Assembly (NCBI GenBank): GCA_016284175.1
Contig: JAEEOJ010000031.1
Coordinates: 17,713-81,712, forward strand
Direction: 5' to 3'
DNA: 64,000 nucleotides
Origin: Lachnospiraceae bacterium
GTDB taxonomy: Bacteria > Bacillota > Clostridia > Lachnospirales > Lachnospiraceae
A program made the position numbers and the translations under genes. How positions within the stretch are numbered: position 1 is the stretch's first letter; each line of letters begins with the position of its first letter. Positions 1 through 64,000 of this stretch are shown here, one piece after another. A model generated the notes under the pieces. That model was not told the DNA's origin. It saw only the letters and a list, made by a program, of their open reading frames with translations, and made no database searches.

Positions 1-59
1 GATTTAGTTCGCATACAAAAGACATATTAACATAAAGTATTTAATATGTAAACAAATAT

Positions 60-2228
60 TTATTTTTTGTCTTCTTCTGTATTTTCTCCTTGGTTAGAAA
101 ACTGCCTTTTATGTTCTTCAGCAATCTGTCTGACTTCGTCTTCCGCTTCAATGAAAACCTGAGCTACGATGGGATCAAAATGAGTTCCTGCACCCTTTTT
201 GATAATATCCATAGCATCTTCAAACTTCATGGCAGGTTTGTAAACTCTCGCTGACACAAGTGCATCAAATACATCGGATACGGCCATTATACGAGCCGAC
301 AAAGGAATATCATCCCCCTTTAAGCCATAAGGATAACCGGAACCGTCGTATTTTTCATGATGATAAGCCGCAATATTCTTAGCTTCTTTAAGATAATCCG
401 AAGTGGATGAAATCTTCATCGCATTGTCGATTATAATCTCACCTTCGGTTGTATGCTTCTGCATCTTCTTGAATTCTTCGTCGTCAAGTCTTCCGTTCTT
501 ATTAAGTACAAGATCGGAAACCTTAATCTTACCTACGTCATGTAAAGGTGCGGAATTTGCAACTTCATAAATATATTCATCAGTAAGAATATCTGTAAAA
601 TATCCTTTTTCTTTTAACTTTCGTAAAAGGAGCTCAACGTAAGCTGTTGTCTTTTTGATATGGTCTCCCGTACTCTTATCACGGCTTTCCACAAGGTCTG
701 CCATAATATAGATAAGACCGTTCTGCATCCTGGAGATTTCTTCGCTCTTTCTCTTTACATCTTCCAGATACTCGACAGTTTCACCGAATGTCTTCGAAAG
801 AGAATCATAAAGAGTCTCAATTTCATCACCTGTTGAAATCTTAAGTTCATTGATTCTGTCTACTCCCTTTTCAAGTGCCTCATCGTTATTGTATGCAAAT
901 TTTCTCGCTGCAAATGTCATGGCATCAATAGGATATGTAAGGCTAAACTGCATATGCCACATGCAGTAGACAAGAATCATTATAAAGAAGCCCAGGAACA
1001 GTGATAATACTTTTACGAGGAAGCTTATACCGTTGGTTGTAACCTGTTCCATACTGATATCTGCACATGCATAGCAGACACATTTATGATTGGAGTCATA
1101 AACGGGTTCATAGCAGGTAAGAAGCCATCCGAAAGTATCATCTGTAACAACTGGCTTGATTTCCTGACCTGAAAGAAGAGATGGAATATAATCAGAAAAC
1201 GACTCGTCAAATTCAACTACATCTCCGAGTTTACCGCCTTCCATTTCCTCGGTATCAAGGTCAAATACAACATGACAGCCGTCAGGCATTATTTTATATA
1301 CATAAATATATTTAATATCCGGTGAACTTGCTTTTATTTTACGAAGTTTATTCATTGTGTCGGCATAATCCACCGAGCTGGTTCCTTCTTCGAAATAATC
1401 GTCTACTCTGTCACCGTCAACTGTACTTGCTACAATAGAAGCAACATTTTTGGCAGTAAATGTATACTGCTCATAAGCGAAATTCTGATAAAGAATATAA
1501 CTGATTGCAGTCGTAACAGTCGCAACAAATACCATTACCGCACCGATAATAAAGATTATCTTTGTTCTTAAAGGAGCTTTTCTGCTTGCATTATTATGTA
1601 CCTCTTTAATCTCGTCTTTGTTAAGAGGTTTCTGCTTCCAGTGTGTAAGCGCCAGCATAGAAGCAAATTTTTCAGGAACAATTTTGATTACTATAAATAC
1701 AATTACAACCGTAATGGATTTATCGAGTAAATCAATTGCGGAATCGGAAATTAACTGAGCAAAGAAAACATTAACCTTTCCGCTTGCAAGAAGAGACTGC
1801 GCAAAGGGCGCGGAAATTCCTTCTCCCATTCCGAAACCGTACATAAAATATGTAAGGAGTGAACCGATTACACCGCCTATAAATGCAAATACAGGAATTG
1901 TTAAAATAGCTTTATAGAATTTATCAAAGAATCCCTTATCATAAAAGTATCTTGCAGTAACTGAAAGAAGAACGCTGATTACCGCATAATAAGCATTCGC
2001 AGGATCCGCTGTGAAATTGATAATATTTGAACAGTATCCGACGATAATGCCGGGAAGATAGCCACCGAGAATCGATGCCAAAAATGTTCCTACGCTGTCA
2101 AGGAACAAAGGAAGATGAAAATGGCCTACCAGTCTGTTTAATCCGATATTAATCAGAATAAAAAGGCCATAAAAAACTACACGCTTAATAAACGACTTAA
2201 ATCCGCCGGAAATTCCCTCTTTTTCCAT
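60..2228 (-). CDS. HD-GYP domain c-di-GMP phosphodiesterase with N-terminal multi-TM domain, extracytoplasmic Cache-like sensor and HAMP-like linker
   Basis: ORF 60..2243; HDVGK, HHEKYDGSGYP and GTHFDP motifs of HD-GYP; start probably the internal ATG at 2228 (MEKEG) preceded by AAAGGGG. Confidence 0.88.
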   Translation of the reverse strand: MEKEGISGGFKSFIKRVVFYGLFILINIGLNRLVGHFHLPLFLDSVGTFLASILGGYLPGIIVGYCSNIINFTADPANAYYAVISVLLSVTARYFYDKGFFDKFYKAILTIPVFAFIGGVIGSLLTYFMYGFGMGEGISAPFAQSLLASGKVNVFFAQLISDSAIDLLDKSITVVIVFIVIKIVPEKFASMLALTHWKQKPLNKDEIKEVHNNASRKAPLRTKIIFIIGAVMVFVATVTTAISYILYQNFAYEQYTFTAKNVASIVASTVDGDRVDDYFEEGTSSVDYADTMNKLRKIKASSPDIKYIYVYKIMPDGCHVVFDLDTEEMEGGKLGDVVEFDESFSDYIPSLLSGQEIKPVVTDDTFGWLLTCYEPVYDSNHKCVCYACADISMEQVTTNGISFLVKVLSLFLGFFIMILVYCMWHMQFSLTYPIDAMTFAARKFAYNNDEALEKGVDRINELKISTGDEIETLYDSLSKTFGETVEYLEDVKRKSEEISRMQNGLIYIMADLVESRDKSTGDHIKKTTAYVELLLRKLKEKGYFTDILTDEYIYEVANSAPLHDVGKIKVSDLVLNKNGRLDDEEFKKMQKHTTEGEIIIDNAMKISSTSDYLKEAKNIAAYHHEKYDGSGYPYGLKGDDIPLSARIMAVSDVFDALVSARVYKPAMKFEDAMDIIKKGAGTHFDPIVAQVFIEAEDEVRQIAEEHKRQFSNQGENTEEDKK

Positions 2229-2441
2229 AGGAGCCCCTTTCATTAATCACAAAGAAAAATAAATATATTGTAAAACTCCCAACCAGATTTATTATATCTG
2301 AAATAATTTTAAAATAAACGGCTTTTAAACAGATTTATAATCAATAATACAAGAAAATATCGGATTAGTCATTTTATTGTCTTTTAGCAGTCTGTGTTTT
2401 GTTCTGTTTGACTATTTTTAAACAAATTTTACTTTTATTTT

Positions 2442-3527
2442 CTATCGTTTTCTTAAGTTCCTTCTTACTCTGTTAATATGTCTTTCAAACTCTCCGCTGT
2501 CCAATAAATTCGATACGACAAGCTGTTCGAGAGTCGGTACCGGGCATGAATAAAACGATGTTTTTTCTTCGAATTTTTCAAGCAGATTTAACGGCAGGAG
2601 CATATACGCCATTCTTAAAGATGGAGAAATTGTCCTCGTAAAAGTATTAACATATATTACACACCCCTTCTTATCCATCGAGAAAATCGTATCAACAGCT
2701 TTTCTGGAGGGCGTGAATTCCGATTCGAAATCATCTTCTATTATTATTCCGCCTATTTCGTTGGCCCACTGTAAATATTCATTTTTCTTGCCGGCTGATG
2801 CACTGACACCCGTTGGAAAGCTTCTGTACGGAGTGATATGAAGAATACCTGCTTTACTCTTTCTTAACTCACTGCTTTCTATACCGTCCTTACCAAGTTT
2901 AAGAGTTTCCGTTGTTACCCCGTCAGATTCATATACTTCTTTAATCCTCGAATAACCGGGAGTTTCTATACCGTATATAACATCTGTTCCAAGCGTCCTT
3001 ACTATCATCGCATAAAGGTACTCTGCTCCGGCGCCAATCATAATCTGCTTGGGAGAAACATGAATATGTCTGCTTCGTAAAAGATACTCGCTTATGGAAT
3101 TTCTTAGTTTCATTATTCCGAAAGTCGGTGATTTCTGCATGATATCATCTGGCATTGTAGATAATACGTGTCTGACTGTTTTGGCATATACATCAAAGGA
3201 AAAATAATATGATTCGTCCTTAAAAGAATCGTTATATAATTTTAAGCCTGAAGAAGTTTCATCATTTATTTCCGTTTCTTTGTTTACAGTATTCTGATTA
3301 CCGTAAAAAGTATCTCCTGCTTCGTATACAACAAAGTAACCGCTCTTCTCGACACTTTCTATATAACCTTCATCCAGAAGAAGTTCATAAGCATGTTCAA
3401 CGGTTATTATGCTTACTCCCCACTGATCTGCCAGTGTTCTTTTAGAAGGCAGTTTGCTGCCTGTTTTATATACGCCTTCTGTTATTTCTTTTTTCAGGCT
3501 TTCATAAATAGATAAATACTTCTTCAT
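2442..3527 (-). CDS. MocR/GabR-type regulator (GntR wHTH + aminotransferase-like domain), C-terminally short and lacking the PLP lysine
   Basis: N-terminal GntR motif (GSKLPSKRTLADQWGVSIITVEHAYELLLDEGYI); aminotransferase fold I motifs; protein stops at HINRVRRNLRKR. Confidence 0.82.
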   Translation of the reverse strand: MKKYLSIYESLKKEITEGVYKTGSKLPSKRTLADQWGVSIITVEHAYELLLDEGYIESVEKSGYFVVYEAGDTFYGNQNTVNKETEINDETSSGLKLYNDSFKDESYYFSFDVYAKTVRHVLSTMPDDIMQKSPTFGIMKLRNSISEYLLRSRHIHVSPKQIMIGAGAEYLYAMIVRTLGTDVIYGIETPGYSRIKEVYESDGVTTETLKLGKDGIESSELRKSKAGILHITPYRSFPTGVSASAGKKNEYLQWANEIGGIIIEDDFESEFTPSRKAVDTIFSMDKKGCVIYVNTFTRTISPSLRMAYMLLPLNLLEKFEEKTSFYSCPVPTLEQLVVSNLLDSGEFERHINRVRRNLRKR

Positions 3528-3654
3528 AATTTATCCTCAATTAAAATCTGGTATTGTCGTAATTCCGATTCTATACAATTTTATATATCCAAATTGATAT
3601 TATCTTTTTTTATATTATTTTTCAACCGGGTTAAACTCTTAATTGCCATTTTAA

Positions 3655-3684
3655 ATAAAAAAGGACTTACAAAACGTAAGTCCC
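3655..3684 (-). terminator. intrinsic terminator downstream of 3705..4268
   Basis: minus-strand GGACTTAC-gtttt-GTAAGTCC-like stem followed by TTTTTTA. Confidence 0.7.
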
Positions 3685-3704
3685 TTAAGTATCTTTTATG
3701 ATTT

Positions 3705-4268
3705 TTACAATTCGGCAAACTCTCCGCCGGCTGTATCGGTTTCATAATTACCGAAGCCGTATTCGGGCTCATTTTTCATAATTAAAAGAATGCTGATTGC
3801 ATACACAAGCGGAACAAAGAAGCCGATAATCGAAAGGATCAGTGCTTTCTCCGAATCACAACCGTACGTAACATGAATATCGTACATTTTTCTTATACTT
3901 ACGGCACAAATAAATACTGCAAGTGCCGCATCCAAAAGTTGTCCGAGAACAGGAACAAGGTTTAATCCTGCAATAATACCCGAACCGAAGTAAATGGCAA
4001 TTATGGAAACAATCGCAACCGTGGCTCTTTTATCTGTATCAACTATGTTGAAAATCTTGAAGTTTCTCTTAGGTAACGTGTATTCAAGATATGTCTGTGC
4101 AATAGGGATAAAAGCAAGCCAGGGATATTTGTGCCCTGCATTTTTAGCCATAACAAACAATGCAATTGCAGGAAGAAGGTAACCTGCAAGAAACGCTGTA
4201 AGGCCTATAACTCCGGCAATAACAACCGTAATAGTGTATGTAAACAAAGATGTAATAAATGTTATCAT
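3705..4268 (-). CDS. multi-pass membrane protein of unknown function
   Basis: ORF 187 aa with several hydrophobic segments. Confidence 0.7.
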   Translation of the reverse strand: MITFITSLFTYTITVVIAGVIGLTAFLAGYLLPAIALFVMAKNAGHKYPWLAFIPIAQTYLEYTLPKRNFKIFNIVDTDKRATVAIVSIIAIYFGSGIIAGLNLVPVLGQLLDAALAVFICAVSIRKMYDIHVTYGCDSEKALILSIIGFFVPLVYAISILLIMKNEPEYGFGNYETDTAGGEFAEL

Positions 4269-4285
4269 ATAAAAACTCCTAAAAT

Positions 4286-4313
4286 AAAGGGAAAGCTGTT
4301 CGCTTTCCCTTTG
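4286..4313 (-). terminator. intrinsic terminator downstream of ppdK
   Basis: AAAGGGAAAGC-gaaca-GCTTTCCCTTT stem then ATTTT. Confidence 0.75.
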
Positions 4314-4322
4314 TAATAATGA

Positions 4323-6950
4323 TTAGTTTCTAGCGATTGCAGCCTGTGCAGCGGCAAGTCTTGCAATAGGAACTCTGAAAGGTGAACATGATACATAATC
4401 AAGTCCGATCTTGTCACAGAACTCTACTGACTGAGGATCTCCGCCGTGCTCACCGCAGATACCGATGTGAAGGTTAGGATTTACAGGCTTACCGAGTTTG
4501 ATAGCCATTTCCATAAGTTTGCCAACACCGGTCTGATCAAGCTTAGCAAAAGGATCGTTCTCAAAGATCTTTGTATCGTAGTAAGCTTCAAGGAACTTAC
4601 CTGCATCGTCTCTTGAGAAACCGAATGTCATCTGTGTAAGGTCGTTTGTACCGAAGCAGAAGAAATCAGCTTCTGTTGCAATCTCGTCAGCTGTAAGAGC
4701 AGCTCTGGGGATTTCAATCATTGTACCTACTTCGTATTTAAGATCAACGCCTGCAGCTTTGATTTCTGCATCTGCTGTCTCAACTACAATCTTCTTAACA
4801 ACCTTTAATTCCTTAACATCACATACAAGAGGAATCATGATTTCAGGCTTCATGTTCCAGTCGGGATGAGCCTTTGAAACATTGATAGCTGCACGAATAA
4901 CAGCCTTTGTCTGCATCTTTGCAATTTCAGGATATGTAACTGCAAGACGGCATCCTCTGTGTCCCATCATAGGGTTAAACTCATGTAATGAATCGATGTA
5001 TTCTTTAATCTTTTCAACACTCTTGCCCTGTGAATCAGCGAGTTTCTGAATATCAGCTTCTTCTGTAGGAACGAACTCATGAAGAGGAGGATCAAGGAAT
5101 CTGATAGTAACAGGACATCCTTCAAGAGCTTCGTATAACTGTTCGAAGTCACCCTGCTGATAAGGAAGGATCTTTTCAAGAGCTGCTTCTCTTTCTTCTT
5201 CCTTGTCTGAGCAGATCATTTCACGGAATGCAGCAATTCTGGATTCCTCGAAGAACATATGCTCTGTACGGCAAAGTCCGATACCTTCTGCACCGAGTTC
5301 TCTTGCTTTCTTAGCATCAGCAGGAGTATCAGCGTTTGTACGAACCTTAAGTCTTCTGTATTTGTCGGCCCATGCCATAACACGTCCGAACTCACCGGCA
5401 ATCTTTGCATCAACTGTTGCAATCTTACCGTCATAAATATTACCCGTTGTACCGTCGATTGATAACCAGTCGCCTTCATGGTATTCCTTGCCTGCAAGAG
5501 TAAACTTCTTATTAGCTTCGTCCATAGCGATTTCGCCACAACCTGATACGCAGCATGTACCCATACCACGAGCAACAACTGCTGCGTGAGATGTCATACC
5601 GCCACGAACTGTAAGGATACCCTGAGCAACCTTCATACCTGTAATATCTTCAGGTGATGTCTCAAGTCTTACAAGAACAACCTTCTCACCTCTGCCTGCC
5701 CATTCTTCAGCATCTTCTGCAGAGAATACGATACGTCCGCAAGCAGCTCCGGGTGAAGCGCCAAGGCCTTTGCCTGCAGGTGTTGCAGCCTTAAGTGCAG
5801 CCTGATCGAACTGAGGATGAAGAAGTGTGTCAAGGTTTCTCGGATCAATCATTGCTACAGCTTCTTTTTCTGTTCTCATACCTTCGTCTACGAGGTCACA
5901 TGCAATCTTTAAAGCAGCCTGAGCTGTTCTCTTACCGTTTCTTGTCTGAAGCATGTAAAGCTTTCCGTGCTCAACGGTAAATTCCATATCCTGCATATCT
6001 CTGTAATGATTTTCAAGAGTTTTGCAGACATCTTTAAACTGTGCGAATGCTTCGGGGAACTTCTCTTCCATTTCAGCTATCTTCATGGGAGTTCTTACAC
6101 CTGCAACAACGTCTTCGCCCTGTGCGTTTGTAAGGAATTCACCGAATAAGCCTTTGTTTCCTGTAGCGGGGTCTCTTGTAAATGCAACACCGGTACCACA
6201 GTCATCACCCATGTTACCGAAAGCCATTGACTGTACGTTTACTGCTGTACCCCATGAATAAGGGATATCGTTGTCACGTCTGTAAACGTTAGCTCTGGGG
6301 TTGTCCCATGAACGGAATACGGCTTTGATTGCACCATATAACTGCTCCTTGGGATCTGAAGGGAAATCTGTGCCGATTTTTGATTTATATTCAGCCTTAA
6401 ACTGATTAGCAAGTTCTTTAAGGTCATCAGCAGTAAGTTCTACGTCCTGCTTAACACCTTTCTTTTCCTTCATCTGATCGATGAGTTCTTCGAAGTATTT
6501 CTTACCTACTTCCATGACTACGTCAGAATACATCTGAATGAATCTTCTGTAGCAGTCCCAAGCCCAACGGGGATTGTTAGACTTCTCAGCGATAACGCCT
6601 ACAACATCCTCATTAAGACCAAGGTTAAGAATTGTATCCATCATACCGGGCATTGATGCTCTCGCACCTGAACGAACGGAAACAAGTAAAGGATTCTCAA
6701 GGTCACCGAACTTCTTACCGGTAATTTCTTCCATCTTTAAAATATACTCATCAATCTGAGCCTTAATCTCAGAATTAATTTCTCTTCCATCCTCATAATA
6801 CTGAGTACATGCCTCTGTTGTGATGGTAAATCCCTGAGGCACGGGCAAACCGATATTGGTCATCTCCGCAAGATTGGCGCCCTTTCCGCCAAGGAGATTA
6901 CGCATATCAGCGCTACCTTCTGTAAATAAATATACCCATTTCTTTGCCAT
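4323..6950 (-). CDS. ppdK: pyruvate, phosphate dikinase
   Basis: 875 aa; KWVYLFTEGSADMRNLLGGKGANLAEM N-terminus, GGMTSHAAVVARGMG phosphohistidine motif, C-terminal PEP-utilising barrel. Confidence 0.97.
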   Translation of the reverse strand: MAKKWVYLFTEGSADMRNLLGGKGANLAEMTNIGLPVPQGFTITTEACTQYYEDGREINSEIKAQIDEYILKMEEITGKKFGDLENPLLVSVRSGARASMPGMMDTILNLGLNEDVVGVIAEKSNNPRWAWDCYRRFIQMYSDVVMEVGKKYFEELIDQMKEKKGVKQDVELTADDLKELANQFKAEYKSKIGTDFPSDPKEQLYGAIKAVFRSWDNPRANVYRRDNDIPYSWGTAVNVQSMAFGNMGDDCGTGVAFTRDPATGNKGLFGEFLTNAQGEDVVAGVRTPMKIAEMEEKFPEAFAQFKDVCKTLENHYRDMQDMEFTVEHGKLYMLQTRNGKRTAQAALKIACDLVDEGMRTEKEAVAMIDPRNLDTLLHPQFDQAALKAATPAGKGLGASPGAACGRIVFSAEDAEEWAGRGEKVVLVRLETSPEDITGMKVAQGILTVRGGMTSHAAVVARGMGTCCVSGCGEIAMDEANKKFTLAGKEYHEGDWLSIDGTTGNIYDGKIATVDAKIAGEFGRVMAWADKYRRLKVRTNADTPADAKKARELGAEGIGLCRTEHMFFEESRIAAFREMICSDKEEEREAALEKILPYQQGDFEQLYEALEGCPVTIRFLDPPLHEFVPTEEADIQKLADSQGKSVEKIKEYIDSLHEFNPMMGHRGCRLAVTYPEIAKMQTKAVIRAAINVSKAHPDWNMKPEIMIPLVCDVKELKVVKKIVVETADAEIKAAGVDLKYEVGTMIEIPRAALTADEIATEADFFCFGTNDLTQMTFGFSRDDAGKFLEAYYDTKIFENDPFAKLDQTGVGKLMEMAIKLGKPVNPNLHIGICGEHGGDPQSVEFCDKIGLDYVSCSPFRVPIARLAAAQAAIARN

Positions 6951-7004
6951 ACCTATTTGTTCCTCCTTTGAAACTCAGATTTTGTAAAACTTACAATAAC
7001 GGCA

Positions 7005-7034
7005 AATAAAAACTAGGAACGTATCTTTACGTTC
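7005..7034 (-). terminator. candidate leader terminator upstream of ppdK
   Basis: minus-strand GAACGTA-aaga-TACGTTC perfect 7-bp stem followed by CTAGTTTTTATTT, about 55 nt before the ppdK start. Confidence 0.45.
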
Positions 7035-7084
7035 TTAATTTTCCCTAATAAGAAACGGCCTTAAATAACCGTTAAATATTCAAT

Positions 7085-7147
7085 TCCTAGGTCTCGCCGG
7101 GATATATTTCAGAATAGAAACACTTTTCATTCCCGTGAAACCTAGAA
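7085..7147 (-). promoter_or_regulatory. structured 5' leader element of ppdK (class unassigned)
   Basis: minus-strand CTAGGTtTCacGGG ... CCCGgcGAgACCTAG long-range stem enclosing GAATGAAA-agtg-TTTCtATTC hairpin; located in the 258-nt ppdK upstream gap. Confidence 0.45.
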
Positions 7148-7148
7148 T

Positions 7149-7157
7149 ATTATATCA
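7149..7157 (-). promoter_or_regulatory. extended -10 promoter element for ppdK
   Basis: minus strand TGATATAAT. Confidence 0.5.
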
Positions 7158-7207
7158 CAAGAGAATAATTAGTTCCATAATTTTTTATACTTTATGTGAA
7201 CTAATTT

Positions 7208-8164
7208 TTATCCTTCAAATTCAACTGTGGCAGCTGTACTTCCGTCCGGATTAAGATAAACATATCTTAATTTAACTGTATCTTTTACGTTCGAAGGTAT
7301 TTTTACCATATCCAATGTCCTCTGTTTAACATCATCGGTAAAATAAGCATCGGTTTCTGCCTGAACATCTCCGACATTATATGCATATGTATAAGTATAA
7401 GTAAGTTCATTTCCCACACATTCACATGTTAAATCAGTATATGCATCAGGATTTGAAGCAAGTAACTGTTCTGCGTTTACATCCCAGTAATCAGTTCCGA
7501 ATGTGGATTCAAAATAATGCTGAACAGTGCCTTCCTCGGCATCTGTTTCAAAAGCTTTATATTCGGCATCCAAATCCTCATAAGCTACAACATCGGCTGC
7601 TACGGAACCGTCATTGTTATAGTAAATAAACTCCATTTCCATGGGATCTTTAACATCAATTACAGTACGTAAAGCATCAAAAAGTTTTCCTTTTGCGGAT
7701 TCTGTGTTTGTTTCAACTACAGCCTGCGCATCTCCGAGATAATCGGCATAATAATATTCATAAATCATTCTGTTACCGGAAAATGATACTTTCATATCCG
7801 TATAAACATTCTTGTATTCATCGGGAAGATTAGAAAAACTGTCTAAATACATTTTATTCTCGGGAGCCGTGAAGAAATCTTCAAGATTTTCATATGCATA
7901 TTCTTTTTCGGGAGCAGCCTCTTCATTCGGTTCTTGTTCTGTATCTTTATTTTCATTATTCAAACTATTGTTTAATTTTTCTGCGGATTCTTTAAATGCT
8001 TCAATGTCAAAATCATTCTCAATATCAACACCCAAATCTTCTACATATAAAGCCTCGGTTTCAGGTTCATTCTTAGAAGATGAAAGGTCGGGAAGTCCGC
8101 ATGCAGCAAGAGCACAAAAAGCAACAGCCGAAACAATTATTAAATACAGTCTTTCTTTTTTCAT
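7208..8164 (-). CDS. secreted lipoprotein with two copies of a ~100-aa domain (DUF4854-like)
   Basis: signal peptide plus lipobox CALAACG; internal repeat (YYADYLGDAQAVVETNTESAKGKL / YAYNVGDVQAETDAYFTDDVKQR). Confidence 0.75.
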   Translation of the reverse strand: MKKERLYLIIVSAVAFCALAACGLPDLSSSKNEPETEALYVEDLGVDIENDFDIEAFKESAEKLNNSLNNENKDTEQEPNEEAAPEKEYAYENLEDFFTAPENKMYLDSFSNLPDEYKNVYTDMKVSFSGNRMIYEYYYADYLGDAQAVVETNTESAKGKLFDALRTVIDVKDPMEMEFIYYNNDGSVAADVVAYEDLDAEYKAFETDAEEGTVQHYFESTFGTDYWDVNAEQLLASNPDAYTDLTCECVGNELTYTYTYAYNVGDVQAETDAYFTDDVKQRTLDMVKIPSNVKDTVKLRYVYLNPDGSTAATVEFEG

Positions 8165-8194
8165 TTACTCATTTCCTTTCTGTTTTTACACATA

Positions 8195-8227
8195 AAAACC
8201 CTCATTTATTAATTAAACGAGGGTTTT
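8195..8227 (-). terminator. intrinsic terminator downstream of glyS
   Basis: AAAACCCTC ... GAGGGTTTT inverted repeat with flanking A/T runs. Confidence 0.75.
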
Positions 8228-8236
8228 ATACACTGA

Positions 8237-9634
8237 TTAAAAAGTAAATTTATCTGCAAAATATGCATCAAGATCCGCTATAGCAACTCTCTCCTGCTCC
8301 ATGGAATCACGGAAACGTACGGTTACGCAATTGTCATTTTCTGAATCAAAATCATATGTAATGCAGAAAGGAGTACCGATTTCATCCTGTCTTCTGTATC
8401 TCTTACCGATATTTCCTCTGTCATCGAATTCACAGTTATACTTCTTTGAAAGCTCTGCAAAAATCTTCTCTGCACCTTCGTTAAGCTTCTTTGATAAAGG
8501 AAGAACACCGATTTTAACTGGTGCAAGTGCAGGATGGAAACGCATTACTGTACGCATATCCGGAGCTTCCTCGGTGCCGAGGTTTTCTTCATCGTAAGCT
8601 GCGCAAAGAAATGCAAGAACAACTCTGTCACAACCGAGTGAAGGCTCAACTACGTAAGGAATGTATTTTTCATTTGTTTCATCATCAAAGTAAGACATAT
8701 CCTGCTTGGATACTTCCTGATGCTGTGTAAGGTCATAATCTGTTCTGTCAGCGATACCCCAGAGTTCGCCCCATCCGAACGGAAATAAGAACTCAATATC
8801 TGTAGTACCCTTTGAATAGAAGCAGAGTTCTTCGGGATCATGGTCACGAAGTCTCATTTCGTCTTCCTTAATACCGAGGCTTAAGAGCCAGTCACGGCAG
8901 AAGCCTCTCCAGTACTGGAACCAGTCAAGGTCTGTACCGGGCTTGCAGAAAAATTCAAGTTCCATCTGTTCGAACTCTCTTGTTCTGAAAGTAAAGTTAC
9001 CGGGTGTGATTTCGTTTCTGAAAGACTTACCGATCTGTCCGATACCGAAAGGAACTTTCTTTCTGGAAGTTCTCTGAACGTTCTTAAAGTTAACGAAAAT
9101 ACCCTGAGCTGTTTCAGGTCTTAAGTATACTGTATTCTTAGCATCCTCGGTAACACCCTGAAATGTCTTGAACATAAGGTTAAACTGTCTGATATCTGTA
9201 AAGTCATGCTTACCGCAGGTAGGACAGGGAACAGCATTGTCTTTGATAAATGCCATCATTTCGTCCTGTGAAAAAGCATCAATGGGCTTGGGTAAAGTAA
9301 TGCCCTTCTCTTCTGCGAAATCTTCGATAAGTTTGTCTGCTCTGAATCTTTCGTGGCACTGCTTACAATCCATTAAAGGATCGGAAAAACCGCCGAGATG
9401 GCCTGACGCAACCCATGTCTGAGGGTTCATTAAAATGGCACAGTCAACACCTACGTTGTAAGGGTTTTCCTGTACGAATTTCTGCCACCATGCTTTTTTA
9501 ACATTATTCTTAAGCTCTACGCCGAGATTACCGTAATCCCATGTATTAGCAAGACCACCGTAAATTTCGGAGCCGGGATAAATAAATCCTCTGCCTTTCG
9601 CAAGAGCTACAATTTTGTCCATTGATTTTTCCAT
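8237..9634 (-). CDS. glyS: glycyl-tRNA synthetase, single-chain dimeric type
   Basis: 465 aa; class II motifs ([39 protein letters not shown]). Confidence 0.96.
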
Positions 9635-9728
9635 TTGTATCCTCCGGTATTAAAACACTTGTATTTCTAATTATCTTTAAAACTTTTTACAATTATACAT
9701 ATATGATAAATTAATGTCAAAGCATTTA

Positions 9729-10379
9729 TCAGTCAATCAGTAAAAGAGACGTAAACTTTCTGTCAAAAGTAAATTCCGACACTTCCTTTGCAAACGAAAT
9801 AAGTTCATTCTCGCTCTCTTCTGACAGTTTAAATGAAAAGACTTTGTTAACGGGCGATTCGATTATAAAATTTACCGCCTTAATCACTCCGGGTGCGAAT
9901 CTGTTTTCATCCGGAGGCGGAAGTTCACCGTTTAACTGAATGGCTTTTATCTCAAACACCGCTCTTGTGAATTTGAGTGAATGTATCGGATTTTCAAGCA
10001 CTCTCACGCCCTGATATAACAATCGTAAAAGATCCGCATCATCATTGTTTTCTCTCGAATAATAATCCGCTATCTCAAGGAAATACATTCCGTAATAAGC
10101 CATTGTGATATCGGACCTCATGCCTTCAAAATAATCGTCTATAAAAGCTTCTCTTAATGAATAAGCACTTCTTCCGGCAAACAAAGTAAATCTTCCGAAA
10201 GCAAACGGATTGGTTGCTGCCGAAAGAATTGAGTTCTGTCTCCTTGCGCCTTTTGCAAAAACAGAGATTTTTCCTTTTTCTTTTGTGAGAATTACAACTC
10301 TTCTGTCAAATTCCCCGCTCGGTTCCTGTTTTATAACCATTCCGGTCACAGACAAAAGATTATCAGAAAGATTATTCAT
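9729..10379 (-). CDS. recO: DNA repair protein RecO
   Basis: OB-fold N-terminus (VTGMVIKQEPSGEFDRRVVILTKEKGKISVFAKGARR); overlaps era. Confidence 0.9.
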   Translation of the reverse strand: MNNLSDNLLSVTGMVIKQEPSGEFDRRVVILTKEKGKISVFAKGARRQNSILSAATNPFAFGRFTLFAGRSAYSLREAFIDDYFEGMRSDITMAYYGMYFLEIADYYSRENNDDADLLRLLYQGVRVLENPIHSLKFTRAVFEIKAIQLNGELPPPDENRFAPGVIKAVNFIIESPVNKVFSFKLSEESENELISFAKEVSEFTFDRKFTSLLLID

Positions 10380-11277
10380 CCTTATCCTCAGATATAAATC
10401 CGAAATTCTTTAAAAGAAACTCCGAGTCTCTCCAGTTTTCTTTAGTTTTGACAAAAAGTTTTAAATTAACTTTTTTATCAACCATCTTTTCAATATCGAT
10501 TCTGGCCATAGAGCCTATTTCTTTTATCTTCGATGCGCCCTTGCCTATTATCATACCCTTGTGTGTGTCTCTTTCACAGATAATGCTGGCTTCAATATCG
10601 CAGACATTTTTCGAAAAGCTCATTGTTTCAATAACAACTGCAATTCCGTGAGGGATTTCATCACCCAGGCATCTTAAACACTTTTCTCTGATAATCTCTG
10701 ATACAATCTGTCTCTCCGGCTGATCTGTCAGAGTCTCGGGATCATAAAAGAAAGGTCCTTCGGGAATGAATTTTTCCAGCACTTCAAGAAGTGTATCCAT
10801 ATTCTTGCCGTTCTTGGCCGAAAGGGGAATTACATCCGCAAAATCCATCTGTTTGGAAAAGAGTTCGATTGCTTTGAAAACCTTTTCTTTTTCGTACTTG
10901 TCAGTCTTTGTTAAAACAAGTATTACCGGAATACTTACAGTACGCAAAAGAGAGAGGATGTTTTCATCCTGCTCTCCCAAATGAGGGTCTGCCTCTGTTA
11001 AATAGAGGCAGACATCCGATTCATTAAATGTTCTTTTTGCTGCAGATACCATGCTTTCGCCGAGTTTGTTCTTCGCTTTGTGAAGTCCCGGTGTATCTAC
11101 AAAGACCATCTGTACATTGCCCTTTGTATACACAGTCGAAATTCTGGTTCTGGTTGTCTGGGGTTTGCTCGATGTAATGGCAATTTTCTGACCGATGATT
11201 TTATTCATCAGTGTACTCTTACCTACATTGGGTCTGCCGATAATCGATACAAATCCGGATTTAGTTTTATTTTCCAT
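10372..11277 (-). CDS. era: GTPase Era
   Basis: GRPNVGKST, DTPGL, TKTD motifs and C-terminal KH domain. Confidence 0.97.
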   Translation of the reverse strand: MENKTKSGFVSIIGRPNVGKSTLMNKIIGQKIAITSSKPQTTRTRISTVYTKGNVQMVFVDTPGLHKAKNKLGESMVSAAKRTFNESDVCLYLTEADPHLGEQDENILSLLRTVSIPVILVLTKTDKYEKEKVFKAIELFSKQMDFADVIPLSAKNGKNMDTLLEVLEKFIPEGPFFYDPETLTDQPERQIVSEIIREKCLRCLGDEIPHGIAVVIETMSFSKNVCDIEASIICERDTHKGMIIGKGASKIKEIGSMARIDIEKMVDKKVNLKLFVKTKENWRDSEFLLKNFGFISEDKDE

Positions 11278-11289
11278 GTTACTCCGATT

Positions 11290-12468
11290 TTATTGCTTTT
11301 CTTCGGTTTTAACTTCTTCTTTCTTATCTTCTGCTTTGGCTTCTTCTTTCTTTTCTTCGGCTTCAACCTTTTCAGCTACCGTAGCAAGTTTTTCTTTATC
11401 TTTCTTAACCTTTTCAAGATAAGCCTGATCTTTTTTTGCTTTCTTTTTTGCTACTTTTACGATGATAAGTACAATGATAAAGATAATTACTACAGGTATA
11501 GCGAGGCAAAGGAGTCCGCGGATGATGTAAGGAAGGTTGACGATAAGTCTGATAAAGAAATCTCTTGTATCAACTAATACATCCTTAACACTTGTAGCAA
11601 AGCCTTCTTTAAGTTCCTGTCCGGGGGTCTTCTCTTCAATTACTGTAGGTGTAAGAACCTTAACTTCGTTAATGTTGAAATTAACTGTAGCGTAATCAAC
11701 AAGATCATCATAAACTCTTAAAGAAGATTCCATTGATTCGATATTGTATCTTACTTCTGTAAGTCTCTGTGTAAGGTATGTGATATCTTCGATTGTTTCA
11801 GCTTTTTCAAGAAGAGCAAGTAAGCTTTCCTGCTCAGCCTTGTACATTTCTTTTTTGCTTTCGGTATCAACATAACTTAAGGTTACGTCTCTGGTGGATG
11901 TAGTCTTCTGCGTTACATTTCCTATACCTGAAACATTATTTACAAAGCCTTCCAAAGCGGTATCCGGAACACGAACGGTAATTGTAGCGTATTTGCTCTG
12001 ATTGGAATTGTTGTAAAGACTTCCATTATAAGAATATTCACTTTCAATGTATCCGCCGACCGAATTGATCTGATTGCGAAGGTTTGCAATAGTTTCATCA
12101 AAGCTTACAGTTTCTATTGTCATATCAACAGTCTTAATAAGCTTTCTGTTCTGAGCTACCGAAGCATTAGCCTGAGTCTCGCTAATCGGTGTAGACATAT
12201 TACCAACGCTGTAACTGCCTTCTTCATCATATAATTCAGCTTCAGTCGCATACTCATAATCATCATAATAATCAGCTCCAGTCGCATACTCATAATCATC
12301 ATAATAATCATAGGATGCACCGGCTGTCGCAGGTGCAGCTTCGTTTAATGCATATTTTGCAAGTGAAGTTTCAGAAGTGTTATTACCTCCACATGCAACC
12401 ATCGTTGAAGCCATAGCAATCATTGCGCCTGTCACAGATAATTTTTTAATCAGTTCACTTTTCTTCAT
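11290..12468 (-). CDS. DUF4349-type lipoprotein
   Basis: lipobox TMVACGG; ISETQA..NRKLIKTVDMTIET..; C-terminal TM and charged tail. ORF called from 12528, but GGAGGAAAAGATT precedes ATG at 12468. Confidence 0.8.
   Translation of the reverse strand: MKKSELIKKLSVTGAMIAMASTMVACGGNNTSETSLAKYALNEAAPATAGASYDYYDDYEYATGADYYDDYEYATEAELYDEEGSYSVGNMSTPISETQANASVAQNRKLIKTVDMTIETVSFDETIANLRNQINSVGGYIESEYSYNGSLYNNSNQSKYATITVRVPDTALEGFVNNVSGIGNVTQKTTSTRDVTLSYVDTESKKEMYKAEQESLLALLEKAETIEDITYLTQRLTEVRYNIESMESSLRVYDDLVDYATVNFNINEVKVLTPTVIEEKTPGQELKEGFATSVKDVLVDTRDFFIRLIVNLPYIIRGLLCLAIPVVIIFIIVLIIVKVAKKKAKKDQAYLEKVKKDKEKLATVAEKVEAEEKKEEAKAEDKKEEVKTEEKQ
12243..12310. repeat. two direct copies of a 32-bp sequence, period 36 bp, inside the DUF4349 gene
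   Basis: cagtcgcatactcataatcatcataataatca at 12243-12274 and 12279-12310; encodes YDDYEYAT repeats. Confidence 0.9.
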
Positions 12469-12572
12469 AATCTTTTCCTCCGTTAAATTTCCGATAATCT
12501 CCGAAATTTTATTAATCGTTTGATACATACACGAAATTAAAGCTATTATTTATGGGAAAATCTTAAAATTTT

Positions 12573-15488
12573 TTATACGAGATTTAAAACCTTGTCAAAT
12601 AAGCCTTCGTTTTCCTTGATTTTACCTTCTGCTCCGACTACACAGATGTACTCTTTTTCAAATGCTGCTTTTATTCTTTCAGCAAGTTCTCTGATATCTT
12701 CCATGCTGCAGGATAAAATCTCGTCTCTGGCCTTCTGTCTGTCTTTCTCTTCAACACCGATCAAGAAGTAAACACAGTTTGCTTTACCTTCCGTAGATGC
12801 CGTCTGAGGCACATCTATATCGGAAATAGCACCTATTATAAACTGATTCATCTGTCTTTCGCTGCATTCGAAGTTTTCAACATAGTCAGCAAGTTCTCTG
12901 TAAATACGAAGCGTATTGTTTATATGAGGGTCTCTGTATGATACCAGTGAGCAAAGTCCCGAAATCGTAAAATTAGCAAAACATCCGTATGCACCGCCCT
13001 CAACTCTGACATTGTTCCAGAGATAATCATAAGCCATTATCGTTCTTAAAACATTGAAAGCGCCTGTATATTTATATCCCTTGGAAATATATTCACCGGA
13101 CATTGCAACGAACTGAACCTGTCCGGGGAATATAAATGCTTCGTTTCCTTCATTGCAGTCAACTTCGATTGAACTCTTTTCAATCTCGCCTGTGTAAAGA
13201 CGGTCGATAAAGGCTTTGAGTTCTTCATCAAGTTCATTCTGTTTATCCAAAGGTGATGTCAGATTAATAAAAAGATTTTCTTTTCTTAAAATCACCGGTA
13301 AAAGATACTTAAATTCTTCAATTATCTTTATTAATGAATTATCTTTATCTTTTTCAAGCTCAGAGATAAATTTAACGGCATCCATACCAATGGATATGTC
13401 ATTTATCTTAAACATCTTGTCAAAGTACGAAGTTGCTCTTGTAAGTGCAACTGTATGCGGTGAGGATATTAACATACTCTCGCCCTGTGACTTAAGTTCA
13501 GACAAATACTCTCCGATTTTTTCTTTATCATCGAGAACACTGTTAAAAAGAACATCCGAAAGCAGTTCAAATACTTTCTTTTTGTTTTCATACAGGAACT
13601 TGATATTTATTTCAAAGAATGATTTCATTTCACCTGTTTTTATATTTCTGCAGGTGTTAAATGACATATTCATTCCGCCTGTATTAAGCTTTATTTCATT
13701 CGACAGCTCGCCGTAACTTAAATTCTTTGTATCGAGTCTGGCAAGCATATTCGCAAGCAGAGGCATGTATCTTATATGTTCAAGCGAAATCGAATTGACA
13801 TCAAAAAGTAATGTAAGATAAGCGATACCTGATGTGAAGATATCCTGCTTTAAAAAATTAACGCCTTCCAGATCATACAGTTTGTTCTTGTCAGGTCTGG
13901 TTTCTTTTTTAATATCCGAAACCTTTAAGAGTTTAATCTTTTCAAGATCTTCCTGCTTATCCGGAGTTTTCTGATACTCCTTTAAAGCCTTTGTATCTTC
14001 AACTATTTTTTCTATTTCTTCTTTTGAAAGACTTTCCTTCTTTGCTTTTAATGCATCCGCAAGTTCACTCTCTTTCTTAAGAGTAAGACCTTTTACGGGA
14101 ACGCCCATACAGAAGATACAGTGGTTGTTTTCAAGGAAATATTTTTTAAGCAGCTTTTCAAAATAGTCTGTTTCAACCGCTTCTTTTAATTTCTTATAGG
14201 TCTCAAGGCTTTCCATATGGTAAAGTGCAAGATAATCATCGTATAGCCATGACTCTAAAAGATCTAATCCGTAAGCAAGTCCCTTGGGAATACGTCCGAA
14301 ATCTGCTTCCCTGTATTTAAACTCTTCTCTCACAAGAAATGCTAAAAGAGTCTTCTTATCAAAGCCTTCGCGAACTGTTCTTTCAAGCTCATCGTTAATA
14401 ATTCTTAAAAACTCATCCTTATCTTCTTTATTGGCACCTTTAGCATAAAAGCCGAAAAGATTCTGCTTAATAGAACAGTCACTGGAAGCATATACTTCAT
14501 CACCTATTCCTGCATCAAGCAAAGCTTTTCTTAAAGGCGCTGCGGGATTGCCGCTGAATGCGTATTCGAACGCTCTTAAAACAATCGGCAGTTCCTTATC
14601 CGAATAATCCGAAAAGCAGTAAGTAAGATTAAGATATGTCTTATCTTCATCGTCTTCGTTTTCCGTCAAAGGATACTCGATAACGGCCTCTCTTCTTTCA
14701 TTAAAAGGCTCCTGAGTGGAAATATTCGAAGAAACTTCTATCTGCTCGTATTTGGATAAATACTCTTTGTCGATATATTCAAGTCTTTCAGCCATATCAC
14801 AGTTTCCGTAGAGGAAAATGTAGCTGTTTGAAGGATGATAATATTTAGAATGAAAATCAAGGAAATCTTCGTATGTTAAATCGGGAATAACATCCGGATC
14901 TCCGCCGGATTCAACACCGTAAGGTGTATCTGGGAAAATCGAATTCATTATCTGACGTTCAACTATATCGTCAGGATCAGAGAAAGCACCCTTCATTTCC
15001 GAATAAACAACACCATTTATGGTCAGTTCATCATCAGCATTTTCAAGTTCGTAATGCCAGCCTTCCTGTCTGAAGATCTTTTCTTCCTTGTAGATGTTAG
15101 GATGAAAAACAGCATCAAGATAAACATCCATTAAGTTCTTAAAATCAAAATCATTGCAGCTTGCAACGGGATAAACAGTCTTATCCGGATATGTCATTGC
15201 ATTTAAAAATGTATTGAGACTTCCTTTGCAAAGCTCAACAAACGGATCTTTTATGGGATATTTATCGCTTCCGCAAAGCACGGTATGCTCTACAATGTGA
15301 GCAACACCTGTCGAATCCTTCGGAGGTGTTCTGAAACCAATGTAAAAGACTTTGTTTTCTTCTTCATTGGGCATCACAACAACTCTCGCACCGGTTCTTT
15401 TATGAGTTAAAACATATGCGTCGCTGTTAATATCACTTAAAAATTTATGCTCTTTTATTTCATAAGTCTGAAGTTCTTCAAGCTTCAT
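12573..15488 (-). CDS. M16C-family zinc metallopeptidase (presequence protease-like)
   Basis: 971 aa; HIVEHTVLCGSDKYPIKDPF (HxxEH inverted zinc motif), GGAYGCF. Confidence 0.94.
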   Translation of the reverse strand: MKLEELQTYEIKEHKFLSDINSDAYVLTHKRTGARVVVMPNEEENKVFYIGFRTPPKDSTGVAHIVEHTVLCGSDKYPIKDPFVELCKGSLNTFLNAMTYPDKTVYPVASCNDFDFKNLMDVYLDAVFHPNIYKEEKIFRQEGWHYELENADDELTINGVVYSEMKGAFSDPDDIVERQIMNSIFPDTPYGVESGGDPDVIPDLTYEDFLDFHSKYYHPSNSYIFLYGNCDMAERLEYIDKEYLSKYEQIEVSSNISTQEPFNERREAVIEYPLTENEDDEDKTYLNLTYCFSDYSDKELPIVLRAFEYAFSGNPAAPLRKALLDAGIGDEVYASSDCSIKQNLFGFYAKGANKEDKDEFLRIINDELERTVREGFDKKTLLAFLVREEFKYREADFGRIPKGLAYGLDLLESWLYDDYLALYHMESLETYKKLKEAVETDYFEKLLKKYFLENNHCIFCMGVPVKGLTLKKESELADALKAKKESLSKEEIEKIVEDTKALKEYQKTPDKQEDLEKIKLLKVSDIKKETRPDKNKLYDLEGVNFLKQDIFTSGIAYLTLLFDVNSISLEHIRYMPLLANMLARLDTKNLSYGELSNEIKLNTGGMNMSFNTCRNIKTGEMKSFFEINIKFLYENKKKVFELLSDVLFNSVLDDKEKIGEYLSELKSQGESMLISSPHTVALTRATSYFDKMFKINDISIGMDAVKFISELEKDKDNSLIKIIEEFKYLLPVILRKENLFINLTSPLDKQNELDEELKAFIDRLYTGEIEKSSIEVDCNEGNEAFIFPGQVQFVAMSGEYISKGYKYTGAFNVLRTIMAYDYLWNNVRVEGGAYGCFANFTISGLCSLVSYRDPHINNTLRIYRELADYVENFECSERQMNQFIIGAISDIDVPQTASTEGKANCVYFLIGVEEKDRQKARDEILSCSMEDIRELAERIKAAFEKEYICVVGAEGKIKENEGLFDKVLNLV

Positions 15489-15510
15489 AAAATCCTTCTC
15501 CTTTAAAAAG

Positions 15511-15530
15511 CGGAGAGATTGCTCTCTCCG
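15511..15530 (-). terminator. intrinsic terminator downstream of the EAL gene
   Basis: CGGAGAGA-gcaa-TCTCTCCG then CTTTTT on minus strand. Confidence 0.8.
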
Positions 15531-15562
15531 TATTTTATTAGGTATTTAAATCCGAGTTTAAT

Positions 15563-18358
15563 TTACATTACATTATCAAGTTCCTTGCAGTATTTAGGAA
15601 TGTAAATGTAAATATTTTCAAACAGTTTGGAGGCAGTTGCCATATACTGGTACGAACCTTCTTCCGTTTCAATCTTCTTGTTATAGAATTCGGTATCTGT
15701 AATAATCTTCTGGAATACAGGAACATCATACTGGTTAACGGGATCGGGCGAGTTGCCTAAATCCGCATAGATATTACCGCCTGTAATCTCAAGTCTGCCC
15801 TTCATACCGCCAAGGCTGACAGGATTTGCTGCAAGTAATACAACCTTATGAACACCGTTCTGGATTCTTGTCATGCCGTAGCCGTGATATGTTCCGATAC
15901 CGCCGACTTCAGAGCCTTCAACATAGATAAATACCTGCTCAGCCGAGCTTCTGATATCCATATCTCCGTCAAGTGAACCGATACCCATACCGCTCATTGA
16001 ATGTACGTTACATGATACAAATCCGGAATTGATGTAAATTCTTCCCTTACCATACTGCAGTACACCGATACCTGTAGCACGGCTTCCGGAAGCTTCAAGT
16101 TCTATATCTGCACTGGTATTGATTTCTACCCTGCCTTCCATGGAACCGATACCGATTGCATCGGCACCCGAGGCTGAAATAGCCACATGGGACTGATTGA
16201 CAATAATCTGTGTATATCCCTGAAGCGAACCTATTCCGACTACTCTTGAACCGTTTACGATGATTTCAACATTACCGGAATCAAGCTTAATCTTGGAATT
16301 TTCATCAGCAAGATAACCGCCGATTGCAAATGCCTGATCAGAGTTGGCTTCAATTCTAAGTGTACCTGTACCTTCGAAACTGATATCTCCGTAAGGTGTC
16401 TTTTCATCAGAACCGGTACCGATACCGATACCGTTGTTGTGATCAACTCTGATGGTAAGATTACCCTTGCCCTGGATGATGAGTCTCGATGTGGAAGGAA
16501 CTTTGATACCTTCATAAGAGAATATGTTGTTACCCTCAAGAGTAAGTGTAACAAATGAATTCTCACCGATTTCAATGGTAGGATTGTTTCTTCCTCGTAT
16601 ATTAACATCCTTAAGATTGATAATGGTTTCTTTATTATCGGGAACCTTAATGGACATGTTAACTTCTTTTTTGCTCTTAAGTCCGACAAGATTAACCGAA
16701 GGCTGTTCGACGATAATCTGTGAATAGAAATCGAGAGCAAGGTTGATAAGAGAAACCGTCTCGAAATTGCCGGGTGTATAGGACTTGTTTTCAAGAGCAA
16801 GCTTGGCGAGTTTAAGGTTGATGGCCATAATCTCGTCTTCTATTTCAGATGAAATCGAATCTGCTATAACGCTGTTGGGACGTCCTGTATAGAAGCCCTG
16901 GATTAAGTGACAGCCAAGTTGGATAACCATCTGAAGTTCATCGGGAGTTTCAACGCCTTCTGCAAGAATCTTCATGCCATGATTGTTGCCGAACGAAATT
17001 GTATTGGAAACAATCTGCTGTTTTCTCGAGTCTGTATCGATACCCATGATGATGGAATGGTCAATCTTGATATAATGCGGCGAGTTATTAAGAAGCGTGG
17101 ATGCATTCGAATAACCTGTACCGTAATCATCAAGTGCAAGTTCACATCCGGACTTCTTCATGTACTTGTGTACCGTCTCGCATGAATCTTCTGACTGCAT
17201 ACCGTTTTCGGTAATCTCTATAACGAGGTTTTTCATAACGTCCTTGTATTGAACATACAAATCGTTAAACTCGTCTTCTTTTATGATAACTGTGGGAATT
17301 GAGTTAATGAAAAGCTTGCGGTTTTCGAAAATCGATGCATTCTCATTCATAATCTTAAGTACGTTAAAGAATGTATAATGCTCCACTTCGTAAAGTCTGT
17401 CGTTTCGCTCAGCCATTTCAAGAACGTCAACAGGCGAGAAACCGATTTCCTTGTTGGTTCTCATAAGTGCTTCATAAGCATAAATCTTACCTGTTTTGGC
17501 AGATACGATAGGCTGGAAATTATACTGAAGTTCATTGCCGTCAAGAATCTTTTTAATCTTGTCGTTTCTTAAGTACTCTGTTTCCTGACGCTTTAAGGCA
17601 TCCTGTGAGAAGTAATGAGGCTCGCTCTTTGAGAACATGGATGCTTCCATTGCAGCGAATCCTGCATATGTTAAAAGATCTTCATAGATTTTACCCTGGC
17701 TGGAAGATGCATAACCACAGTAAACACAGAAGTTTTCGGATGATGGCAAATGAAGAAGAATCGCATTGATCTCATCCATAAGGTTCTTATGGTAAGTCTG
17801 GATATCTTTTAACTCGACTTCATTGGTCATAACCAGAAATTCATGTCCGGATTTACAGCCTAAAGTTACGAATCTTTCGCCCATTCGTTTCTGATACATC
17901 TTAAATACTTCGCCGATTTCCGCTTTAATATCAGCCGCTTTCTGTGAACCCACGAAATGACGGAGATGTTCAAGACCTTCTATTTCAAAAATTGCCAGAT
18001 AAACATCGGACATTGAAATAGCAAGCTGCTGTATGGCCTTATCCGAAAACGTATCAAGATAAAGCAGACCCGTCTCGGGATCTACATCAGCAGAATCTGT
18101 GATATTTAAGAAAATGGGTAAATCTTCTCTCTGAAAGGCCTTTACCATTTTAAACGCAATGAAAAGACCGACAATAAAGAATGCTGCTCCCAGTATGAAA
18201 TATGCGAGTGCAAACCAGGTAAGTCTGAAGAATGCATAAATATAATATGCGCCTACTGCAAATAAAAGAAAGGCAAGCACTATAAAAATATTCTCGATAA
18301 TGAGAAAATATCGTATTTTTTTATATCCGCTGACCTTCTTGTCCTGTTCTAAATCCAT
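15563..18358 (-). CDS. membrane-anchored degenerate GGDEF + EAL protein with C-terminal predicted beta-helix repeat domain
   Basis: two N-terminal TM segments; SGHEF in the GGDEF position; YEALMR, EITE, DDYGTGYS, AEGVET, QGFYTGRP EAL motifs; C-terminal recurring (G)IG(S/T) repeats. Confidence 0.9.
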   Translation of the reverse strand: MDLEQDKKVSGYKKIRYFLIIENIFIVLAFLLFAVGAYYIYAFFRLTWFALAYFILGAAFFIVGLFIAFKMVKAFQREDLPIFLNITDSADVDPETGLLYLDTFSDKAIQQLAISMSDVYLAIFEIEGLEHLRHFVGSQKAADIKAEIGEVFKMYQKRMGERFVTLGCKSGHEFLVMTNEVELKDIQTYHKNLMDEINAILLHLPSSENFCVYCGYASSSQGKIYEDLLTYAGFAAMEASMFSKSEPHYFSQDALKRQETEYLRNDKIKKILDGNELQYNFQPIVSAKTGKIYAYEALMRTNKEIGFSPVDVLEMAERNDRLYEVEHYTFFNVLKIMNENASIFENRKLFINSIPTVIIKEDEFNDLYVQYKDVMKNLVIEITENGMQSEDSCETVHKYMKKSGCELALDDYGTGYSNASTLLNNSPHYIKIDHSIIMGIDTDSRKQQIVSNTISFGNNHGMKILAEGVETPDELQMVIQLGCHLIQGFYTGRPNSVIADSISSEIEDEIMAINLKLAKLALENKSYTPGNFETVSLINLALDFYSQIIVEQPSVNLVGLKSKKEVNMSIKVPDNKETIINLKDVNIRGRNNPTIEIGENSFVTLTLEGNNIFSYEGIKVPSTSRLIIQGKGNLTIRVDHNNGIGIGTGSDEKTPYGDISFEGTGTLRIEANSDQAFAIGGYLADENSKIKLDSGNVEIIVNGSRVVGIGSLQGYTQIIVNQSHVAISASGADAIGIGSMEGRVEINTSADIELEASGSRATGIGVLQYGKGRIYINSGFVSCNVHSMSGMGIGSLDGDMDIRSSAEQVFIYVEGSEVGGIGTYHGYGMTRIQNGVHKVVLLAANPVSLGGMKGRLEITGGNIYADLGNSPDPVNQYDVPVFQKIITDTEFYNKKIETEEGSYQYMATASKLFENIYIYIPKYCKELDNVM

Positions 18359-18388
18359 AAATAATTATTCCCCATAGTTTGATATTTT

Positions 18389-18417
18389 ATTATACCAAAA
18401 CTACGGGGAAAACACAA
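18389..18417 (-). promoter_or_regulatory. predicted promoter of the EAL gene
   Basis: minus strand TTGTGT - 17 bp - TATAAT. Confidence 0.6.
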
Positions 18418-18418
18418 G

Positions 18419-18817
18419 TTAAGTCGAGAAAGCAAGAAGTGCTAATTTATTGAAAACTATTTCTTCGTCAAAATACTTTTCATCGGACGAATGAAGCTCT
18501 AAGTATTCGTCTGCAGTAAGTGTTTTTGATTTGTAAACTTCCTTACCGTTCTTTTCGGAATATACGCCTACTTTGAATTTAAGTTTAAGCTGTTTTACAG
18601 CCTGATAAACAAAATCTTCGCTGTTTATGTTTGCAAGAAGATCGCAGATTTTTGCATTCCTCTGTTCTTCTTCTCCGAAAAACTTGTTAAACACAGCTTT
18701 GACCTTAAAAGGAACATCTTCGAATGCCATCAATTCGGCGACACTCATCTGTGCTCCGACATATATATGAGTCATATCCTGTACGACTGCTTTAAACTCT
18801 CTGTTAATCTGTTCCAT
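18419..18817 (-). CDS. hypothetical protein, 132 aa
   Basis: ORF closely spaced (6 bp) behind the sigma-like gene. Confidence 0.65.
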   Translation of the reverse strand: MEQINREFKAVVQDMTHIYVGAQMSVAELMAFEDVPFKVKAVFNKFFGEEEQRNAKICDLLANINSEDFVYQAVKQLKLKFKVGVYSEKNGKEVYKSKTLTADEYLELHSSDEKYFDEEIVFNKLALLAFST

Positions 18818-18823
18818 ATTTTT

Positions 18824-19561
18824 TTATTTAGGTTCGTCAATAATTTCAATACCGCCGGTAATCTGCAAAACCTCTTTAATAAAGTCTTCTTCAAAATCAC
18901 CGAATTTGCAGAGTTCTTCAATGGTCACGTTTCTCTGAAGAGTTTCGTAAAGCTCTTTAGCCTTTTCCAACACCTCGTTAGCATTTTCGGCCCAGGTATT
19001 TTTCTTTGCGGCCTCATTGTTATCGTCGTATAAAAGCTCTTCCATTGCACTCATTATTCCGTCAGTAATAAAACCGTCGAGTTCCTTTGCGGAGTTTTTT
19101 TTATCAAGCGACTCTAAAATAACGGCCAGCGCAACATTTCCCTCGCCGATTAAATCTTCGATAGGAACGCCCGAGCCTGTGTAAAGCTTAGACATTTCAA
19201 CAATATCGTGAAGATAACTTTCAATTACCTGATCTCTTAAAATACTCTCTCCTTCGGCGAATCTTTTAAGAATGTCATGCTTTTCCTTCTGTGTGTATTT
19301 CTTTACGCCTTCAAGCTCATCAATGTACATCTGAAGGAAATCGACATCTTCCTCGTCTAAGATTTCATCGAAATCAAAGGGTTCGTCGACACCGATTTTT
19401 GCATCATAAAGGAAATTGTATATAAATTGTTTTTTCTCTTCATCCAGATTGATGTCCTTAAAATACGAATCGACATCTTCTTTGCTGACGCAGTTGCCGT
19501 TCTCTCTGCCGTATTTTAAGAGCTTATCCATCTGTGATATAAAAAGTTTTTTCTCGTCCAT
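18824..19561 (-). CDS. sigma-70-like protein lacking promoter-recognition regions
   Basis: sigma 1.1-like N-terminus; DFLQMYIDELEGVKKYTQKEKHDILKRFAEG (region 1.2-like); VIESYLHDIVEMSKLYTGSGVPIEDLIGEGNVALAVILE (2.1-2.2-like); region 3-like LYETLQRNVTIEELCKFGDFEEDFIKEVL; no region 4. Confidence 0.7.
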   Translation of the reverse strand: MDEKKLFISQMDKLLKYGRENGNCVSKEDVDSYFKDINLDEEKKQFIYNFLYDAKIGVDEPFDFDEILDEEDVDFLQMYIDELEGVKKYTQKEKHDILKRFAEGESILRDQVIESYLHDIVEMSKLYTGSGVPIEDLIGEGNVALAVILESLDKKNSAKELDGFITDGIMSAMEELLYDDNNEAAKKNTWAENANEVLEKAKELYETLQRNVTIEELCKFGDFEEDFIKEVLQITGGIEIIDEPK

Positions 19562-19573
19562 TTTTATTACCGG

Positions 19574-20515
19574 TTATTCAATATGTTTGTGTGTAAATAA
19601 ATGCTCGTTGCAGTATTCGTAATTGCCGTTACATTTTGAGCAGTATCTGAATGTAAGTTCAGGATTGGAAACATCTGTCTGTCCGCATATCGCACATTTA
19701 TGTCTTATCTGCGATACGGGTTCTGACACAGCTTTAATCTTCTTTTTGAATTCCTGCTGACGTTTGATTTCCTTAAATCTCTTTTTGCCTTTTCTTAAAA
19801 TCAGATAGAATATCAGGACATTAAGAAGTGATGTACTTACCGCAACAAGTGTTATGATTCCGCTGTTAAATCCGCCCTGAACAAATGCAAGCAGTACGCT
19901 TACACCAAGAACGATTAAGTATATGATTCCGAGCACCTTTACTTTTATCGGAATGATAAAGAAAAGAAGCACTCTCATATTCGGATATGTAATTGCATAA
20001 GCAAGGAATATCGAAAGGTTTAAATAATATGTACCGAAACTGAACGACATGTAATGGAAAAACCATGAGCCGCCAAGCGATGCGGGACACGCTTTTCCAA
20101 GCGCCATTTTATAATAACCTTCCAGGTTTGCAACATAATCGGGCGCTAAAAGTTTAAAATATCCGAAGAGTAAAAATGCACCGACTATTGTAAGGAATAC
20201 ACCCGTGAAAAAGAAAAAGTTAAACGCAAATTTTCCCCATGCAACTTCAAGATTTCTGCCGATTGAATAATAAAAGAATAAGAAAATCAGCACGAAGAAT
20301 ACGTTTGACGCACTGTCGGGTACAAATATCCAGGAAACAAGTCTCCAGACCTGTCCGTGAACTATAGCCTCGGGATTAAGTGTAATAAAGTAAATCCAGT
20401 CGGGTTTTACGAGGTTCATTAAGAATCCGAAGGCATATATAATTACAATTATAAGAGGTAAATTCGGAATCGCATATTTGCCGAATTTTCTCTCCATTTT
20501 GTTAAACCATGTCAT
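19574..20515 (-). CDS. rhomboid-like membrane protein (no GxSG catalytic motif) with C-terminal Cys/His-rich zinc-binding tail
   Basis: HGQVWRLVSWIFVP and YYSIGRNLEVAWGKFAFNFFFFTG rhomboid-like motifs; C-terminal CAICGQ..YCSKCNGNYEYCNEH. Confidence 0.72.
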   Translation of the reverse strand: MTWFNKMERKFGKYAIPNLPLIIVIIYAFGFLMNLVKPDWIYFITLNPEAIVHGQVWRLVSWIFVPDSASNVFFVLIFLFFYYSIGRNLEVAWGKFAFNFFFFTGVFLTIVGAFLLFGYFKLLAPDYVANLEGYYKMALGKACPASLGGSWFFHYMSFSFGTYYLNLSIFLAYAITYPNMRVLLFFIIPIKVKVLGIIYLIVLGVSVLLAFVQGGFNSGIITLVAVSTSLLNVLIFYLILRKGKKRFKEIKRQQEFKKKIKAVSEPVSQIRHKCAICGQTDVSNPELTFRYCSKCNGNYEYCNEHLFTHKHIE

Positions 20516-20532
20516 AATAAGCAGTCCTTATA

Positions 20533-21468
20533 CTATAATGATGCACTGTCAAAACCGATATTCTCCACATCATAGGGAGTAATCTGGTATACATAGTAAT
20601 TAAGCCAGTTGCTGTAAAGATTTATACTGTGACTTCTCCACTGTAAAAGAGGTCTGTTCTTGGGATTGTCGTCAGGATAATAATTGTATGGAATCTTGGG
20701 ATTAAGTCCCTTGCCCATATCTCTTTTATATTCGCTGTCGAGCGTATATCTGTCATACTCGGGATGCCCTGTTACAAACACCTGCTTACCGCCTTCGCTT
20801 ATACAGATAAATACACCTGCCTCGTCGGATTCTGCCAGGATTTTAAGTTTGTCGCAGTTCTCGACATCCTCTTTGCTGACTTCGGTATATCTTGAATGCG
20901 GAGCATAAAACTCATCATCAAAACCTCTTACCAGAGGCTCCTTTCTGTTTTTAACCCTGTGCTTGTAAATACCGGTAATCTTTTCTTTTAATTCTTTCTT
21001 TTTAAGTCCGAAATGATAGTAAAGGCCGGCCTGCGCACCCCAGCAGATATGAAGTGTACTGGTAACATTCTTCTTGGACCATTCAAAAATCTGGCAGAGT
21101 TCTTCCCAGTAATCAACATCTTCGAAAGCGAGCTGCTCAACGGGAGCGCCTGTGATAATTAAACCATCGAATTTCTCGTTCTTTATTTCATCATAAAAGG
21201 TATAAAACTTGTTTAAATGGCTTGCGGATGTATTCTGAGAAATGTGTGATTTTACATTTAAGAAAGTAACATCCACCTGTAAGGGAGTATTGGATAAAAC
21301 TCTTAAGAGCTGAAGTTCTGTCTCTTCTTTTAAAGGCATTACGTTAAGAATCGCAACCTTTAAAGGTCTGATGTCCTGATGCATAGCCCTGGTTTCATCC
21401 ATCACAAATATATTTTCGTTTTCGAGTGTCTCTTTTGCAGGGAGATCACTTTGTGTTCTGATCGGCAT
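20533..21468 (-). CDS. metAA: homoserine O-acyltransferase (probably acetyl-CoA-using)
   Basis: [14 protein letters not shown] active-site Cys, [25 protein letters not shown]. Confidence 0.93.
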
Positions 21469-21478
21469 TTCTGACTCC

Positions 21479-23437
21479 TTAAACAGTTATATTAAACTCG
21501 CTCATAAAATCATCTTCGGAGATAATTCTGATACCGAGTTCTTTTGCTTTTTTATTTTTGCCTGAAGATGAATTAACATCATTGTTAATCAGTGCTTCGG
21601 TCTTGTTCGATACACTGCCCGATACTTTTCCGCCACGGCTTTCAATTATTCCTTTTAAAAGGTCGCGGTTTTCAAAATGATTGAGCGTACCTGTAATGAC
21701 AAATGTTTTGCCTGCGAGGTCTTTCTCGCCTGTGCTTTCAATTTTTTCAAGCTCGACATACTCTAAAATATTGTCGACTTCTTTAATTCTTGCTTCATCA
21801 TGAAAGAAATTGTAAATGCTTGTAGCAATTACTTCTCCGACCTGATCTATAGTTGATAATTCATCCACGGAAGCATTTCTTATTTTATCAAAATCGTAAT
21901 CATAAAACGATGCGATAAGCTTTGCGTTTGCAACACCGACATTTTCGATACCGAGTCCGTATAAAAGTTTCGGTAATGTGGTTTTCTTTGCCTTTTCGCA
22001 GGAAGCAATCATATTTTCGTATGATTTGATTCCGAAGCCTTCCATCGTCACGATATCGTTTTTATATCTCTCAAGTCTGAAGAAATCAGCATACTCCTTT
22101 ATGAAGCCTTTTTCAATAAATTTAACGATTGTTTCTTCGGATACACCGTCAATACTAAGTGCATTTCTTGATGCAAAAAGCGTTAAACTCTTCTCCTGCT
22201 TAACAGGGCATAAAGGATTTCTGCACATCAGTACATCGGTACCGTCTGTTGATTCAACAACAGTTTTACCGCCGCATGAAGGACAGCATTCGGGAAGCAC
22301 AATATTATCGCTCTTTGTAAGGTTTTCGGATATCTGAGGGATAATCATATTGGCTTTATAAACCAGTATTCTGTCACCGATACCGAGTTTAAGCGAACGC
22401 ATGACTGAAATGTTGTGTACACTTGCTCTCGACACATTCGTGCCTTCCAGGTCAACGGTATCAAATATAGCCACGGGATTGATTAAACCGGTTCTCGAAG
22501 GACTCCATTCAATCTCTCTTAATATGGTTTCAGCCTGTTCGTCCTGCCATTTAAAAGCAATAGCATTTCTCGGTGCTTTCGCAGTTGAACCGAGCGATTT
22601 TCCGTAAGCTATATCATCATACATCAAAACAAGACCGTCTGACGGAATGTCGTAAGTCTTTATTTCGTTTGAATACCATTCTATCTTTTCAAGAAGATTG
22701 TCTCTGTCGACCTCTTCTTCATGTACACATTCAAATCCAAGACTCTTTAAAAACTTCATCTGTTCAAGTCTTGAATTGTTGAAATCAACATCTTCCGCTT
22801 CCACAAGATTAAATGCAAAGAAGCATACATTTCTTGATGCTGTTACTTTCGGATCAAGCTGTCTTACCGAACCGGAACATAAGTTTCTCGGGTTCTTGTA
22901 CTGCTCGTCGGGATTTTCGATTTTTTCGTTTATCTTTTTGAAATCAGAATACGAAATTACGGCTTCGCCTCTTAAAACAAGATGGCCTTTATAGGAAATT
23001 CCTACAGGAAGATTCTTAAAACATTTTGCATTCTGAGTGATAACTTCGCCTACTTCACCGTTACCTCTTGTAACTGCATTGGTAAGTTTTCCGTCATCAT
23101 AAGTAAGGACGATTGTAAGACCGTCCAGTTTCCACGAAAGCAGGCCCTTCTTATCCTTAAGCCACTCTCTCAACTCTTCCCTGTCTTTGGTCTTCGAAAG
23201 GGAAAGCATGGGTGAAGGATGCGTAAACTTGGGCAGAAAAGAAACAGGTTCATAGCCAACTTTTCTTGTCGGAGAATCGGATAAAATTATCCCTGTTTCT
23301 TCCTCAAGTTTTACAAGCTCATCATAAAGCGAATCATACTCAAAATTGGAAATGATTTCCTCATCCTTTGCATAATACGCTTCATTTGCCTTTTTTAATA
23401 TTTCACAAAGTTCTTTTATTCTGTCGATTTCGCTCAT
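21479..23437 (-). CDS. ligA: NAD-dependent DNA ligase LigA
   Basis: adenylation motif KLDGLT, Cys4 zinc finger, HhH region, C-terminal BRCT. Confidence 0.95.
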
Positions 23438-24156
23438 ACATTTTCGGGGTTTTTAAAAACCATATCGTAAAGTTTATCCAGCTCTTCGCCTGTTATTTCT
23501 CTGTATTCGTTGGGTTTAAGATCTCCTAAAAGAATATTGCATACTCTGATTCTTTTAAGAGAAACTACGTCTAACCCGCATTCAAAACACATTCGTCTTA
23601 TCTGTCTGTTTAAGCCCTGCGTAAGAGTTATCTTAAAAGTTCTTAAATCCACGGGAACAACCTTGCAGGGTTTGGTTTCAACACCTAAATCAAAAAGGAA
23701 AAGTCCCTTCTCCATTCTCTCAAAGATAATGGGTTCAATGTCTTTATCAACGGTAACTATGTATTCCTTTTCATGGTTATTGGAGCCGCACATCATTACG
23801 TGAATAAGATCACCGTCATTGGTCATTAAAAGAAGTCCTTCGGAATCCTCATCAAGACGTCCTGCATATGTAAGTCTGGTAGGATATTTAAAAGCTTCGG
23901 TAAGAGTTACATTTGCATGAACATCGGCTTCGGTAACAGTTACGCCGACAGGTTTGTAATATGCTACAACCTTCTTTTCTTCAGGCTTAACTGCCTTACC
24001 GTCAAGAGTTACTTCGTCTGCTTCGGTAACCTTGCTTCCAAGTTCGGCTTTCTTACCGTTAATAAGTACTCTGCCGGCTTCAATAAGGCCGTCTGCTTCT
24101 CTTCTTGAGCATATCCCGCAAAGAGCTATGTATTTGTTGATTCTGTATTCGTCCAT
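23434..24156 (-). CDS. RsuA/RluB/RluF-family pseudouridine synthase
   Basis: S4 domain N-terminus; GRLDEDSEGLLLMTNDGDL; LTQGLNRQIRRMCFECG; 4-bp overlap with ligA. Confidence 0.93.
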   Translation of the reverse strand: MDEYRINKYIALCGICSRREADGLIEAGRVLINGKKAELGSKVTEADEVTLDGKAVKPEEKKVVAYYKPVGVTVTEADVHANVTLTEAFKYPTRLTYAGRLDEDSEGLLLMTNDGDLIHVMMCGSNNHEKEYIVTVDKDIEPIIFERMEKGLFLFDLGVETKPCKVVPVDLRTFKITLTQGLNRQIRRMCFECGLDVVSLKRIRVCNILLGDLKPNEYREITGEELDKLYDMVFKNPENV

Positions 24157-24211
24157 AATATTTCGTGAGAAAAAAATAATAGTGCATAATCAATTGATTA
24201 TGCACTTTTTA

Positions 24212-25462
24212 TTACTGTACATAGTCGCTTTTAACGTAGGCATCCTTGCCGTTATATTTTATCTTTGTCCAGCCGTTTGAAAGCTTTTCGACAAATTCAA
24301 GTTTATCTCCGTTATAAGCAAATCCGACTCTTTCGGCATCGATATCTGCTTCGGATCTGATATTTACATTATCGATTGCGGAAACGTACTTTTTCTCTCC
24401 GTTATCCGTAGTCGTAGTAGTTGTATTATTATTTGCTGTATTATCCGTCTGATTTGTATCAGTGTTATTTTCTACAGCGTTTCCGTCCGAATCGACTACC
24501 TGAAGATATTCAGACTTGATATAAGCTTCTTTGCCTTCGTATTCAACCTTTGACCAGCCGTTAAGCTTTGCTTCGATTCTCGTTAAAATCGCACCTTCGG
24601 AAACTGTTCCGAGTCTTTCTGCAGTTTCGGAATCCGAAGATCTGACATTAACACTTGTGGTGGCTTTAACTCTTTCTCTTACAGGACCCTGATTAGCCTG
24701 ATTGTCATCATTCTGAGCCTGTTCTGCAGCGATTCTTTCTCTTTCCTCGTTTAATGCAACCATATCGTTGTTCATGATATCCTGATATGAAAGCATAAAA
24801 TCATTGAGCTTTTCATCGGATTCAAGAGTCTCGTTGTATTTAAGAGAAACCTGATTATAAATATCCTGAACATCCTGCTGCATATAAGCAATATAGAAGT
24901 TCTGAAGAACCAGCGATGACATATTGTTCTGCTTGAATATTCTGTATTTTTCAAGTGAATCCTTTGCATAGTAAAGACCGATAATACCCGGAACGGGTGT
25001 ATCTATGTCCTTGAAATAGATATCATATGTAACGTAAACATAATAGGATTCTTTTTCGTATCCCTGCTGGGTATAACAGGATATATTGTCATAATGATCG
25101 ATGTATCTGCTCTTTACCTCAACGTTATCGAGCTCGTTGGAATTAATGGAGTACATATTCTCTTTAAGATAAGCCTGATCGTTGTCAGCCAGAGCATTAA
25201 GGTAATTCTCCATTGCCTTGTTTACAAAATCATAAGCATCCTTAACCACCGTAAAATCCTGCTCAAGCAAAGCTTTCTCTTCTTCGGACAAAGCATCATA
25301 AGCACGCTGTGCGGCTTTCTTTTCACGAACGCGTGTAATGCCGACAAGCGCGATGGATACAATAAGCAATATAACTACAAAAACAAGTGTCGCAGAAACT
25401 AGTATATTCTTTTTAACAATCATCCATACCTTTTCAAGTAAAGATTTTGAATTGTCTTTCAT
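24212..25462 (-). CDS. membrane-anchored protein with two SH3b domains
   Basis: single TM plus two SH3b repeats (VNVRSSDSETAERLG..., VNIRSEADIDAERVG...). The ORF extension to 25522 runs into tRNA-Arg, so the start is placed at 25462. Confidence 0.82.
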   Translation of the reverse strand: MKDNSKSLLEKVWMIVKKNILVSATLVFVVILLIVSIALVGITRVREKKAAQRAYDALSEEEKALLEQDFTVVKDAYDFVNKAMENYLNALADNDQAYLKENMYSINSNELDNVEVKSRYIDHYDNISCYTQQGYEKESYYVYVTYDIYFKDIDTPVPGIIGLYYAKDSLEKYRIFKQNNMSSLVLQNFYIAYMQQDVQDIYNQVSLKYNETLESDEKLNDFMLSYQDIMNNDMVALNEERERIAAEQAQNDDNQANQGPVRERVKATTSVNVRSSDSETAERLGTVSEGAILTRIEAKLNGWSKVEYEGKEAYIKSEYLQVVDSDGNAVENNTDTNQTDNTANNNTTTTTTDNGEKKYVSAIDNVNIRSEADIDAERVGFAYNGDKLEFVEKLSNGWTKIKYNGKDAYVKSDYVQ

Positions 25463-25495
25463 TAAATAAATACACTCCCAATAAACAACATAGTA

Positions 25496-25567
25496 TGCAC
25501 CCGACAGGAATCGAACCTGCATCCTTGGCGTCGGAGGCCAATATTCTATCCATTAGACTACGGGTGC
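25496..25567 (-). tRNA. tRNA-Arg (anticodon CCG)
   Basis: cloverleaf: GCACCCG/CGGGTGC acceptor, TTGGC-CTCCGAC-GCCAA anticodon arm, GGTTCGATTCC T arm. Confidence 0.95.
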
Positions 25568-25660
25568 AAATTAATCCCTAGGCATAAACATACTAAGATA
25601 TTTTATCACTAAAGCCACTATTTGTCTACCTTTATACCCTTTTCTAACTAAGCATAAAAA

Positions 25661-25708
25661 TCCGGAATTTCCATATCTAAAATATAAAAAATATATGGAA
25701 ATTCCGGA
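25661..25708 (-). terminator. intrinsic terminator downstream of the DUF5688-like gene
   Basis: 16-bp perfect inverted repeat TCCGGAATTTCCATAT...ATATGGAAATTCCGGA followed by TTTTTATG on minus. Confidence 0.8.
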
Positions 25709-25723
25709 ATAAATATTATGCCT

Positions 25724-26629
25724 TTAAGCGCATGTTATACATTCTTTGTCTCTGCTGTAATAATATGAGTGATTCGAAAGAATATCCATGAGCGGAACCT
25801 GTGTGGCATTCACTTCACAAATCATGTCGTTCAGCTTGTCTACAGAATCCACAAGAATTGAAGGAATCATAATAACTTCATGTACCGAACTCGGAAGTAT
25901 GTAAAGATCAGAATTGAGACTTTCTGAAAAGTCTTTAATGACATTGTCATAAAGAATTGCGGATGCACCGAACTGCTTCTTTTCATTCGACAGAACATAC
26001 ATACCGCAGTCTGATAAAATATCCTCTTCTATTTCATCTAAATTTTTCTTTTCATGATGGATGATTTCCATCAGAGTCTGAGCCATACTTTTAAGTTCCG
26101 GCTTTAATATTTTAGGAGAGTTTACCTTTGCAAGTTTATCTATATCCTCTGTAGTCTTGCCCCAGAGTTCAAGATGTGCGTTATTGATTAAAATCGATGC
26201 ACTTTCAAAGATATCTTCCTTTATTGCGATGTAATAAACAACCGCAAGATCAAGAAACTTTTTATGAGGAACCGTATTAAGCAGGTCCTCATTCTTTTCA
26301 TAATTAACCAGTTTGTAAACAATACGGTCTTTTATGTTTTCAAAAAGAATCAGACTTTCAGGATTAAAATCATCCTCAATACTGTTGTTCTTAATAAGCC
26401 ATTCAATGTGATCCGCTATATCATCTATATCTTCTCCTCCGACGAATCTGTCATAATAATCATTTACATACACAGTAGGAGAAATGCTTTTATTCGGAAA
26501 TCTGACAACCAGACCGTCCAGCTTTATTCCGTTGTTTTTAAGCACTTCTTTATATTCAATTTTACAGTCTTCTCCAAATCTCTCAGCAAGTGCTTCGAGA
26601 ATACATTCTTTAAATATATTGTAATCCAT
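25724..26629 (-). CDS. DUF5688-family protein
   Basis: YNIFKECILEALAERFGEDCKIEYKEVLKNNGIKLDGLVV..; start moved to 26629 (GGAGG upstream). Confidence 0.75.
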   Translation of the reverse strand: MDYNIFKECILEALAERFGEDCKIEYKEVLKNNGIKLDGLVVRFPNKSISPTVYVNDYYDRFVGGEDIDDIADHIEWLIKNNSIEDDFNPESLILFENIKDRIVYKLVNYEKNEDLLNTVPHKKFLDLAVVYYIAIKEDIFESASILINNAHLELWGKTTEDIDKLAKVNSPKILKPELKSMAQTLMEIIHHEKKNLDEIEEDILSDCGMYVLSNEKKQFGASAILYDNVIKDFSESLNSDLYILPSSVHEVIMIPSILVDSVDKLNDMICEVNATQVPLMDILSNHSYYYSRDKECITCA

Positions 26630-26672
26630 ACATAACCTCCATAAGAAAATACCAATAAAAGAAATCAAAAAA

Positions 26673-26706
26673 GACAATGAACATTTTGGAAATATTCATT
26701 GTCTTC
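26673..26706 (-). terminator. intrinsic terminator downstream of efp
   Basis: ACAATGAA ... TTCATTGT stem followed by CTTTTTTG on minus. Confidence 0.7.
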
Positions 26707-26734
26707 ATTAGCTTTGTATATTTGTGAAGAAAGA

Positions 26735-27292
26735 TTATACTCTTGAGAGATATTCTCCGGTTCTTGTATCAATCTTAATCTTCTCACCGATTTCTACGAA
26801 GAGAGGAACGGAAACTTGCGCACCAGTCTCAACGATAGCGGGCTTGGAAGCACCTGTTGCTGTGTCACCCTTGAATCCGGGTTCTGTTTCTGTAATCTCA
26901 AGTTCAACGAAAAGAGGGGGTTCAACTGAGAATACCTGTCCGTTATGTGAAAGCATCTTAACCATTTCGTTTTCTTTTACGAACTTTAATGCATCACCGA
27001 TCTCGTCCTTGCTTAAAGCGATCTGCTCGTATGTTTCAACATCCATGAAGTTGTACATATCGCCGTCTGCGTAAAGATACTGCATATCCTTGCGGTCGAT
27101 ACGAGCCTGAGGGCATTTTTCTGTAGGTCTGAAAGTTTTTTCAACTACACCGCCGTTCTTGATGTTTTTAAGCTTTGTTCTAACGAATGCAGCGCCCTTA
27201 CCGGGTTTTACATGCTGGAACTCTATAATCTGAAATACGTTTCCTTCTAATTCAATGGTAATACCGTTTCTAAAATCTCCGGCTGAAATCAT
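26735..27292 (-). CDS. efp: translation elongation factor P
   Basis: [50 protein letters not shown] upstream of 27292. Confidence 0.97.
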
Positions 27293-27421
27293 ATATACTC
27301 CTCCTAAAAAGTTATAACACAATTAAATACTCAAATATTTTAATATAAGAATTTGGATAATTCAAGTCCATTTTGTATAAATTCACACATAGTACACCAA
27401 ATTTTTATAAAAATTGACAAT

Positions 27422-28039
27422 TTAAAAAACTTTTATCAAAAGAAGGTTTCCGCTCTTACAAAAAACTGTTGCGGTCTGACCTTTATTGACTTCATTGCTG
27501 ACCCCGTACTGGAAGCCGGATTTAATGCTCCCGTTTTCGAGCAGATACTTTGCATTCTTAATATCTATACCGTCAGCCGAATCACTTAATGTGAGAAGCG
27601 AAAAATACGAAAACGAATCATCGATACTCTCTTCATGCGAGACAATACTCATTTCGGAATAATCGTCTATCATAATTCCTTTAAGGCCTTTTTCTTTAAG
27701 CATTATAAGAAGCGCAACATTTCCCAAAGTATGATCCAGTCTCTCTCCTATGCAGCCGACAAAAAGAAAATCCGTATATCCTCTTTCAATGCAGACCTTA
27801 AGCGCATGACATGTATCGGTATCGTCTTTCTCGCAGGGAAGAACTATTGTCTCAACATCAAGATTAGGATTTTCGTGGGAATCGAAATCTCCGACAATCA
27901 AGTCCGGCTTAAATTCCAGCTCGTCCATATGTTTAAGACCGCCGTCACAGTAAACAAAATAATCTTCTTTACTCAGATACTGTTTTACCTTATTGTAATT
28001 GTTAATTGCGGCACTGCCGACTATTACACATCTTTTCAT
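27422..28039 (-). CDS. thiN: thiamine pyrophosphokinase
   Basis: CDGGLKHMDELEFKPDLIVGDFDS; GCIGERLDHTLGNVALL. Confidence 0.88.
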   Translation of the reverse strand: MKRCVIVGSAAINNYNKVKQYLSKEDYFVYCDGGLKHMDELEFKPDLIVGDFDSHENPNLDVETIVLPCEKDDTDTCHALKVCIERGYTDFLFVGCIGERLDHTLGNVALLIMLKEKGLKGIMIDDYSEMSIVSHEESIDDSFSYFSLLTLSDSADGIDIKNAKYLLENGSIKSGFQYGVSNEVNKGQTATVFCKSGNLLLIKVF

Positions 28040-28058
28040 AATTAACCCTAAAATATAT

Positions 28059-28838
28059 TTATATCATAAACAGACTGATTTCTCCGGAATCGAAAGTCTT
28101 CTTTTCACCGTTTTTTGTTTCAAGTATAATTGCGCCGTTATCATTAAAATCGATAACTGTTCCGTTATCAAGAACTCCCGAAGCATCGCTTAATTCAACT
28201 TCTTTTCCCAAAACTATCGAAAGTTCTTTGTATAAAGGCAGATAAGAATTTAAATCACAGCTTTCGAAGAATGTCTTAAGACCGTTTGCAATTCCGATTA
28301 CAATATCATCATATACGGAATTATCTTTGTTATCCGCTACAAGCGAGCCGGCTTTATCCGAAATCTCTTCAGGAAAATCCTCTGTAGAAAGATTAATACC
28401 TATTCCGACAATAACCGCATTTTTATCATTCTCATATATATCTTTGAAAATGTATTCGCACAAAGTACCGGAAACCTTTTTACCGTTATGATACAAATCA
28501 TTTACCCATTTAATTCCGCAGTCGATGTTCAATGTATCTTTTATTGTCTTTGCTGCGATTACAGATGTTGCAACAGTAGCTTTAAGCACATTTTCAGGCG
28601 AATCGTTCGTAAAATGAGTAAAGGTCAGATAAATTCCTGTATCCTTCGGAGAATAAAAAGATCTGCCTTTTCTTCCTTTGCCTGCAGTCTGCTTTCTGGC
28701 AACAAGAACGAAATCTTCTCTGACTCCGTCTTTTATTCGTCTCTTTGCCTCTTCATTGGTCGAATCCGTTTCATCGAGTATATCAATATTAACTTTTACT
28801 TTTTCGTTCAGATAGTTTTTGTTATACATAACAAACAT
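28059..28838 (-). CDS. birA: biotin-[acetyl-CoA-carboxylase] ligase
   Basis: TDSTNEEAKRRI, KQTAGKGRKGRSFYSP, KWVNDLYHNGKKVSGTL, GIGINLS. Confidence 0.92.
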   Translation of the reverse strand: MFVMYNKNYLNEKVKVNIDILDETDSTNEEAKRRIKDGVREDFVLVARKQTAGKGRKGRSFYSPKDTGIYLTFTHFTNDSPENVLKATVATSVIAAKTIKDTLNIDCGIKWVNDLYHNGKKVSGTLCEYIFKDIYENDKNAVIVGIGINLSTEDFPEEISDKAGSLVADNKDNSVYDDIVIGIANGLKTFFESCDLNSYLPLYKELSIVLGKEVELSDASGVLDNGTVIDFNDNGAIILETKNGEKKTFDSGEISLFMI

Positions 28839-28879
28839 ATATTATCACATAATTTAACGCATAAACATACAAAATTAAA

Positions 28880-28908
28880 CCCGCCCAACATATTTAATGT
28901 CGGGCGGG
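28880..28908 (-). terminator. intrinsic terminator downstream of the zinc-ribbon gene
   Basis: CCCGCCC...GGGCGGG strong stem then TTTAATTTT on minus. Confidence 0.75.
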
Positions 28909-28939
28909 AAATTTTATCGATTAATAGAATATCTGGCGT

Positions 28940-29362
28940 TTAATAATATAACTGTTTACCGCAGTGAGTACAGTGTTTTCCGTAATTATGTATAAGAATT
29001 ATATCGCAGTAAGGGCATCTGAACGCACCGTTTAATATTCCTGTTATCAGTACAACTGTTCCTAAAACAATACCTGCTATAGCTGAATAGAAGAACAAAT
29101 CTATATTTTTACTAAAAGCTGCAATAGCTCCTCCAATCATAAAAGGAAGAAGTTCCGAACTTATCATTACGAGAAAATATGTAAGTCTCATTCTTGCTCT
29201 TTTAGCTCGCATATCTTCCATCTTCTGGGCTATTCTGTGTTCTTCACTTTCTTTTTCTTTTAAAAATCTTTCGTTATCCACAACTGTAAAATGATATTTA
29301 CATAAAGGACATTCGTCTAAGTTTTCACCTATTGATTCATAACATTTAGGGCAAATCTTCAT
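28940..29362 (-). CDS. small zinc-ribbon membrane protein
   Basis: CPKCYESIGENLDECPLC and C-terminal CPYC..CTHCGK flanking two TMs; GGAGGG upstream of ATG at 29362. Confidence 0.7.
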   Translation of the reverse strand: MKICPKCYESIGENLDECPLCKYHFTVVDNERFLKEKESEEHRIAQKMEDMRAKRARMRLTYFLVMISSELLPFMIGGAIAAFSKNIDLFFYSAIAGIVLGTVVLITGILNGAFRCPYCDIILIHNYGKHCTHCGKQLYY

Positions 29363-29479
29363 ACAAAATCCCTCCTTTGTTGAAATCCCCTTTGTTGTAA
29401 TTAATAATAGCATTTTAAAAGAAAATATATAGTCAAATATCGGCGAATTATGAAGATTGAATTATTCAGTCCCGGCAAA

Positions 29480-30694
29480 TTATATATTCGAAATATATCT
29501 TGAACCTTTTTTTATAATTTTACCGTCCATTTCAAGTTCAACGAGGGATATGCTTAAATCTTCTATGGAATATTTATCTCCGAGCTTTTGGTAAATGGTA
29601 TCAAGCGAACATTCATAATCAGAAATAATCGAAAGCAGAATATCCTCAAGACTGTTTTCTACAGAACCTGAAGAATTAAAAACTAAATCATCTATCTGAT
29701 TATTGTTAATATCTCTTTTATGAGAACCCACGAATGATCCGTTAACGTATTTAAATCCTTTATTTCTCAAATCCTGAATAATAGCTTCGCTGTTAACTGC
29801 TATTTCCGCTCCCGCTACAATCAGATTATTGCAGCCGTCAGACAAAGCATCTGTAATTCTTCCGGGAACCGCAAAAACTTCCCTGCCCTGATCCAAAGCT
29901 GAAGTTACGGTAATGTATGTACCGCTTCTTTTACGGGCTTCAACTACAAGAACAATATCGGAAAGGCCTGATATGATTCGGTTTCTCGAAGGAAAATAAG
30001 TTCTTAACGGCTCGGTCCCGGGATTGAATTCGCTTATGATTCCGCCGTCCTTAAGTATATCTTCAAACAAATCCTTGTTATCTTCAGGGTAAACAACATC
30101 AACTCCGCATCCTAAAACACCGAATGTGTTTCCGCCAACTGAAATAGACGCTCTCTGAGAAATTCCGTCTACGCCTCTTGCCATTCCGCTTATTATCTGA
30201 ACTCCTGCAGAACTTAATTCTCTTGCAAACATCCTTGCTGTTTTCTCACCGTAAGGCGAACACTCCCTGGCTCCTACTATCGCAACGGACGGTCTTTCTT
30301 CCTCAGGAAGTTTTCCCTTGTAAAAGAATAATAATGGCGGATCTCCGATATTCTTAAGTCTGTTCGGATAATCCTTCTTGGATAAATGCGTCCAGTGAAT
30401 ATCTTTTCTGATTAATTCCGCATAAAAGATTTTTGCATTTTCTTTTAGTTCTTTCTCTTCTTTTAATACAGTTTCTTTTATGCTTTTAAGCTTATTTAAG
30501 TCTTTTTCTTCATGTACCGATTCATTACTGTCACGAAGTATATTATCAAGATACATATAATCAAAATCCGTATGTAATGTATTTTCAAAATTGATATTTA
30601 GTTTACATAACTTATTTGCCAGTCTTCCGGAAAGGCCTTTTGCTTTTAACATATATGCGTATAAATCCTCGTTATCAATTATTTCTCTAATCAT
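29480..30694 (-). CDS. dprA: DNA processing protein DprA
   Basis: VGARECSPYGEKTARMFARELS, SGMARGVDGISQRASI, AVPGRITDALSDGCNNLI. Confidence 0.95.
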   Translation of the reverse strand: MIREIIDNEDLYAYMLKAKGLSGRLANKLCKLNINFENTLHTDFDYMYLDNILRDSNESVHEEKDLNKLKSIKETVLKEEKELKENAKIFYAELIRKDIHWTHLSKKDYPNRLKNIGDPPLLFFYKGKLPEEERPSVAIVGARECSPYGEKTARMFARELSSAGVQIISGMARGVDGISQRASISVGGNTFGVLGCGVDVVYPEDNKDLFEDILKDGGIISEFNPGTEPLRTYFPSRNRIISGLSDIVLVVEARKRSGTYITVTSALDQGREVFAVPGRITDALSDGCNNLIVAGAEIAVNSEAIIQDLRNKGFKYVNGSFVGSHKRDINNNQIDDLVFNSSGSVENSLEDILLSIISDYECSLDTIYQKLGDKYSIEDLSISLVELEMDGKIIKKGSRYISNI

Positions 30695-30704
30695 CTTTAC
30701 TCCT

Positions 30705-32249
30705 TTATAAATACAAACTGTTCATTCTGTAATTGAGTGCTTCGGACAAATGTTTTTTCTGTATATTTTCTGAGCCGTCAAGATCCGCGATTGTTCGTGC
30801 AACTCGTAAAATCTTATGATATGCTCTCGCGCTTAAATCCATAGCTTTAAAAGCCCTTTCAAGAAAGACTTCGTCTTTGGCATCAATTACGCAGTACTTT
30901 TCTATTTCTTTTACGGTCATCTCTGAATTAAAACGAATGCCCGTACCTTTGAATCTTTCGTTCTGAATATCCCTTGCAGCCATAATCTTCTTTCTCATTG
31001 AGGCAGAGTCTTCTTCAACTGTTTTCCCGGATTTTAAATTGTCGTATTCAAGCGGTTCTGTCTGAACGCAGATATCTATTCGGTCTAATATAGGTCCCGA
31101 GAGTTTTCCAATATAATTCTTAATCTGAGTTTCCGTACATCTGCATTTATTTCTGTCAGGGTAATAACCGCAGGGACAGGGATTAATCGCAGCAACAAGC
31201 ATAAAATCAGACGGATATTCAAAAGTTCCCGTGCTTCTGCTTATAACTATCTTTCTGTCTTCAAGTGGCTGTCTTAAAATCTCAAGGGCTCTTCTGTCAA
31301 AATGTACCGCTTCGTCCAAAAACAATACTCCTCTGTGAGACAAAGAAATAACTCCGGGCTTTGGAATATTACCCCCGCCCGAAAGCGCATTATCAGTAAT
31401 TGTATGATGTGGTGAATTGTAAGGACGTTTTACAACAAGTGAATCGAATTCTTTGATGAATCCTGCTATCGAATAAATCTTGCTGACTTCTATGCTCTCC
31501 TCATAAGAAAGGGGAGGAAGAATTGTAGGTATACGCTTTGCGACCATTGTTTTGCCGCAGCCCGGTGTTCCGATCATTAAGATATGATGAAAACCCGCCG
31601 CAGCAATTAAGCATGCTCTCTTAAGTTCTCTCTGCCCGGAGACTTCGGAAAAATCCACATTGTAATCGTACTGATTTGATTTAAAAAGTTCATCGATATC
31701 AATTTCTTCCGGAACATAATCAAGTTTCCGTTCCTCCTCATCCAAAGTTAGAAACCTTATTACTTCAAGTATGTTTTCCATTCCGTAGACTTCTATGCCT
31801 TCAATCGCAGCGCCTTCCAAAGCATTTACCTTCGGAAGAATTACCTTTTTAAATCCCTGGTTCTTCGCTTCAATCACGACCGGCAAAACTCCGTCTACAA
31901 ATCTTAAATCACCGTCGAGACCGAGTTCCCCTAAAAACAAAATTCCGTCTGTACTGCTCTGCCTGATTTCCCCCAAAGCAATCAGTAAAGATATGGCAAT
32001 AGGCAAATCGAATTTCGTACCTCCTTTCCTGATATTTGCGGGCGAAAGATTTACCGTGATACGTTCAGGCGGAATTGAAAACCCGTTATTTTTTAGCGAT
32101 ACTTTTACCCTTTCCTTTGCCTCCCTGACTTCAGAATTAAGCATGCCAACCATATCAAAAGCAGGCAGACCGTTTGACGCATCCGTTTCCACACAGATAA
32201 TGTAACTGTTTATGCCGTAAACAGTTCCCGAATAAACAAAACTAACCAT
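30705..32249 (-). CDS. comM: YifB/ComM-family Mg-chelatase-like AAA ATPase
   Basis: GTPGCGKTMVAKR, LSHRGVLFLDEAVHFDRRALEILRQPLED, NPCPCGYYPD; start 32249 with AGGGGG upstream. Confidence 0.93.
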   Translation of the reverse strand: MVSFVYSGTVYGINSYIICVETDASNGLPAFDMVGMLNSEVREAKERVKVSLKNNGFSIPPERITVNLSPANIRKGGTKFDLPIAISLLIALGEIRQSSTDGILFLGELGLDGDLRFVDGVLPVVIEAKNQGFKKVILPKVNALEGAAIEGIEVYGMENILEVIRFLTLDEEERKLDYVPEEIDIDELFKSNQYDYNVDFSEVSGQRELKRACLIAAAGFHHILMIGTPGCGKTMVAKRIPTILPPLSYEESIEVSKIYSIAGFIKEFDSLVVKRPYNSPHHTITDNALSGGGNIPKPGVISLSHRGVLFLDEAVHFDRRALEILRQPLEDRKIVISRSTGTFEYPSDFMLVAAINPCPCGYYPDRNKCRCTETQIKNYIGKLSGPILDRIDICVQTEPLEYDNLKSGKTVEEDSASMRKKIMAARDIQNERFKGTGIRFNSEMTVKEIEKYCVIDAKDEVFLERAFKAMDLSARAYHKILRVARTIADLDGSENIQKKHLSEALNYRMNSLYL

Positions 32250-32351
32250 AATACCCCCTAAAAGAAATAAAGAAAAATAAGCATGCAAAAAAGCACGCAA
32301 AAAAGAATCTTTAAAAGTTTATTTAATTGGTTTGGGAAAGAATAAGATTTT

Positions 32352-32391
32352 AAGATAAATCAACATGAATATGTTCGGAACGATTTATCTT
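32352..32391. promoter_or_regulatory. two-tier inverted repeat in the pilT-comM gap
   Basis: AAGATAAATC/GATTTATCTT 10-bp arms enclosing AACAT-gaat-ATGTT. Confidence 0.4.
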
Positions 32392-32411
32392 TTATGATTT
32401 TTATATTACAA

Positions 32412-32437
32412 AGTTCGGGCGAATTAACGCCCGAACT
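32412..32437 (-). terminator. hairpin downstream of pilT
   Basis: AGTTCGGGCG...CGCCCGAACT 10-bp stem then TTTG on minus. Confidence 0.6.
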
Positions 32438-32474
32438 GTTTGTTTGCAATATAGTTTTACGAACTTTAAATGAA

Positions 32475-33554
32475 TTAAAGCGGAGCCTGAACGCCCTTTA
32501 AGCCAAGCTTCTGAATCATGCCGACAGGGTCCTGAGCGAACTGTACAACCATTTCCTGGTCAATCTTACCTTCGAGGTAAAGCTGTGTAAGAGCTTCGTC
32601 CATTGTAATCATACCCATCTTTCTGTTGGTCTGCATTACGGACTGTAACTGGTGTGATTTACCTTCACGGATAAGGTTTCTAACAGCGTGGTTACCAAGC
32701 ATAACTTCGAATGCAGCTACACGGGAACGTCCGTCTGCCGTAGGAATAAGCTGCTGAGAGATAACCGCTTCAAGAACGTTAGCAAGCTGAACTCTGATCT
32801 GCTGCTGCTGATGAGGCGGGAAAACGTCGATGATACGGTCGATGGTTGATGCAGCACCGATTGTATGCAGTGTTGATAATACAAGGTGGCCTGTTTCGGC
32901 TGCGGTTACGGCTACGGAAATTGTTTCGTAGTCACGCATCTCACCTACGAGGATAATATCGGGATCCTCACGAAGAGCAGCTCTTAAGGCATTTGCATAA
33001 CTCATTGTATCGAAACCAACCTCACGCTGGTTAACCATTGCAACTTTGTGAAGGTGCAAATACTCGATAGGGTCTTCCAGTGTAATAATATGAGCATCTC
33101 TGTTGTTGTTAGCTTTATCAATAATTGATGCAAGTGTTGTTGATTTACCTGAACCTGTAGGACCTGTTACAAGTACAAGACCTCTTTTACGATTGTAAAG
33201 ATCAACAACGGCGTTGGGAACGCCCAACTGTGCAGGTGTAGGGATAACTGTATTAACGGCACGGAGAGCCATAGCTACAGAACCACGCTGACGGAATGCA
33301 TTTACACGGTAACGTCCGAGGTTGGTAACTGCGAATGACATATCGAGTTCACCTCTCTCTTCGAACATCTGCTTCTGATGCTCCGTCATAATCTGACCTA
33401 CTATATCCAAAGTATCTTCGGGTTTAAGTACAGGAAAATCCATGTTTAAAAGATGACCGTTAACACGCATTTTGGGAGGAAGTCCTGCTGTCAAATGAAT
33501 ATCTGACGCTCTGGAATCCATTGCAACCTGTAAAACCTCTTCAATTCTTACCAT
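32475..33554 (-). CDS. pilT: type IV pilus twitching ATPase PilT
   Basis: GPTGSGKSTTLASIID, ALREDPDIILVGEMRD, TAETGHLVLSTLHT. Confidence 0.95.
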   Translation of the reverse strand: MVRIEEVLQVAMDSRASDIHLTAGLPPKMRVNGHLLNMDFPVLKPEDTLDIVGQIMTEHQKQMFEERGELDMSFAVTNLGRYRVNAFRQRGSVAMALRAVNTVIPTPAQLGVPNAVVDLYNRKRGLVLVTGPTGSGKSTTLASIIDKANNNRDAHIITLEDPIEYLHLHKVAMVNQREVGFDTMSYANALRAALREDPDIILVGEMRDYETISVAVTAAETGHLVLSTLHTIGAASTIDRIIDVFPPHQQQQIRVQLANVLEAVISQQLIPTADGRSRVAAFEVMLGNHAVRNLIREGKSHQLQSVMQTNRKMGMITMDEALTQLYLEGKIDQEMVVQFAQDPVGMIQKLGLKGVQAPL

Positions 33555-33703
33555 AACTTAATGTCCCCTTTTCGTAACATTATAATTTTCACGAGTAATC
33601 CGCGACTTAATAATTATACCTTTTTAGAGTAAATCTTTCAAGTAATATCTATAAACAAAGCATTAAATAAAACTAATTTTTCCTAAAATAAACATGGACA
33701 AAC

Positions 33704-35410
33704 TTAATTATCCTGAGCTTTGTAATAAGCTTCAAATCTGGGCCTTGCTTTCTCGTAATAAGGCTTTAACTTAATGTCAAACTGCGTTCCCATGCCTTCC
33801 ATAATTATCCTGTCAGCTTCCTCAAAAGACATGCTTTCCTTGTATACTCTCTTACTTACCAAAGCATCATAAACGTCTGCTATGGCCATTATACGAGCTT
33901 CCAGAGGTATCTCTTCGCCTTTGAGTTTATCAGGATAACCTGAGCCATCCCATCTTTCATGATGGAAGTGAGCAACGTTTTCCGCAATCTTCTTAAATGC
34001 TTCGTCATCTGTGTCTTTTAGGATCTCGTGAACAATTCTCGCACCCTCTGCCGAATGGATTTTCATCTTTTCAAACTCTTCGGGCTCGAATCTTCCGGGC
34101 TTTCTTAAAATCACATCATCTACGGCTATTTTTCCGATGTCATGCATGGGCGCTGCTTTTATGATGCATTTGCAGAATTCGTCGCTTAATTTAAGGTCGT
34201 CGCTCTTTTTGATTTCATCTATGAGAATCCTTACGCCTTCGGATGTTCTTCTGATATGACCGCCTGTTGAATTGTCGCGGCTTTCAACCATCATCGCCAT
34301 CGACATTATGAGGTTGTCGTGCATTTCAACGATATGCTTTGTCTTCTCTATTACTTCTTCTTCGAGTTCCGAATTGTAGCTGTCAAGAAGCTTGATGTAT
34401 TTCTGATTCTGGGTATCATCTTTTAGGAAAATCTGATAGCCTCTTTTCCTCAAGCCATCGTACAGATAATTGATTTCGACGGTATAAAGAAGTTCATTCT
34501 TTTCATCTTTCGGGTCTTTCTTAATATACAGATCAGGTTTTTCGTTGGTTTCGTTTTTAAGATGTTCAACCCAGTGATTTAATTTCTTTTCGAATTCGGG
34601 AATCTTTGATAATTTGTCATCTGCCTTTAATTCGTCAAGTTCAGGGATTATGTTTCTTGCTGTTTCGTTACTTCCGAGATAATGGTTCTTAAAATCGACC
34701 GAAATAAAGCCTATCTCACCTGTCTGAACCAGGGACTCAACGACCATTTCCGTAACGTTATAAATAGACATTCTTCTTACAATCAGAAGATAAACAACCT
34801 GCGCAAGTACATATACAAGAGGCAGAACGTCTATTTTACGGCCGATGAAATTATTTCCGAAATATCCGATGAAGGCCAAAAGTTCGGGAATTGTTAAAAG
34901 CAATAAGATAGTTCTTGAAACCTGCTTTTTCTTAAAATACGCATAAGCAATCGTAAAAATACCGATTAACATATACGCAATAACCATCACATAGAAAAGT
35001 GTGTGAACCGGTCCGTAAACTTTTACGAATGAACCCGTGCTTTCATCGAAATACAAATCTTTGTAATAGTAAGTTCTGTGGCCGATTGAAAGAACAAAGA
35101 TATACATTATTGCATTGACGAAAAACAAAGCAAATCTTATATAACGGTTTACTTTCAAATCGCAGAGAGCCCAGACACTCATCGTGATAAAGAATGTCAG
35201 GAAACACCCGCCTAAATATACTATTTTGTACGCAATAATTACTTCATCGACACTATTCGCCAGGCTGGTTATAAGGTATCCTAAGTTTGCTATCGGAATA
35301 ACAATGAATATCGCAGAAATATTTATGTCATAATGCTTGTTCCAGACAAGAACATAAAGCATTGATAATGAAAGCGATAATGCGAACATTAATTCATAAA
35401 AAATATACAT
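33704..35410 (-). CDS. HD-GYP phosphodiesterase with 7-TM-like N-terminal sensor
   Basis: multi-TM N-terminus; HDIGKIAVDD, HFHHERWDGSGYP, GTQFD motifs. Confidence 0.9.
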   Translation of the reverse strand: MYIFYELMFALSLSLSMLYVLVWNKHYDINISAIFIVIPIANLGYLITSLANSVDEVIIAYKIVYLGGCFLTFFITMSVWALCDLKVNRYIRFALFFVNAIMYIFVLSIGHRTYYYKDLYFDESTGSFVKVYGPVHTLFYVMVIAYMLIGIFTIAYAYFKKKQVSRTILLLLTIPELLAFIGYFGNNFIGRKIDVLPLVYVLAQVVYLLIVRRMSIYNVTEMVVESLVQTGEIGFISVDFKNHYLGSNETARNIIPELDELKADDKLSKIPEFEKKLNHWVEHLKNETNEKPDLYIKKDPKDEKNELLYTVEINYLYDGLRKRGYQIFLKDDTQNQKYIKLLDSYNSELEEEVIEKTKHIVEMHDNLIMSMAMMVESRDNSTGGHIRRTSEGVRILIDEIKKSDDLKLSDEFCKCIIKAAPMHDIGKIAVDDVILRKPGRFEPEEFEKMKIHSAEGARIVHEILKDTDDEAFKKIAENVAHFHHERWDGSGYPDKLKGEEIPLEARIMAIADVYDALVSKRVYKESMSFEEADRIIMEGMGTQFDIKLKPYYEKARPRFEAYYKAQDN

Positions 35411-35415
35411 TATGT

Positions 35416-36540
35416 TTAATCTCCCAAAAAATCAGACCATACATAATTCGCCAGATCTCTTCCTTTTTCGGTCAGGAAAAGATGATTATCTTTTCTTTCA
35501 AGTAATTCCTCTTTTATATGCAAAGCGATTTTATCGCCATATACATCTAACGCAGATTTACCAAATGTCTTTTCAAAATCCGTCAGATTAACACCCTCGT
35601 TCATTCGAAGGCCTAAAATCATAAATTCAGACATCTGCTCATCTATATTCAGTACATCGAATTCAGTGTACACATTTTTGTTATCGGAATAGTTTAGGTA
35701 AACCTTTATATCATCTGTGTTTATAAAACGTGTTTCGTTCATAAAAGAAGCAGCCGAAAGTCCGAATCCAAGATATTCGTCCCTCTTCCAGTATTTGATA
35801 TTATGCTTACATTCAAAACCTTTTTTAGAATAGTTTGAAATCTCGTACTGATGATATTCGCTTCCAAGAATCTCAGGTATCGAATGAACCATTAGCCTTT
35901 CTTCTTCCTCGTTTGGAAGTTTCAGATTCATACCGTAAAAAGGCGTCCCTTCTTCTAAAATAAGGCTGTAAATTGAGATGTGCTCGGGGCTTAATTCTTT
36001 TATGATTTCAAGTCCTTTTGAAAACGTTTCAAATGTCTGCTCAGGAATTCCATTCATCAAATCTACATTGATATTATCAAATCCTTCTTCTCTTAAGATC
36101 ATAAAAGATTCATGAAATTCATTATATGTATGAATTCTTCCGAGTATCTTAAGTTCACTGTCCACAGTACTCTGAAGCCCCAGACTTATTCTGTTAATAC
36201 CAATCTCTTTATACGCTTTCGCTTTTTCTTTCGTAAGTGTACCCGGATTTGATTCCATGCTTATTTCAGCATTCGTATCAATTTCATAGTTTGAATAAAG
36301 GCAGTCAAAAAACCTCTTCGTTAAATCCGGAATAAGAATACTCGGCGTACCTCCACCCACAAAAACAGTATCTACAACATAGTCTTTGTAAGCTTCATTG
36401 TTCCTCTTCATCTCCACACAAAGCGCATTAATATAATTCATTTGCATATCTTTATCAGATGCAAACGAATTAAAATCACAGTAATTGCATTTCTTCACAC
36501 AGAAAGGAATATGAATATAGATTCCGAGTTTCTTTTTCAT
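35416..36540 (-). CDS. hemW: radical SAM protein HemW (coproporphyrinogen III oxidase-like)
   Basis: IHIPFCVKKCNYCDFNSF, GGGTPSIL. Confidence 0.93.
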   Translation of the reverse strand: MKKKLGIYIHIPFCVKKCNYCDFNSFASDKDMQMNYINALCVEMKRNNEAYKDYVVDTVFVGGGTPSILIPDLTKRFFDCLYSNYEIDTNAEISMESNPGTLTKEKAKAYKEIGINRISLGLQSTVDSELKILGRIHTYNEFHESFMILREEGFDNINVDLMNGIPEQTFETFSKGLEIIKELSPEHISIYSLILEEGTPFYGMNLKLPNEEEERLMVHSIPEILGSEYHQYEISNYSKKGFECKHNIKYWKRDEYLGFGLSAASFMNETRFINTDDIKVYLNYSDNKNVYTEFDVLNIDEQMSEFMILGLRMNEGVNLTDFEKTFGKSALDVYGDKIALHIKEELLERKDNHLFLTEKGRDLANYVWSDFLGD

Positions 36541-36566
36541 AATGTTTCAGTTTGGGACGTGTGCGG

Positions 36567-36646
36567 AGCACTTGGCGAGGTTTTTTCGAGCCTAGTGCGT
36601 GCCATGGGATTCCACTTGGTGAGGTATTTTCGAACCTAGTGGAAGA
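36567..36646. repeat. two tandem palindromic REP-like hairpins
   Basis: GCACTtGGC-gaggttttttcga-GCCtAGTGC followed by TTCCACTtGGT-gaggtattttcga-ACCtAGTGGAA. Confidence 0.85.
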
Positions 36647-36650
36647 CCTG

Positions 36651-36730
36651 TTCCGTTTTGGCTTTTTTGACCAATTGGGGACGGTTCTATTTTGGCTTTT
36701 TTTACCATTTTAGAACCGTCCCCATTTGGC
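36651..36730. repeat. REP-like palindrome with perfect 14-bp arms
   Basis: TGGGGACGGTTCTA (36676-36689) / TAGAACCGTCCCCA (36711-36724). Confidence 0.85.
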
Positions 36731-38541
36731 TATTTTTTATCATCAAGTTTTAATACAGACATAAACGCGGCCTGGGGTATCTCTACGTTACCAATCTGGC
36801 GCATTCTCTTTTTACCTTCTTTCTGTTTTTCAAGAAGCTTCTTTTTACGCGTAATATCACCACCGTAACATTTAGCCAATACGTCCTTACGCATTGCTTT
36901 TACGGTTTCTCTTGCGATAATCTTTCCGCCTACAGCTGCCTGAATAGGTATCTCGAATAAATGTCTGGGTATTTCGTCTTTAAGTTTCTCGCACATTTTG
37001 CGGCCTCTTTCATAAGCTGTATCTTTATGCACGATAAACGAAAGAGCATCGACTTCCTCATGATTTACGAGAATATCAAGCTTTACGAGTTCTGATCTTT
37101 CATAACCTTTAAGATCATAATCAAAAGAAGCATAACCTTTTGAACGGCTCTTAAGCGCATCAAAGAAATCGTAAATGATTTCGTTTAAAGGAAGTTCGTA
37201 TTTAAGAAGAGCTCTGGTCTCTTCCATATATTCCATACCAAGATATCTGCCTCGTCTTTCCTGGCAAAGTTCCATAATGGAACCGATAAACTCGGTTGTA
37301 ACCATAATCTCTGCAGACACAATCGGTTCTTCCATATAATCAATCAGTGAAGGATCAGGAAGATTCGAAGGATTGGTTAATTCAATCATTTCGCCTGCCG
37401 TTGTATGCACCTGATAAACAACACCGGGAGCAGTTGTTACAAGATCGAGATTATATTCTCTCTCAAGTCTTTCCTGAACGATTTCAAGATGAAGAAGTCC
37501 AAGGAATCCGCATCTGAAACCAAATCCCAGAGCAATTGATGTTTCAGGTTCATAATTAAGCGAAGCATCGTTTAACTGAAGTTTTTCAAGTGCATCCCTA
37601 AGGTCCGGATATTTTGCACCGTCTGCAGGATAAACACCGCAGTAAACCATTGAATGTACCTTTTTATAGCCGGGACAGGGTTCTTTGCAGGGATTCTTTG
37701 CTTCGGTAACAGTATCGCCTACTGCAGTATCCCTTACGTTCTTAATAGACGCCGTAAAATAACCAACCATTCCGGCTGTAAGTTCATCGCATGGAATAAA
37801 CTGGCCTGCGCCGAATGTACCGACTTCAACAACTTCACATGTAGCCTTTGTTGCCATCATAAGTACATTAGTACCTTTGGATATTCTGCCATCCATCAAA
37901 CGACAAAAAACAATTACACCTTTATATGAATCATATATTGAATCAAAAATAAGAGCTTTTAAAGGAGCATTCACATCTCCCTTGGGAGCGGGTATTTTAT
38001 GAACAATTGCTTCTAAAACTTCATCTATTCCAATACCGTTTTTCGCAGATATTAAAGGAGCGTCCTGAGCTTCCAGTCCGATAACGTCTTCTATCTCGTC
38101 GATGACTCTTTTAGGATCGGCGCTCGGTAAATCTATTTTATTAATAACCGGAAATACATCCAGATTGTGGTCAAGTGCAAGATAAACATTGGCAAGAGTC
38201 TGTGCCTCTATGCCCTGTGCGGCATCAACAACAAGAATTGCTCCGTCGCACGCAGCCAAAGACCTGCTGACCTCATAGTTAAAGTCAACATGCCCCGGTG
38301 TATCTATCAAATTGAAAATGTATTCGTTGCCGTCTTTGGCCTTATAAACGGTTCTTACAGCCTGTGACTTGATTGTGATACCTCTCTCACGCTCAAGGTC
38401 CATATTGTCGAGAACCTGCGCCTGCATTTCACGGCTGGTAAGAAGTCCTGTGCTTTCAATTATTCTGTCAGCAAGCGTTGATTTACCGTGATCGATATGG
38501 GCAACTATACAAAAGTTTCTGATTTTGCTCTGATCTGTCAT
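36730..38541 (-). CDS. lepA: elongation factor 4 (LepA)
   Basis: [42 protein letters not shown]-terminal [28 protein letters not shown]. Confidence 0.97.
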
Positions 38542-38555
38542 TTTCTTAACTTAAA

Positions 38556-38587
38556 AAACTCTTCCACATGACGGTATGGAAGAGTTT
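38556..38587 (-). terminator. intrinsic terminator downstream of rpsT
   Basis: AAACTCTTCCA...TGGAAGAGTTT stem then TTTT on minus. Confidence 0.75.
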
Positions 38588-38607
38588 CTCATTCCTAAAA
38601 AATATAA

Positions 38608-38871
38608 TTAATTAAGTTTATTAACTGCAAGGCTTAAACGGGAAATCTTTCTTGAAGCGTAGTTCTTATGATATACGCCCTTGGATGTAGCTTTCTCGAT
38701 AACGCTTGTAGCATTTACTAATGCTGCCTTTGCTGCTTCCTTATCATTAGCATCGATAGCTGCATATACTTTCTTAACTGCAGTCTTAACGCCTGAACGG
38801 ATTGCTTTATTTCTCTCAGCGTTTCTTGCGGAAACTTCAATTCTCTTCTTTGCAGATTTGATATTAGCCAA
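38608..38871 (-). CDS. rpsT: 30S ribosomal protein S20, TTG start
   Basis: (M)ANIKSAKKRIEVSARNAERNKAIRSGVKTAVKK; GGAGG-taatagtc-TTG places the start at 38871 rather than the ORF ATG at 38886. Confidence 0.93.
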   Translation of the reverse strand: MANIKSAKKRIEVSARNAERNKAIRSGVKTAVKKVYAAIDANDKEAAKAALVNATSVIEKATSKGVYHKNYASRKISRLSLAVNKLN

Positions 38872-38979
38872 GACTATTACCTCCATTAAAAATTCTCAAC
38901 ATTAAATCCTGACACGGATGATTTAATGTACATACATTGATATATTATCAATACTTTATTATATTTTGTCAACAACAAA

Positions 38980-41900
38980 TTATAATTTTACGTTACGATT
39001 TCTGACAATGGGACTTTCAAGCGGTTCCGTCATTTCAGCAGCTTCTTTTGCATCAAGCATTACACTGATAGGAGCCTGTACCATCTCTTCGGATGATTCG
39101 GCTACTTCTTTTTTGCCTTTACCCTTTTTGCCTTTTTTTCCTTTTTTAGTTGTTTTGGGAGTTTCAGCCTTAACAGGTTTTACGGGTTCATCCGGTACAG
39201 GTTCTTCAACTTTATCTTTTACGGGAATAACTTCACCGTTTCTGATAACAGCTATAACCTTCTGCTTGTCGCTGAATACAGTTTCCTTACGCTCAGGCTT
39301 TACAGGGCGAACCTCTTCTTCGGGCTCTCTTGTAATCTTGGTTGATTTAATAACTCTTGCATTCTTAAATACTATGGAAGTATCTATTTCTTTCTTATAG
39401 TATTCAGGCTTTCTCTCACCGAGAGGTTTAACCGGTGAAGGAGAAATGGAATCGTTATTCTGAACGGATGCGCCTTCAGATTTTGATGAATCATATCTGA
39501 AACCCGATTCTTTAATAATCTGATAAGAACTTAAATCCTTGGGAGCACTTTCAGTCTTTTCTTCAACAGGTTCTTCAACCTTAGGTGTGCTGCTTTCAGA
39601 TTTTGAATGCATTACATATTCTTTACCGCCGTCAAGGTCGTCAAGCATGTAATCCATTACGCCTCTTTTACCTTTAAGACTTGCAGCAAAGCTTTCACCA
39701 TAAAGATCTGATGAAATATCACCTCTGTTAACAACTCTTTCATTCGAGTTATCTTCTTTGCTTGCAGGGGCGCCTACACCGTTATATTTATTCTGCCAGC
39801 TCTTTACGATAGCTCTGCTGGCTGCCTGTTCGTTAATATGTAAAAGATCGTCTTCATCTGTTTCTGATGTTACAGCAACTTCTTCTGCCGCTTCAGCAAA
39901 AGCAGGATCTTCATATTTGGGTTCTTCGTAAGTTTCTTCTATTTCTTCTTCGATAACTTCGGGAACCGATTCTTCAAATGAAACTTCTTCTGTTGATTCT
40001 TCTACAGTTTCTATAACAGGTTCTTCGAAGGTTTCAGTTACTTCTTCTACTGTTTCTGCAACAGGTTCTTCAACAGTTTCTTCAACAGTTTCTTCTACTG
40101 CTTCTTCTACTGTTTCGACAACCGGTTCTTCAAAAGAAACTTCTTCTGTTACTTCTGTTGCAGGCTCTTCAAAAGCAACATCCTCAGTTGCTTCTTCTAT
40201 TACTTCTGCTGCAGGCTCTTCAAAAGCAACTTCCTCAGTTACTTCTTCTGTTACTTCTGCTGCAGGCTCTTCAAAAGCAACATCCTCTACTGTTTCTTCA
40301 GCAACTTCTTCAGCAGTCTCTTCAATAACTTCTTCAGTTATTTCTTCTGCAGGAACTTCTTCTACTATTTCTTCGTTTACTTCTTTAATCTCTTCAACGA
40401 TTTCCTCTGCAGGTTCTGTAACTGCTTCATTAACCTCATTCACAGCTGCCTCTTCAACTGTTTCAGCTACAGTTTCTTCTACGGGAGTTTCTGCTGCTTC
40501 TTCTATTACTATTTCTTCAATATCGCCTTTTTGGCCCTTACCGGGAACAAATTCAGGCATCTTTTTATTTGATTTTTCGATAGGAAGAGAAAGAATCTTT
40601 GATAATTCATCATCTTCATTTCTGTCAATAATAACAGGGCAGTTAAGTCTTTCTTTTTCAATCTCTTCAGGAATTTCTTCATTTTTGAAACGACTGGTAA
40701 CCTTTAAAACTGTACGAGGTGAATCGGAGTTAGTATCTTTCATAATAACTCTCTCGTGAGGATTGGTTGAATCCACTACATCATCAGTTTTAAACTTTTC
40801 TACTCTGTTAAATGCAACACCTGTAGACTCGGCATCGCCGGATTTAGCCTGTTCTCTTGTAACAAGTCTTTCTGTTTCTTCAACATCATTTACAAAATTA
40901 TATGTCTTACCGAATTTGGTAGCAGGCTTTTCGTTATTGTTTCTCTGCCATCTTTCGTTATTTCTGTTATTGTTTGCACTTCGGGTTCTACGTGAGAATA
41001 CAGATCTTCCTCCGCCGGGAAGGCTGATGGAATCTGTTGATTCTTCGCTTTCTTTTTCTTCCGCATTTCCGAATTCGCTGGCAAGCGCAATAGGAGAAAC
41101 AAATCTTCCGCTTGTTTCTTTCTTTTCTTCTGCAACTTGAGCGACTTCTTCTTTTACTTCTTCTAAAGCTTCAGCAACTTCAGCCACTTCTTCGACAGCC
41201 TTTTCGGTTTCTGTCACTGCTTCTTCAACTGCTTCGGGAATTTCGGCAACTGTTTCTTCTGCAACTTCTTCTGTTGTTTCAACAACTTCTTCTACAGTTT
41301 CTTCTGCTTGAACTGCTTCTTCGGCTACTTCTTCTACAACTTCAGAAACAACCTCTTCTGCTTCAGCAACTTCAGCTACAACTTCTTCGACTGCTTCTTC
41401 AGCCACAACTACTTCTTCTACAGGCTCTTCAACAAACGCTTCTTCAACTGTTTCAGCAACTTCCGCTGCAGGCTCTTCAGCAAATGTTTCAAATCCTTCT
41501 GTGATTTCTTCCTCTTCTTCATCATCAGGATCTGCTTCAAGTCTTTCGCCGTCAATCTGTTCTGCGAATGCTGCAAATTCATCAATAGCGTTTACAGGAG
41601 CTTCTTCGATAACATCTGCTGTTTCTTCAACTTCTACTGTTTCAAATACACTTTCGTTTTCAAAATCATTAACCTTTTCAAAGGTTTCTTCTGCAACAGC
41701 TCCAACAAATTCCGGAGCATTTTCATAAGTATTAACTTCCTCTACAGCAACAGGCATGGGAGGAACCAAAACTGCTTCAACGGGCTTTTCAAACTGAGCA
41801 TCAATATTGTTAAGCTCTTCCATTGTAAGAGCAACATCCATAGGTTCATCTTCAGCTGTAATAGGAATAGACTTCTCAGGACGTGCTGCAATAACTACCG

Positions 41901-43623
41901 AATCATTTAAAATAATCGGCTCGCTTAACTTGTTGGGATCACCTTTCTTGATAGGAGTCATCATGGGACGACGCATTCTTCTGGGCGGAACATATTCTTT
42001 ATTCTCGCCATTATCGTCAATCTTCTTCTGAAGAGGAACGTAATTTCCCCTGTACTCTCCTTCACCTGAAAGAAGCGCAGAGTTATAAGCCTTTCCGTCA
42101 TCACCGTCAGACTTTTCGTTTACATCCCAGATATTATCCTTGCTCTTAACATATCCTAAAATATTCTTAACTGCTTCAAAAGAAGTCTTCATGGATTCAT
42201 CTATTGAACTGAATCTGTGCTGACCGTTTCTTCCTACGCAGTAAAGGTTTTCAAATTTGTTAAGGTATTTCTTAATCTTGTCGAAATTCTCATATCCGTC
42301 ATAGTATGAAGGGAACGCTTTGCTGAATTTCGTCTTGTTATAACCGACTACCTTTTCTTCGGAATCAATGATACCGAGTTTAACAAGATCGTTTATAACC
42401 GTCTTTCTCCAGTCACGGTTGCCCATTGACCAGTAATAATCACCTTCGTTGCAATAGTAGTTAAGGCCGAGATAGAAATGCTCGGGATTTCTTACCATGT
42501 AAGGTGAAAAGTTATTATAAACCTGAATCCTTGATACTTTTACGTTTGGATTGCTGACATAAATAACCGAATCGGGAATTGCATTGTCAACAGTCTTGTA
42601 ATCTTCGGTATCGTTTTTCCATTTAATTTCGGTAAGTTCAACACATACACTTACCATACCTCTGTAGGAAAGATTTTCTGCTGCAAGGATTACAGCGGGA
42701 TCTGCATTATCCATTCCTAAAATAAGGTCTCTTACAGGCATGGACGAAATAAGATAATCACAGTTAACAACAAATTCGTCACCGTCTGCAGAACATCTTA
42801 CGGAATGAATCTTATCATTCATAATTGTAACGCCGGTAACCTTACAGTTTTTATGAATGCTGCCGCCCTTTTCAATAAATCTGTCGGCAACTGTCTCCCA
42901 CATCTGATATGCGCCGTACTTGGGATAATAATATCTTGCGGCATAAGGTGCGGGTAATTTTTCATAATCTTCGTTTTTCTTCTCTGCGCTGATAATGGGC
43001 GCTATAAGACTCTTTTCGGATACAACACCAAAATCGGAATGAATTCTGGAAGCTTCTCTGCCCCAGATTTTCTCAATGTATTCTTCGATAAACATCTGAT
43101 AAAGCTGCTTACCGAAACGATTTATATAATAATCTTCAAGCGATGTTTCTTTGTGCTTGAAAACGTTTCCGCCAATCTGTGAAAAGCCTGATTTTATGGA
43201 TGTGGCAATACCGAAATTCTTTACCGCATCTTTGTTAAACTTAATCGGACTCTCATAAAACTTATTGTCTTTATAAATTCTTGTTAATTTTTCACGCGAT
43301 AAAATAACATCCTCTTCGACGTCGGGATCCGGACCGCCGTTGTGGATTTTACAATATCTGTCTATTAACTTGTCGTCTTTGGAAGGAACTCCCTGAGCGG
43401 GAAGGATTGAAGTCCAAAAATTCTTAACTGCAGGATTTTTGGATATAAACATATGACCGCCTGCATCTAAAACATTCTCTTCGTTTTCGAGGCGTGCGCA
43501 AAGACCGCCGACAACCGACGTTTCTTCAACTATGGTAACTTCGTAATCGGATGATTTTGATAATAAATCATAGCCCGCCGTAAGCCCGGCAGGTCCAGCA
43601 CCAATAATTATAACCTTTTTCAT
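38980..43623 (-). CDS. NAD(P)/FAD-dependent amine-oxidase/UDP-galactopyranose-mutase-like oxidoreductase with very long acidic repetitive C-terminal region
   Basis: MKKVIIIGAGPAGLTAGYDLL dinucleotide-binding motif; residues ~1-490 globular; the remainder rich in E/V/A/P/T. Confidence 0.88.
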   Translation of the reverse strand: MKKVIIIGAGPAGLTAGYDLLSKSSDYEVTIVEETSVVGGLCARLENEENVLDAGGHMFISKNPAVKNFWTSILPAQGVPSKDDKLIDRYCKIHNGGPDPDVEEDVILSREKLTRIYKDNKFYESPIKFNKDAVKNFGIATSIKSGFSQIGGNVFKHKETSLEDYYINRFGKQLYQMFIEEYIEKIWGREASRIHSDFGVVSEKSLIAPIISAEKKNEDYEKLPAPYAARYYYPKYGAYQMWETVADRFIEKGGSIHKNCKVTGVTIMNDKIHSVRCSADGDEFVVNCDYLISSMPVRDLILGMDNADPAVILAAENLSYRGMVSVCVELTEIKWKNDTEDYKTVDNAIPDSVIYVSNPNVKVSRIQVYNNFSPYMVRNPEHFYLGLNYYCNEGDYYWSMGNRDWRKTVINDLVKLGIIDSEEKVVGYNKTKFSKAFPSYYDGYENFDKIKKYLNKFENLYCVGRNGQHRFSSIDESMKTSFEAVKNILGYVKSKDNIWDVNEKSDGDDGKAYNSALLSGEGEYRGNYVPLQKKIDDNGENKEYVPPRRMRRPMMTPIKKGDPNKLSEPIILNDSVVIAARPEKSIPITAEDEPMDVALTMEELNNIDAQFEKPVEAVLVPPMPVAVEEVNTYENAPEFVGAVAEETFEKVNDFENESVFETVEVEETADVIEEAPVNAIDEFAAFAEQIDGERLEADPDDEEEEEITEGFETFAEEPAAEVAETVEEAFVEEPVEEVVVAEEAVEEVVAEVAEAEEVVSEVVEEVAEEAVQAEETVEEVVETTEEVAEETVAEIPEAVEEAVTETEKAVEEVAEVAEALEEVKEEVAQVAEEKKETSGRFVSPIALASEFGNAEEKESEESTDSISLPGGGRSVFSRRTRSANNNRNNERWQRNNNEKPATKFGKTYNFVNDVEETERLVTREQAKSGDAESTGVAFNRVEKFKTDDVVDSTNPHERVIMKDTNSDSPRTVLKVTSRFKNEEIPEEIEKERLNCPVIIDRNEDDELSKILSLPIEKSNKKMPEFVPGKGQKGDIEEIVIEEAAETPVEETVAETVEEAAVNEVNEAVTEPAEEIVEEIKEVNEEIVEEVPAEEITEEVIEETAEEVAEETVEDVAFEEPAAEVTEEVTEEVAFEEPAAEVIEEATEDVAFEEPATEVTEEVSFEEPVVETVEEAVEETVEETVEEPVAETVEEVTETFEEPVIETVEESTEEVSFEESVPEVIEEEIEETYEEPKYEDPAFAEAAEEVAVTSETDEDDLLHINEQAASRAIVKSWQNKYNGVGAPASKEDNSNERVVNRGDISSDLYGESFAASLKGKRGVMDYMLDDLDGGKEYVMHSKSESSTPKVEEPVEEKTESAPKDLSSYQIIKESGFRYDSSKSEGASVQNNDSISPSPVKPLGERKPEYYKKEIDTSIVFKNARVIKSTKITREPEEEVRPVKPERKETVFSDKQKVIAVIRNGEVIPVKDKVEEPVPDEPVKPVKAETPKTTKKGKKGKKGKGKKEVAESSEEMVQAPISVMLDAKEAAEMTEPLESPIVRNRNVKL
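40110..40290. repeat. 51-bp tandem repeat (17-aa unit, about 3 copies) in the oxidoreductase tail
   Basis: gcaggctcttcaaaagcaac starts at 40160, 40211 and 40262. Confidence 0.85.
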
Positions 43624-43647
43624 TCCCCAAACCCCTTTTGCAAAAAT

Positions 43648-44325
43648 TTATTTGCTCTTTTTTTTGTCTGCCTTCTTTGAATTTGTATTCTCTTCTTCAG
43701 AATGTCTGACTTCATCAATCAGCTGTTCGATAAGCATCTTTTTGATGAAAACGTCGTAGCTTAAAAGACAGATTAATAAGAAGAGCCTCATATAATCGCC
43801 TTCATCGCCTTCGTATTCAGGGAAGCAGTGGCTGCTGGCTTCAAATTTATCCTGAATATCTTTCTTCAGAAGCTCGATTCTTTCCTCACCAATGTCAAGG
43901 ATAGAATCATAAAATTCATCAAATTTTATGGAACCCTCACCCGCGAAATACTTTTCGGTAATCGGATTAATAAGGGTATAAACATCGTTAATCGAAAGGA
44001 AATTCTTCAAGTAGTATATGAAAATAAGGGTCATCATATGCTCTTTGGAATATTTCTTCTTAACGGGCGAAGGAAGAAGATTGTTTTTGGCATAGTTATT
44101 AATCATGGTTTTGGTGAAAATCTTCTCTTCACCGTCATCGGTACTTCTTCTGGTGTAATTAAGTTTTTCATCCAGAAAAGAAAGCACCTGATCCATATAA
44201 AGATCTATGTTCGGAATATCTCCGCTTTTGATATTCAGAACATTTCCCATTTCCTCAAGAATGGAGTTTAAAACCTCTTCAAAAGATCTCTGATTATTCT
44301 CTTCCTTTTTGTTGTTTGATTCCAT
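43648..44325 (-). CDS. DUF1836-family protein
   Basis: MINNYAKNNLLPSPVKKKYSKEHMMTLIFIYYLKNFLSINDVYTLI. Confidence 0.78.
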   Translation of the reverse strand: MESNNKKEENNQRSFEEVLNSILEEMGNVLNIKSGDIPNIDLYMDQVLSFLDEKLNYTRRSTDDGEEKIFTKTMINNYAKNNLLPSPVKKKYSKEHMMTLIFIYYLKNFLSINDVYTLINPITEKYFAGEGSIKFDEFYDSILDIGEERIELLKKDIQDKFEASSHCFPEYEGDEGDYMRLFLLICLLSYDVFIKKMLIEQLIDEVRHSEEENTNSKKADKKKSK

Positions 44326-44455
44326 AAATGCACGACTAAAAAAATTTCAAAAATAAGATGGACAATTAAATGATAAATTAATCGTCCGATATAAATAAAT
44401 TATATATATTTTGGCTGTAAAAGTAAAGTAATCAAAAGATAAATAAAATATTAAA

Positions 44456-44484
44456 TTGAAATAAAAAAATAATTGTGATATACT
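44456..44484 (+). promoter_or_regulatory. promoter of the yerC-like gene
   Basis: TTGAAA-17 bp-TATACT with TG extended -10. Confidence 0.7.
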
Positions 44485-44541
44485 TTAAAAAACGCTTTAT
44501 AAATGTAAAGTTTTAAAGTTTTTAAGTGTGAAAGTACGGAG

Positions 44542-44853
44542 GTGGAATTTATGAATCCGAAATTAAAAACCGATGCTATGGATTCGCTTTTCGAAGCAAT
44601 TCTCTGTTTGGAATCAAAGGAAGAATGTTATACCTTTTTTGAAGATTTATGTACAATAAACGAACTTCTTTCACTCTCCCAGCGTTTTGAAGTAGCCACA
44701 ATGCTCAGAGACAAGAAGACATATATGGAAATAGTTGAAAAAACCGGCGCATCTACTGCTACTATCAGCAGAGTGAACCGGTCTCTTAATTACGGCTGTG
44801 ACGGCTATGATATGATATTTGAACGTCTTCCTAAAAAAGATGACGAAAACTAA
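44542..44853 (+). CDS. YerC/YecD-type TrpR-superfamily DNA-binding protein
   Basis: LCTINELLSLSQRFEVATMLRDKKTYMEIVEKTGASTATISRVNRSLNYG; GGAGG upstream. Confidence 0.92.
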   Translation: MEFMNPKLKTDAMDSLFEAILCLESKEECYTFFEDLCTINELLSLSQRFEVATMLRDKKTYMEIVEKTGASTATISRVNRSLNYGCDGYDMIFERLPKKDDEN

Positions 44854-45536
44854 CCTGATATTTCAATCATATCAAAAGGATTAATATAGGTATTCTCGTA
44901 TAAAATATGATATGCGAGGATACCTTTAAATTTTGTAACTTCAAAGATCATCTGACCTTTTAACACTTCATCACCCTTTGCTATCTTGGGTTCTTCAGCA
45001 TATCTGTAAATGGTTTCATATCCGTTCTGATGATCTATTCTCACAAGATAACCGTATATATCATCCTCTGAAACTTCAGATACCACACCATTTCCTGTAG
45101 CTATTATTTTAGCGCCGTCAGAAACTGAAATCTCAAGTGTATAAGGATTCATAAGACTGTCTTCAAAGCTTGTATCATCTCCTGATACGGTAATATTCGC
45201 TTCCTTGGCATCTTCCGGATCGGAAATAATAGTAGCCTGACCGCTGACAGGAATACCTACAGGATTTTTCTTGGCTTCTTCTATTTCTTTGTTTTCATTT
45301 TCAATCGATACATGTTCGGCTAAAAGGGCAACTTTCTGCTGAAGATTTTCTATCTCTGTTTCGTACTCTTCGTTCTGAATTGTGGTAGTATTTTTAAGTG
45401 ATGAAAAATCGTTTGAAATTCTCACAACACTGACAACAAGAACGATGTTTACAGCCAGAAAAATGAGTGTCAGCATGAGTAGCCAATACATTATCAAACT
45501 GCCCTTTTTATCGTTATTATCGTTGCTTTTGTTCAT
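44850..45536 (-). CDS. membrane-anchored coiled-coil protein with degenerate M23/LytM-like domain
   Basis: N-terminal TM, coiled coil, then GNGVVSEVSEDDIYGYLVRIDHQNGYETIYRYAEEPKIAKGDEVLKGQMI.. LytM-like strands without the metal ligands. Confidence 0.72.
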   Translation of the reverse strand: MNKSNDNNDKKGSLIMYWLLMLTLIFLAVNIVLVVSVVRISNDFSSLKNTTTIQNEEYETEIENLQQKVALLAEHVSIENENKEIEEAKKNPVGIPVSGQATIISDPEDAKEANITVSGDDTSFEDSLMNPYTLEISVSDGAKIIATGNGVVSEVSEDDIYGYLVRIDHQNGYETIYRYAEEPKIAKGDEVLKGQMIFEVTKFKGILAYHILYENTYINPFDMIEISG

Positions 45537-45557
45537 ATCGAAAATCCTTAAAATTTC

Positions 45558-45586
45558 TTTACATTAAATTTATATTATGATATTCT
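45558..45586 (+). promoter_or_regulatory. promoter of the cold-shock gene
   Basis: TTTACA-17 bp-TATTCT with TG extended -10. Confidence 0.6.
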
Positions 45587-45632
45587 ATTTGTGTTGCGTG
45601 TGCAACTGAATTTTTTACGGAGGTAAGCATAC

Positions 45633-45830
45633 ATGAAAGGTACAGTTAAGTGGTTTAACAACCAGAAGGGTTACGGATTTATCTCTGACGAATCCGGAAA
45701 AGACATCTTTGTTCACTACTCAGGAATCGTATCCGATGGTTTCAAAACCCTTGAAGAAGGCGCTGCTGTAGAATTCGAAGTTATCGAAGGCGACAAGGGA
45801 GTTCAGGCAGTTAATGTAACCAAGTTATAA
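45633..45830 (+). CDS. cold-shock protein (CspA/CspB family)
   Basis: [37 protein letters not shown] upstream. Confidence 0.97.
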
Positions 45831-45910
45831 TTAGTCATTTTTATGTGCCTTAATATATTGATTAATATATAGAGCAAGTTGTAAAAGGATTAAAGTTTAA
45901 CTAGATTCAA

Positions 45911-45938
45911 AAAGGACCGAATTTACGGTCCTTTTTCT
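45911..45938. terminator. bidirectional terminator between csp and hisA
   Basis: AAAGGACCG-aattta-CGGTCCTTT with T-run on plus and A-run on the other side. Confidence 0.8.
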
Positions 45939-45943
45939 TTTGA

Positions 45944-46708
45944 TTAATTATATACTGCTACTTCTTCAAACTTTAGATTTCCGCCGAAAATATCAAGTGC
46001 GGAACCTATTGTAAAATCAATCTTTCCGTCCGATGCTTCATTAATCGTTTCCACATCTTCAAGAGAACGAATACCGCCGGCATATGTAACTTTATTGCCG
46101 TCGTATTTGGATAATTCTTTTATGATGTCAGTCTCCGGTCCATTGCACTTTCCTTCAACATCAACAGCATGTATAAGATATTCGTCGCAATACCCTTCTA
46201 GCTTCTTTAAGGTATCGCAGTTCATTTCGGTTTCGGTAATCGTCTGCCATCTGTCTGTGGTTACAAAGTACTTGTCGCCGACTTTTTTGCAGGATAAGTC
46301 GAAAACGATTTTTTCTTTTGAAACCGCATCTTTAAGCTTCTTCATTTTCTCTTCGGATAGTTTACCGTCTTCAAATAAATAGCTTGTTACGATTACATGT
46401 GAAGCGCCTGCTTCAATGAATTCAGCAGCGTTCTTATCATTAATTCCGCCTCCGACCTGAAGACCGTAAGGAAACGTTTTGAAGGCTTTTATGGCTTCTT
46501 CTTTAGATGCTTCATATTCATCTGTTCCGGCTTTATTGAGAATAATCACATGGCCACCATAAAGACCTTTATCTTTATAAAGCTTAGCGAAATACATAGA
46601 ATCTTTATCCGATATGAAATTTTCTTTGGCAGAATTATCTGTAAGACTAGAGCCTACAATCTGCTTAACTTTGCCATTATGAATATCTATACAAGGTCTG
46701 AACTTCAT
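45944..46708 (-). CDS. hisA: HisA-type isomerase, eukaryotic-like subtype
   Basis: MKFRPCIDIHNGKVKQIVGSSLTD; GLQVGGGINDKNAAEFIEAGASHVIVTS; TYAGGIRSLEDVE. Confidence 0.85.
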   Translation of the reverse strand: MKFRPCIDIHNGKVKQIVGSSLTDNSAKENFISDKDSMYFAKLYKDKGLYGGHVIILNKAGTDEYEASKEEAIKAFKTFPYGLQVGGGINDKNAAEFIEAGASHVIVTSYLFEDGKLSEEKMKKLKDAVSKEKIVFDLSCKKVGDKYFVTTDRWQTITETEMNCDTLKKLEGYCDEYLIHAVDVEGKCNGPETDIIKELSKYDGNKVTYAGGIRSLEDVETINEASDGKIDFTIGSALDIFGGNLKFEEVAVYN

Positions 46709-46740
46709 ATATCAATCCTCAAAATAATCAGAGATGTGTC

Positions 46741-46785
46741 CCCACCTGGTAAAAAAAGCCAAAATAGAACCGTCCCCAATTGGTC
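46741..46785 (-). repeat. inverted dispersed copy of the REP-like arm at 36669-36707
   Basis: 46747-46785 is the exact reverse complement of 36669-36707 (39 bp). Confidence 0.9.
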
Positions 46786-46786
46786 A

Positions 46787-47569
46787 CTATGCAATTACAT
46801 CCTGCATATCGTAATATCCTGCCTCTTTGCCTGCAAGGAATTTTGCTGCTGTTAAAGCGCCTTTTGCAAAGATAGCTCTTGAATAAGCTGTATGGTTAAG
46901 AGTAATAACCTCATCTTCTCCTGCGAAGATAACATCGTGAATACCTACGATTGTACCGCCTCTTACTGCAGAAATACCAATCTCGTTTTCTCTTCTTGCT
47001 TCGCTTCTGCCCGTTCGGTCATAAACGTAAGTATATTTGTTATCAAGCGATTCGTTGATTGTATCAGCAAGCGCTAAAGCTGTTCCGCTCGGAGCATCTT
47101 TTTTCATTTTATGATGCTGTTCAACTATCTCGATATCAAAACCTGCATTGCCTAAAACAGGTGCTGCGCCTTTTAAGAGTTTTATTAAAAGGTTAACGCC
47201 GAGAGACATATTTGCGGATTTTAATATAGCAATTTCTTTCGATGCTTCTTTTACTCTTGCCATCTGCTCTTCTGTTAAACCTGTAGTACAAAGAACAATG
47301 GGAAGCTTTTTCTCAAGGCAGTAATCCAGCAGTCCGTCTACCGCATTGGCAAATGCGAAATCAATTACTACATCTGCCTGAATATTGCACTCGGCAATAC
47401 TTTTATATACAGGATAATCGTTTAATACTCCGTCAAAGGGATCGATTCCCGCTACAATCTGCATATCGTTATCTTCTTTTACGAGTCTTGTAATAGCCTG
47501 TCCCATACGGCCGTTACATCCGTGCATAATTATTCTTAACATATCTTTTATATGCTCATAAAAGAGCAT
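46787..47569 (-). CDS. dapB: 4-hydroxy-tetrahydrodipicolinate reductase
   Basis: IIMHGCNGRMGQAI; EQHHKMKKDAPSGTAL; start may be the internal ATG of MLRIIMHG. Confidence 0.95.
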   Translation of the reverse strand: MLFYEHIKDMLRIIMHGCNGRMGQAITRLVKEDNDMQIVAGIDPFDGVLNDYPVYKSIAECNIQADVVIDFAFANAVDGLLDYCLEKKLPIVLCTTGLTEEQMARVKEASKEIAILKSANMSLGVNLLIKLLKGAAPVLGNAGFDIEIVEQHHKMKKDAPSGTALALADTINESLDNKYTYVYDRTGRSEARRENEIGISAVRGGTIVGIHDVIFAGEDEVITLNHTAYSRAIFAKGALTAAKFLAGKEAGYYDMQDVIA

Positions 47570-47616
47570 TTCCTCCTTTTTCGATTATAATCTGAAAATA
47601 AATTTTTGTACACAAA

Positions 47617-47642
47617 AAGGGCGCCTTTACAAGGTGCCCTTA
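47617..47642 (-). terminator. intrinsic terminator downstream of dapA
   Basis: AAGGGCRCCTT...AAGGYGCCCTT stem with T-rich tail on minus. Confidence 0.7.
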
Positions 47643-47655
47643 AAATTCTTAGAAA

Positions 47656-48540
47656 TTATAACAATCCGTAAGCTTTCATCTCTTCTTTAAGAGCTTCTGC
47701 TTTTGTCTCGTCCATTGTGCAAAGCGGCGATCTGTAAACATCATCGCACATTCCCATGTAGCTCATAGCCTTCTTAATAGGTATGGGATTTACCTCGCTG
47801 AATAAAGCATCGGTAAGAGGAACCGCTTTTAACTGCATTTCCATTGCTTCGGCAACCTTGCCTTCGGTAAACTTAGCACACATGTCATGAACATCTGCAG
47901 GAGCAATATTTGAAAGTACGGAGATAACTCCGAGTGCTCCGATAGACATAAACGGAAGTGTCATAATATCATCGCCGCAGTAAATATCAACTTTACCTTT
48001 TGCGAGATGGGAAAGTCTTGCTGTCTGAGCAAGGTCTCCTGTAGCTTCCTTAACGCCTACGATGTTTTCAACTTCGGTGCAAAGCTTAACGATTGTCTGA
48101 GGAAGGATGTTCACTCCGGTTCTTCCGGGGATATTGTAAAGGATGCAGGGAATCTTAACTGAATCTGCAATAGCCTTAAAATGTAAGAACAAACCTTTCT
48201 GAGTCGATTTATTGTAATAAGGTGATACGAGTAACAGCGCATCCGCACCTCTCTTTTCAGCTTCTGTAGACAAATGAATTGCCTCGGCTGTGGAGTTGGA
48301 GCCTGTTCCGGCGATAACCGGCACTCTGCCGTTTACGCGCTTGACGCAGGCCTCAATAACGTCCAAATGCTCTTCATGACTCATCGTAGATGATTCGCCT
48401 GTTGTACCGCATACAACAATGGCGTCAGTCTTATGAGCGATCTGGAACTCAATATTCTTGTAAAACTGTTCGTAATCGACTTCACCGTTGGCTTTAAACG
48501 GTGTCACTATGGCTACTGCCGCGCCTGTAAAAACTGACAT
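47656..48540 (-). CDS. dapA: 4-hydroxy-tetrahydrodipicolinate synthase
   Basis: GTTGESSTMSHEEH; SPYYNKSTQKGLFLHFKAIA; YNIPGRTGVN; GVKEATGD. Confidence 0.97.
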   Translation of the reverse strand: MSVFTGAAVAIVTPFKANGEVDYEQFYKNIEFQIAHKTDAIVVCGTTGESSTMSHEEHLDVIEACVKRVNGRVPVIAGTGSNSTAEAIHLSTEAEKRGADALLLVSPYYNKSTQKGLFLHFKAIADSVKIPCILYNIPGRTGVNILPQTIVKLCTEVENIVGVKEATGDLAQTARLSHLAKGKVDIYCGDDIMTLPFMSIGALGVISVLSNIAPADVHDMCAKFTEGKVAEAMEMQLKAVPLTDALFSEVNPIPIKKAMSYMGMCDDVYRSPLCTMDETKAEALKEEMKAYGLL

Positions 48541-48649
48541 TTTCGCCTTCTCCTTTCAAAAAAACTATCCTTAATTATACCGAATAGCCTTTTTTTGTCA
48601 ATCAAATTTCTGATTAAAATCGTATTTCTTTGTTAAATACTCATAAAAA

Positions 48650-48672
48650 AATAATCCCGCGAAAGGATTATT
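48650..48672 (-). terminator. intrinsic terminator downstream of folA
   Basis: AATAATCC-tttcgcg-GGATTATT then TTTTT on minus. Confidence 0.7.
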
Positions 48673-48682
48673 TCTTTATATG

Positions 48683-49174
48683 TTAAATTCGTTCATACTC
48701 GGTAAAGAAAAATGTATTGTCAAAATATGTCTGTTCGTCTGATTCTTTTACCATCTTCCACTCTTCATCCTCATCCAGATTGGGGAAGTAAGAATCTGCA
48801 CTGAATGCTCTGTCAACTTTTGTGATAAATGCTCTGTCACAGTAAGGAAGAAATTCCTTGTACACGCTTGAGCCGCCGATGATATAAATATCTTCATCAT
48901 TATACTGTTTTAAAAGTTCAAGGCACTCTTCAATCGAATGAACATAAATTTCGCCGTCTTTAGATTCAAGGTTTTTATTTGAAGTAATAACTATATTTGT
49001 TCTGTTTTTAAGAGGCTTCTGACCGGGAAAAGAATCAAGAGTTTTTCTTCCCATAACAACTACTTTTCCTGTAGTGGTCTCTCTGAAAAACTTCTGATCG
49101 GAAGGAATTCTTACAAGAAGTTCGTTTTTATATCCGATTCCCCAGTTGGAATCAACGCAGACAATTAAATTCAT
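48683..49174 (-). CDS. folA: dihydrofolate reductase
   Basis: VDSNWGIGYKNELLVRIPSDQKFFRETTTGKVVVMGRKTLDS; IYIIGGSSVY. Confidence 0.95.
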   Translation of the reverse strand: MNLIVCVDSNWGIGYKNELLVRIPSDQKFFRETTTGKVVVMGRKTLDSFPGQKPLKNRTNIVITSNKNLESKDGEIYVHSIEECLELLKQYNDEDIYIIGGSSVYKEFLPYCDRAFITKVDRAFSADSYFPNLDEDEEWKMVKESDEQTYFDNTFFFTEYERI

Positions 49175-49186
49175 TTTCTTCTCCTT

Positions 49187-50035
49187 TTATATAGCGATGG
49201 GAATATTCTCAATCTGAGGTCCCGTCACATAATTTTCAACCTTTACATCATCTCTTGTGAACTCATAAAAGTCATGAATGTCCGGATTTAACCAGAATGT
49301 CGGAGCATCATATGTAGGTCTTTCAATTAATTCTTTTACGAGCGGAATATGTCTGTCGTAAATATGCGCATCAGCAATTACATGAACAAGTTCGCCCACT
49401 CTCATGTCACATACCTGAGCAAGCATATGAACAAGCACGGAATACTGAACTACATTCCAGTTGTTTGCCGCAAGCACGTCCTGAGAACGCTGATTTAAAA
49501 TCGCATTTAACGTAAGCTTGTCGTCACCCTTCTTCTGAGTTACGTTAAAGGTCATGCTGTAAGCGCAGGGATAAAGGTTCATCTCATGTAAATCCTGATG
49601 AACGTAAATGTTGGTCATTATACGACGTGAAAAAGGATTGTTTTTAAGATCGTAGATGACTCTGTCGACCTGATCCATCATGCCTTCTTTATACTGATGC
49701 TTTACGCCAAGCTGATATCCGTATGCTTTTCCGATGGAGCCGTTTTCGTCAGCCCACTCGTCCCAGATATGGCTGTGCAGATCATTGATATTGTTGGACT
49801 TTTTCTGCCATATCCATAAAATCTCGTCGGTTGCCGATTTAAGAGCGGTTCTTCTTAACGTGATAAGAGGAAATTCCTTTGATAAATCATATCTGTTTAC
49901 AACACCGAATTTCTTGATAGTGTAAGCGCTTGTACCGTCTTCCCAGTGAGGTCTTACCTTCTCGCCTTCGGTACTGGTACCGTTCTCAAGAATATCCTTG
50001 CACATATTAATGAAAATCTGATCTGCGTAACTCAT
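49187..50035 (-). CDS. thyA: thymidylate synthase
   Basis: HEMNLYPCAYSMTFNV active-site Cys; LNQRSQDVLAANNWNVVQYSVLVHMLAQV. Confidence 0.95.
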   Translation of the reverse strand: MSYADQIFINMCKDILENGTSTEGEKVRPHWEDGTSAYTIKKFGVVNRYDLSKEFPLITLRRTALKSATDEILWIWQKKSNNINDLHSHIWDEWADENGSIGKAYGYQLGVKHQYKEGMMDQVDRVIYDLKNNPFSRRIMTNIYVHQDLHEMNLYPCAYSMTFNVTQKKGDDKLTLNAILNQRSQDVLAANNWNVVQYSVLVHMLAQVCDMRVGELVHVIADAHIYDRHIPLVKELIERPTYDAPTFWLNPDIHDFYEFTRDDVKVENYVTGPQIENIPIAI

Positions 50036-50047
50036 TTCTTTCCCCTC

Positions 50048-50662
50048 TCATAAAGCATACATACATGCTGTTTCGTCTGTTTTTTCAACGCTTCCGTTAG
50101 TTATGTTAACCAAATCTGTATCTACCGCAGAATACATTTCTTTTTCTAAAACTATCGTAATCTCTACGGCATCGGAATATTCGCTGTCCAGAACTTTTAT
50201 GTCTTTATCTCTTAAATACGAACTGATTCTGGCATCGAAATTATATCCGTATTTGTATTTTACGATTACCGCTTCTGTCTCGTTCTTAAAAGTACTTTTA
50301 TCGATTGCATCTTTTAGGGCGGCTGAATATGCCCTTACAAGTCCGCCCGTTCCTAAAAGAGTCCCGCCGAAATATCTTGTTACAACGCATAAAATATCAG
50401 TCAGGCCTTCTTTCTGAAGTATATCAAGCATCGGTCTGCCGGCTGTACCGGAAGGCTCGCCGTCATCGCTGCATTTGATATCCGAACCGTCATCACCCAT
50501 TACATAAGCATAGCAGTGATGTTTCGCATCGTAATACTTTTTCTTCTCGGCCTTAATGATTTCAGTCACTTCATCCGCGCTTGTCACAGTAAACAGATGA
50601 CAGATGAATTTAGACTTTTTTTCTATATAAATACCTTCTTCGGATTCGACTAATTTTTTCAT
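50048..50662 (-). CDS. YigZ/IMPACT family protein
   Basis: KKKYYDAKHHCYAYVMGDDGSDIKCSDDGEPSGTAGRPML; RYFGGTLLGTGGLVRAYS. Confidence 0.93.
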   Translation of the reverse strand: MKKLVESEEGIYIEKKSKFICHLFTVTSADEVTEIIKAEKKKYYDAKHHCYAYVMGDDGSDIKCSDDGEPSGTAGRPMLDILQKEGLTDILCVVTRYFGGTLLGTGGLVRAYSAALKDAIDKSTFKNETEAVIVKYKYGYNFDARISSYLRDKDIKVLDSEYSDAVEITIVLEKEMYSAVDTDLVNITNGSVEKTDETACMYAL

Positions 50663-50730
50663 TTTAACCTCGAAGATAATTCTATCAAAGGGGACACCTT
50701 TTTACAAGATGAAAGAGCTTTTTGAAACTA

Positions 50731-50759
50731 TTAACAAATTTCTTATTTTATATTATAAT
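50731..50759 (+). promoter_or_regulatory. promoter of the class A PBP gene
   Basis: TTAACA-17 bp-TATAAT. Confidence 0.7.
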
Positions 50760-50860
50760 ATATATTTGATTTTATGTTTGCTTATGAAAACAAACACCAA
50801 TATGTTGTGCGATACGACTTGAAAACGCCTTATTTAGGCTTATTTACGAAAGGAAACAAC

Positions 50861-53440
50861 ATGAACTTTTCCAAGCTTGGAATTAAAAGAACTTTAAGAC
50901 AGATGCGTTCAAAAGGCATTAAAGTTGCCAATCTTTTTAAAGTATCTGCTCTTGAATTAATATTTATCGGATTTATCATCGGATGCGTGCTTCTTTTATG
51001 TGTCGGTTTAGGTGCATTTAACGGAGTTCTGGCAAGTTCACCCGAGGTCGATATGTCAGACCTTAAGCCCAAAGGATACGCTTCGGTTGTATATGACAGC
51101 GAAGGTCATGAAATGACCAAACTTGTTTCGGCTAACGCTAACAGAAGTTATGTTGGTATTGATAAGATTCCTCAGGATCTCTGCGATGCTTTTGTTGCTA
51201 TCGAGGACGAACGTTTTTATGAGCATAACGGTATTGATATCAAGGCTATTGTCCGTGCAGGTTTTGATGGCATCAGAAACGGTTTTGATTTCCACCAGGG
51301 TGGTTCAACCATCACTCAGCAGGTTATTAAAAACAACGTATTTGACGAAACCTGGGTGACCGAAACAAATCAGATTAACAGATTTAAGAGAAAAATTCAG
51401 GAACAGTATATCGCAATCGATACCGAGAAAAAGATGTCCAAGACAGAGATTCTTGAGTATTACTTAAATACCATCAACCTCGGTCAGAATACTCTTGGTG
51501 TTCAGGCAGCTTCTCAAAGATATTTCGGAAAACCGGTTTATCAGCTTACATTATCCGAATGCGCTGTTCTTGCCGGTATCACACAGAACCCTGCAAAGTA
51601 CAATCCTATCTCCCACCCTGATAAGAACGAGGAAAAAAGAGCTACAGTTTTAAAATATATGTATGAACAGGGCTATATTACAAAGGATGAATGGACCGAA
51701 GCGCTTGCTGACGATGTATATTCAAGAATCAAAAAGAATAACGAAGTTGTTGCTTCAAAGAGCATTAACTCATATTTTGTTGACGAACTTACAGATCAGG
51801 TTACCAAGCATTTAGTCGAAGTTGCAGGTTATACCGATAAACAGGCATATGATCAGCTTTATTCCGGCGGTCTTAAAATTTATTCTACTCAGAATCCCGA
51901 GATTCAGGGTTACTGCGATGAAGTTTTCGGCAACGAAGAAAGCTATGCAGGTAAAACCAAATATCTTTTGGACTATAAGTTAACCGTAGATAAAGCTAAC
52001 GGTGACGTGGTAAACCACTCTACCGAAATGTTCCAGAGTTACTTCAAAGAGTTTAACAAAGATTTCAATCTTATTTACAATTCTGAAGAAGAAGCTTTGG
52101 CTGCTATTGAAGAATACAAAGCAGCAGTTATGGAAGAAGGCGATGAGGAAAGAGCCGAAACCTATAATCTTGTTCCCCAGCCTCAGGCATCCATAACCGT
52201 TATGGACCAGCATACAGGATATGTTCTTGCCATGGTCGGCGGACGTGGTGAAAAAATTGCAAGTAAAACTCTTAACAGAGCTTCAGATACAATGAGACAG
52301 CCGGGTTCGGTATTTAAGGTGCTTTCAACCTACGCTCCCGCTATTGATTCAGGTGAATTCACTTTGGCCGATGTTCAGGACGACGCTCCTTTTACATACA
52401 AAAACGGACGTCCTATTTCAAACTGGTACGGACAGAATTATCGTGGTGTTTGTTCTTTAAGAACAGGTATTAAGGATTCACTTAACATCGTTACCGTAAA
52501 AGTACTTACTCAGATCGGCCCTCAGGCCGGTTTCGACAAACTGATTGATTTCGGTTTCACTACACTTGTTGACAGAGAAGTAACCAGAGACGGTCAGGTT
52601 ATGTCAGATATCAACCAGGCTCTCGCTCTCGGCGGTATTACTCACGGTGTTACAAATATGGAAACAAATGCCGCATACGCAAGTATCGCAAACGGCGGTA
52701 TTTACAATCAGCCTCTTTTATATTCAAAGGTTACAGATGACGAAGGTAATATAATTCTCGACAGTTCAATGTTTGAACAAAGAAGAGTTTTAAAAGAAAC
52801 TACAGCATTCCTTCTTACAAGTGCAATGCAGGACGTTATCAGAAACGGTACCGCACACATGGTTGACTTCGGTAACATGTCTATCGCAGGTAAAACAGGT
52901 ACAACCTCCTCCTACAACGATATATGGTTCGCCGGTTATTCACCGTATTACACAGCTACCGTATGGGTTGGTTTTGACAATAACGTAGACCTCGGAAAAG
53001 ACCAGCATGATATAGCTAAATACCTTTGGAAAGAATGTATGCAAAGAATCCATTCGGATCTTCCCAATACTTCATTCGATATTCCTAACGGTATTACAAC
53101 CCGTGCCATCTGCTCTGAGTCCGGTAAGATACCCAATGAAGGCCTCTGTGACGACCATATCAGAACAGAATACTTTGAGGTCGGTACGGAACCCACAGAA
53201 TTCTGTGATGTTCATTATAAAGGCATTATATGCGCTTACGACGGCAAGATTGCCTGTGAGACATGTCCTTTCGCTGTAGAAGGTGTTGCTACTCTTCCTC
53301 TCAAAGAATCAGAGGCTCTTGATTACGGCAAGAACAGTGTTGAAGATAATCACTGTATGCACAATTCAGAGTTCTATGCTCAGGAGAACTATCAGGATAT
53401 CTTAAATGCACAGATGTGGGAAATTCAGTCCAGACAGTAA
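50861..53440 (+). CDS. class A penicillin-binding protein (transglycosylase/transpeptidase, PBP1A-like)
   Basis: EDERFYEHNGIDIKAI..GGSTITQQVIKN; RQPGSVFKV (SxxK), SLN, KTGTT; AAAGGAAACAAC upstream of ATG at 50861. Confidence 0.94.
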   Translation: MNFSKLGIKRTLRQMRSKGIKVANLFKVSALELIFIGFIIGCVLLLCVGLGAFNGVLASSPEVDMSDLKPKGYASVVYDSEGHEMTKLVSANANRSYVGIDKIPQDLCDAFVAIEDERFYEHNGIDIKAIVRAGFDGIRNGFDFHQGGSTITQQVIKNNVFDETWVTETNQINRFKRKIQEQYIAIDTEKKMSKTEILEYYLNTINLGQNTLGVQAASQRYFGKPVYQLTLSECAVLAGITQNPAKYNPISHPDKNEEKRATVLKYMYEQGYITKDEWTEALADDVYSRIKKNNEVVASKSINSYFVDELTDQVTKHLVEVAGYTDKQAYDQLYSGGLKIYSTQNPEIQGYCDEVFGNEESYAGKTKYLLDYKLTVDKANGDVVNHSTEMFQSYFKEFNKDFNLIYNSEEEALAAIEEYKAAVMEEGDEERAETYNLVPQPQASITVMDQHTGYVLAMVGGRGEKIASKTLNRASDTMRQPGSVFKVLSTYAPAIDSGEFTLADVQDDAPFTYKNGRPISNWYGQNYRGVCSLRTGIKDSLNIVTVKVLTQIGPQAGFDKLIDFGFTTLVDREVTRDGQVMSDINQALALGGITHGVTNMETNAAYASIANGGIYNQPLLYSKVTDDEGNIILDSSMFEQRRVLKETTAFLLTSAMQDVIRNGTAHMVDFGNMSIAGKTGTTSSYNDIWFAGYSPYYTATVWVGFDNNVDLGKDQHDIAKYLWKECMQRIHSDLPNTSFDIPNGITTRAICSESGKIPNEGLCDDHIRTEYFEVGTEPTEFCDVHYKGIICAYDGKIACETCPFAVEGVATLPLKESEALDYGKNSVEDNHCMHNSEFYAQENYQDILNAQMWEIQSRQ

Positions 53441-53461
53441 ATAATTCAGATTATATACACT

Positions 53462-53496
53462 AAAAAAGATTCGGATTTTATTCCGAATCTTTTTTA
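53462..53496. terminator. bidirectional terminator between the PBP and SH3b genes
   Basis: AAAAAAGATTCGGA-ttttat-TCCGAATCTTTTTT. Confidence 0.88.
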
Positions 53497-53515
53497 TGAT
53501 TAAATTCATTTTTAA

Positions 53516-54064
53516 CTAATCTTCAGAAGATTCTTCAGTGTTTTCATCGCTCTCTGTTTCTTCGTTTTCCGAAGCAGCTGCATCATTTGAAGAATTATCT
53601 AATTCCACATATTCTTCATATACACCTAAATCGTTTAAGAACATCGGAACGATTTCAACATATTCTGCGTAAACATAAGCAGGCTTTCCGTCGTATTCAA
53701 TCTTAATCCATTCTGAACCTTCTCCGGATATAATCTTGAAATCATATCCTTTATACGCAGAGCCAAGACGCTCATAATCGGTACCCGGGCCTGATCTGAT
53801 ATTTACATTGTCTTCAATTAATCTTGCACGATTATGTACATCAATCTGTACGGTCTTATTCTGGCTTTCTTCCTTTTCCTTGACCTGCATCTGGATTTCT
53901 TCCATATCTACCTTTTCCTTAACCGGAAGGTAATAATTGGTATCCTCTTTTACGACTTCAGGTCTGGTGGCGATTTTTACCACACAAAAGATAATAGCAA
54001 TGGAAAGACAGATAATAACGCCATACATGATAGAAGTTCGTGACTTTTTATCCAGTAACGACAT
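53516..54064 (-). CDS. membrane-anchored SH3b-domain protein
   Basis: single N-terminal TM; DNVNIRSGPGTDYERLGSAYKGYDFKIISGEGSEWIKIEYDGKPAYVYAEYVE. Confidence 0.82.
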   Translation of the reverse strand: MSLLDKKSRTSIMYGVIICLSIAIIFCVVKIATRPEVVKEDTNYYLPVKEKVDMEEIQMQVKEKEESQNKTVQIDVHNRARLIEDNVNIRSGPGTDYERLGSAYKGYDFKIISGEGSEWIKIEYDGKPAYVYAEYVEIVPMFLNDLGVYEEYVELDNSSNDAAASENEETESDENTEESSED

Positions 54065-54090
54065 TTAAGTTTACCTGTAAAAATATTTAT

Positions 54091-55305
54091 TTACTGTTTT
54101 GTTGCATAGAAAGCAATTTCTTCGGTATAAGGAGTTTCCATATCACCATACTTAATTGAAATGGTCATGTTTCCGGAAATGTAATCTCCGTCTGCAACGC
54201 CAACCATATCAATTGTATAAGTACCGGTTGTATCTTCAAATCCGAATAAAGAATTTGAAAGATAACCGTTTAAATCGGTATCGGTAACAGAAAGGCTGTA
54301 AGTACCATTGTCTTTAACTATAATATCTCCGCCTTCATATTTACCCTTTGCATAATCGCTGTAGGTAATGAATGTCTTGTTGTTAAATCTCTGATATCCG
54401 AGATAATCGCCCATATTAACGATCAAATCCCAAGCTGCGGGAGTTGTGTCAGAATCCTCATAAAGAGAAATTGCAAAATCGTCATAAGAATTGTCTGTAT
54501 AAAGATCTGTAACGTCAATAGTAACACCGTTATCTGCAAGATAATCAGCAAGTTCCTGTGAACCGTATGTATTAACTACCTGACTTGTACCTGCATAATC
54601 ACCATAATATGAAGATGACATTGTGTAATCATTATTAGGTGTTGCAGTTCCTGTAAGTTTATCCTTAAATACAAAGAAAGCAATTAATCCGCCGATTACA
54701 AGTAAAAGAACAAGGAGTAAAACAATAACTACAAAGATAATTGCAGCAATGAGACATCCTTTTCCTTTCTTCTTGGGCTTGTCTGCTTTTTCTTTTTTCT
54801 TCTTTTCTTTCTTATCTGCGACAGGAGCTGCAGGAGCAGGCGCGGGAGCAGGTGCAGACTGAGGTGCAGGTTCTGCAACGGGTGCAGGTGCGGGCTGTTC
54901 TGCTACGGGAGCAGGTACAGGCTCTTCAACCTTAACTTCTTCTATAACTTCAGCTACAGGAGCAACAGCCTCTTCTTTAACTTCGGCTACTGCTTCAGCA
55001 ACTTCTTCTTTCTTCTCTTCTACAGTTTCAACAACTTCTTCCTTAACTTCGGCAACTGTTTCAACTGCTTCTTCTTTTACTTCTTCTACAGTCTCAGCAA
55101 CCTCTTCTTTAACTTCGGCTACTGCTTCAACTGCTTCTTCCTTCTTCTCTTCTACAGTTTCTACTACAGCTTCTTTAACCTCAGCAGCAGTCTCAACAAC
55201 TTCAGTTTTTACTTCTTCAGCTGCTTCTGCAACAACCTTGGTTCCGCAGTTAGAACAAAACTGTGCGCCGTCAGGAAGTTTGGTTCCGCAAGTACTACAA
55301 TACAT
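54091..55305 (-). CDS. zinc-ribbon membrane protein with 11-residue alpha-helical repeats
   Basis: MYCSTCGTKLPDGAQFCSNCGTKV zinc ribbon; about eight EVKEEVVETVx repeats; A/P linker; single TM; extracytoplasmic domain. Confidence 0.82.
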   Translation of the reverse strand: MYCSTCGTKLPDGAQFCSNCGTKVVAEAAEEVKTEVVETAAEVKEAVVETVEEKKEEAVEAVAEVKEEVAETVEEVKEEAVETVAEVKEEVVETVEEKKEEVAEAVAEVKEEAVAPVAEVIEEVKVEEPVPAPVAEQPAPAPVAEPAPQSAPAPAPAPAAPVADKKEKKKKEKADKPKKKGKGCLIAAIIFVVIVLLLVLLLVIGGLIAFFVFKDKLTGTATPNNDYTMSSSYYGDYAGTSQVVNTYGSQELADYLADNGVTIDVTDLYTDNSYDDFAISLYEDSDTTPAAWDLIVNMGDYLGYQRFNNKTFITYSDYAKGKYEGGDIIVKDNGTYSLSVTDTDLNGYLSNSLFGFEDTTGTYTIDMVGVADGDYISGNMTISIKYGDMETPYTEEIAFYATKQ

Positions 55306-55430
55306 AACAATTCTCCTTTACCCATAATATAGCTAAATCGTTCATTTTAAATCGATTACGCTTAATTTTTCACAAATTTTATTATACCATTTCAGACACT
55401 TCAAATACAACTCTAAATGAAACTATTTTA

Positions 55431-55458
55431 TTGACAAATTTTATACGCTTATGATAAT
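55431..55458 (+). promoter_or_regulatory. promoter of tRNA-Thr
   Basis: TTGACA-16 bp-GATAAT (alternatively TAATAT with 18 bp). Confidence 0.6.
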
Positions 55459-55476
55459 ATATATCACGTTGCAAAT

Positions 55477-55549
55477 GCTGCTATGGCTCAGTAGGTAGAG
55501 CGTCGCATTGGTAGTGCGGAGGTCACGGGTCCGATTCCCGTTAGCAGCT
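55477..55549 (+). tRNA. tRNA-Thr (anticodon GGT)
   Basis: cloverleaf: GCTGCTA/TAGCAGC acceptor, anticodon loop TTGGTAG, ACGGG-TCCGATT-CCCGT T arm. Confidence 0.95.
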
Positions 55550-55552
55550 CTC

Positions 55553-55752
55553 GCGTTAAGCACAAGTAAAATAAAAATCAAAAAGCGCACCTCAAGCTTG
55601 CTTGAAAGGTGCGCATTTTTTATTTTTATTTGACGCCGCTCGCGGTGAAATAAATGCGTTAGCATTTATGAATGCGCGAGCAACTTGTGCTTAACGCTCG
55701 AATAATGAGCGAGCGCCTCGTGCTTTACGCGAAAGCGTGAGCACTTGTGCTT
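55553..55752. repeat. cluster of nested palindromes downstream of tRNA-Thr
   Basis: GCGTTAAGCACAAGT (55553-55567)/ACTTGTGCTTAACGC (55683-55697); ATAAATGC-gtta-GCATTTAT (55650-55669); CGCTCG/CGAGCG; GTGCTTTACGC-gaaa-GCGTGAGCAC (55720-55744). Confidence 0.85.
55585..55622 (+). terminator. intrinsic terminator after tRNA-Thr
   Basis: GCGCACCT...AGGTGCGC stem followed by ATTTTTTA. Confidence 0.8.
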
Positions 55753-56927
55753 TACTTCAGCTCTACCTTATCCCAGGAATCTGCAGGTACAAATGCAATG
55801 TATGTCTTGCCTGTATTAAGCTTTATTTCTTCACCTGATGATTTGTAGTAATAATGAGTGATACCTTCGGGTGTTGCCTTTGACCATGTAATGGGAACTG
55901 CAATACCTCTTGATAAGTAGTATCCTTCATGTGATGTCGAATCTGTTACATTGTATGTAAGATATCCGTTCTGATCGAGCTGTGTGAAAGAAATGCATTC
56001 AAGGATTACATTTGTAAAGCTTGTTATCTCTCCGTCAAGAGCATCGATATGAGCCTTGTCGTATTCGTAATACTCGTATACTTTCTTATCAGCATTATAC
56101 TTAAGCTGAGTTTTGTTGTGAGGGAACGGTAAATCAACATCAACAACTTTCTTTCCGTCTTTGTTATCTTCTATCTTGTTGTCGCCCTTAGGAGCAAATT
56201 CCCAGTGCTTGCCTTCATAATACTTGTTATATTCAACAGAATATCCGGCCTTTTCGATTCTCTCACCCAAACCGCTGAAAGATTTGCCTGTATTGGGATT
56301 GGTATATGACTCGTATGTTACATATTCGGTGAATTCCGAAGGTTTGCCGTTTGAATATCTTGCAAAACCGCCTGAAAGGTTGTTGCAGTAAGGCATTCCG
56401 ATATAGTTATCGATATAGAAAGGTCCGCCATCGTGAACAAGGATTGCGTTCCATTCTCCGGAAAGCATTACGTTCGTTGTACGTGTACTTCTGATACTTC
56501 CGAACTGCTCAATCTTTTCATAGTCCTTAACAAGGCACATGAGTCTGGTAATTCTTCCGTTAGCGGTTGAATTCATAAGTTCGTATACAACATCTGCCTG
56601 ATTAACTCCATAGTGATCAAGAGCGGTAAGTTCATTATCGACCATAATTGCTACGGGTCTCTGTTTTTCAAGTTTCTCGTCAATCCATTCGTTTGTAAGT
56701 TCACTTCTTACAAAACCTTCTTTGGTTTCTTCGTAAGTATCTTCTTCTTCAGGCTCTTCCTCAACGGGAGTAATGATATCCGATTCAATTGAAACAACTG
56801 TTACAGGCTCTTCTTCCTCGGGAAGTCCTGTTAAATCAGGATCCTTTTTACATGCAATAGAAAATGCAAGGATTGAAATCATACTTGCGGATAAAGCCGC
56901 GATGGTTGTGATCTTCTTTAAATTCAT
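55752..56927 (-). CDS. DUF3048 (YerB-like) lipoprotein
   Basis: lipobox LAFSIACK; RPVAIMVDNELTALDHYGVNQADVVYELM; IRSTRTTNVMLSGEWNAILVHDGG. Confidence 0.88.
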   Translation of the reverse strand: MNLKKITTIAALSASMISILAFSIACKKDPDLTGLPEEEEPVTVVSIESDIITPVEEEPEEEDTYEETKEGFVRSELTNEWIDEKLEKQRPVAIMVDNELTALDHYGVNQADVVYELMNSTANGRITRLMCLVKDYEKIEQFGSIRSTRTTNVMLSGEWNAILVHDGGPFYIDNYIGMPYCNNLSGGFARYSNGKPSEFTEYVTYESYTNPNTGKSFSGLGERIEKAGYSVEYNKYYEGKHWEFAPKGDNKIEDNKDGKKVVDVDLPFPHNKTQLKYNADKKVYEYYEYDKAHIDALDGEITSFTNVILECISFTQLDQNGYLTYNVTDSTSHEGYYLSRGIAVPITWSKATPEGITHYYYKSSGEEIKLNTGKTYIAFVPADSWDKVELK

Positions 56928-57017
56928 AAAGCTATCCTTTCAACATAAAACTTTGTGTAATAAAACACCAATAAATTATATCACTTATATATACAAAATA
57001 AAAGATTTTTCGCTATT

Positions 57018-58208
57018 TTAGTCATTAAACTGTCCGTATCTTTCCTTTTCGTACAACAAATTCAGTTCGAAAATATCTTCATTCATGAGCTTTTGGATAT
57101 CTTCAGCTCTTTCACGCGGAGTATGGAATTTTTTCAGTTCGTAACCTTTTTTGATATTTTTCTCAATAGCCTTCTTGTATATTCTTCTAATCTTCGAAAG
57201 TTTTTCCTTTTTCACGTTTCTTTTACGAACAATCTTTTCTCTGATTTCTATCATTCCTTCATCTTCAATGGTCTGAGTCTGAATCTCTCTTCTTACAGAC
57301 AAGGATTTTATGATCGAAATCATGATCTTGACAAACACAAACAATAATACGAGCGCAAGAAAAACAAAGATTATTACCGAAATAACGTTAAATACAGGAT
57401 TTGCTGCACCGTCAGTTACCTCAGGCTCTTCCATTATGGCTACAGGGATTTCTTCATCAGATCTTATAAGCAGATCAAATATCCATCCTATAAACTTAAG
57501 AACATATCCGAGAACAAATCTTAATCCGGCCGCAAATTTATCATATAAGAAAAGTGCAAGGCTATCGAGCTTTTCGATTTTTGCAACAACCATTATCACA
57601 AAGGACATAACGATAAAAGGAATTGCCAGTTTGGAATCGTTTAGAAGCATATCGTCGAGAGGCATCTTTTCATTGTTTTTTCTCTCAATTGATAATAAAT
57701 GCGCATTCGAGAAGAAAAGTCTGAAATAATACAGCATAACAAATGCCACACCAATTACAAAATATGCAAACATGGTTGTTCTTAACGAAAGAATGTCCGC
57801 AACAAGATATCCGATTGCAGGAAGCAGTACCAGTACTACTCCGACATATTCAAAACCCTGACCCTGAGCCTTAAAATAGTTCCTCATGTTCGTAATAAAT
57901 ACGATAAATAAAACAAATGCAAAAGCCATTTTTTGAAGCGGATCAATCGGAACGAATATAATACCCAGAACAAGGAATGCATGCGTTAAACCGTAAACGG
58001 CAAAATTATTCAAAAATGATTTCATTTTACCGAATATCATTCTGATAGCCAGTGAAAACAAAAGCATGATAACAGTTCCGGCCGGCAGGACGAAATTAAA
58101 AGGTACTTTATACATTACATCCCAGATTTCGACCACTGAAATGTAAATCAGAATAACCATTATGAAATTGGCGGCTTCAGCCAGATTGTAATATCTTCTA
58201 CTTTTCAT
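57018..58208 (-). CDS. multi-pass membrane protein of the MoxR-DUF58 cluster
   Basis: several TMs; HTPREKAEDI-like C-terminus (FHTPRERAEDIQKLMN..LYEKERYGQ); overlaps the DUF58 gene. Confidence 0.75.
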   Translation of the reverse strand: MKSRRYYNLAEAANFIMVILIYISVVEIWDVMYKVPFNFVLPAGTVIMLLFSLAIRMIFGKMKSFLNNFAVYGLTHAFLVLGIIFVPIDPLQKMAFAFVLFIVFITNMRNYFKAQGQGFEYVGVVLVLLPAIGYLVADILSLRTTMFAYFVIGVAFVMLYYFRLFFSNAHLLSIERKNNEKMPLDDMLLNDSKLAIPFIVMSFVIMVVAKIEKLDSLALFLYDKFAAGLRFVLGYVLKFIGWIFDLLIRSDEEIPVAIMEEPEVTDGAANPVFNVISVIIFVFLALVLLFVFVKIMISIIKSLSVRREIQTQTIEDEGMIEIREKIVRKRNVKKEKLSKIRRIYKKAIEKNIKKGYELKKFHTPRERAEDIQKLMNEDIFELNLLYEKERYGQFND

Positions 58209-59322
58209 AATTTATTACCCATTTAAAGGTATCGTTTCCGTTTTCAGCAAAAGGAGTAATATCCGCATAATCAAAATCCGGAATAATAAGGCTTACATTG
58301 ATGCCTTCCCTTTTAAGCTCATAAAATTTATCAGCAAAATCATTTTTTCTGTAATTGGAAATAAGAATATAATCATTGTCGGCTTCGCGGTCAATATGCT
58401 CTTCTATAAGGTCCACAAATGATGTACACACATCCTTTACCTGTATTCTTGCAAGCGCCATATCGATATTTCTTACATGACCGTCATCGCAGCCTGCATC
58501 AACGCCGATAGGCTCTTCTGTTTCATAATCGGTTCCGTTGGAATACAAAGCAGTAGGAATCTGCTCGCCTACAAAATAATCCGCAAGACATGATGCTATT
58601 TTTATCGACCATTCTGCGAGTTCTTCTGCATTTCTGATTAAGTTCATATCGAGATTAAGGAGAATAACCACATGCTTTGTATTGGTTGAATTGAATGTGT
58701 TTACATGAAGAAAATCACTCTTTGCGGTTGCTTTCCAGTTAATATGGTTCATCGGATCGTACGGCTGGTACTCTCTGATAGAAGAAAACTCAAACGGATC
58801 TTCATTGATTTTGATTCTTTTAACAACATCACCCGTAAATCTGATAATATCGTCGTTAATGTTCTCTCTTCTTATTCTTGCAGGAAGAACAAGCACGGTT
58901 GAATATTCTTCGGACGAGGCAAAATTGCTCTTATCCATAAAAATATCCTTACAGATAATATCGATGGAGGTGATTTTGTATTCGCCTCTTTTAGAAGCCT
59001 GGAAAGCATATTTTCTGGTGATTATCTGAAAAGGTCTGCACGTAAAATAATCGTTTCTGTAATACTGGTCCGTTACGGCGGAGTTCTTTTCCTTGGGGAA
59101 AATAAAAGTTCTGGTAATGGAGAATTTCAGCTGTAAAACAGGCAATAAAAGAGCCTTGTCGTTTTTTATGACTTCGACAAGCGCATTTTTATCGCCCTCT
59201 CTTACGACAGGTTCTTCAAAATCAATATCAACTTGTAATCCTTTCAACCAGTTCTTTTTGTAAACTCTTCTCTGAATGAGAAACAAAATCAAACCGATTG
59301 CAAGCACTAAAAGCAGTCTCAT
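58198..59322 (-). CDS. DUF58 domain protein
   Basis: two N-terminal hydrophobic stretches; FEFSSIREYQPYDPMNHINWKATAKSDFLHVNTF. Confidence 0.9.
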   Translation of the reverse strand: MRLLLVLAIGLILFLIQRRVYKKNWLKGLQVDIDFEEPVVREGDKNALVEVIKNDKALLLPVLQLKFSITRTFIFPKEKNSAVTDQYYRNDYFTCRPFQIITRKYAFQASKRGEYKITSIDIICKDIFMDKSNFASSEEYSTVLVLPARIRRENINDDIIRFTGDVVKRIKINEDPFEFSSIREYQPYDPMNHINWKATAKSDFLHVNTFNSTNTKHVVILLNLDMNLIRNAEELAEWSIKIASCLADYFVGEQIPTALYSNGTDYETEEPIGVDAGCDDGHVRNIDMALARIQVKDVCTSFVDLIEEHIDREADNDYILISNYRKNDFADKFYELKREGINVSLIIPDFDYADITPFAENGNDTFKWVINYEK

Positions 59323-59336
59323 TGGTCAACTCCGAA

Positions 59337-60290
59337 TTATTGTTGATTAAATTCCTCACTGGGAACTTCCACACGGCTTACAAGCGCATTCAGATACTGT
59401 TCCTTGGATGTACGGTCTTTTCTGTTGATGAAAAGAATTCTGTGCATAAGAACGGGAATAATCAAGTTCTTAATATCGTCAGGAAGCACATAATCTCTTC
59501 CGTCGATAAGTGCAGAGGTTTTTGCTGCTTTTAAAAGAGCCAGTGTACCACGGGGACTTACGCCCATGTATGTACCGGAATCTGCTCTGGTAACCTCACA
59601 TACTCTTGCGATGTATTTAATTAAATCCTGATGAATCTTTACATCTTTTAAGAGGCTTCTGATTTCGATAATATCTTCTGCTTCAACAACATTGCTTAAA
59701 GTCTCTAAAGGCTCGTCATTTTCAAATCTGTTAAGCATCTTAACTTCTTCTTCGAGAGTCATATTACCGATGGTTAATTCCATCATAAATCTGTCGAGTT
59801 CGGCCTCGGGAAGAGGGAATGTACCTGCAGTTTCAACTGGGTTCTGCGTAGCGATTACAAAGAAAGGCGATTCAAGCTTTCTGCTCACGCCGTCTACGGT
59901 TACCTGTCTCTCCTGCATTGCTTCAAGAAGTGCGGACTGGGTTCTGGGAGTCGCACGGTTAATTTCATCCGCAAGCAGAATATTTGTAATGATGGGACCG
60001 GGAACGAAATTGAATTTCTCGCTCTGTCTGTTATATACGTTAAGACCAATGATATCGGCAGGAAGCAAATCGGGAGTAAACTGAATACGACTGAACTTAG
60101 CATTGATGGACTGTGACAAAGACTTCGCAAGCATGGTTTTACCTGTGCCGGGAAGATCTTCAAGAAGCACATGTCCGTCAGCAATAAGGCAAATCAGCAC
60201 ATTTCTTACAGTTTCGTCTTTTCCGACTATTACCTTTCCGATGTTATCCCTGATTAAATCAACTTTCTCTTTTGCTTCTGCAATATTCAT
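59337..60290 (-). CDS. MoxR-family AAA ATPase
   Basis: LLEDLPGTGKTMLAKSLSQSINAKFSRIQFTPDLLPADI; NRATPRTQSALLEAMQERQVTVDG; SPRGTLALLKAAKT. Confidence 0.95.
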   Translation of the reverse strand: MNIAEAKEKVDLIRDNIGKVIVGKDETVRNVLICLIADGHVLLEDLPGTGKTMLAKSLSQSINAKFSRIQFTPDLLPADIIGLNVYNRQSEKFNFVPGPIITNILLADEINRATPRTQSALLEAMQERQVTVDGVSRKLESPFFVIATQNPVETAGTFPLPEAELDRFMMELTIGNMTLEEEVKMLNRFENDEPLETLSNVVEAEDIIEIRSLLKDVKIHQDLIKYIARVCEVTRADSGTYMGVSPRGTLALLKAAKTSALIDGRDYVLPDDIKNLIIPVLMHRILFINRKDRTSKEQYLNALVSRVEVPSEEFNQQ

Positions 60291-60401
60291 AGCTCATTTC
60301 CTTTCCTTTTATGTGAGTTTATTAAATATCTTGCGTAAACGGATACATTTACAATATTGTTATCGGCATTTCTTTGCAATATATTGCTTTCCAATAAAAA
60401 A

Positions 60402-60434
60402 GTCATACTTGCAGTATCTTACTGCAAATATGAC
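60402..60434 (-). terminator. strong hairpin, probable queA transcript terminator
   Basis: GTCATAcTTGCAGTA-tct-TACTGCAAaTATGAC followed on minus by TTTTTTATT. Confidence 0.65.
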
Positions 60435-60589
60435 ATATTTTATCAATAAAAACAACCGATATTTTATACTAAATTACTCGATAAATGACATAATTATTCA
60501 ATATGTAGTGTTTTTTAGGTAAAAATAACCCATATATTTGTTTATATAATGGCATTTTGCCAAAACGCTCATAAAAAAGTGAACAAAGC

Positions 60590-61627
60590 TTATTTGTCGT
60601 CTATAAACATAGCGTCACCGAACGAAAAGAATCTGTATCTTTCTTTTACGGCCTCTTCATATGCTCTTAAAACATTCTCTCTGCCTGCAAGTGCGGAAAC
60701 AAGCATAATAAGTGTTGACTCAGGCAGATGGAAGTTTGTAATAAGGCAGTCTAAAACCTTAAACTTATATCCGGGATAAATAAAGATACTTGTATCCCTG
60801 CTCTCTGCTCTTACCGTTCCGTCATCATCAGCTGCTGATTCAATGGTACGGCAGCTCGTGGTTCCGACACAGATAATTCTTCCGCCGTTCTTCTTGGCTT
60901 CATTTATAATATCAGCCGTTTCCTTTGTAACCTGATACCATTCGGAATGCATATGATGATCGAGGATATTATCTTCTTTTACAGGTCTGAAAGTACCTAG
61001 ACCTACATGTAAAGTTACATATGCTATCTTTACGCCCTTATCTTCTATTCTTTTAAGAAGTTCGTTTGTAAAATGAAGGCCTGCCGTCGGAGCAGCTGCA
61101 GAACCGTCATATTTTGCATATACGGTCTGATATCTGTTCTTATCCTGAAGTTTGTGTGTTATATAAGGCGGAAGCGGCATTTCACCGAGCTTATCCAATA
61201 TTTCTTCCCATATACCGTCAAACTCAAATCTTATGATACGGTTTCCTTCCGGTGTTATGTCAACCACCGTGCTTTTTAAGATACCGTCACCATACGAAAA
61301 AGTATATCCGATTTTAGCCTTCTTACCGGGCTTAACCAGACATTCCCAGTCAGTATCGGAAAGTCTTTTAAGCAAAAGAAACTCAACACTTGCTCCCGTG
61401 CCTTCTCTCACACCGAATAATCTCGCGGGTATAACCTTGGTGTTATTAAGCACAAGGCAGTCACCGGGATTAAGATAATCGATGATATCGCTGAAACGAT
61501 GATGCGAGAATTCACCGGTATATTTATTCAGTTTAAGTAATCTTGATGAAGAACGGTCAGCCAGAGGGTCCTGCGCAATCAGTTCTTCGGGAAGATCATA
61601 GTAAAAGTCAGATTTTTTTAATTCCAT
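60590..61627 (-). CDS. queA: tRNA preQ1(34) S-adenosylmethionine ribosyltransferase-isomerase
   Basis: [49 protein letters not shown]. Confidence 0.96.
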
Positions 61628-61628
61628 A

Positions 61629-63050
61629 TTACATGTTCTTCAAGAATGATATATATCCACGATATGTTTCGTAGATATCAGCCTTGCTTGTTGCTTCATA
61701 AGGCGCATGCATGTTAAGTACAGCTACTCCGCAGTCAATTACGTTCATACCGTATTTTGCAAGCATAAATGCGATTGTTCCGCCGCCGCCAAGATCTACC
61801 TTACCAAGTTCTGCGAGCTGGAAGTCAACATTATCTTTTGCGAAAATGCTTCTTAATGCTCCGAGATATTCCGCATTGGCATCGTTAGAGCCTGATTTAC
61901 CTCTGGAACCGGTAAATTTGCAAAGCACCATTCCTTTTCCGAGATAAGCAACATTCTTCTTATCAAAGCTTGATGCATATGAAGGATCGAATGCACTTGA
62001 TACATCGCTTGAAAGCATATTTGAATTTGCAAGCATTCTCTTTAATTTAATCTCTGAATAATCATCGCAGAGATTTAAGAGCTCTGCCATTACGTTTTCA
62101 AATAACTGAGACTGCATTCCCGTAGCGCCTACAGAACCGATTTCTTCCTTGTCCGTAAGAATGCAAACTGCGGTTCTTTTAACCTTCTTAACCTTAAGCA
62201 TTGATTTGTAAGAAGGGAATGCGCATACTCTGTCGTCCTGACCGTAACCAAGTACCATTGAACGGTCTAAGCCTGCTTCTCTTGCTTTACCTGCAGGAAC
62301 GATTTCAAGTTCTGCGGAAAGGAAATCCTCTTCCTCAATATCGTAATATTTCTTTAAGATATCAAGAACCGACTTCTTAACGGCTTCTTTTTCTTCTTTG
62401 TCTTCTTTTATGGTCTTAGCTTTAGTATTCTTATCATCTTTTGCTGCAGGCTTATTGCCGATGATGATATCAAGGGCTTCGCCCTCAATTACCTTGGCTG
62501 CTTTCTTTTCAAGCTGTTCCTGCGAAAGATGAATTAAAAGATCCGAGATAAAGAATACGGGATCGGTATCTTCTTCGCCAAGATTGATGATTGCTGTTGT
62601 GCCGTCCTTTTTGGCAACTACGCCGTGAATTGCAAGGGGAATGGTTACCCACTGATACTTCTTAATACCGCCGTAATAATGCGTATCAAGATAAGCGATT
62701 CCGCTGTCTTCATATAAAGGATTTGCCTTAACATCAAGACGCGGAGAGTCAATATGTGCACCGAGAATATTTACGCCGTCTTCAAGCTTGTCGCTTCCGA
62801 CATTCATCATAATGATGGACTTGTTCATCTTAACGGAATAAACCTTATCTCCGGCTTTTAACTTCTTTCCTGCCTTGATTGCATTGTTAATATCGATATA
62901 TCCCTCTTTTTCAATATCGTTAACTATCTTTTCTACGCATTCTCTTTCGGTCTTACACTCGGAAATAAAATCGATATAATCACTCGTAAAAGATTCGAGT
63001 TCCTTTAACTGAGTTGCATTGTACTTATTCCATACGCATTTATTATCCAT
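61629..63050 (-). CDS. M18-family aminopeptidase
   Basis: [51 protein letters not shown]. Confidence 0.93.
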
Positions 63051-63348
63051 GATTTTCCCTCCGTAATCTCTCTATTTCCCGTTCATCATTTATTCGGTCT
63101 ATCTCTTTTATTTTTTCTTCTTTTAGTCTCTTCTTTTTCTTATTAGATTGTACAATTAAAATAATTATAATTGCAGTAATAATTGCAATCATCGTTAAAA
63201 TCGAAAGAACGATTGCCCCATCAAGAATCAATCCGACGAAAAGAAAGATTTCCCATCCAAAAACAAGCATAAGAATTACTGCTTCGGTGTCTAAATTGCC
63301 ATTGGCCAAAACCTGAATAAATAAAATAACGGATAAAACAGTAAACAT
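63043..63348 (-). CDS. small membrane protein
   Basis: ORF 101 aa, hydrophobic segments and basic tail; 8-bp overlap with the M18 peptidase gene. Confidence 0.55.
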   Translation of the reverse strand: MFTVLSVILFIQVLANGNLDTEAVILMLVFGWEIFLFVGLILDGAIVLSILTMIAIITAIIIILIVQSNKKKKRLKEEKIKEIDRINDEREIERLRRENHG

Positions 63349-63351
63349 TTT

Positions 63352-64000
63352 TTAACTTCTTATATCAACATCCAATTTATACTTAAGGTTACCGAGAATC
63401 TTCTTAACATACTTATCAACTGAGTCTGCCTCGAAGTCTTCTTCAACGGGAGTAAATGTAATAGAAAATGCAAGGCTCTTCTTGTCGGAAGGAATATTTT
63501 CACCTTCATAAATATCGAAGAGTTTAACATTGGTAACATACTTGCAGGCACCCTTAATGGTATCTTCAACGCTGCCACATGAAACATCCTTGTTCATAAG
63601 AAGTGCAAGGTCTCTGTTAACCGATGCGAACTTTGATAAAGGCTTGAAGCTTGCCTTTGTATCAAGAGCATAGAGATAATCAAGATCAATCTCTAATATA
63701 TAAGCAGCAGTTCTTAAATCAAGTTTCTCTGCCACTTCGTATGCAACCTTTCCAAGATAACCGATTACGTTGTCGCCTTCTTTGATGGCTGCTGTCTGAT
63801 AAGGATGAAGGAATGTCTTTTCTGCAGGCTCATATTTGAATTCTGTGAAGAAAGAATCAGCTACCGCATTTGCAATTCCCTTAAGTGAATAGAAATCATA
63901 TTTATCACCAAAAATTGCAACGCAGAGTGTCTGCTTCTCTTCAGGATACTCGGTTAAAGGAAGGCTCTTGGGGATAAATCTCGAAGCAACTTCATAAAGT
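63352..64000 (-). CDS. pheT: phenylalanyl-tRNA synthetase beta subunit, C-terminal part (continues past window edge)
   Basis: FDX-ACB domain (FKPLSKFASVNRDLALLMNKDVSCGSVEDTIKGACKYVTNVKLFDIYEGENIPSDKKSLAFSITF); frame open to 64000, the listed ORF start at 63735 is an internal GTG. Confidence 0.93.
   Translation of the reverse strand, partial: LYEVASRFIPKSLPLTEYPEEKQTLCVAIFGDKYDFYSLKGIANAVADSFFTEFKYEPAEKTFLHPYQTAAIKEGDNVIGYLGKVAYEVAEKLDLRTAAYILEIDLDYLYALDTKASFKPLSKFASVNRDLALLMNKDVSCGSVEDTIKGACKYVTNVKLFDIYEGENIPSDKKSLAFSITFTPVEEDFEADSVDKYVKKILGNLKYKLDVDIRS

Follow-up and report, generated by a model that had tools for sequence, protein, structure and literature searches.

A conserved sigma-70 paralogue without promoter-recognition regions in Lachnospiraceae

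The DNA analysed in this study, referred to as the window, is a stretch of 64,000 nucleotides from a Lachnospiraceae bacterium. Its minus strand carries a run of genes for a pseudouridine synthase, a 652-aa protein which we take to be an NAD-dependent DNA ligase, homoserine O-succinyltransferase, a membrane protein (RHOM), the sigma-like protein under study (SIGL), a small protein (Q132) and an EAL-domain protein, in this order. The features of the run are as follows:

23434-24156, minus strand: pseudouridine synthase, part of the SIGL gene run
20533-21468, minus strand: homoserine O-succinyltransferase (metA), part of the SIGL gene run
19574-20515, minus strand: RHOM, upstream of SIGL; membrane protein with a C-terminal Cys/His zinc-ribbon-like motif
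18824-19561, minus strand: SIGL, a 245-aa sigma-70 paralogue without promoter-recognition regions; ATG start
18419-18817, minus strand: Q132, 132 aa, unnamed family; start 6 nt past the SIGL stop
15563-18358, minus strand: large EAL-domain protein, last gene of the run
15511-15530, minus strand: predicted terminator-like hairpin after the EAL gene (consensus scan)

The gaps amount to 17 nt between metA and RHOM, 12 nt between RHOM and SIGL, 6 nt between SIGL and Q132 and 60 nt between Q132 and the EAL gene. The consensus scan placed a second terminator-like hairpin at 24181-24206, so that with the one at 15511-15530 both ends of the run are flanked. Based on the short gaps and the two bracketing hairpins, co-transcription of the run is likely. 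The EAL-domain protein shows a repeat-like C-terminal half with a weak match to the carbohydrate-binding family Cthe_2159, and its position downstream of Q132 is conserved across the genus. RHOM is a polytopic membrane protein with an invariant C-terminal Cys/His motif and is named by neither Pfam nor NCBIfam. Some of its motifs read as rhomboid-like (WR..W, G..LE..WG); no catalytic GxSG was seen and there was no Pfam rhomboid match.

The protein sequence quoted in the first-pass annotation is the exact product of the minus-strand open reading frame 18824-19561. That annotation allowed for the outcome that profile searches would reveal no sigma-70 similarity, and this was not what we found. 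Residues 70-244 match curated sigma models (TIGR02394 RpoS, E=2e-14; RpoD, E=8e-13), and residues 74-235 match the chain of SigA in PDB entry 7l7b, a C. difficile RNA polymerase (E=7e-13). A profile of 28 relatives matched SigA chains at E=3e-43, and the 60 matches listed for the family profile comprise only sigma-type molecules. An AF2 model (pLDDT 84.6) retrieves sigma chains with a best E of 5e-8 at a modest global fit (whole-chain TM only 0.3-0.36), and displays the 2.3-3.0 segment as a single long helix on the basis of a shallow alignment. SIGL is a member of the sigma-70 superfamily by descent and homologous to primary sigma factors. The model, PDB and profile matches bear out the domains originally read from the sequence, namely regions 1.1, 1.2 and 2.1-2.2 and a region 3-like segment:

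19376-19561, minus strand: region 1.1-like domain, residues 1-62 (hhalign; PF03979 in relatives)
19238-19342, minus strand: region 1.2, residues 74-108 (SigA chain match, profile alignment)
19124-19237, minus strand: regions 2.1-2.2, residues 109-146; DLIGEGN at 136-142 is the motif for core-RNAP contact
18974-19123, minus strand: degenerate, acidic segment in place of regions 2.3-2.4-3.0, residues 147-196 (residue losses, net charge)
18848-18973, minus strand: region 3.0-3.1-like helices, residues 197-238 (PF04539 match at 192-235)

The N-terminal 62 residues align with SigA N-termini in hhalign at P=98.6% and E=1e-15, compared with 0.1% for two unrelated families used as negative controls, and PF03979 (region 1.1) lies above its cut-off in the relatives L053, L054 and L059. 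SIGL thus possesses an N-terminal domain homologous to region 1.1 of group 1 sigma factors. The Pfam match to region 2 covers model positions 2-46 of 71 and therefore ends before regions 2.3-2.4. PF04539 (region 3) is sub-threshold in the SIGL of the window and over threshold in many relatives, and within the region 3.0-3.1-like helices E482 is kept in 108/108 members. The C-terminus falls where region 3.2 would start, and neither region 3.2 nor region 4 is present. The early stop of the region 2 match and the missing region 4 agree with the earlier statement that 2.3-2.4 is replaced and region 4 absent.

For a residue-level view, 108 members of the family (59 matches from a search of 298 genomes and 49 from a first survey, each checked) were aligned and numbered after E. 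coli sigma-70; the result held at 18 further loci. Individual residues were classed as core or DNA contacts in line with the general understanding of sigma-70. In region 2.2, D403 is kept in 108/108, E407 in 106/108, G408 in 104/108, N409 in 107/108 and L412 in 101/108 members, and further kept residues are L384 (105/108) and Y394 (98/108). Q406 is the exception, being retained in only 39/108. The first-pass annotation had quoted EDLIGEGN as the core-contact motif; this holds as far as the core contacts are concerned, whereas Gly stands here for the usual Gln (Q406 in E. coli), a clade-specific state. Among the promoter residues, W433 is found in 1/108, W434 in 0/108, Q437 in 6/108 and R441 in 2/108 members, and T440 is kept in none, with Glu at this position in 87/108. 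Lost or nearly lost as well are K418 (2/108), T429 (1/108), R448 (4/108), R451 (6/108), P453 (0/108) and H455 (3/108), and N383 is retained in just 10/108. In region 1.2, Y101 is kept in 104/108 members and the equivalent of R103, where SigA has Lys, has turned acidic (Glu or Asp) in 75/108. The segment 414-462 has a median net charge of -6 in SIGL (range -15 to +4) versus +6 in SigA (+4 to +6), and in the window the degenerate segment carries -7 compared to +5 in the SigA of the same genome. A complete N-terminal domain is found in 100/108 members. Beyond E. coli position 507, at most 39 residues follow in 106/108 members, whereas SigA has 105-108; the tails of 66 and 104 aa in the remaining two are either acidic or rich in His and Cys. 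No member has the WW motif, whereas the WW motif and region 4 occur in 24/24 SigA-type proteins retrieved. Matches to PF04545 (region 4) in two relatives were placed on the region-3 helix-turn-helix (L052 219-249, L059 226-265) and were dismissed as cross-matches.

Taken over 108 members, this pattern indicates that SIGL kept core-facing and shed DNA-facing residues. It has the region 2.2 core-contact residues of a functional sigma-70, Q406 excepted, and lacks the 2.3/2.4 residues and region 4. Elongation factors also use the region 2.2 site on beta', which, along with the retained region 2.2 and the lost promoter contacts, would fit a post-initiation or assembly factor. SIGL would then sit on the clamp helices of beta' in core or elongating polymerase with little competition at initiation, and might act in pausing, termination, core storage or assembly. 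However, regions 1.1 and 3.0-3.1 are kept and are not obviously needed by a pure clamp-helix binder, and we consider this explanation, including its candidate roles, unlikely.

Of 298 near-complete genomes of Lachnospiraceae, at least 108 carry SIGL, counted as the listed rows whose match outscores the best ordinary SigA; this corresponds to roughly one in three of the gut and rumen Lachnospiraceae sampled. In the first survey of 99 related genomes it was found in all sampled members of the genus of the window, at 34-99% identity, and in several further genera. Across the class, a search at E<=1e-57, a threshold that very diverged members would escape, covered 289 genomes and revealed no SIGL outside the family. 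Because it is undetected in most genomes of the family, it is not needed for transcription as such. No viral relatives of the SIGL type were found, and a viral origin was rejected since all of 80 viral matches score better as ordinary sigma factors. A link to defence systems was likewise dismissed, the sole PADLOC match being a weak one to the sigma part of MzaA. At one locus (L137, G129:C2), two full-length SigA-type genes lie in tandem (ORFs of 368 and 384 aa), suggesting that primary sigma genes are duplicated in this family.

One might suspect a sigma gene in decay or a misannotated remnant, as half of the sigma functional regions are missing, and the first-pass annotation had considered that orthologues with intact regions 2.4 and 4 might expose a decayed copy. 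Orthologues show the same loss instead. The ORFs are intact in nearly all carriers with the same boundaries, and across at least 108 of the 298 genomes this constancy speaks against a remnant, as does a partner gene, Q132, conserved clade-wide. Six close orthologues give an overall dN/dS of 0.027, with 0.038 for the degenerate segment; a value of about 0.03 implies purifying selection and excludes decay. Conservation, intact ORFs and dN/dS thus leave the remnant explanation with next to no credibility. The proposal that SIGL does not direct initiation gains strong support, as the DNA contacts of 2.3, 2.4 and 3.0 as well as regions 3.2 and 4 are lost in 108 members under purifying selection.

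The residue at position 406 divides the family. In type I (67/108 members) it is Gly; in the other 41/108 (type II), Q406 is kept in 39 and replaced by Ala in 2. RHOM adjoins SIGL in 66/67 Gly members and Q132 lies within the fetched stretch in 63/67, while neither is found beside any of the 41 non-Gly members, and no fixed neighbours of type II were found. In the tree, the SigA sequences form a clade of their own (100/99) and every SIGL lies opposite, a topology in keeping with one origin of SIGL; type I is a single clade (support 100/98) and type II is not a clade. Type I members carry, inside the core interface, Gly instead of Q406 and mostly Glu instead of L402, changes that could weaken RNAP binding. 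Among the later loci, L249 (G306:C80) has a QEGN, type II-like SIGL directly downstream of RHOM without Q132, possibly the ancestral arrangement. Several type II members (L055, L097, L103, L114, L116) bear His/Cys-rich C-terminal tails with, e.g., HHHH or CGCG runs, suggesting metal binding in some of them.

The two neighbours of type I differ in what they tell about function. RHOM occurs in 294/298 Lachnospiraceae genomes whether SIGL is there or not, so its adjacency reflects location and not a functional signal, and RHOM as a functional partner is weakened. Q132 was found in 39/298 genomes, directly beside SIGL by listed coordinates in 36 of the 39; in the remaining loci a shorter SIGL lies between Q132 and RHOM (G270) or contig ends interrupt the cluster (G104, G200). 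Where the assembly allows a check, Q132 was never found away from SIGL, which marks it as a partner gene dedicated to type I SIGL. The AF2 model of Q132 (pLDDT 91) predicts an alpha/beta fold, and the searched domain, profile and structure libraries provided no family name. Weak matches to DUF1659, phrog_622 and a CO-dehydrogenase flavoprotein-like fold (E=0.004) were discarded, as none is consistent across the Q132 family.

A conserved partner gene recalls sigma factors made of two subunits. In SigO-RsoA, sigma functions are spread over polypeptides and a region 2 protein lacks region 4 (PMC8103513), a split-sigma precedent under which SIGL would provide core binding and another protein, such as Q132, DNA recognition. 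SigO and RsoA initiate jointly, however, and their region-4 subunit is a separate gene. All PF04545/PF08281 region 4 domains above cut-off in the genome of the window share an ORF with region 2, and profile searches at family cut-offs, which a more diverged region 4 could escape, found no region-4-only ORF there, so that a split sigma with an orphan region 4 was rejected. In SIGL, moreover, -10 recognition itself is lost with region 2.4 and would also have to come from elsewhere, Q132 is predicted to adopt an alpha/beta fold and gave no helix-turn-helix match, and type II members lack Q132. A two-subunit sigma is therefore very unlikely. The late sigma pair gp55/gp33 of phage T4 offers a further comparison, as gp55 is also a region-2-type protein without region 4. 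It still recognises a -10-like promoter, whereas SIGL is the product of a chromosomal bacterial gene.

The main rival is an anti-anti-sigma decoy, in which SIGL would mimic SigA or another sigma factor and titrate an anti-sigma factor, with no need for RNAP contact; Q132 could be this anti-sigma factor or its switch. PhyR of the alphaproteobacterial general stress response provides the precedent, since its sigma-like domain lacks promoter contacts, does not initiate and acts by mimicry (PMC8103513). In addition, anti-sigma factors target region 2.2 as well (PMC4598750), so its conservation alone does not pin RNAP as the partner, and the dedicated gene Q132 would fit such a scheme. PhyR, however, is ECF-like, has lost its core-RNAP contacts, carries a receiver domain and titrates NepR (PMC8103513), whereas SIGL comes from a primary sigma, keeps the core contacts almost invariantly together with regions 1.1 and 3, and has no receiver or other response-regulator domain in any domain scan. 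Furthermore, Q132 matches no known anti-sigma family or fold, and type II SIGL does without Q132 or any fixed neighbour. Altogether, the decoy is a serious but rather doubtful explanation.

Compared with SigA/RpoD, a group 1 sigma-70, SIGL has homologous regions 1.1, 1.2, 2.1-2.2 and 3.0-3.1 and the core-contact residues, but is devoid of the 2.3-2.4 promoter and melting residues, the 3.2 finger and region 4, and its DNA face is acidic instead of basic. In known sigma factors, the main interface with core is the region 2.2 helix against the beta' coiled-coil, and 2.3-2.4 contacts the -10 element (PMC4598750). The reading we prefer, held at about even confidence, is that SIGL is a dedicated non-initiating sigma mimic at the sigma site of core RNAP, with Q132 as cofactor or antagonist. 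It draws on the selective retention of D403, E407 and N409 with loss of promoter residues, the charge flip of the DNA-facing segment, the retained N-terminal domain, the low dN/dS, the lack of an orphan region 4, the tree with SigA and the Q132 linkage. Judged from sequence, the loss of promoter recognition is well supported, and we infer that SIGL would bind core RNAP in competition with, or in place of, SigA and that Q132 would have a role in regulating it. The first-pass idea that SIGL binds core RNAP or competes with sigma gains indirect support from the near-invariant contacts of region 2.2, a surface that may equally serve an anti-sigma factor.

In this proposed mechanism, SIGL derives from a primary sigma factor, and its conserved region 2.2 helix would probably dock on core RNAP at the beta' clamp helices, while region 1.1 may sit near the DNA channel. 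With 2.3-2.4 acidic and 3.2 and 4 gone, it would be unable to recognise or melt a -10 element or to reach a -35 element. Its presence at the sigma site may reduce or time SigA holoenzyme formation or, alternatively, hold core polymerase in a non-initiating state, and in the clade of the window (type I) Q132 would be the cognate protein modulating it. In a broader and more tentative form, SIGL proteins would be lineage-specific, initiation-incompetent paralogues of primary sigma, a “dummy sigma” that stores or silences core polymerase, with Q132 as regulator in one clade. Such a protein may also fill the DNA path via region 1.1 and the acidic replacement helix and, if true, would be a protein equivalent of 6S RNA built from sigma itself.

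Searches of the open-access literature found no protein with the SIGL layout. We rate its components as known sigma domains and their combination as unmatched in the literature searched; to current family models SIGL is no more than a weak and partial match to sigma. The coupling of polymerase binding with promoter reading is what defines a sigma factor, and SIGL, if the mimic reading is true, would separate the two. This raises the testable question of whether a sigma without its DNA-reading parts can regulate polymerase through site occupancy. It would also warn against tallying SIGL genes as additional sigma factors of Lachnospiraceae. Widespread and under purifying selection in a dominant gut and rumen family, SIGL would, if the reading holds, represent an extra layer of transcription control in these bacteria.
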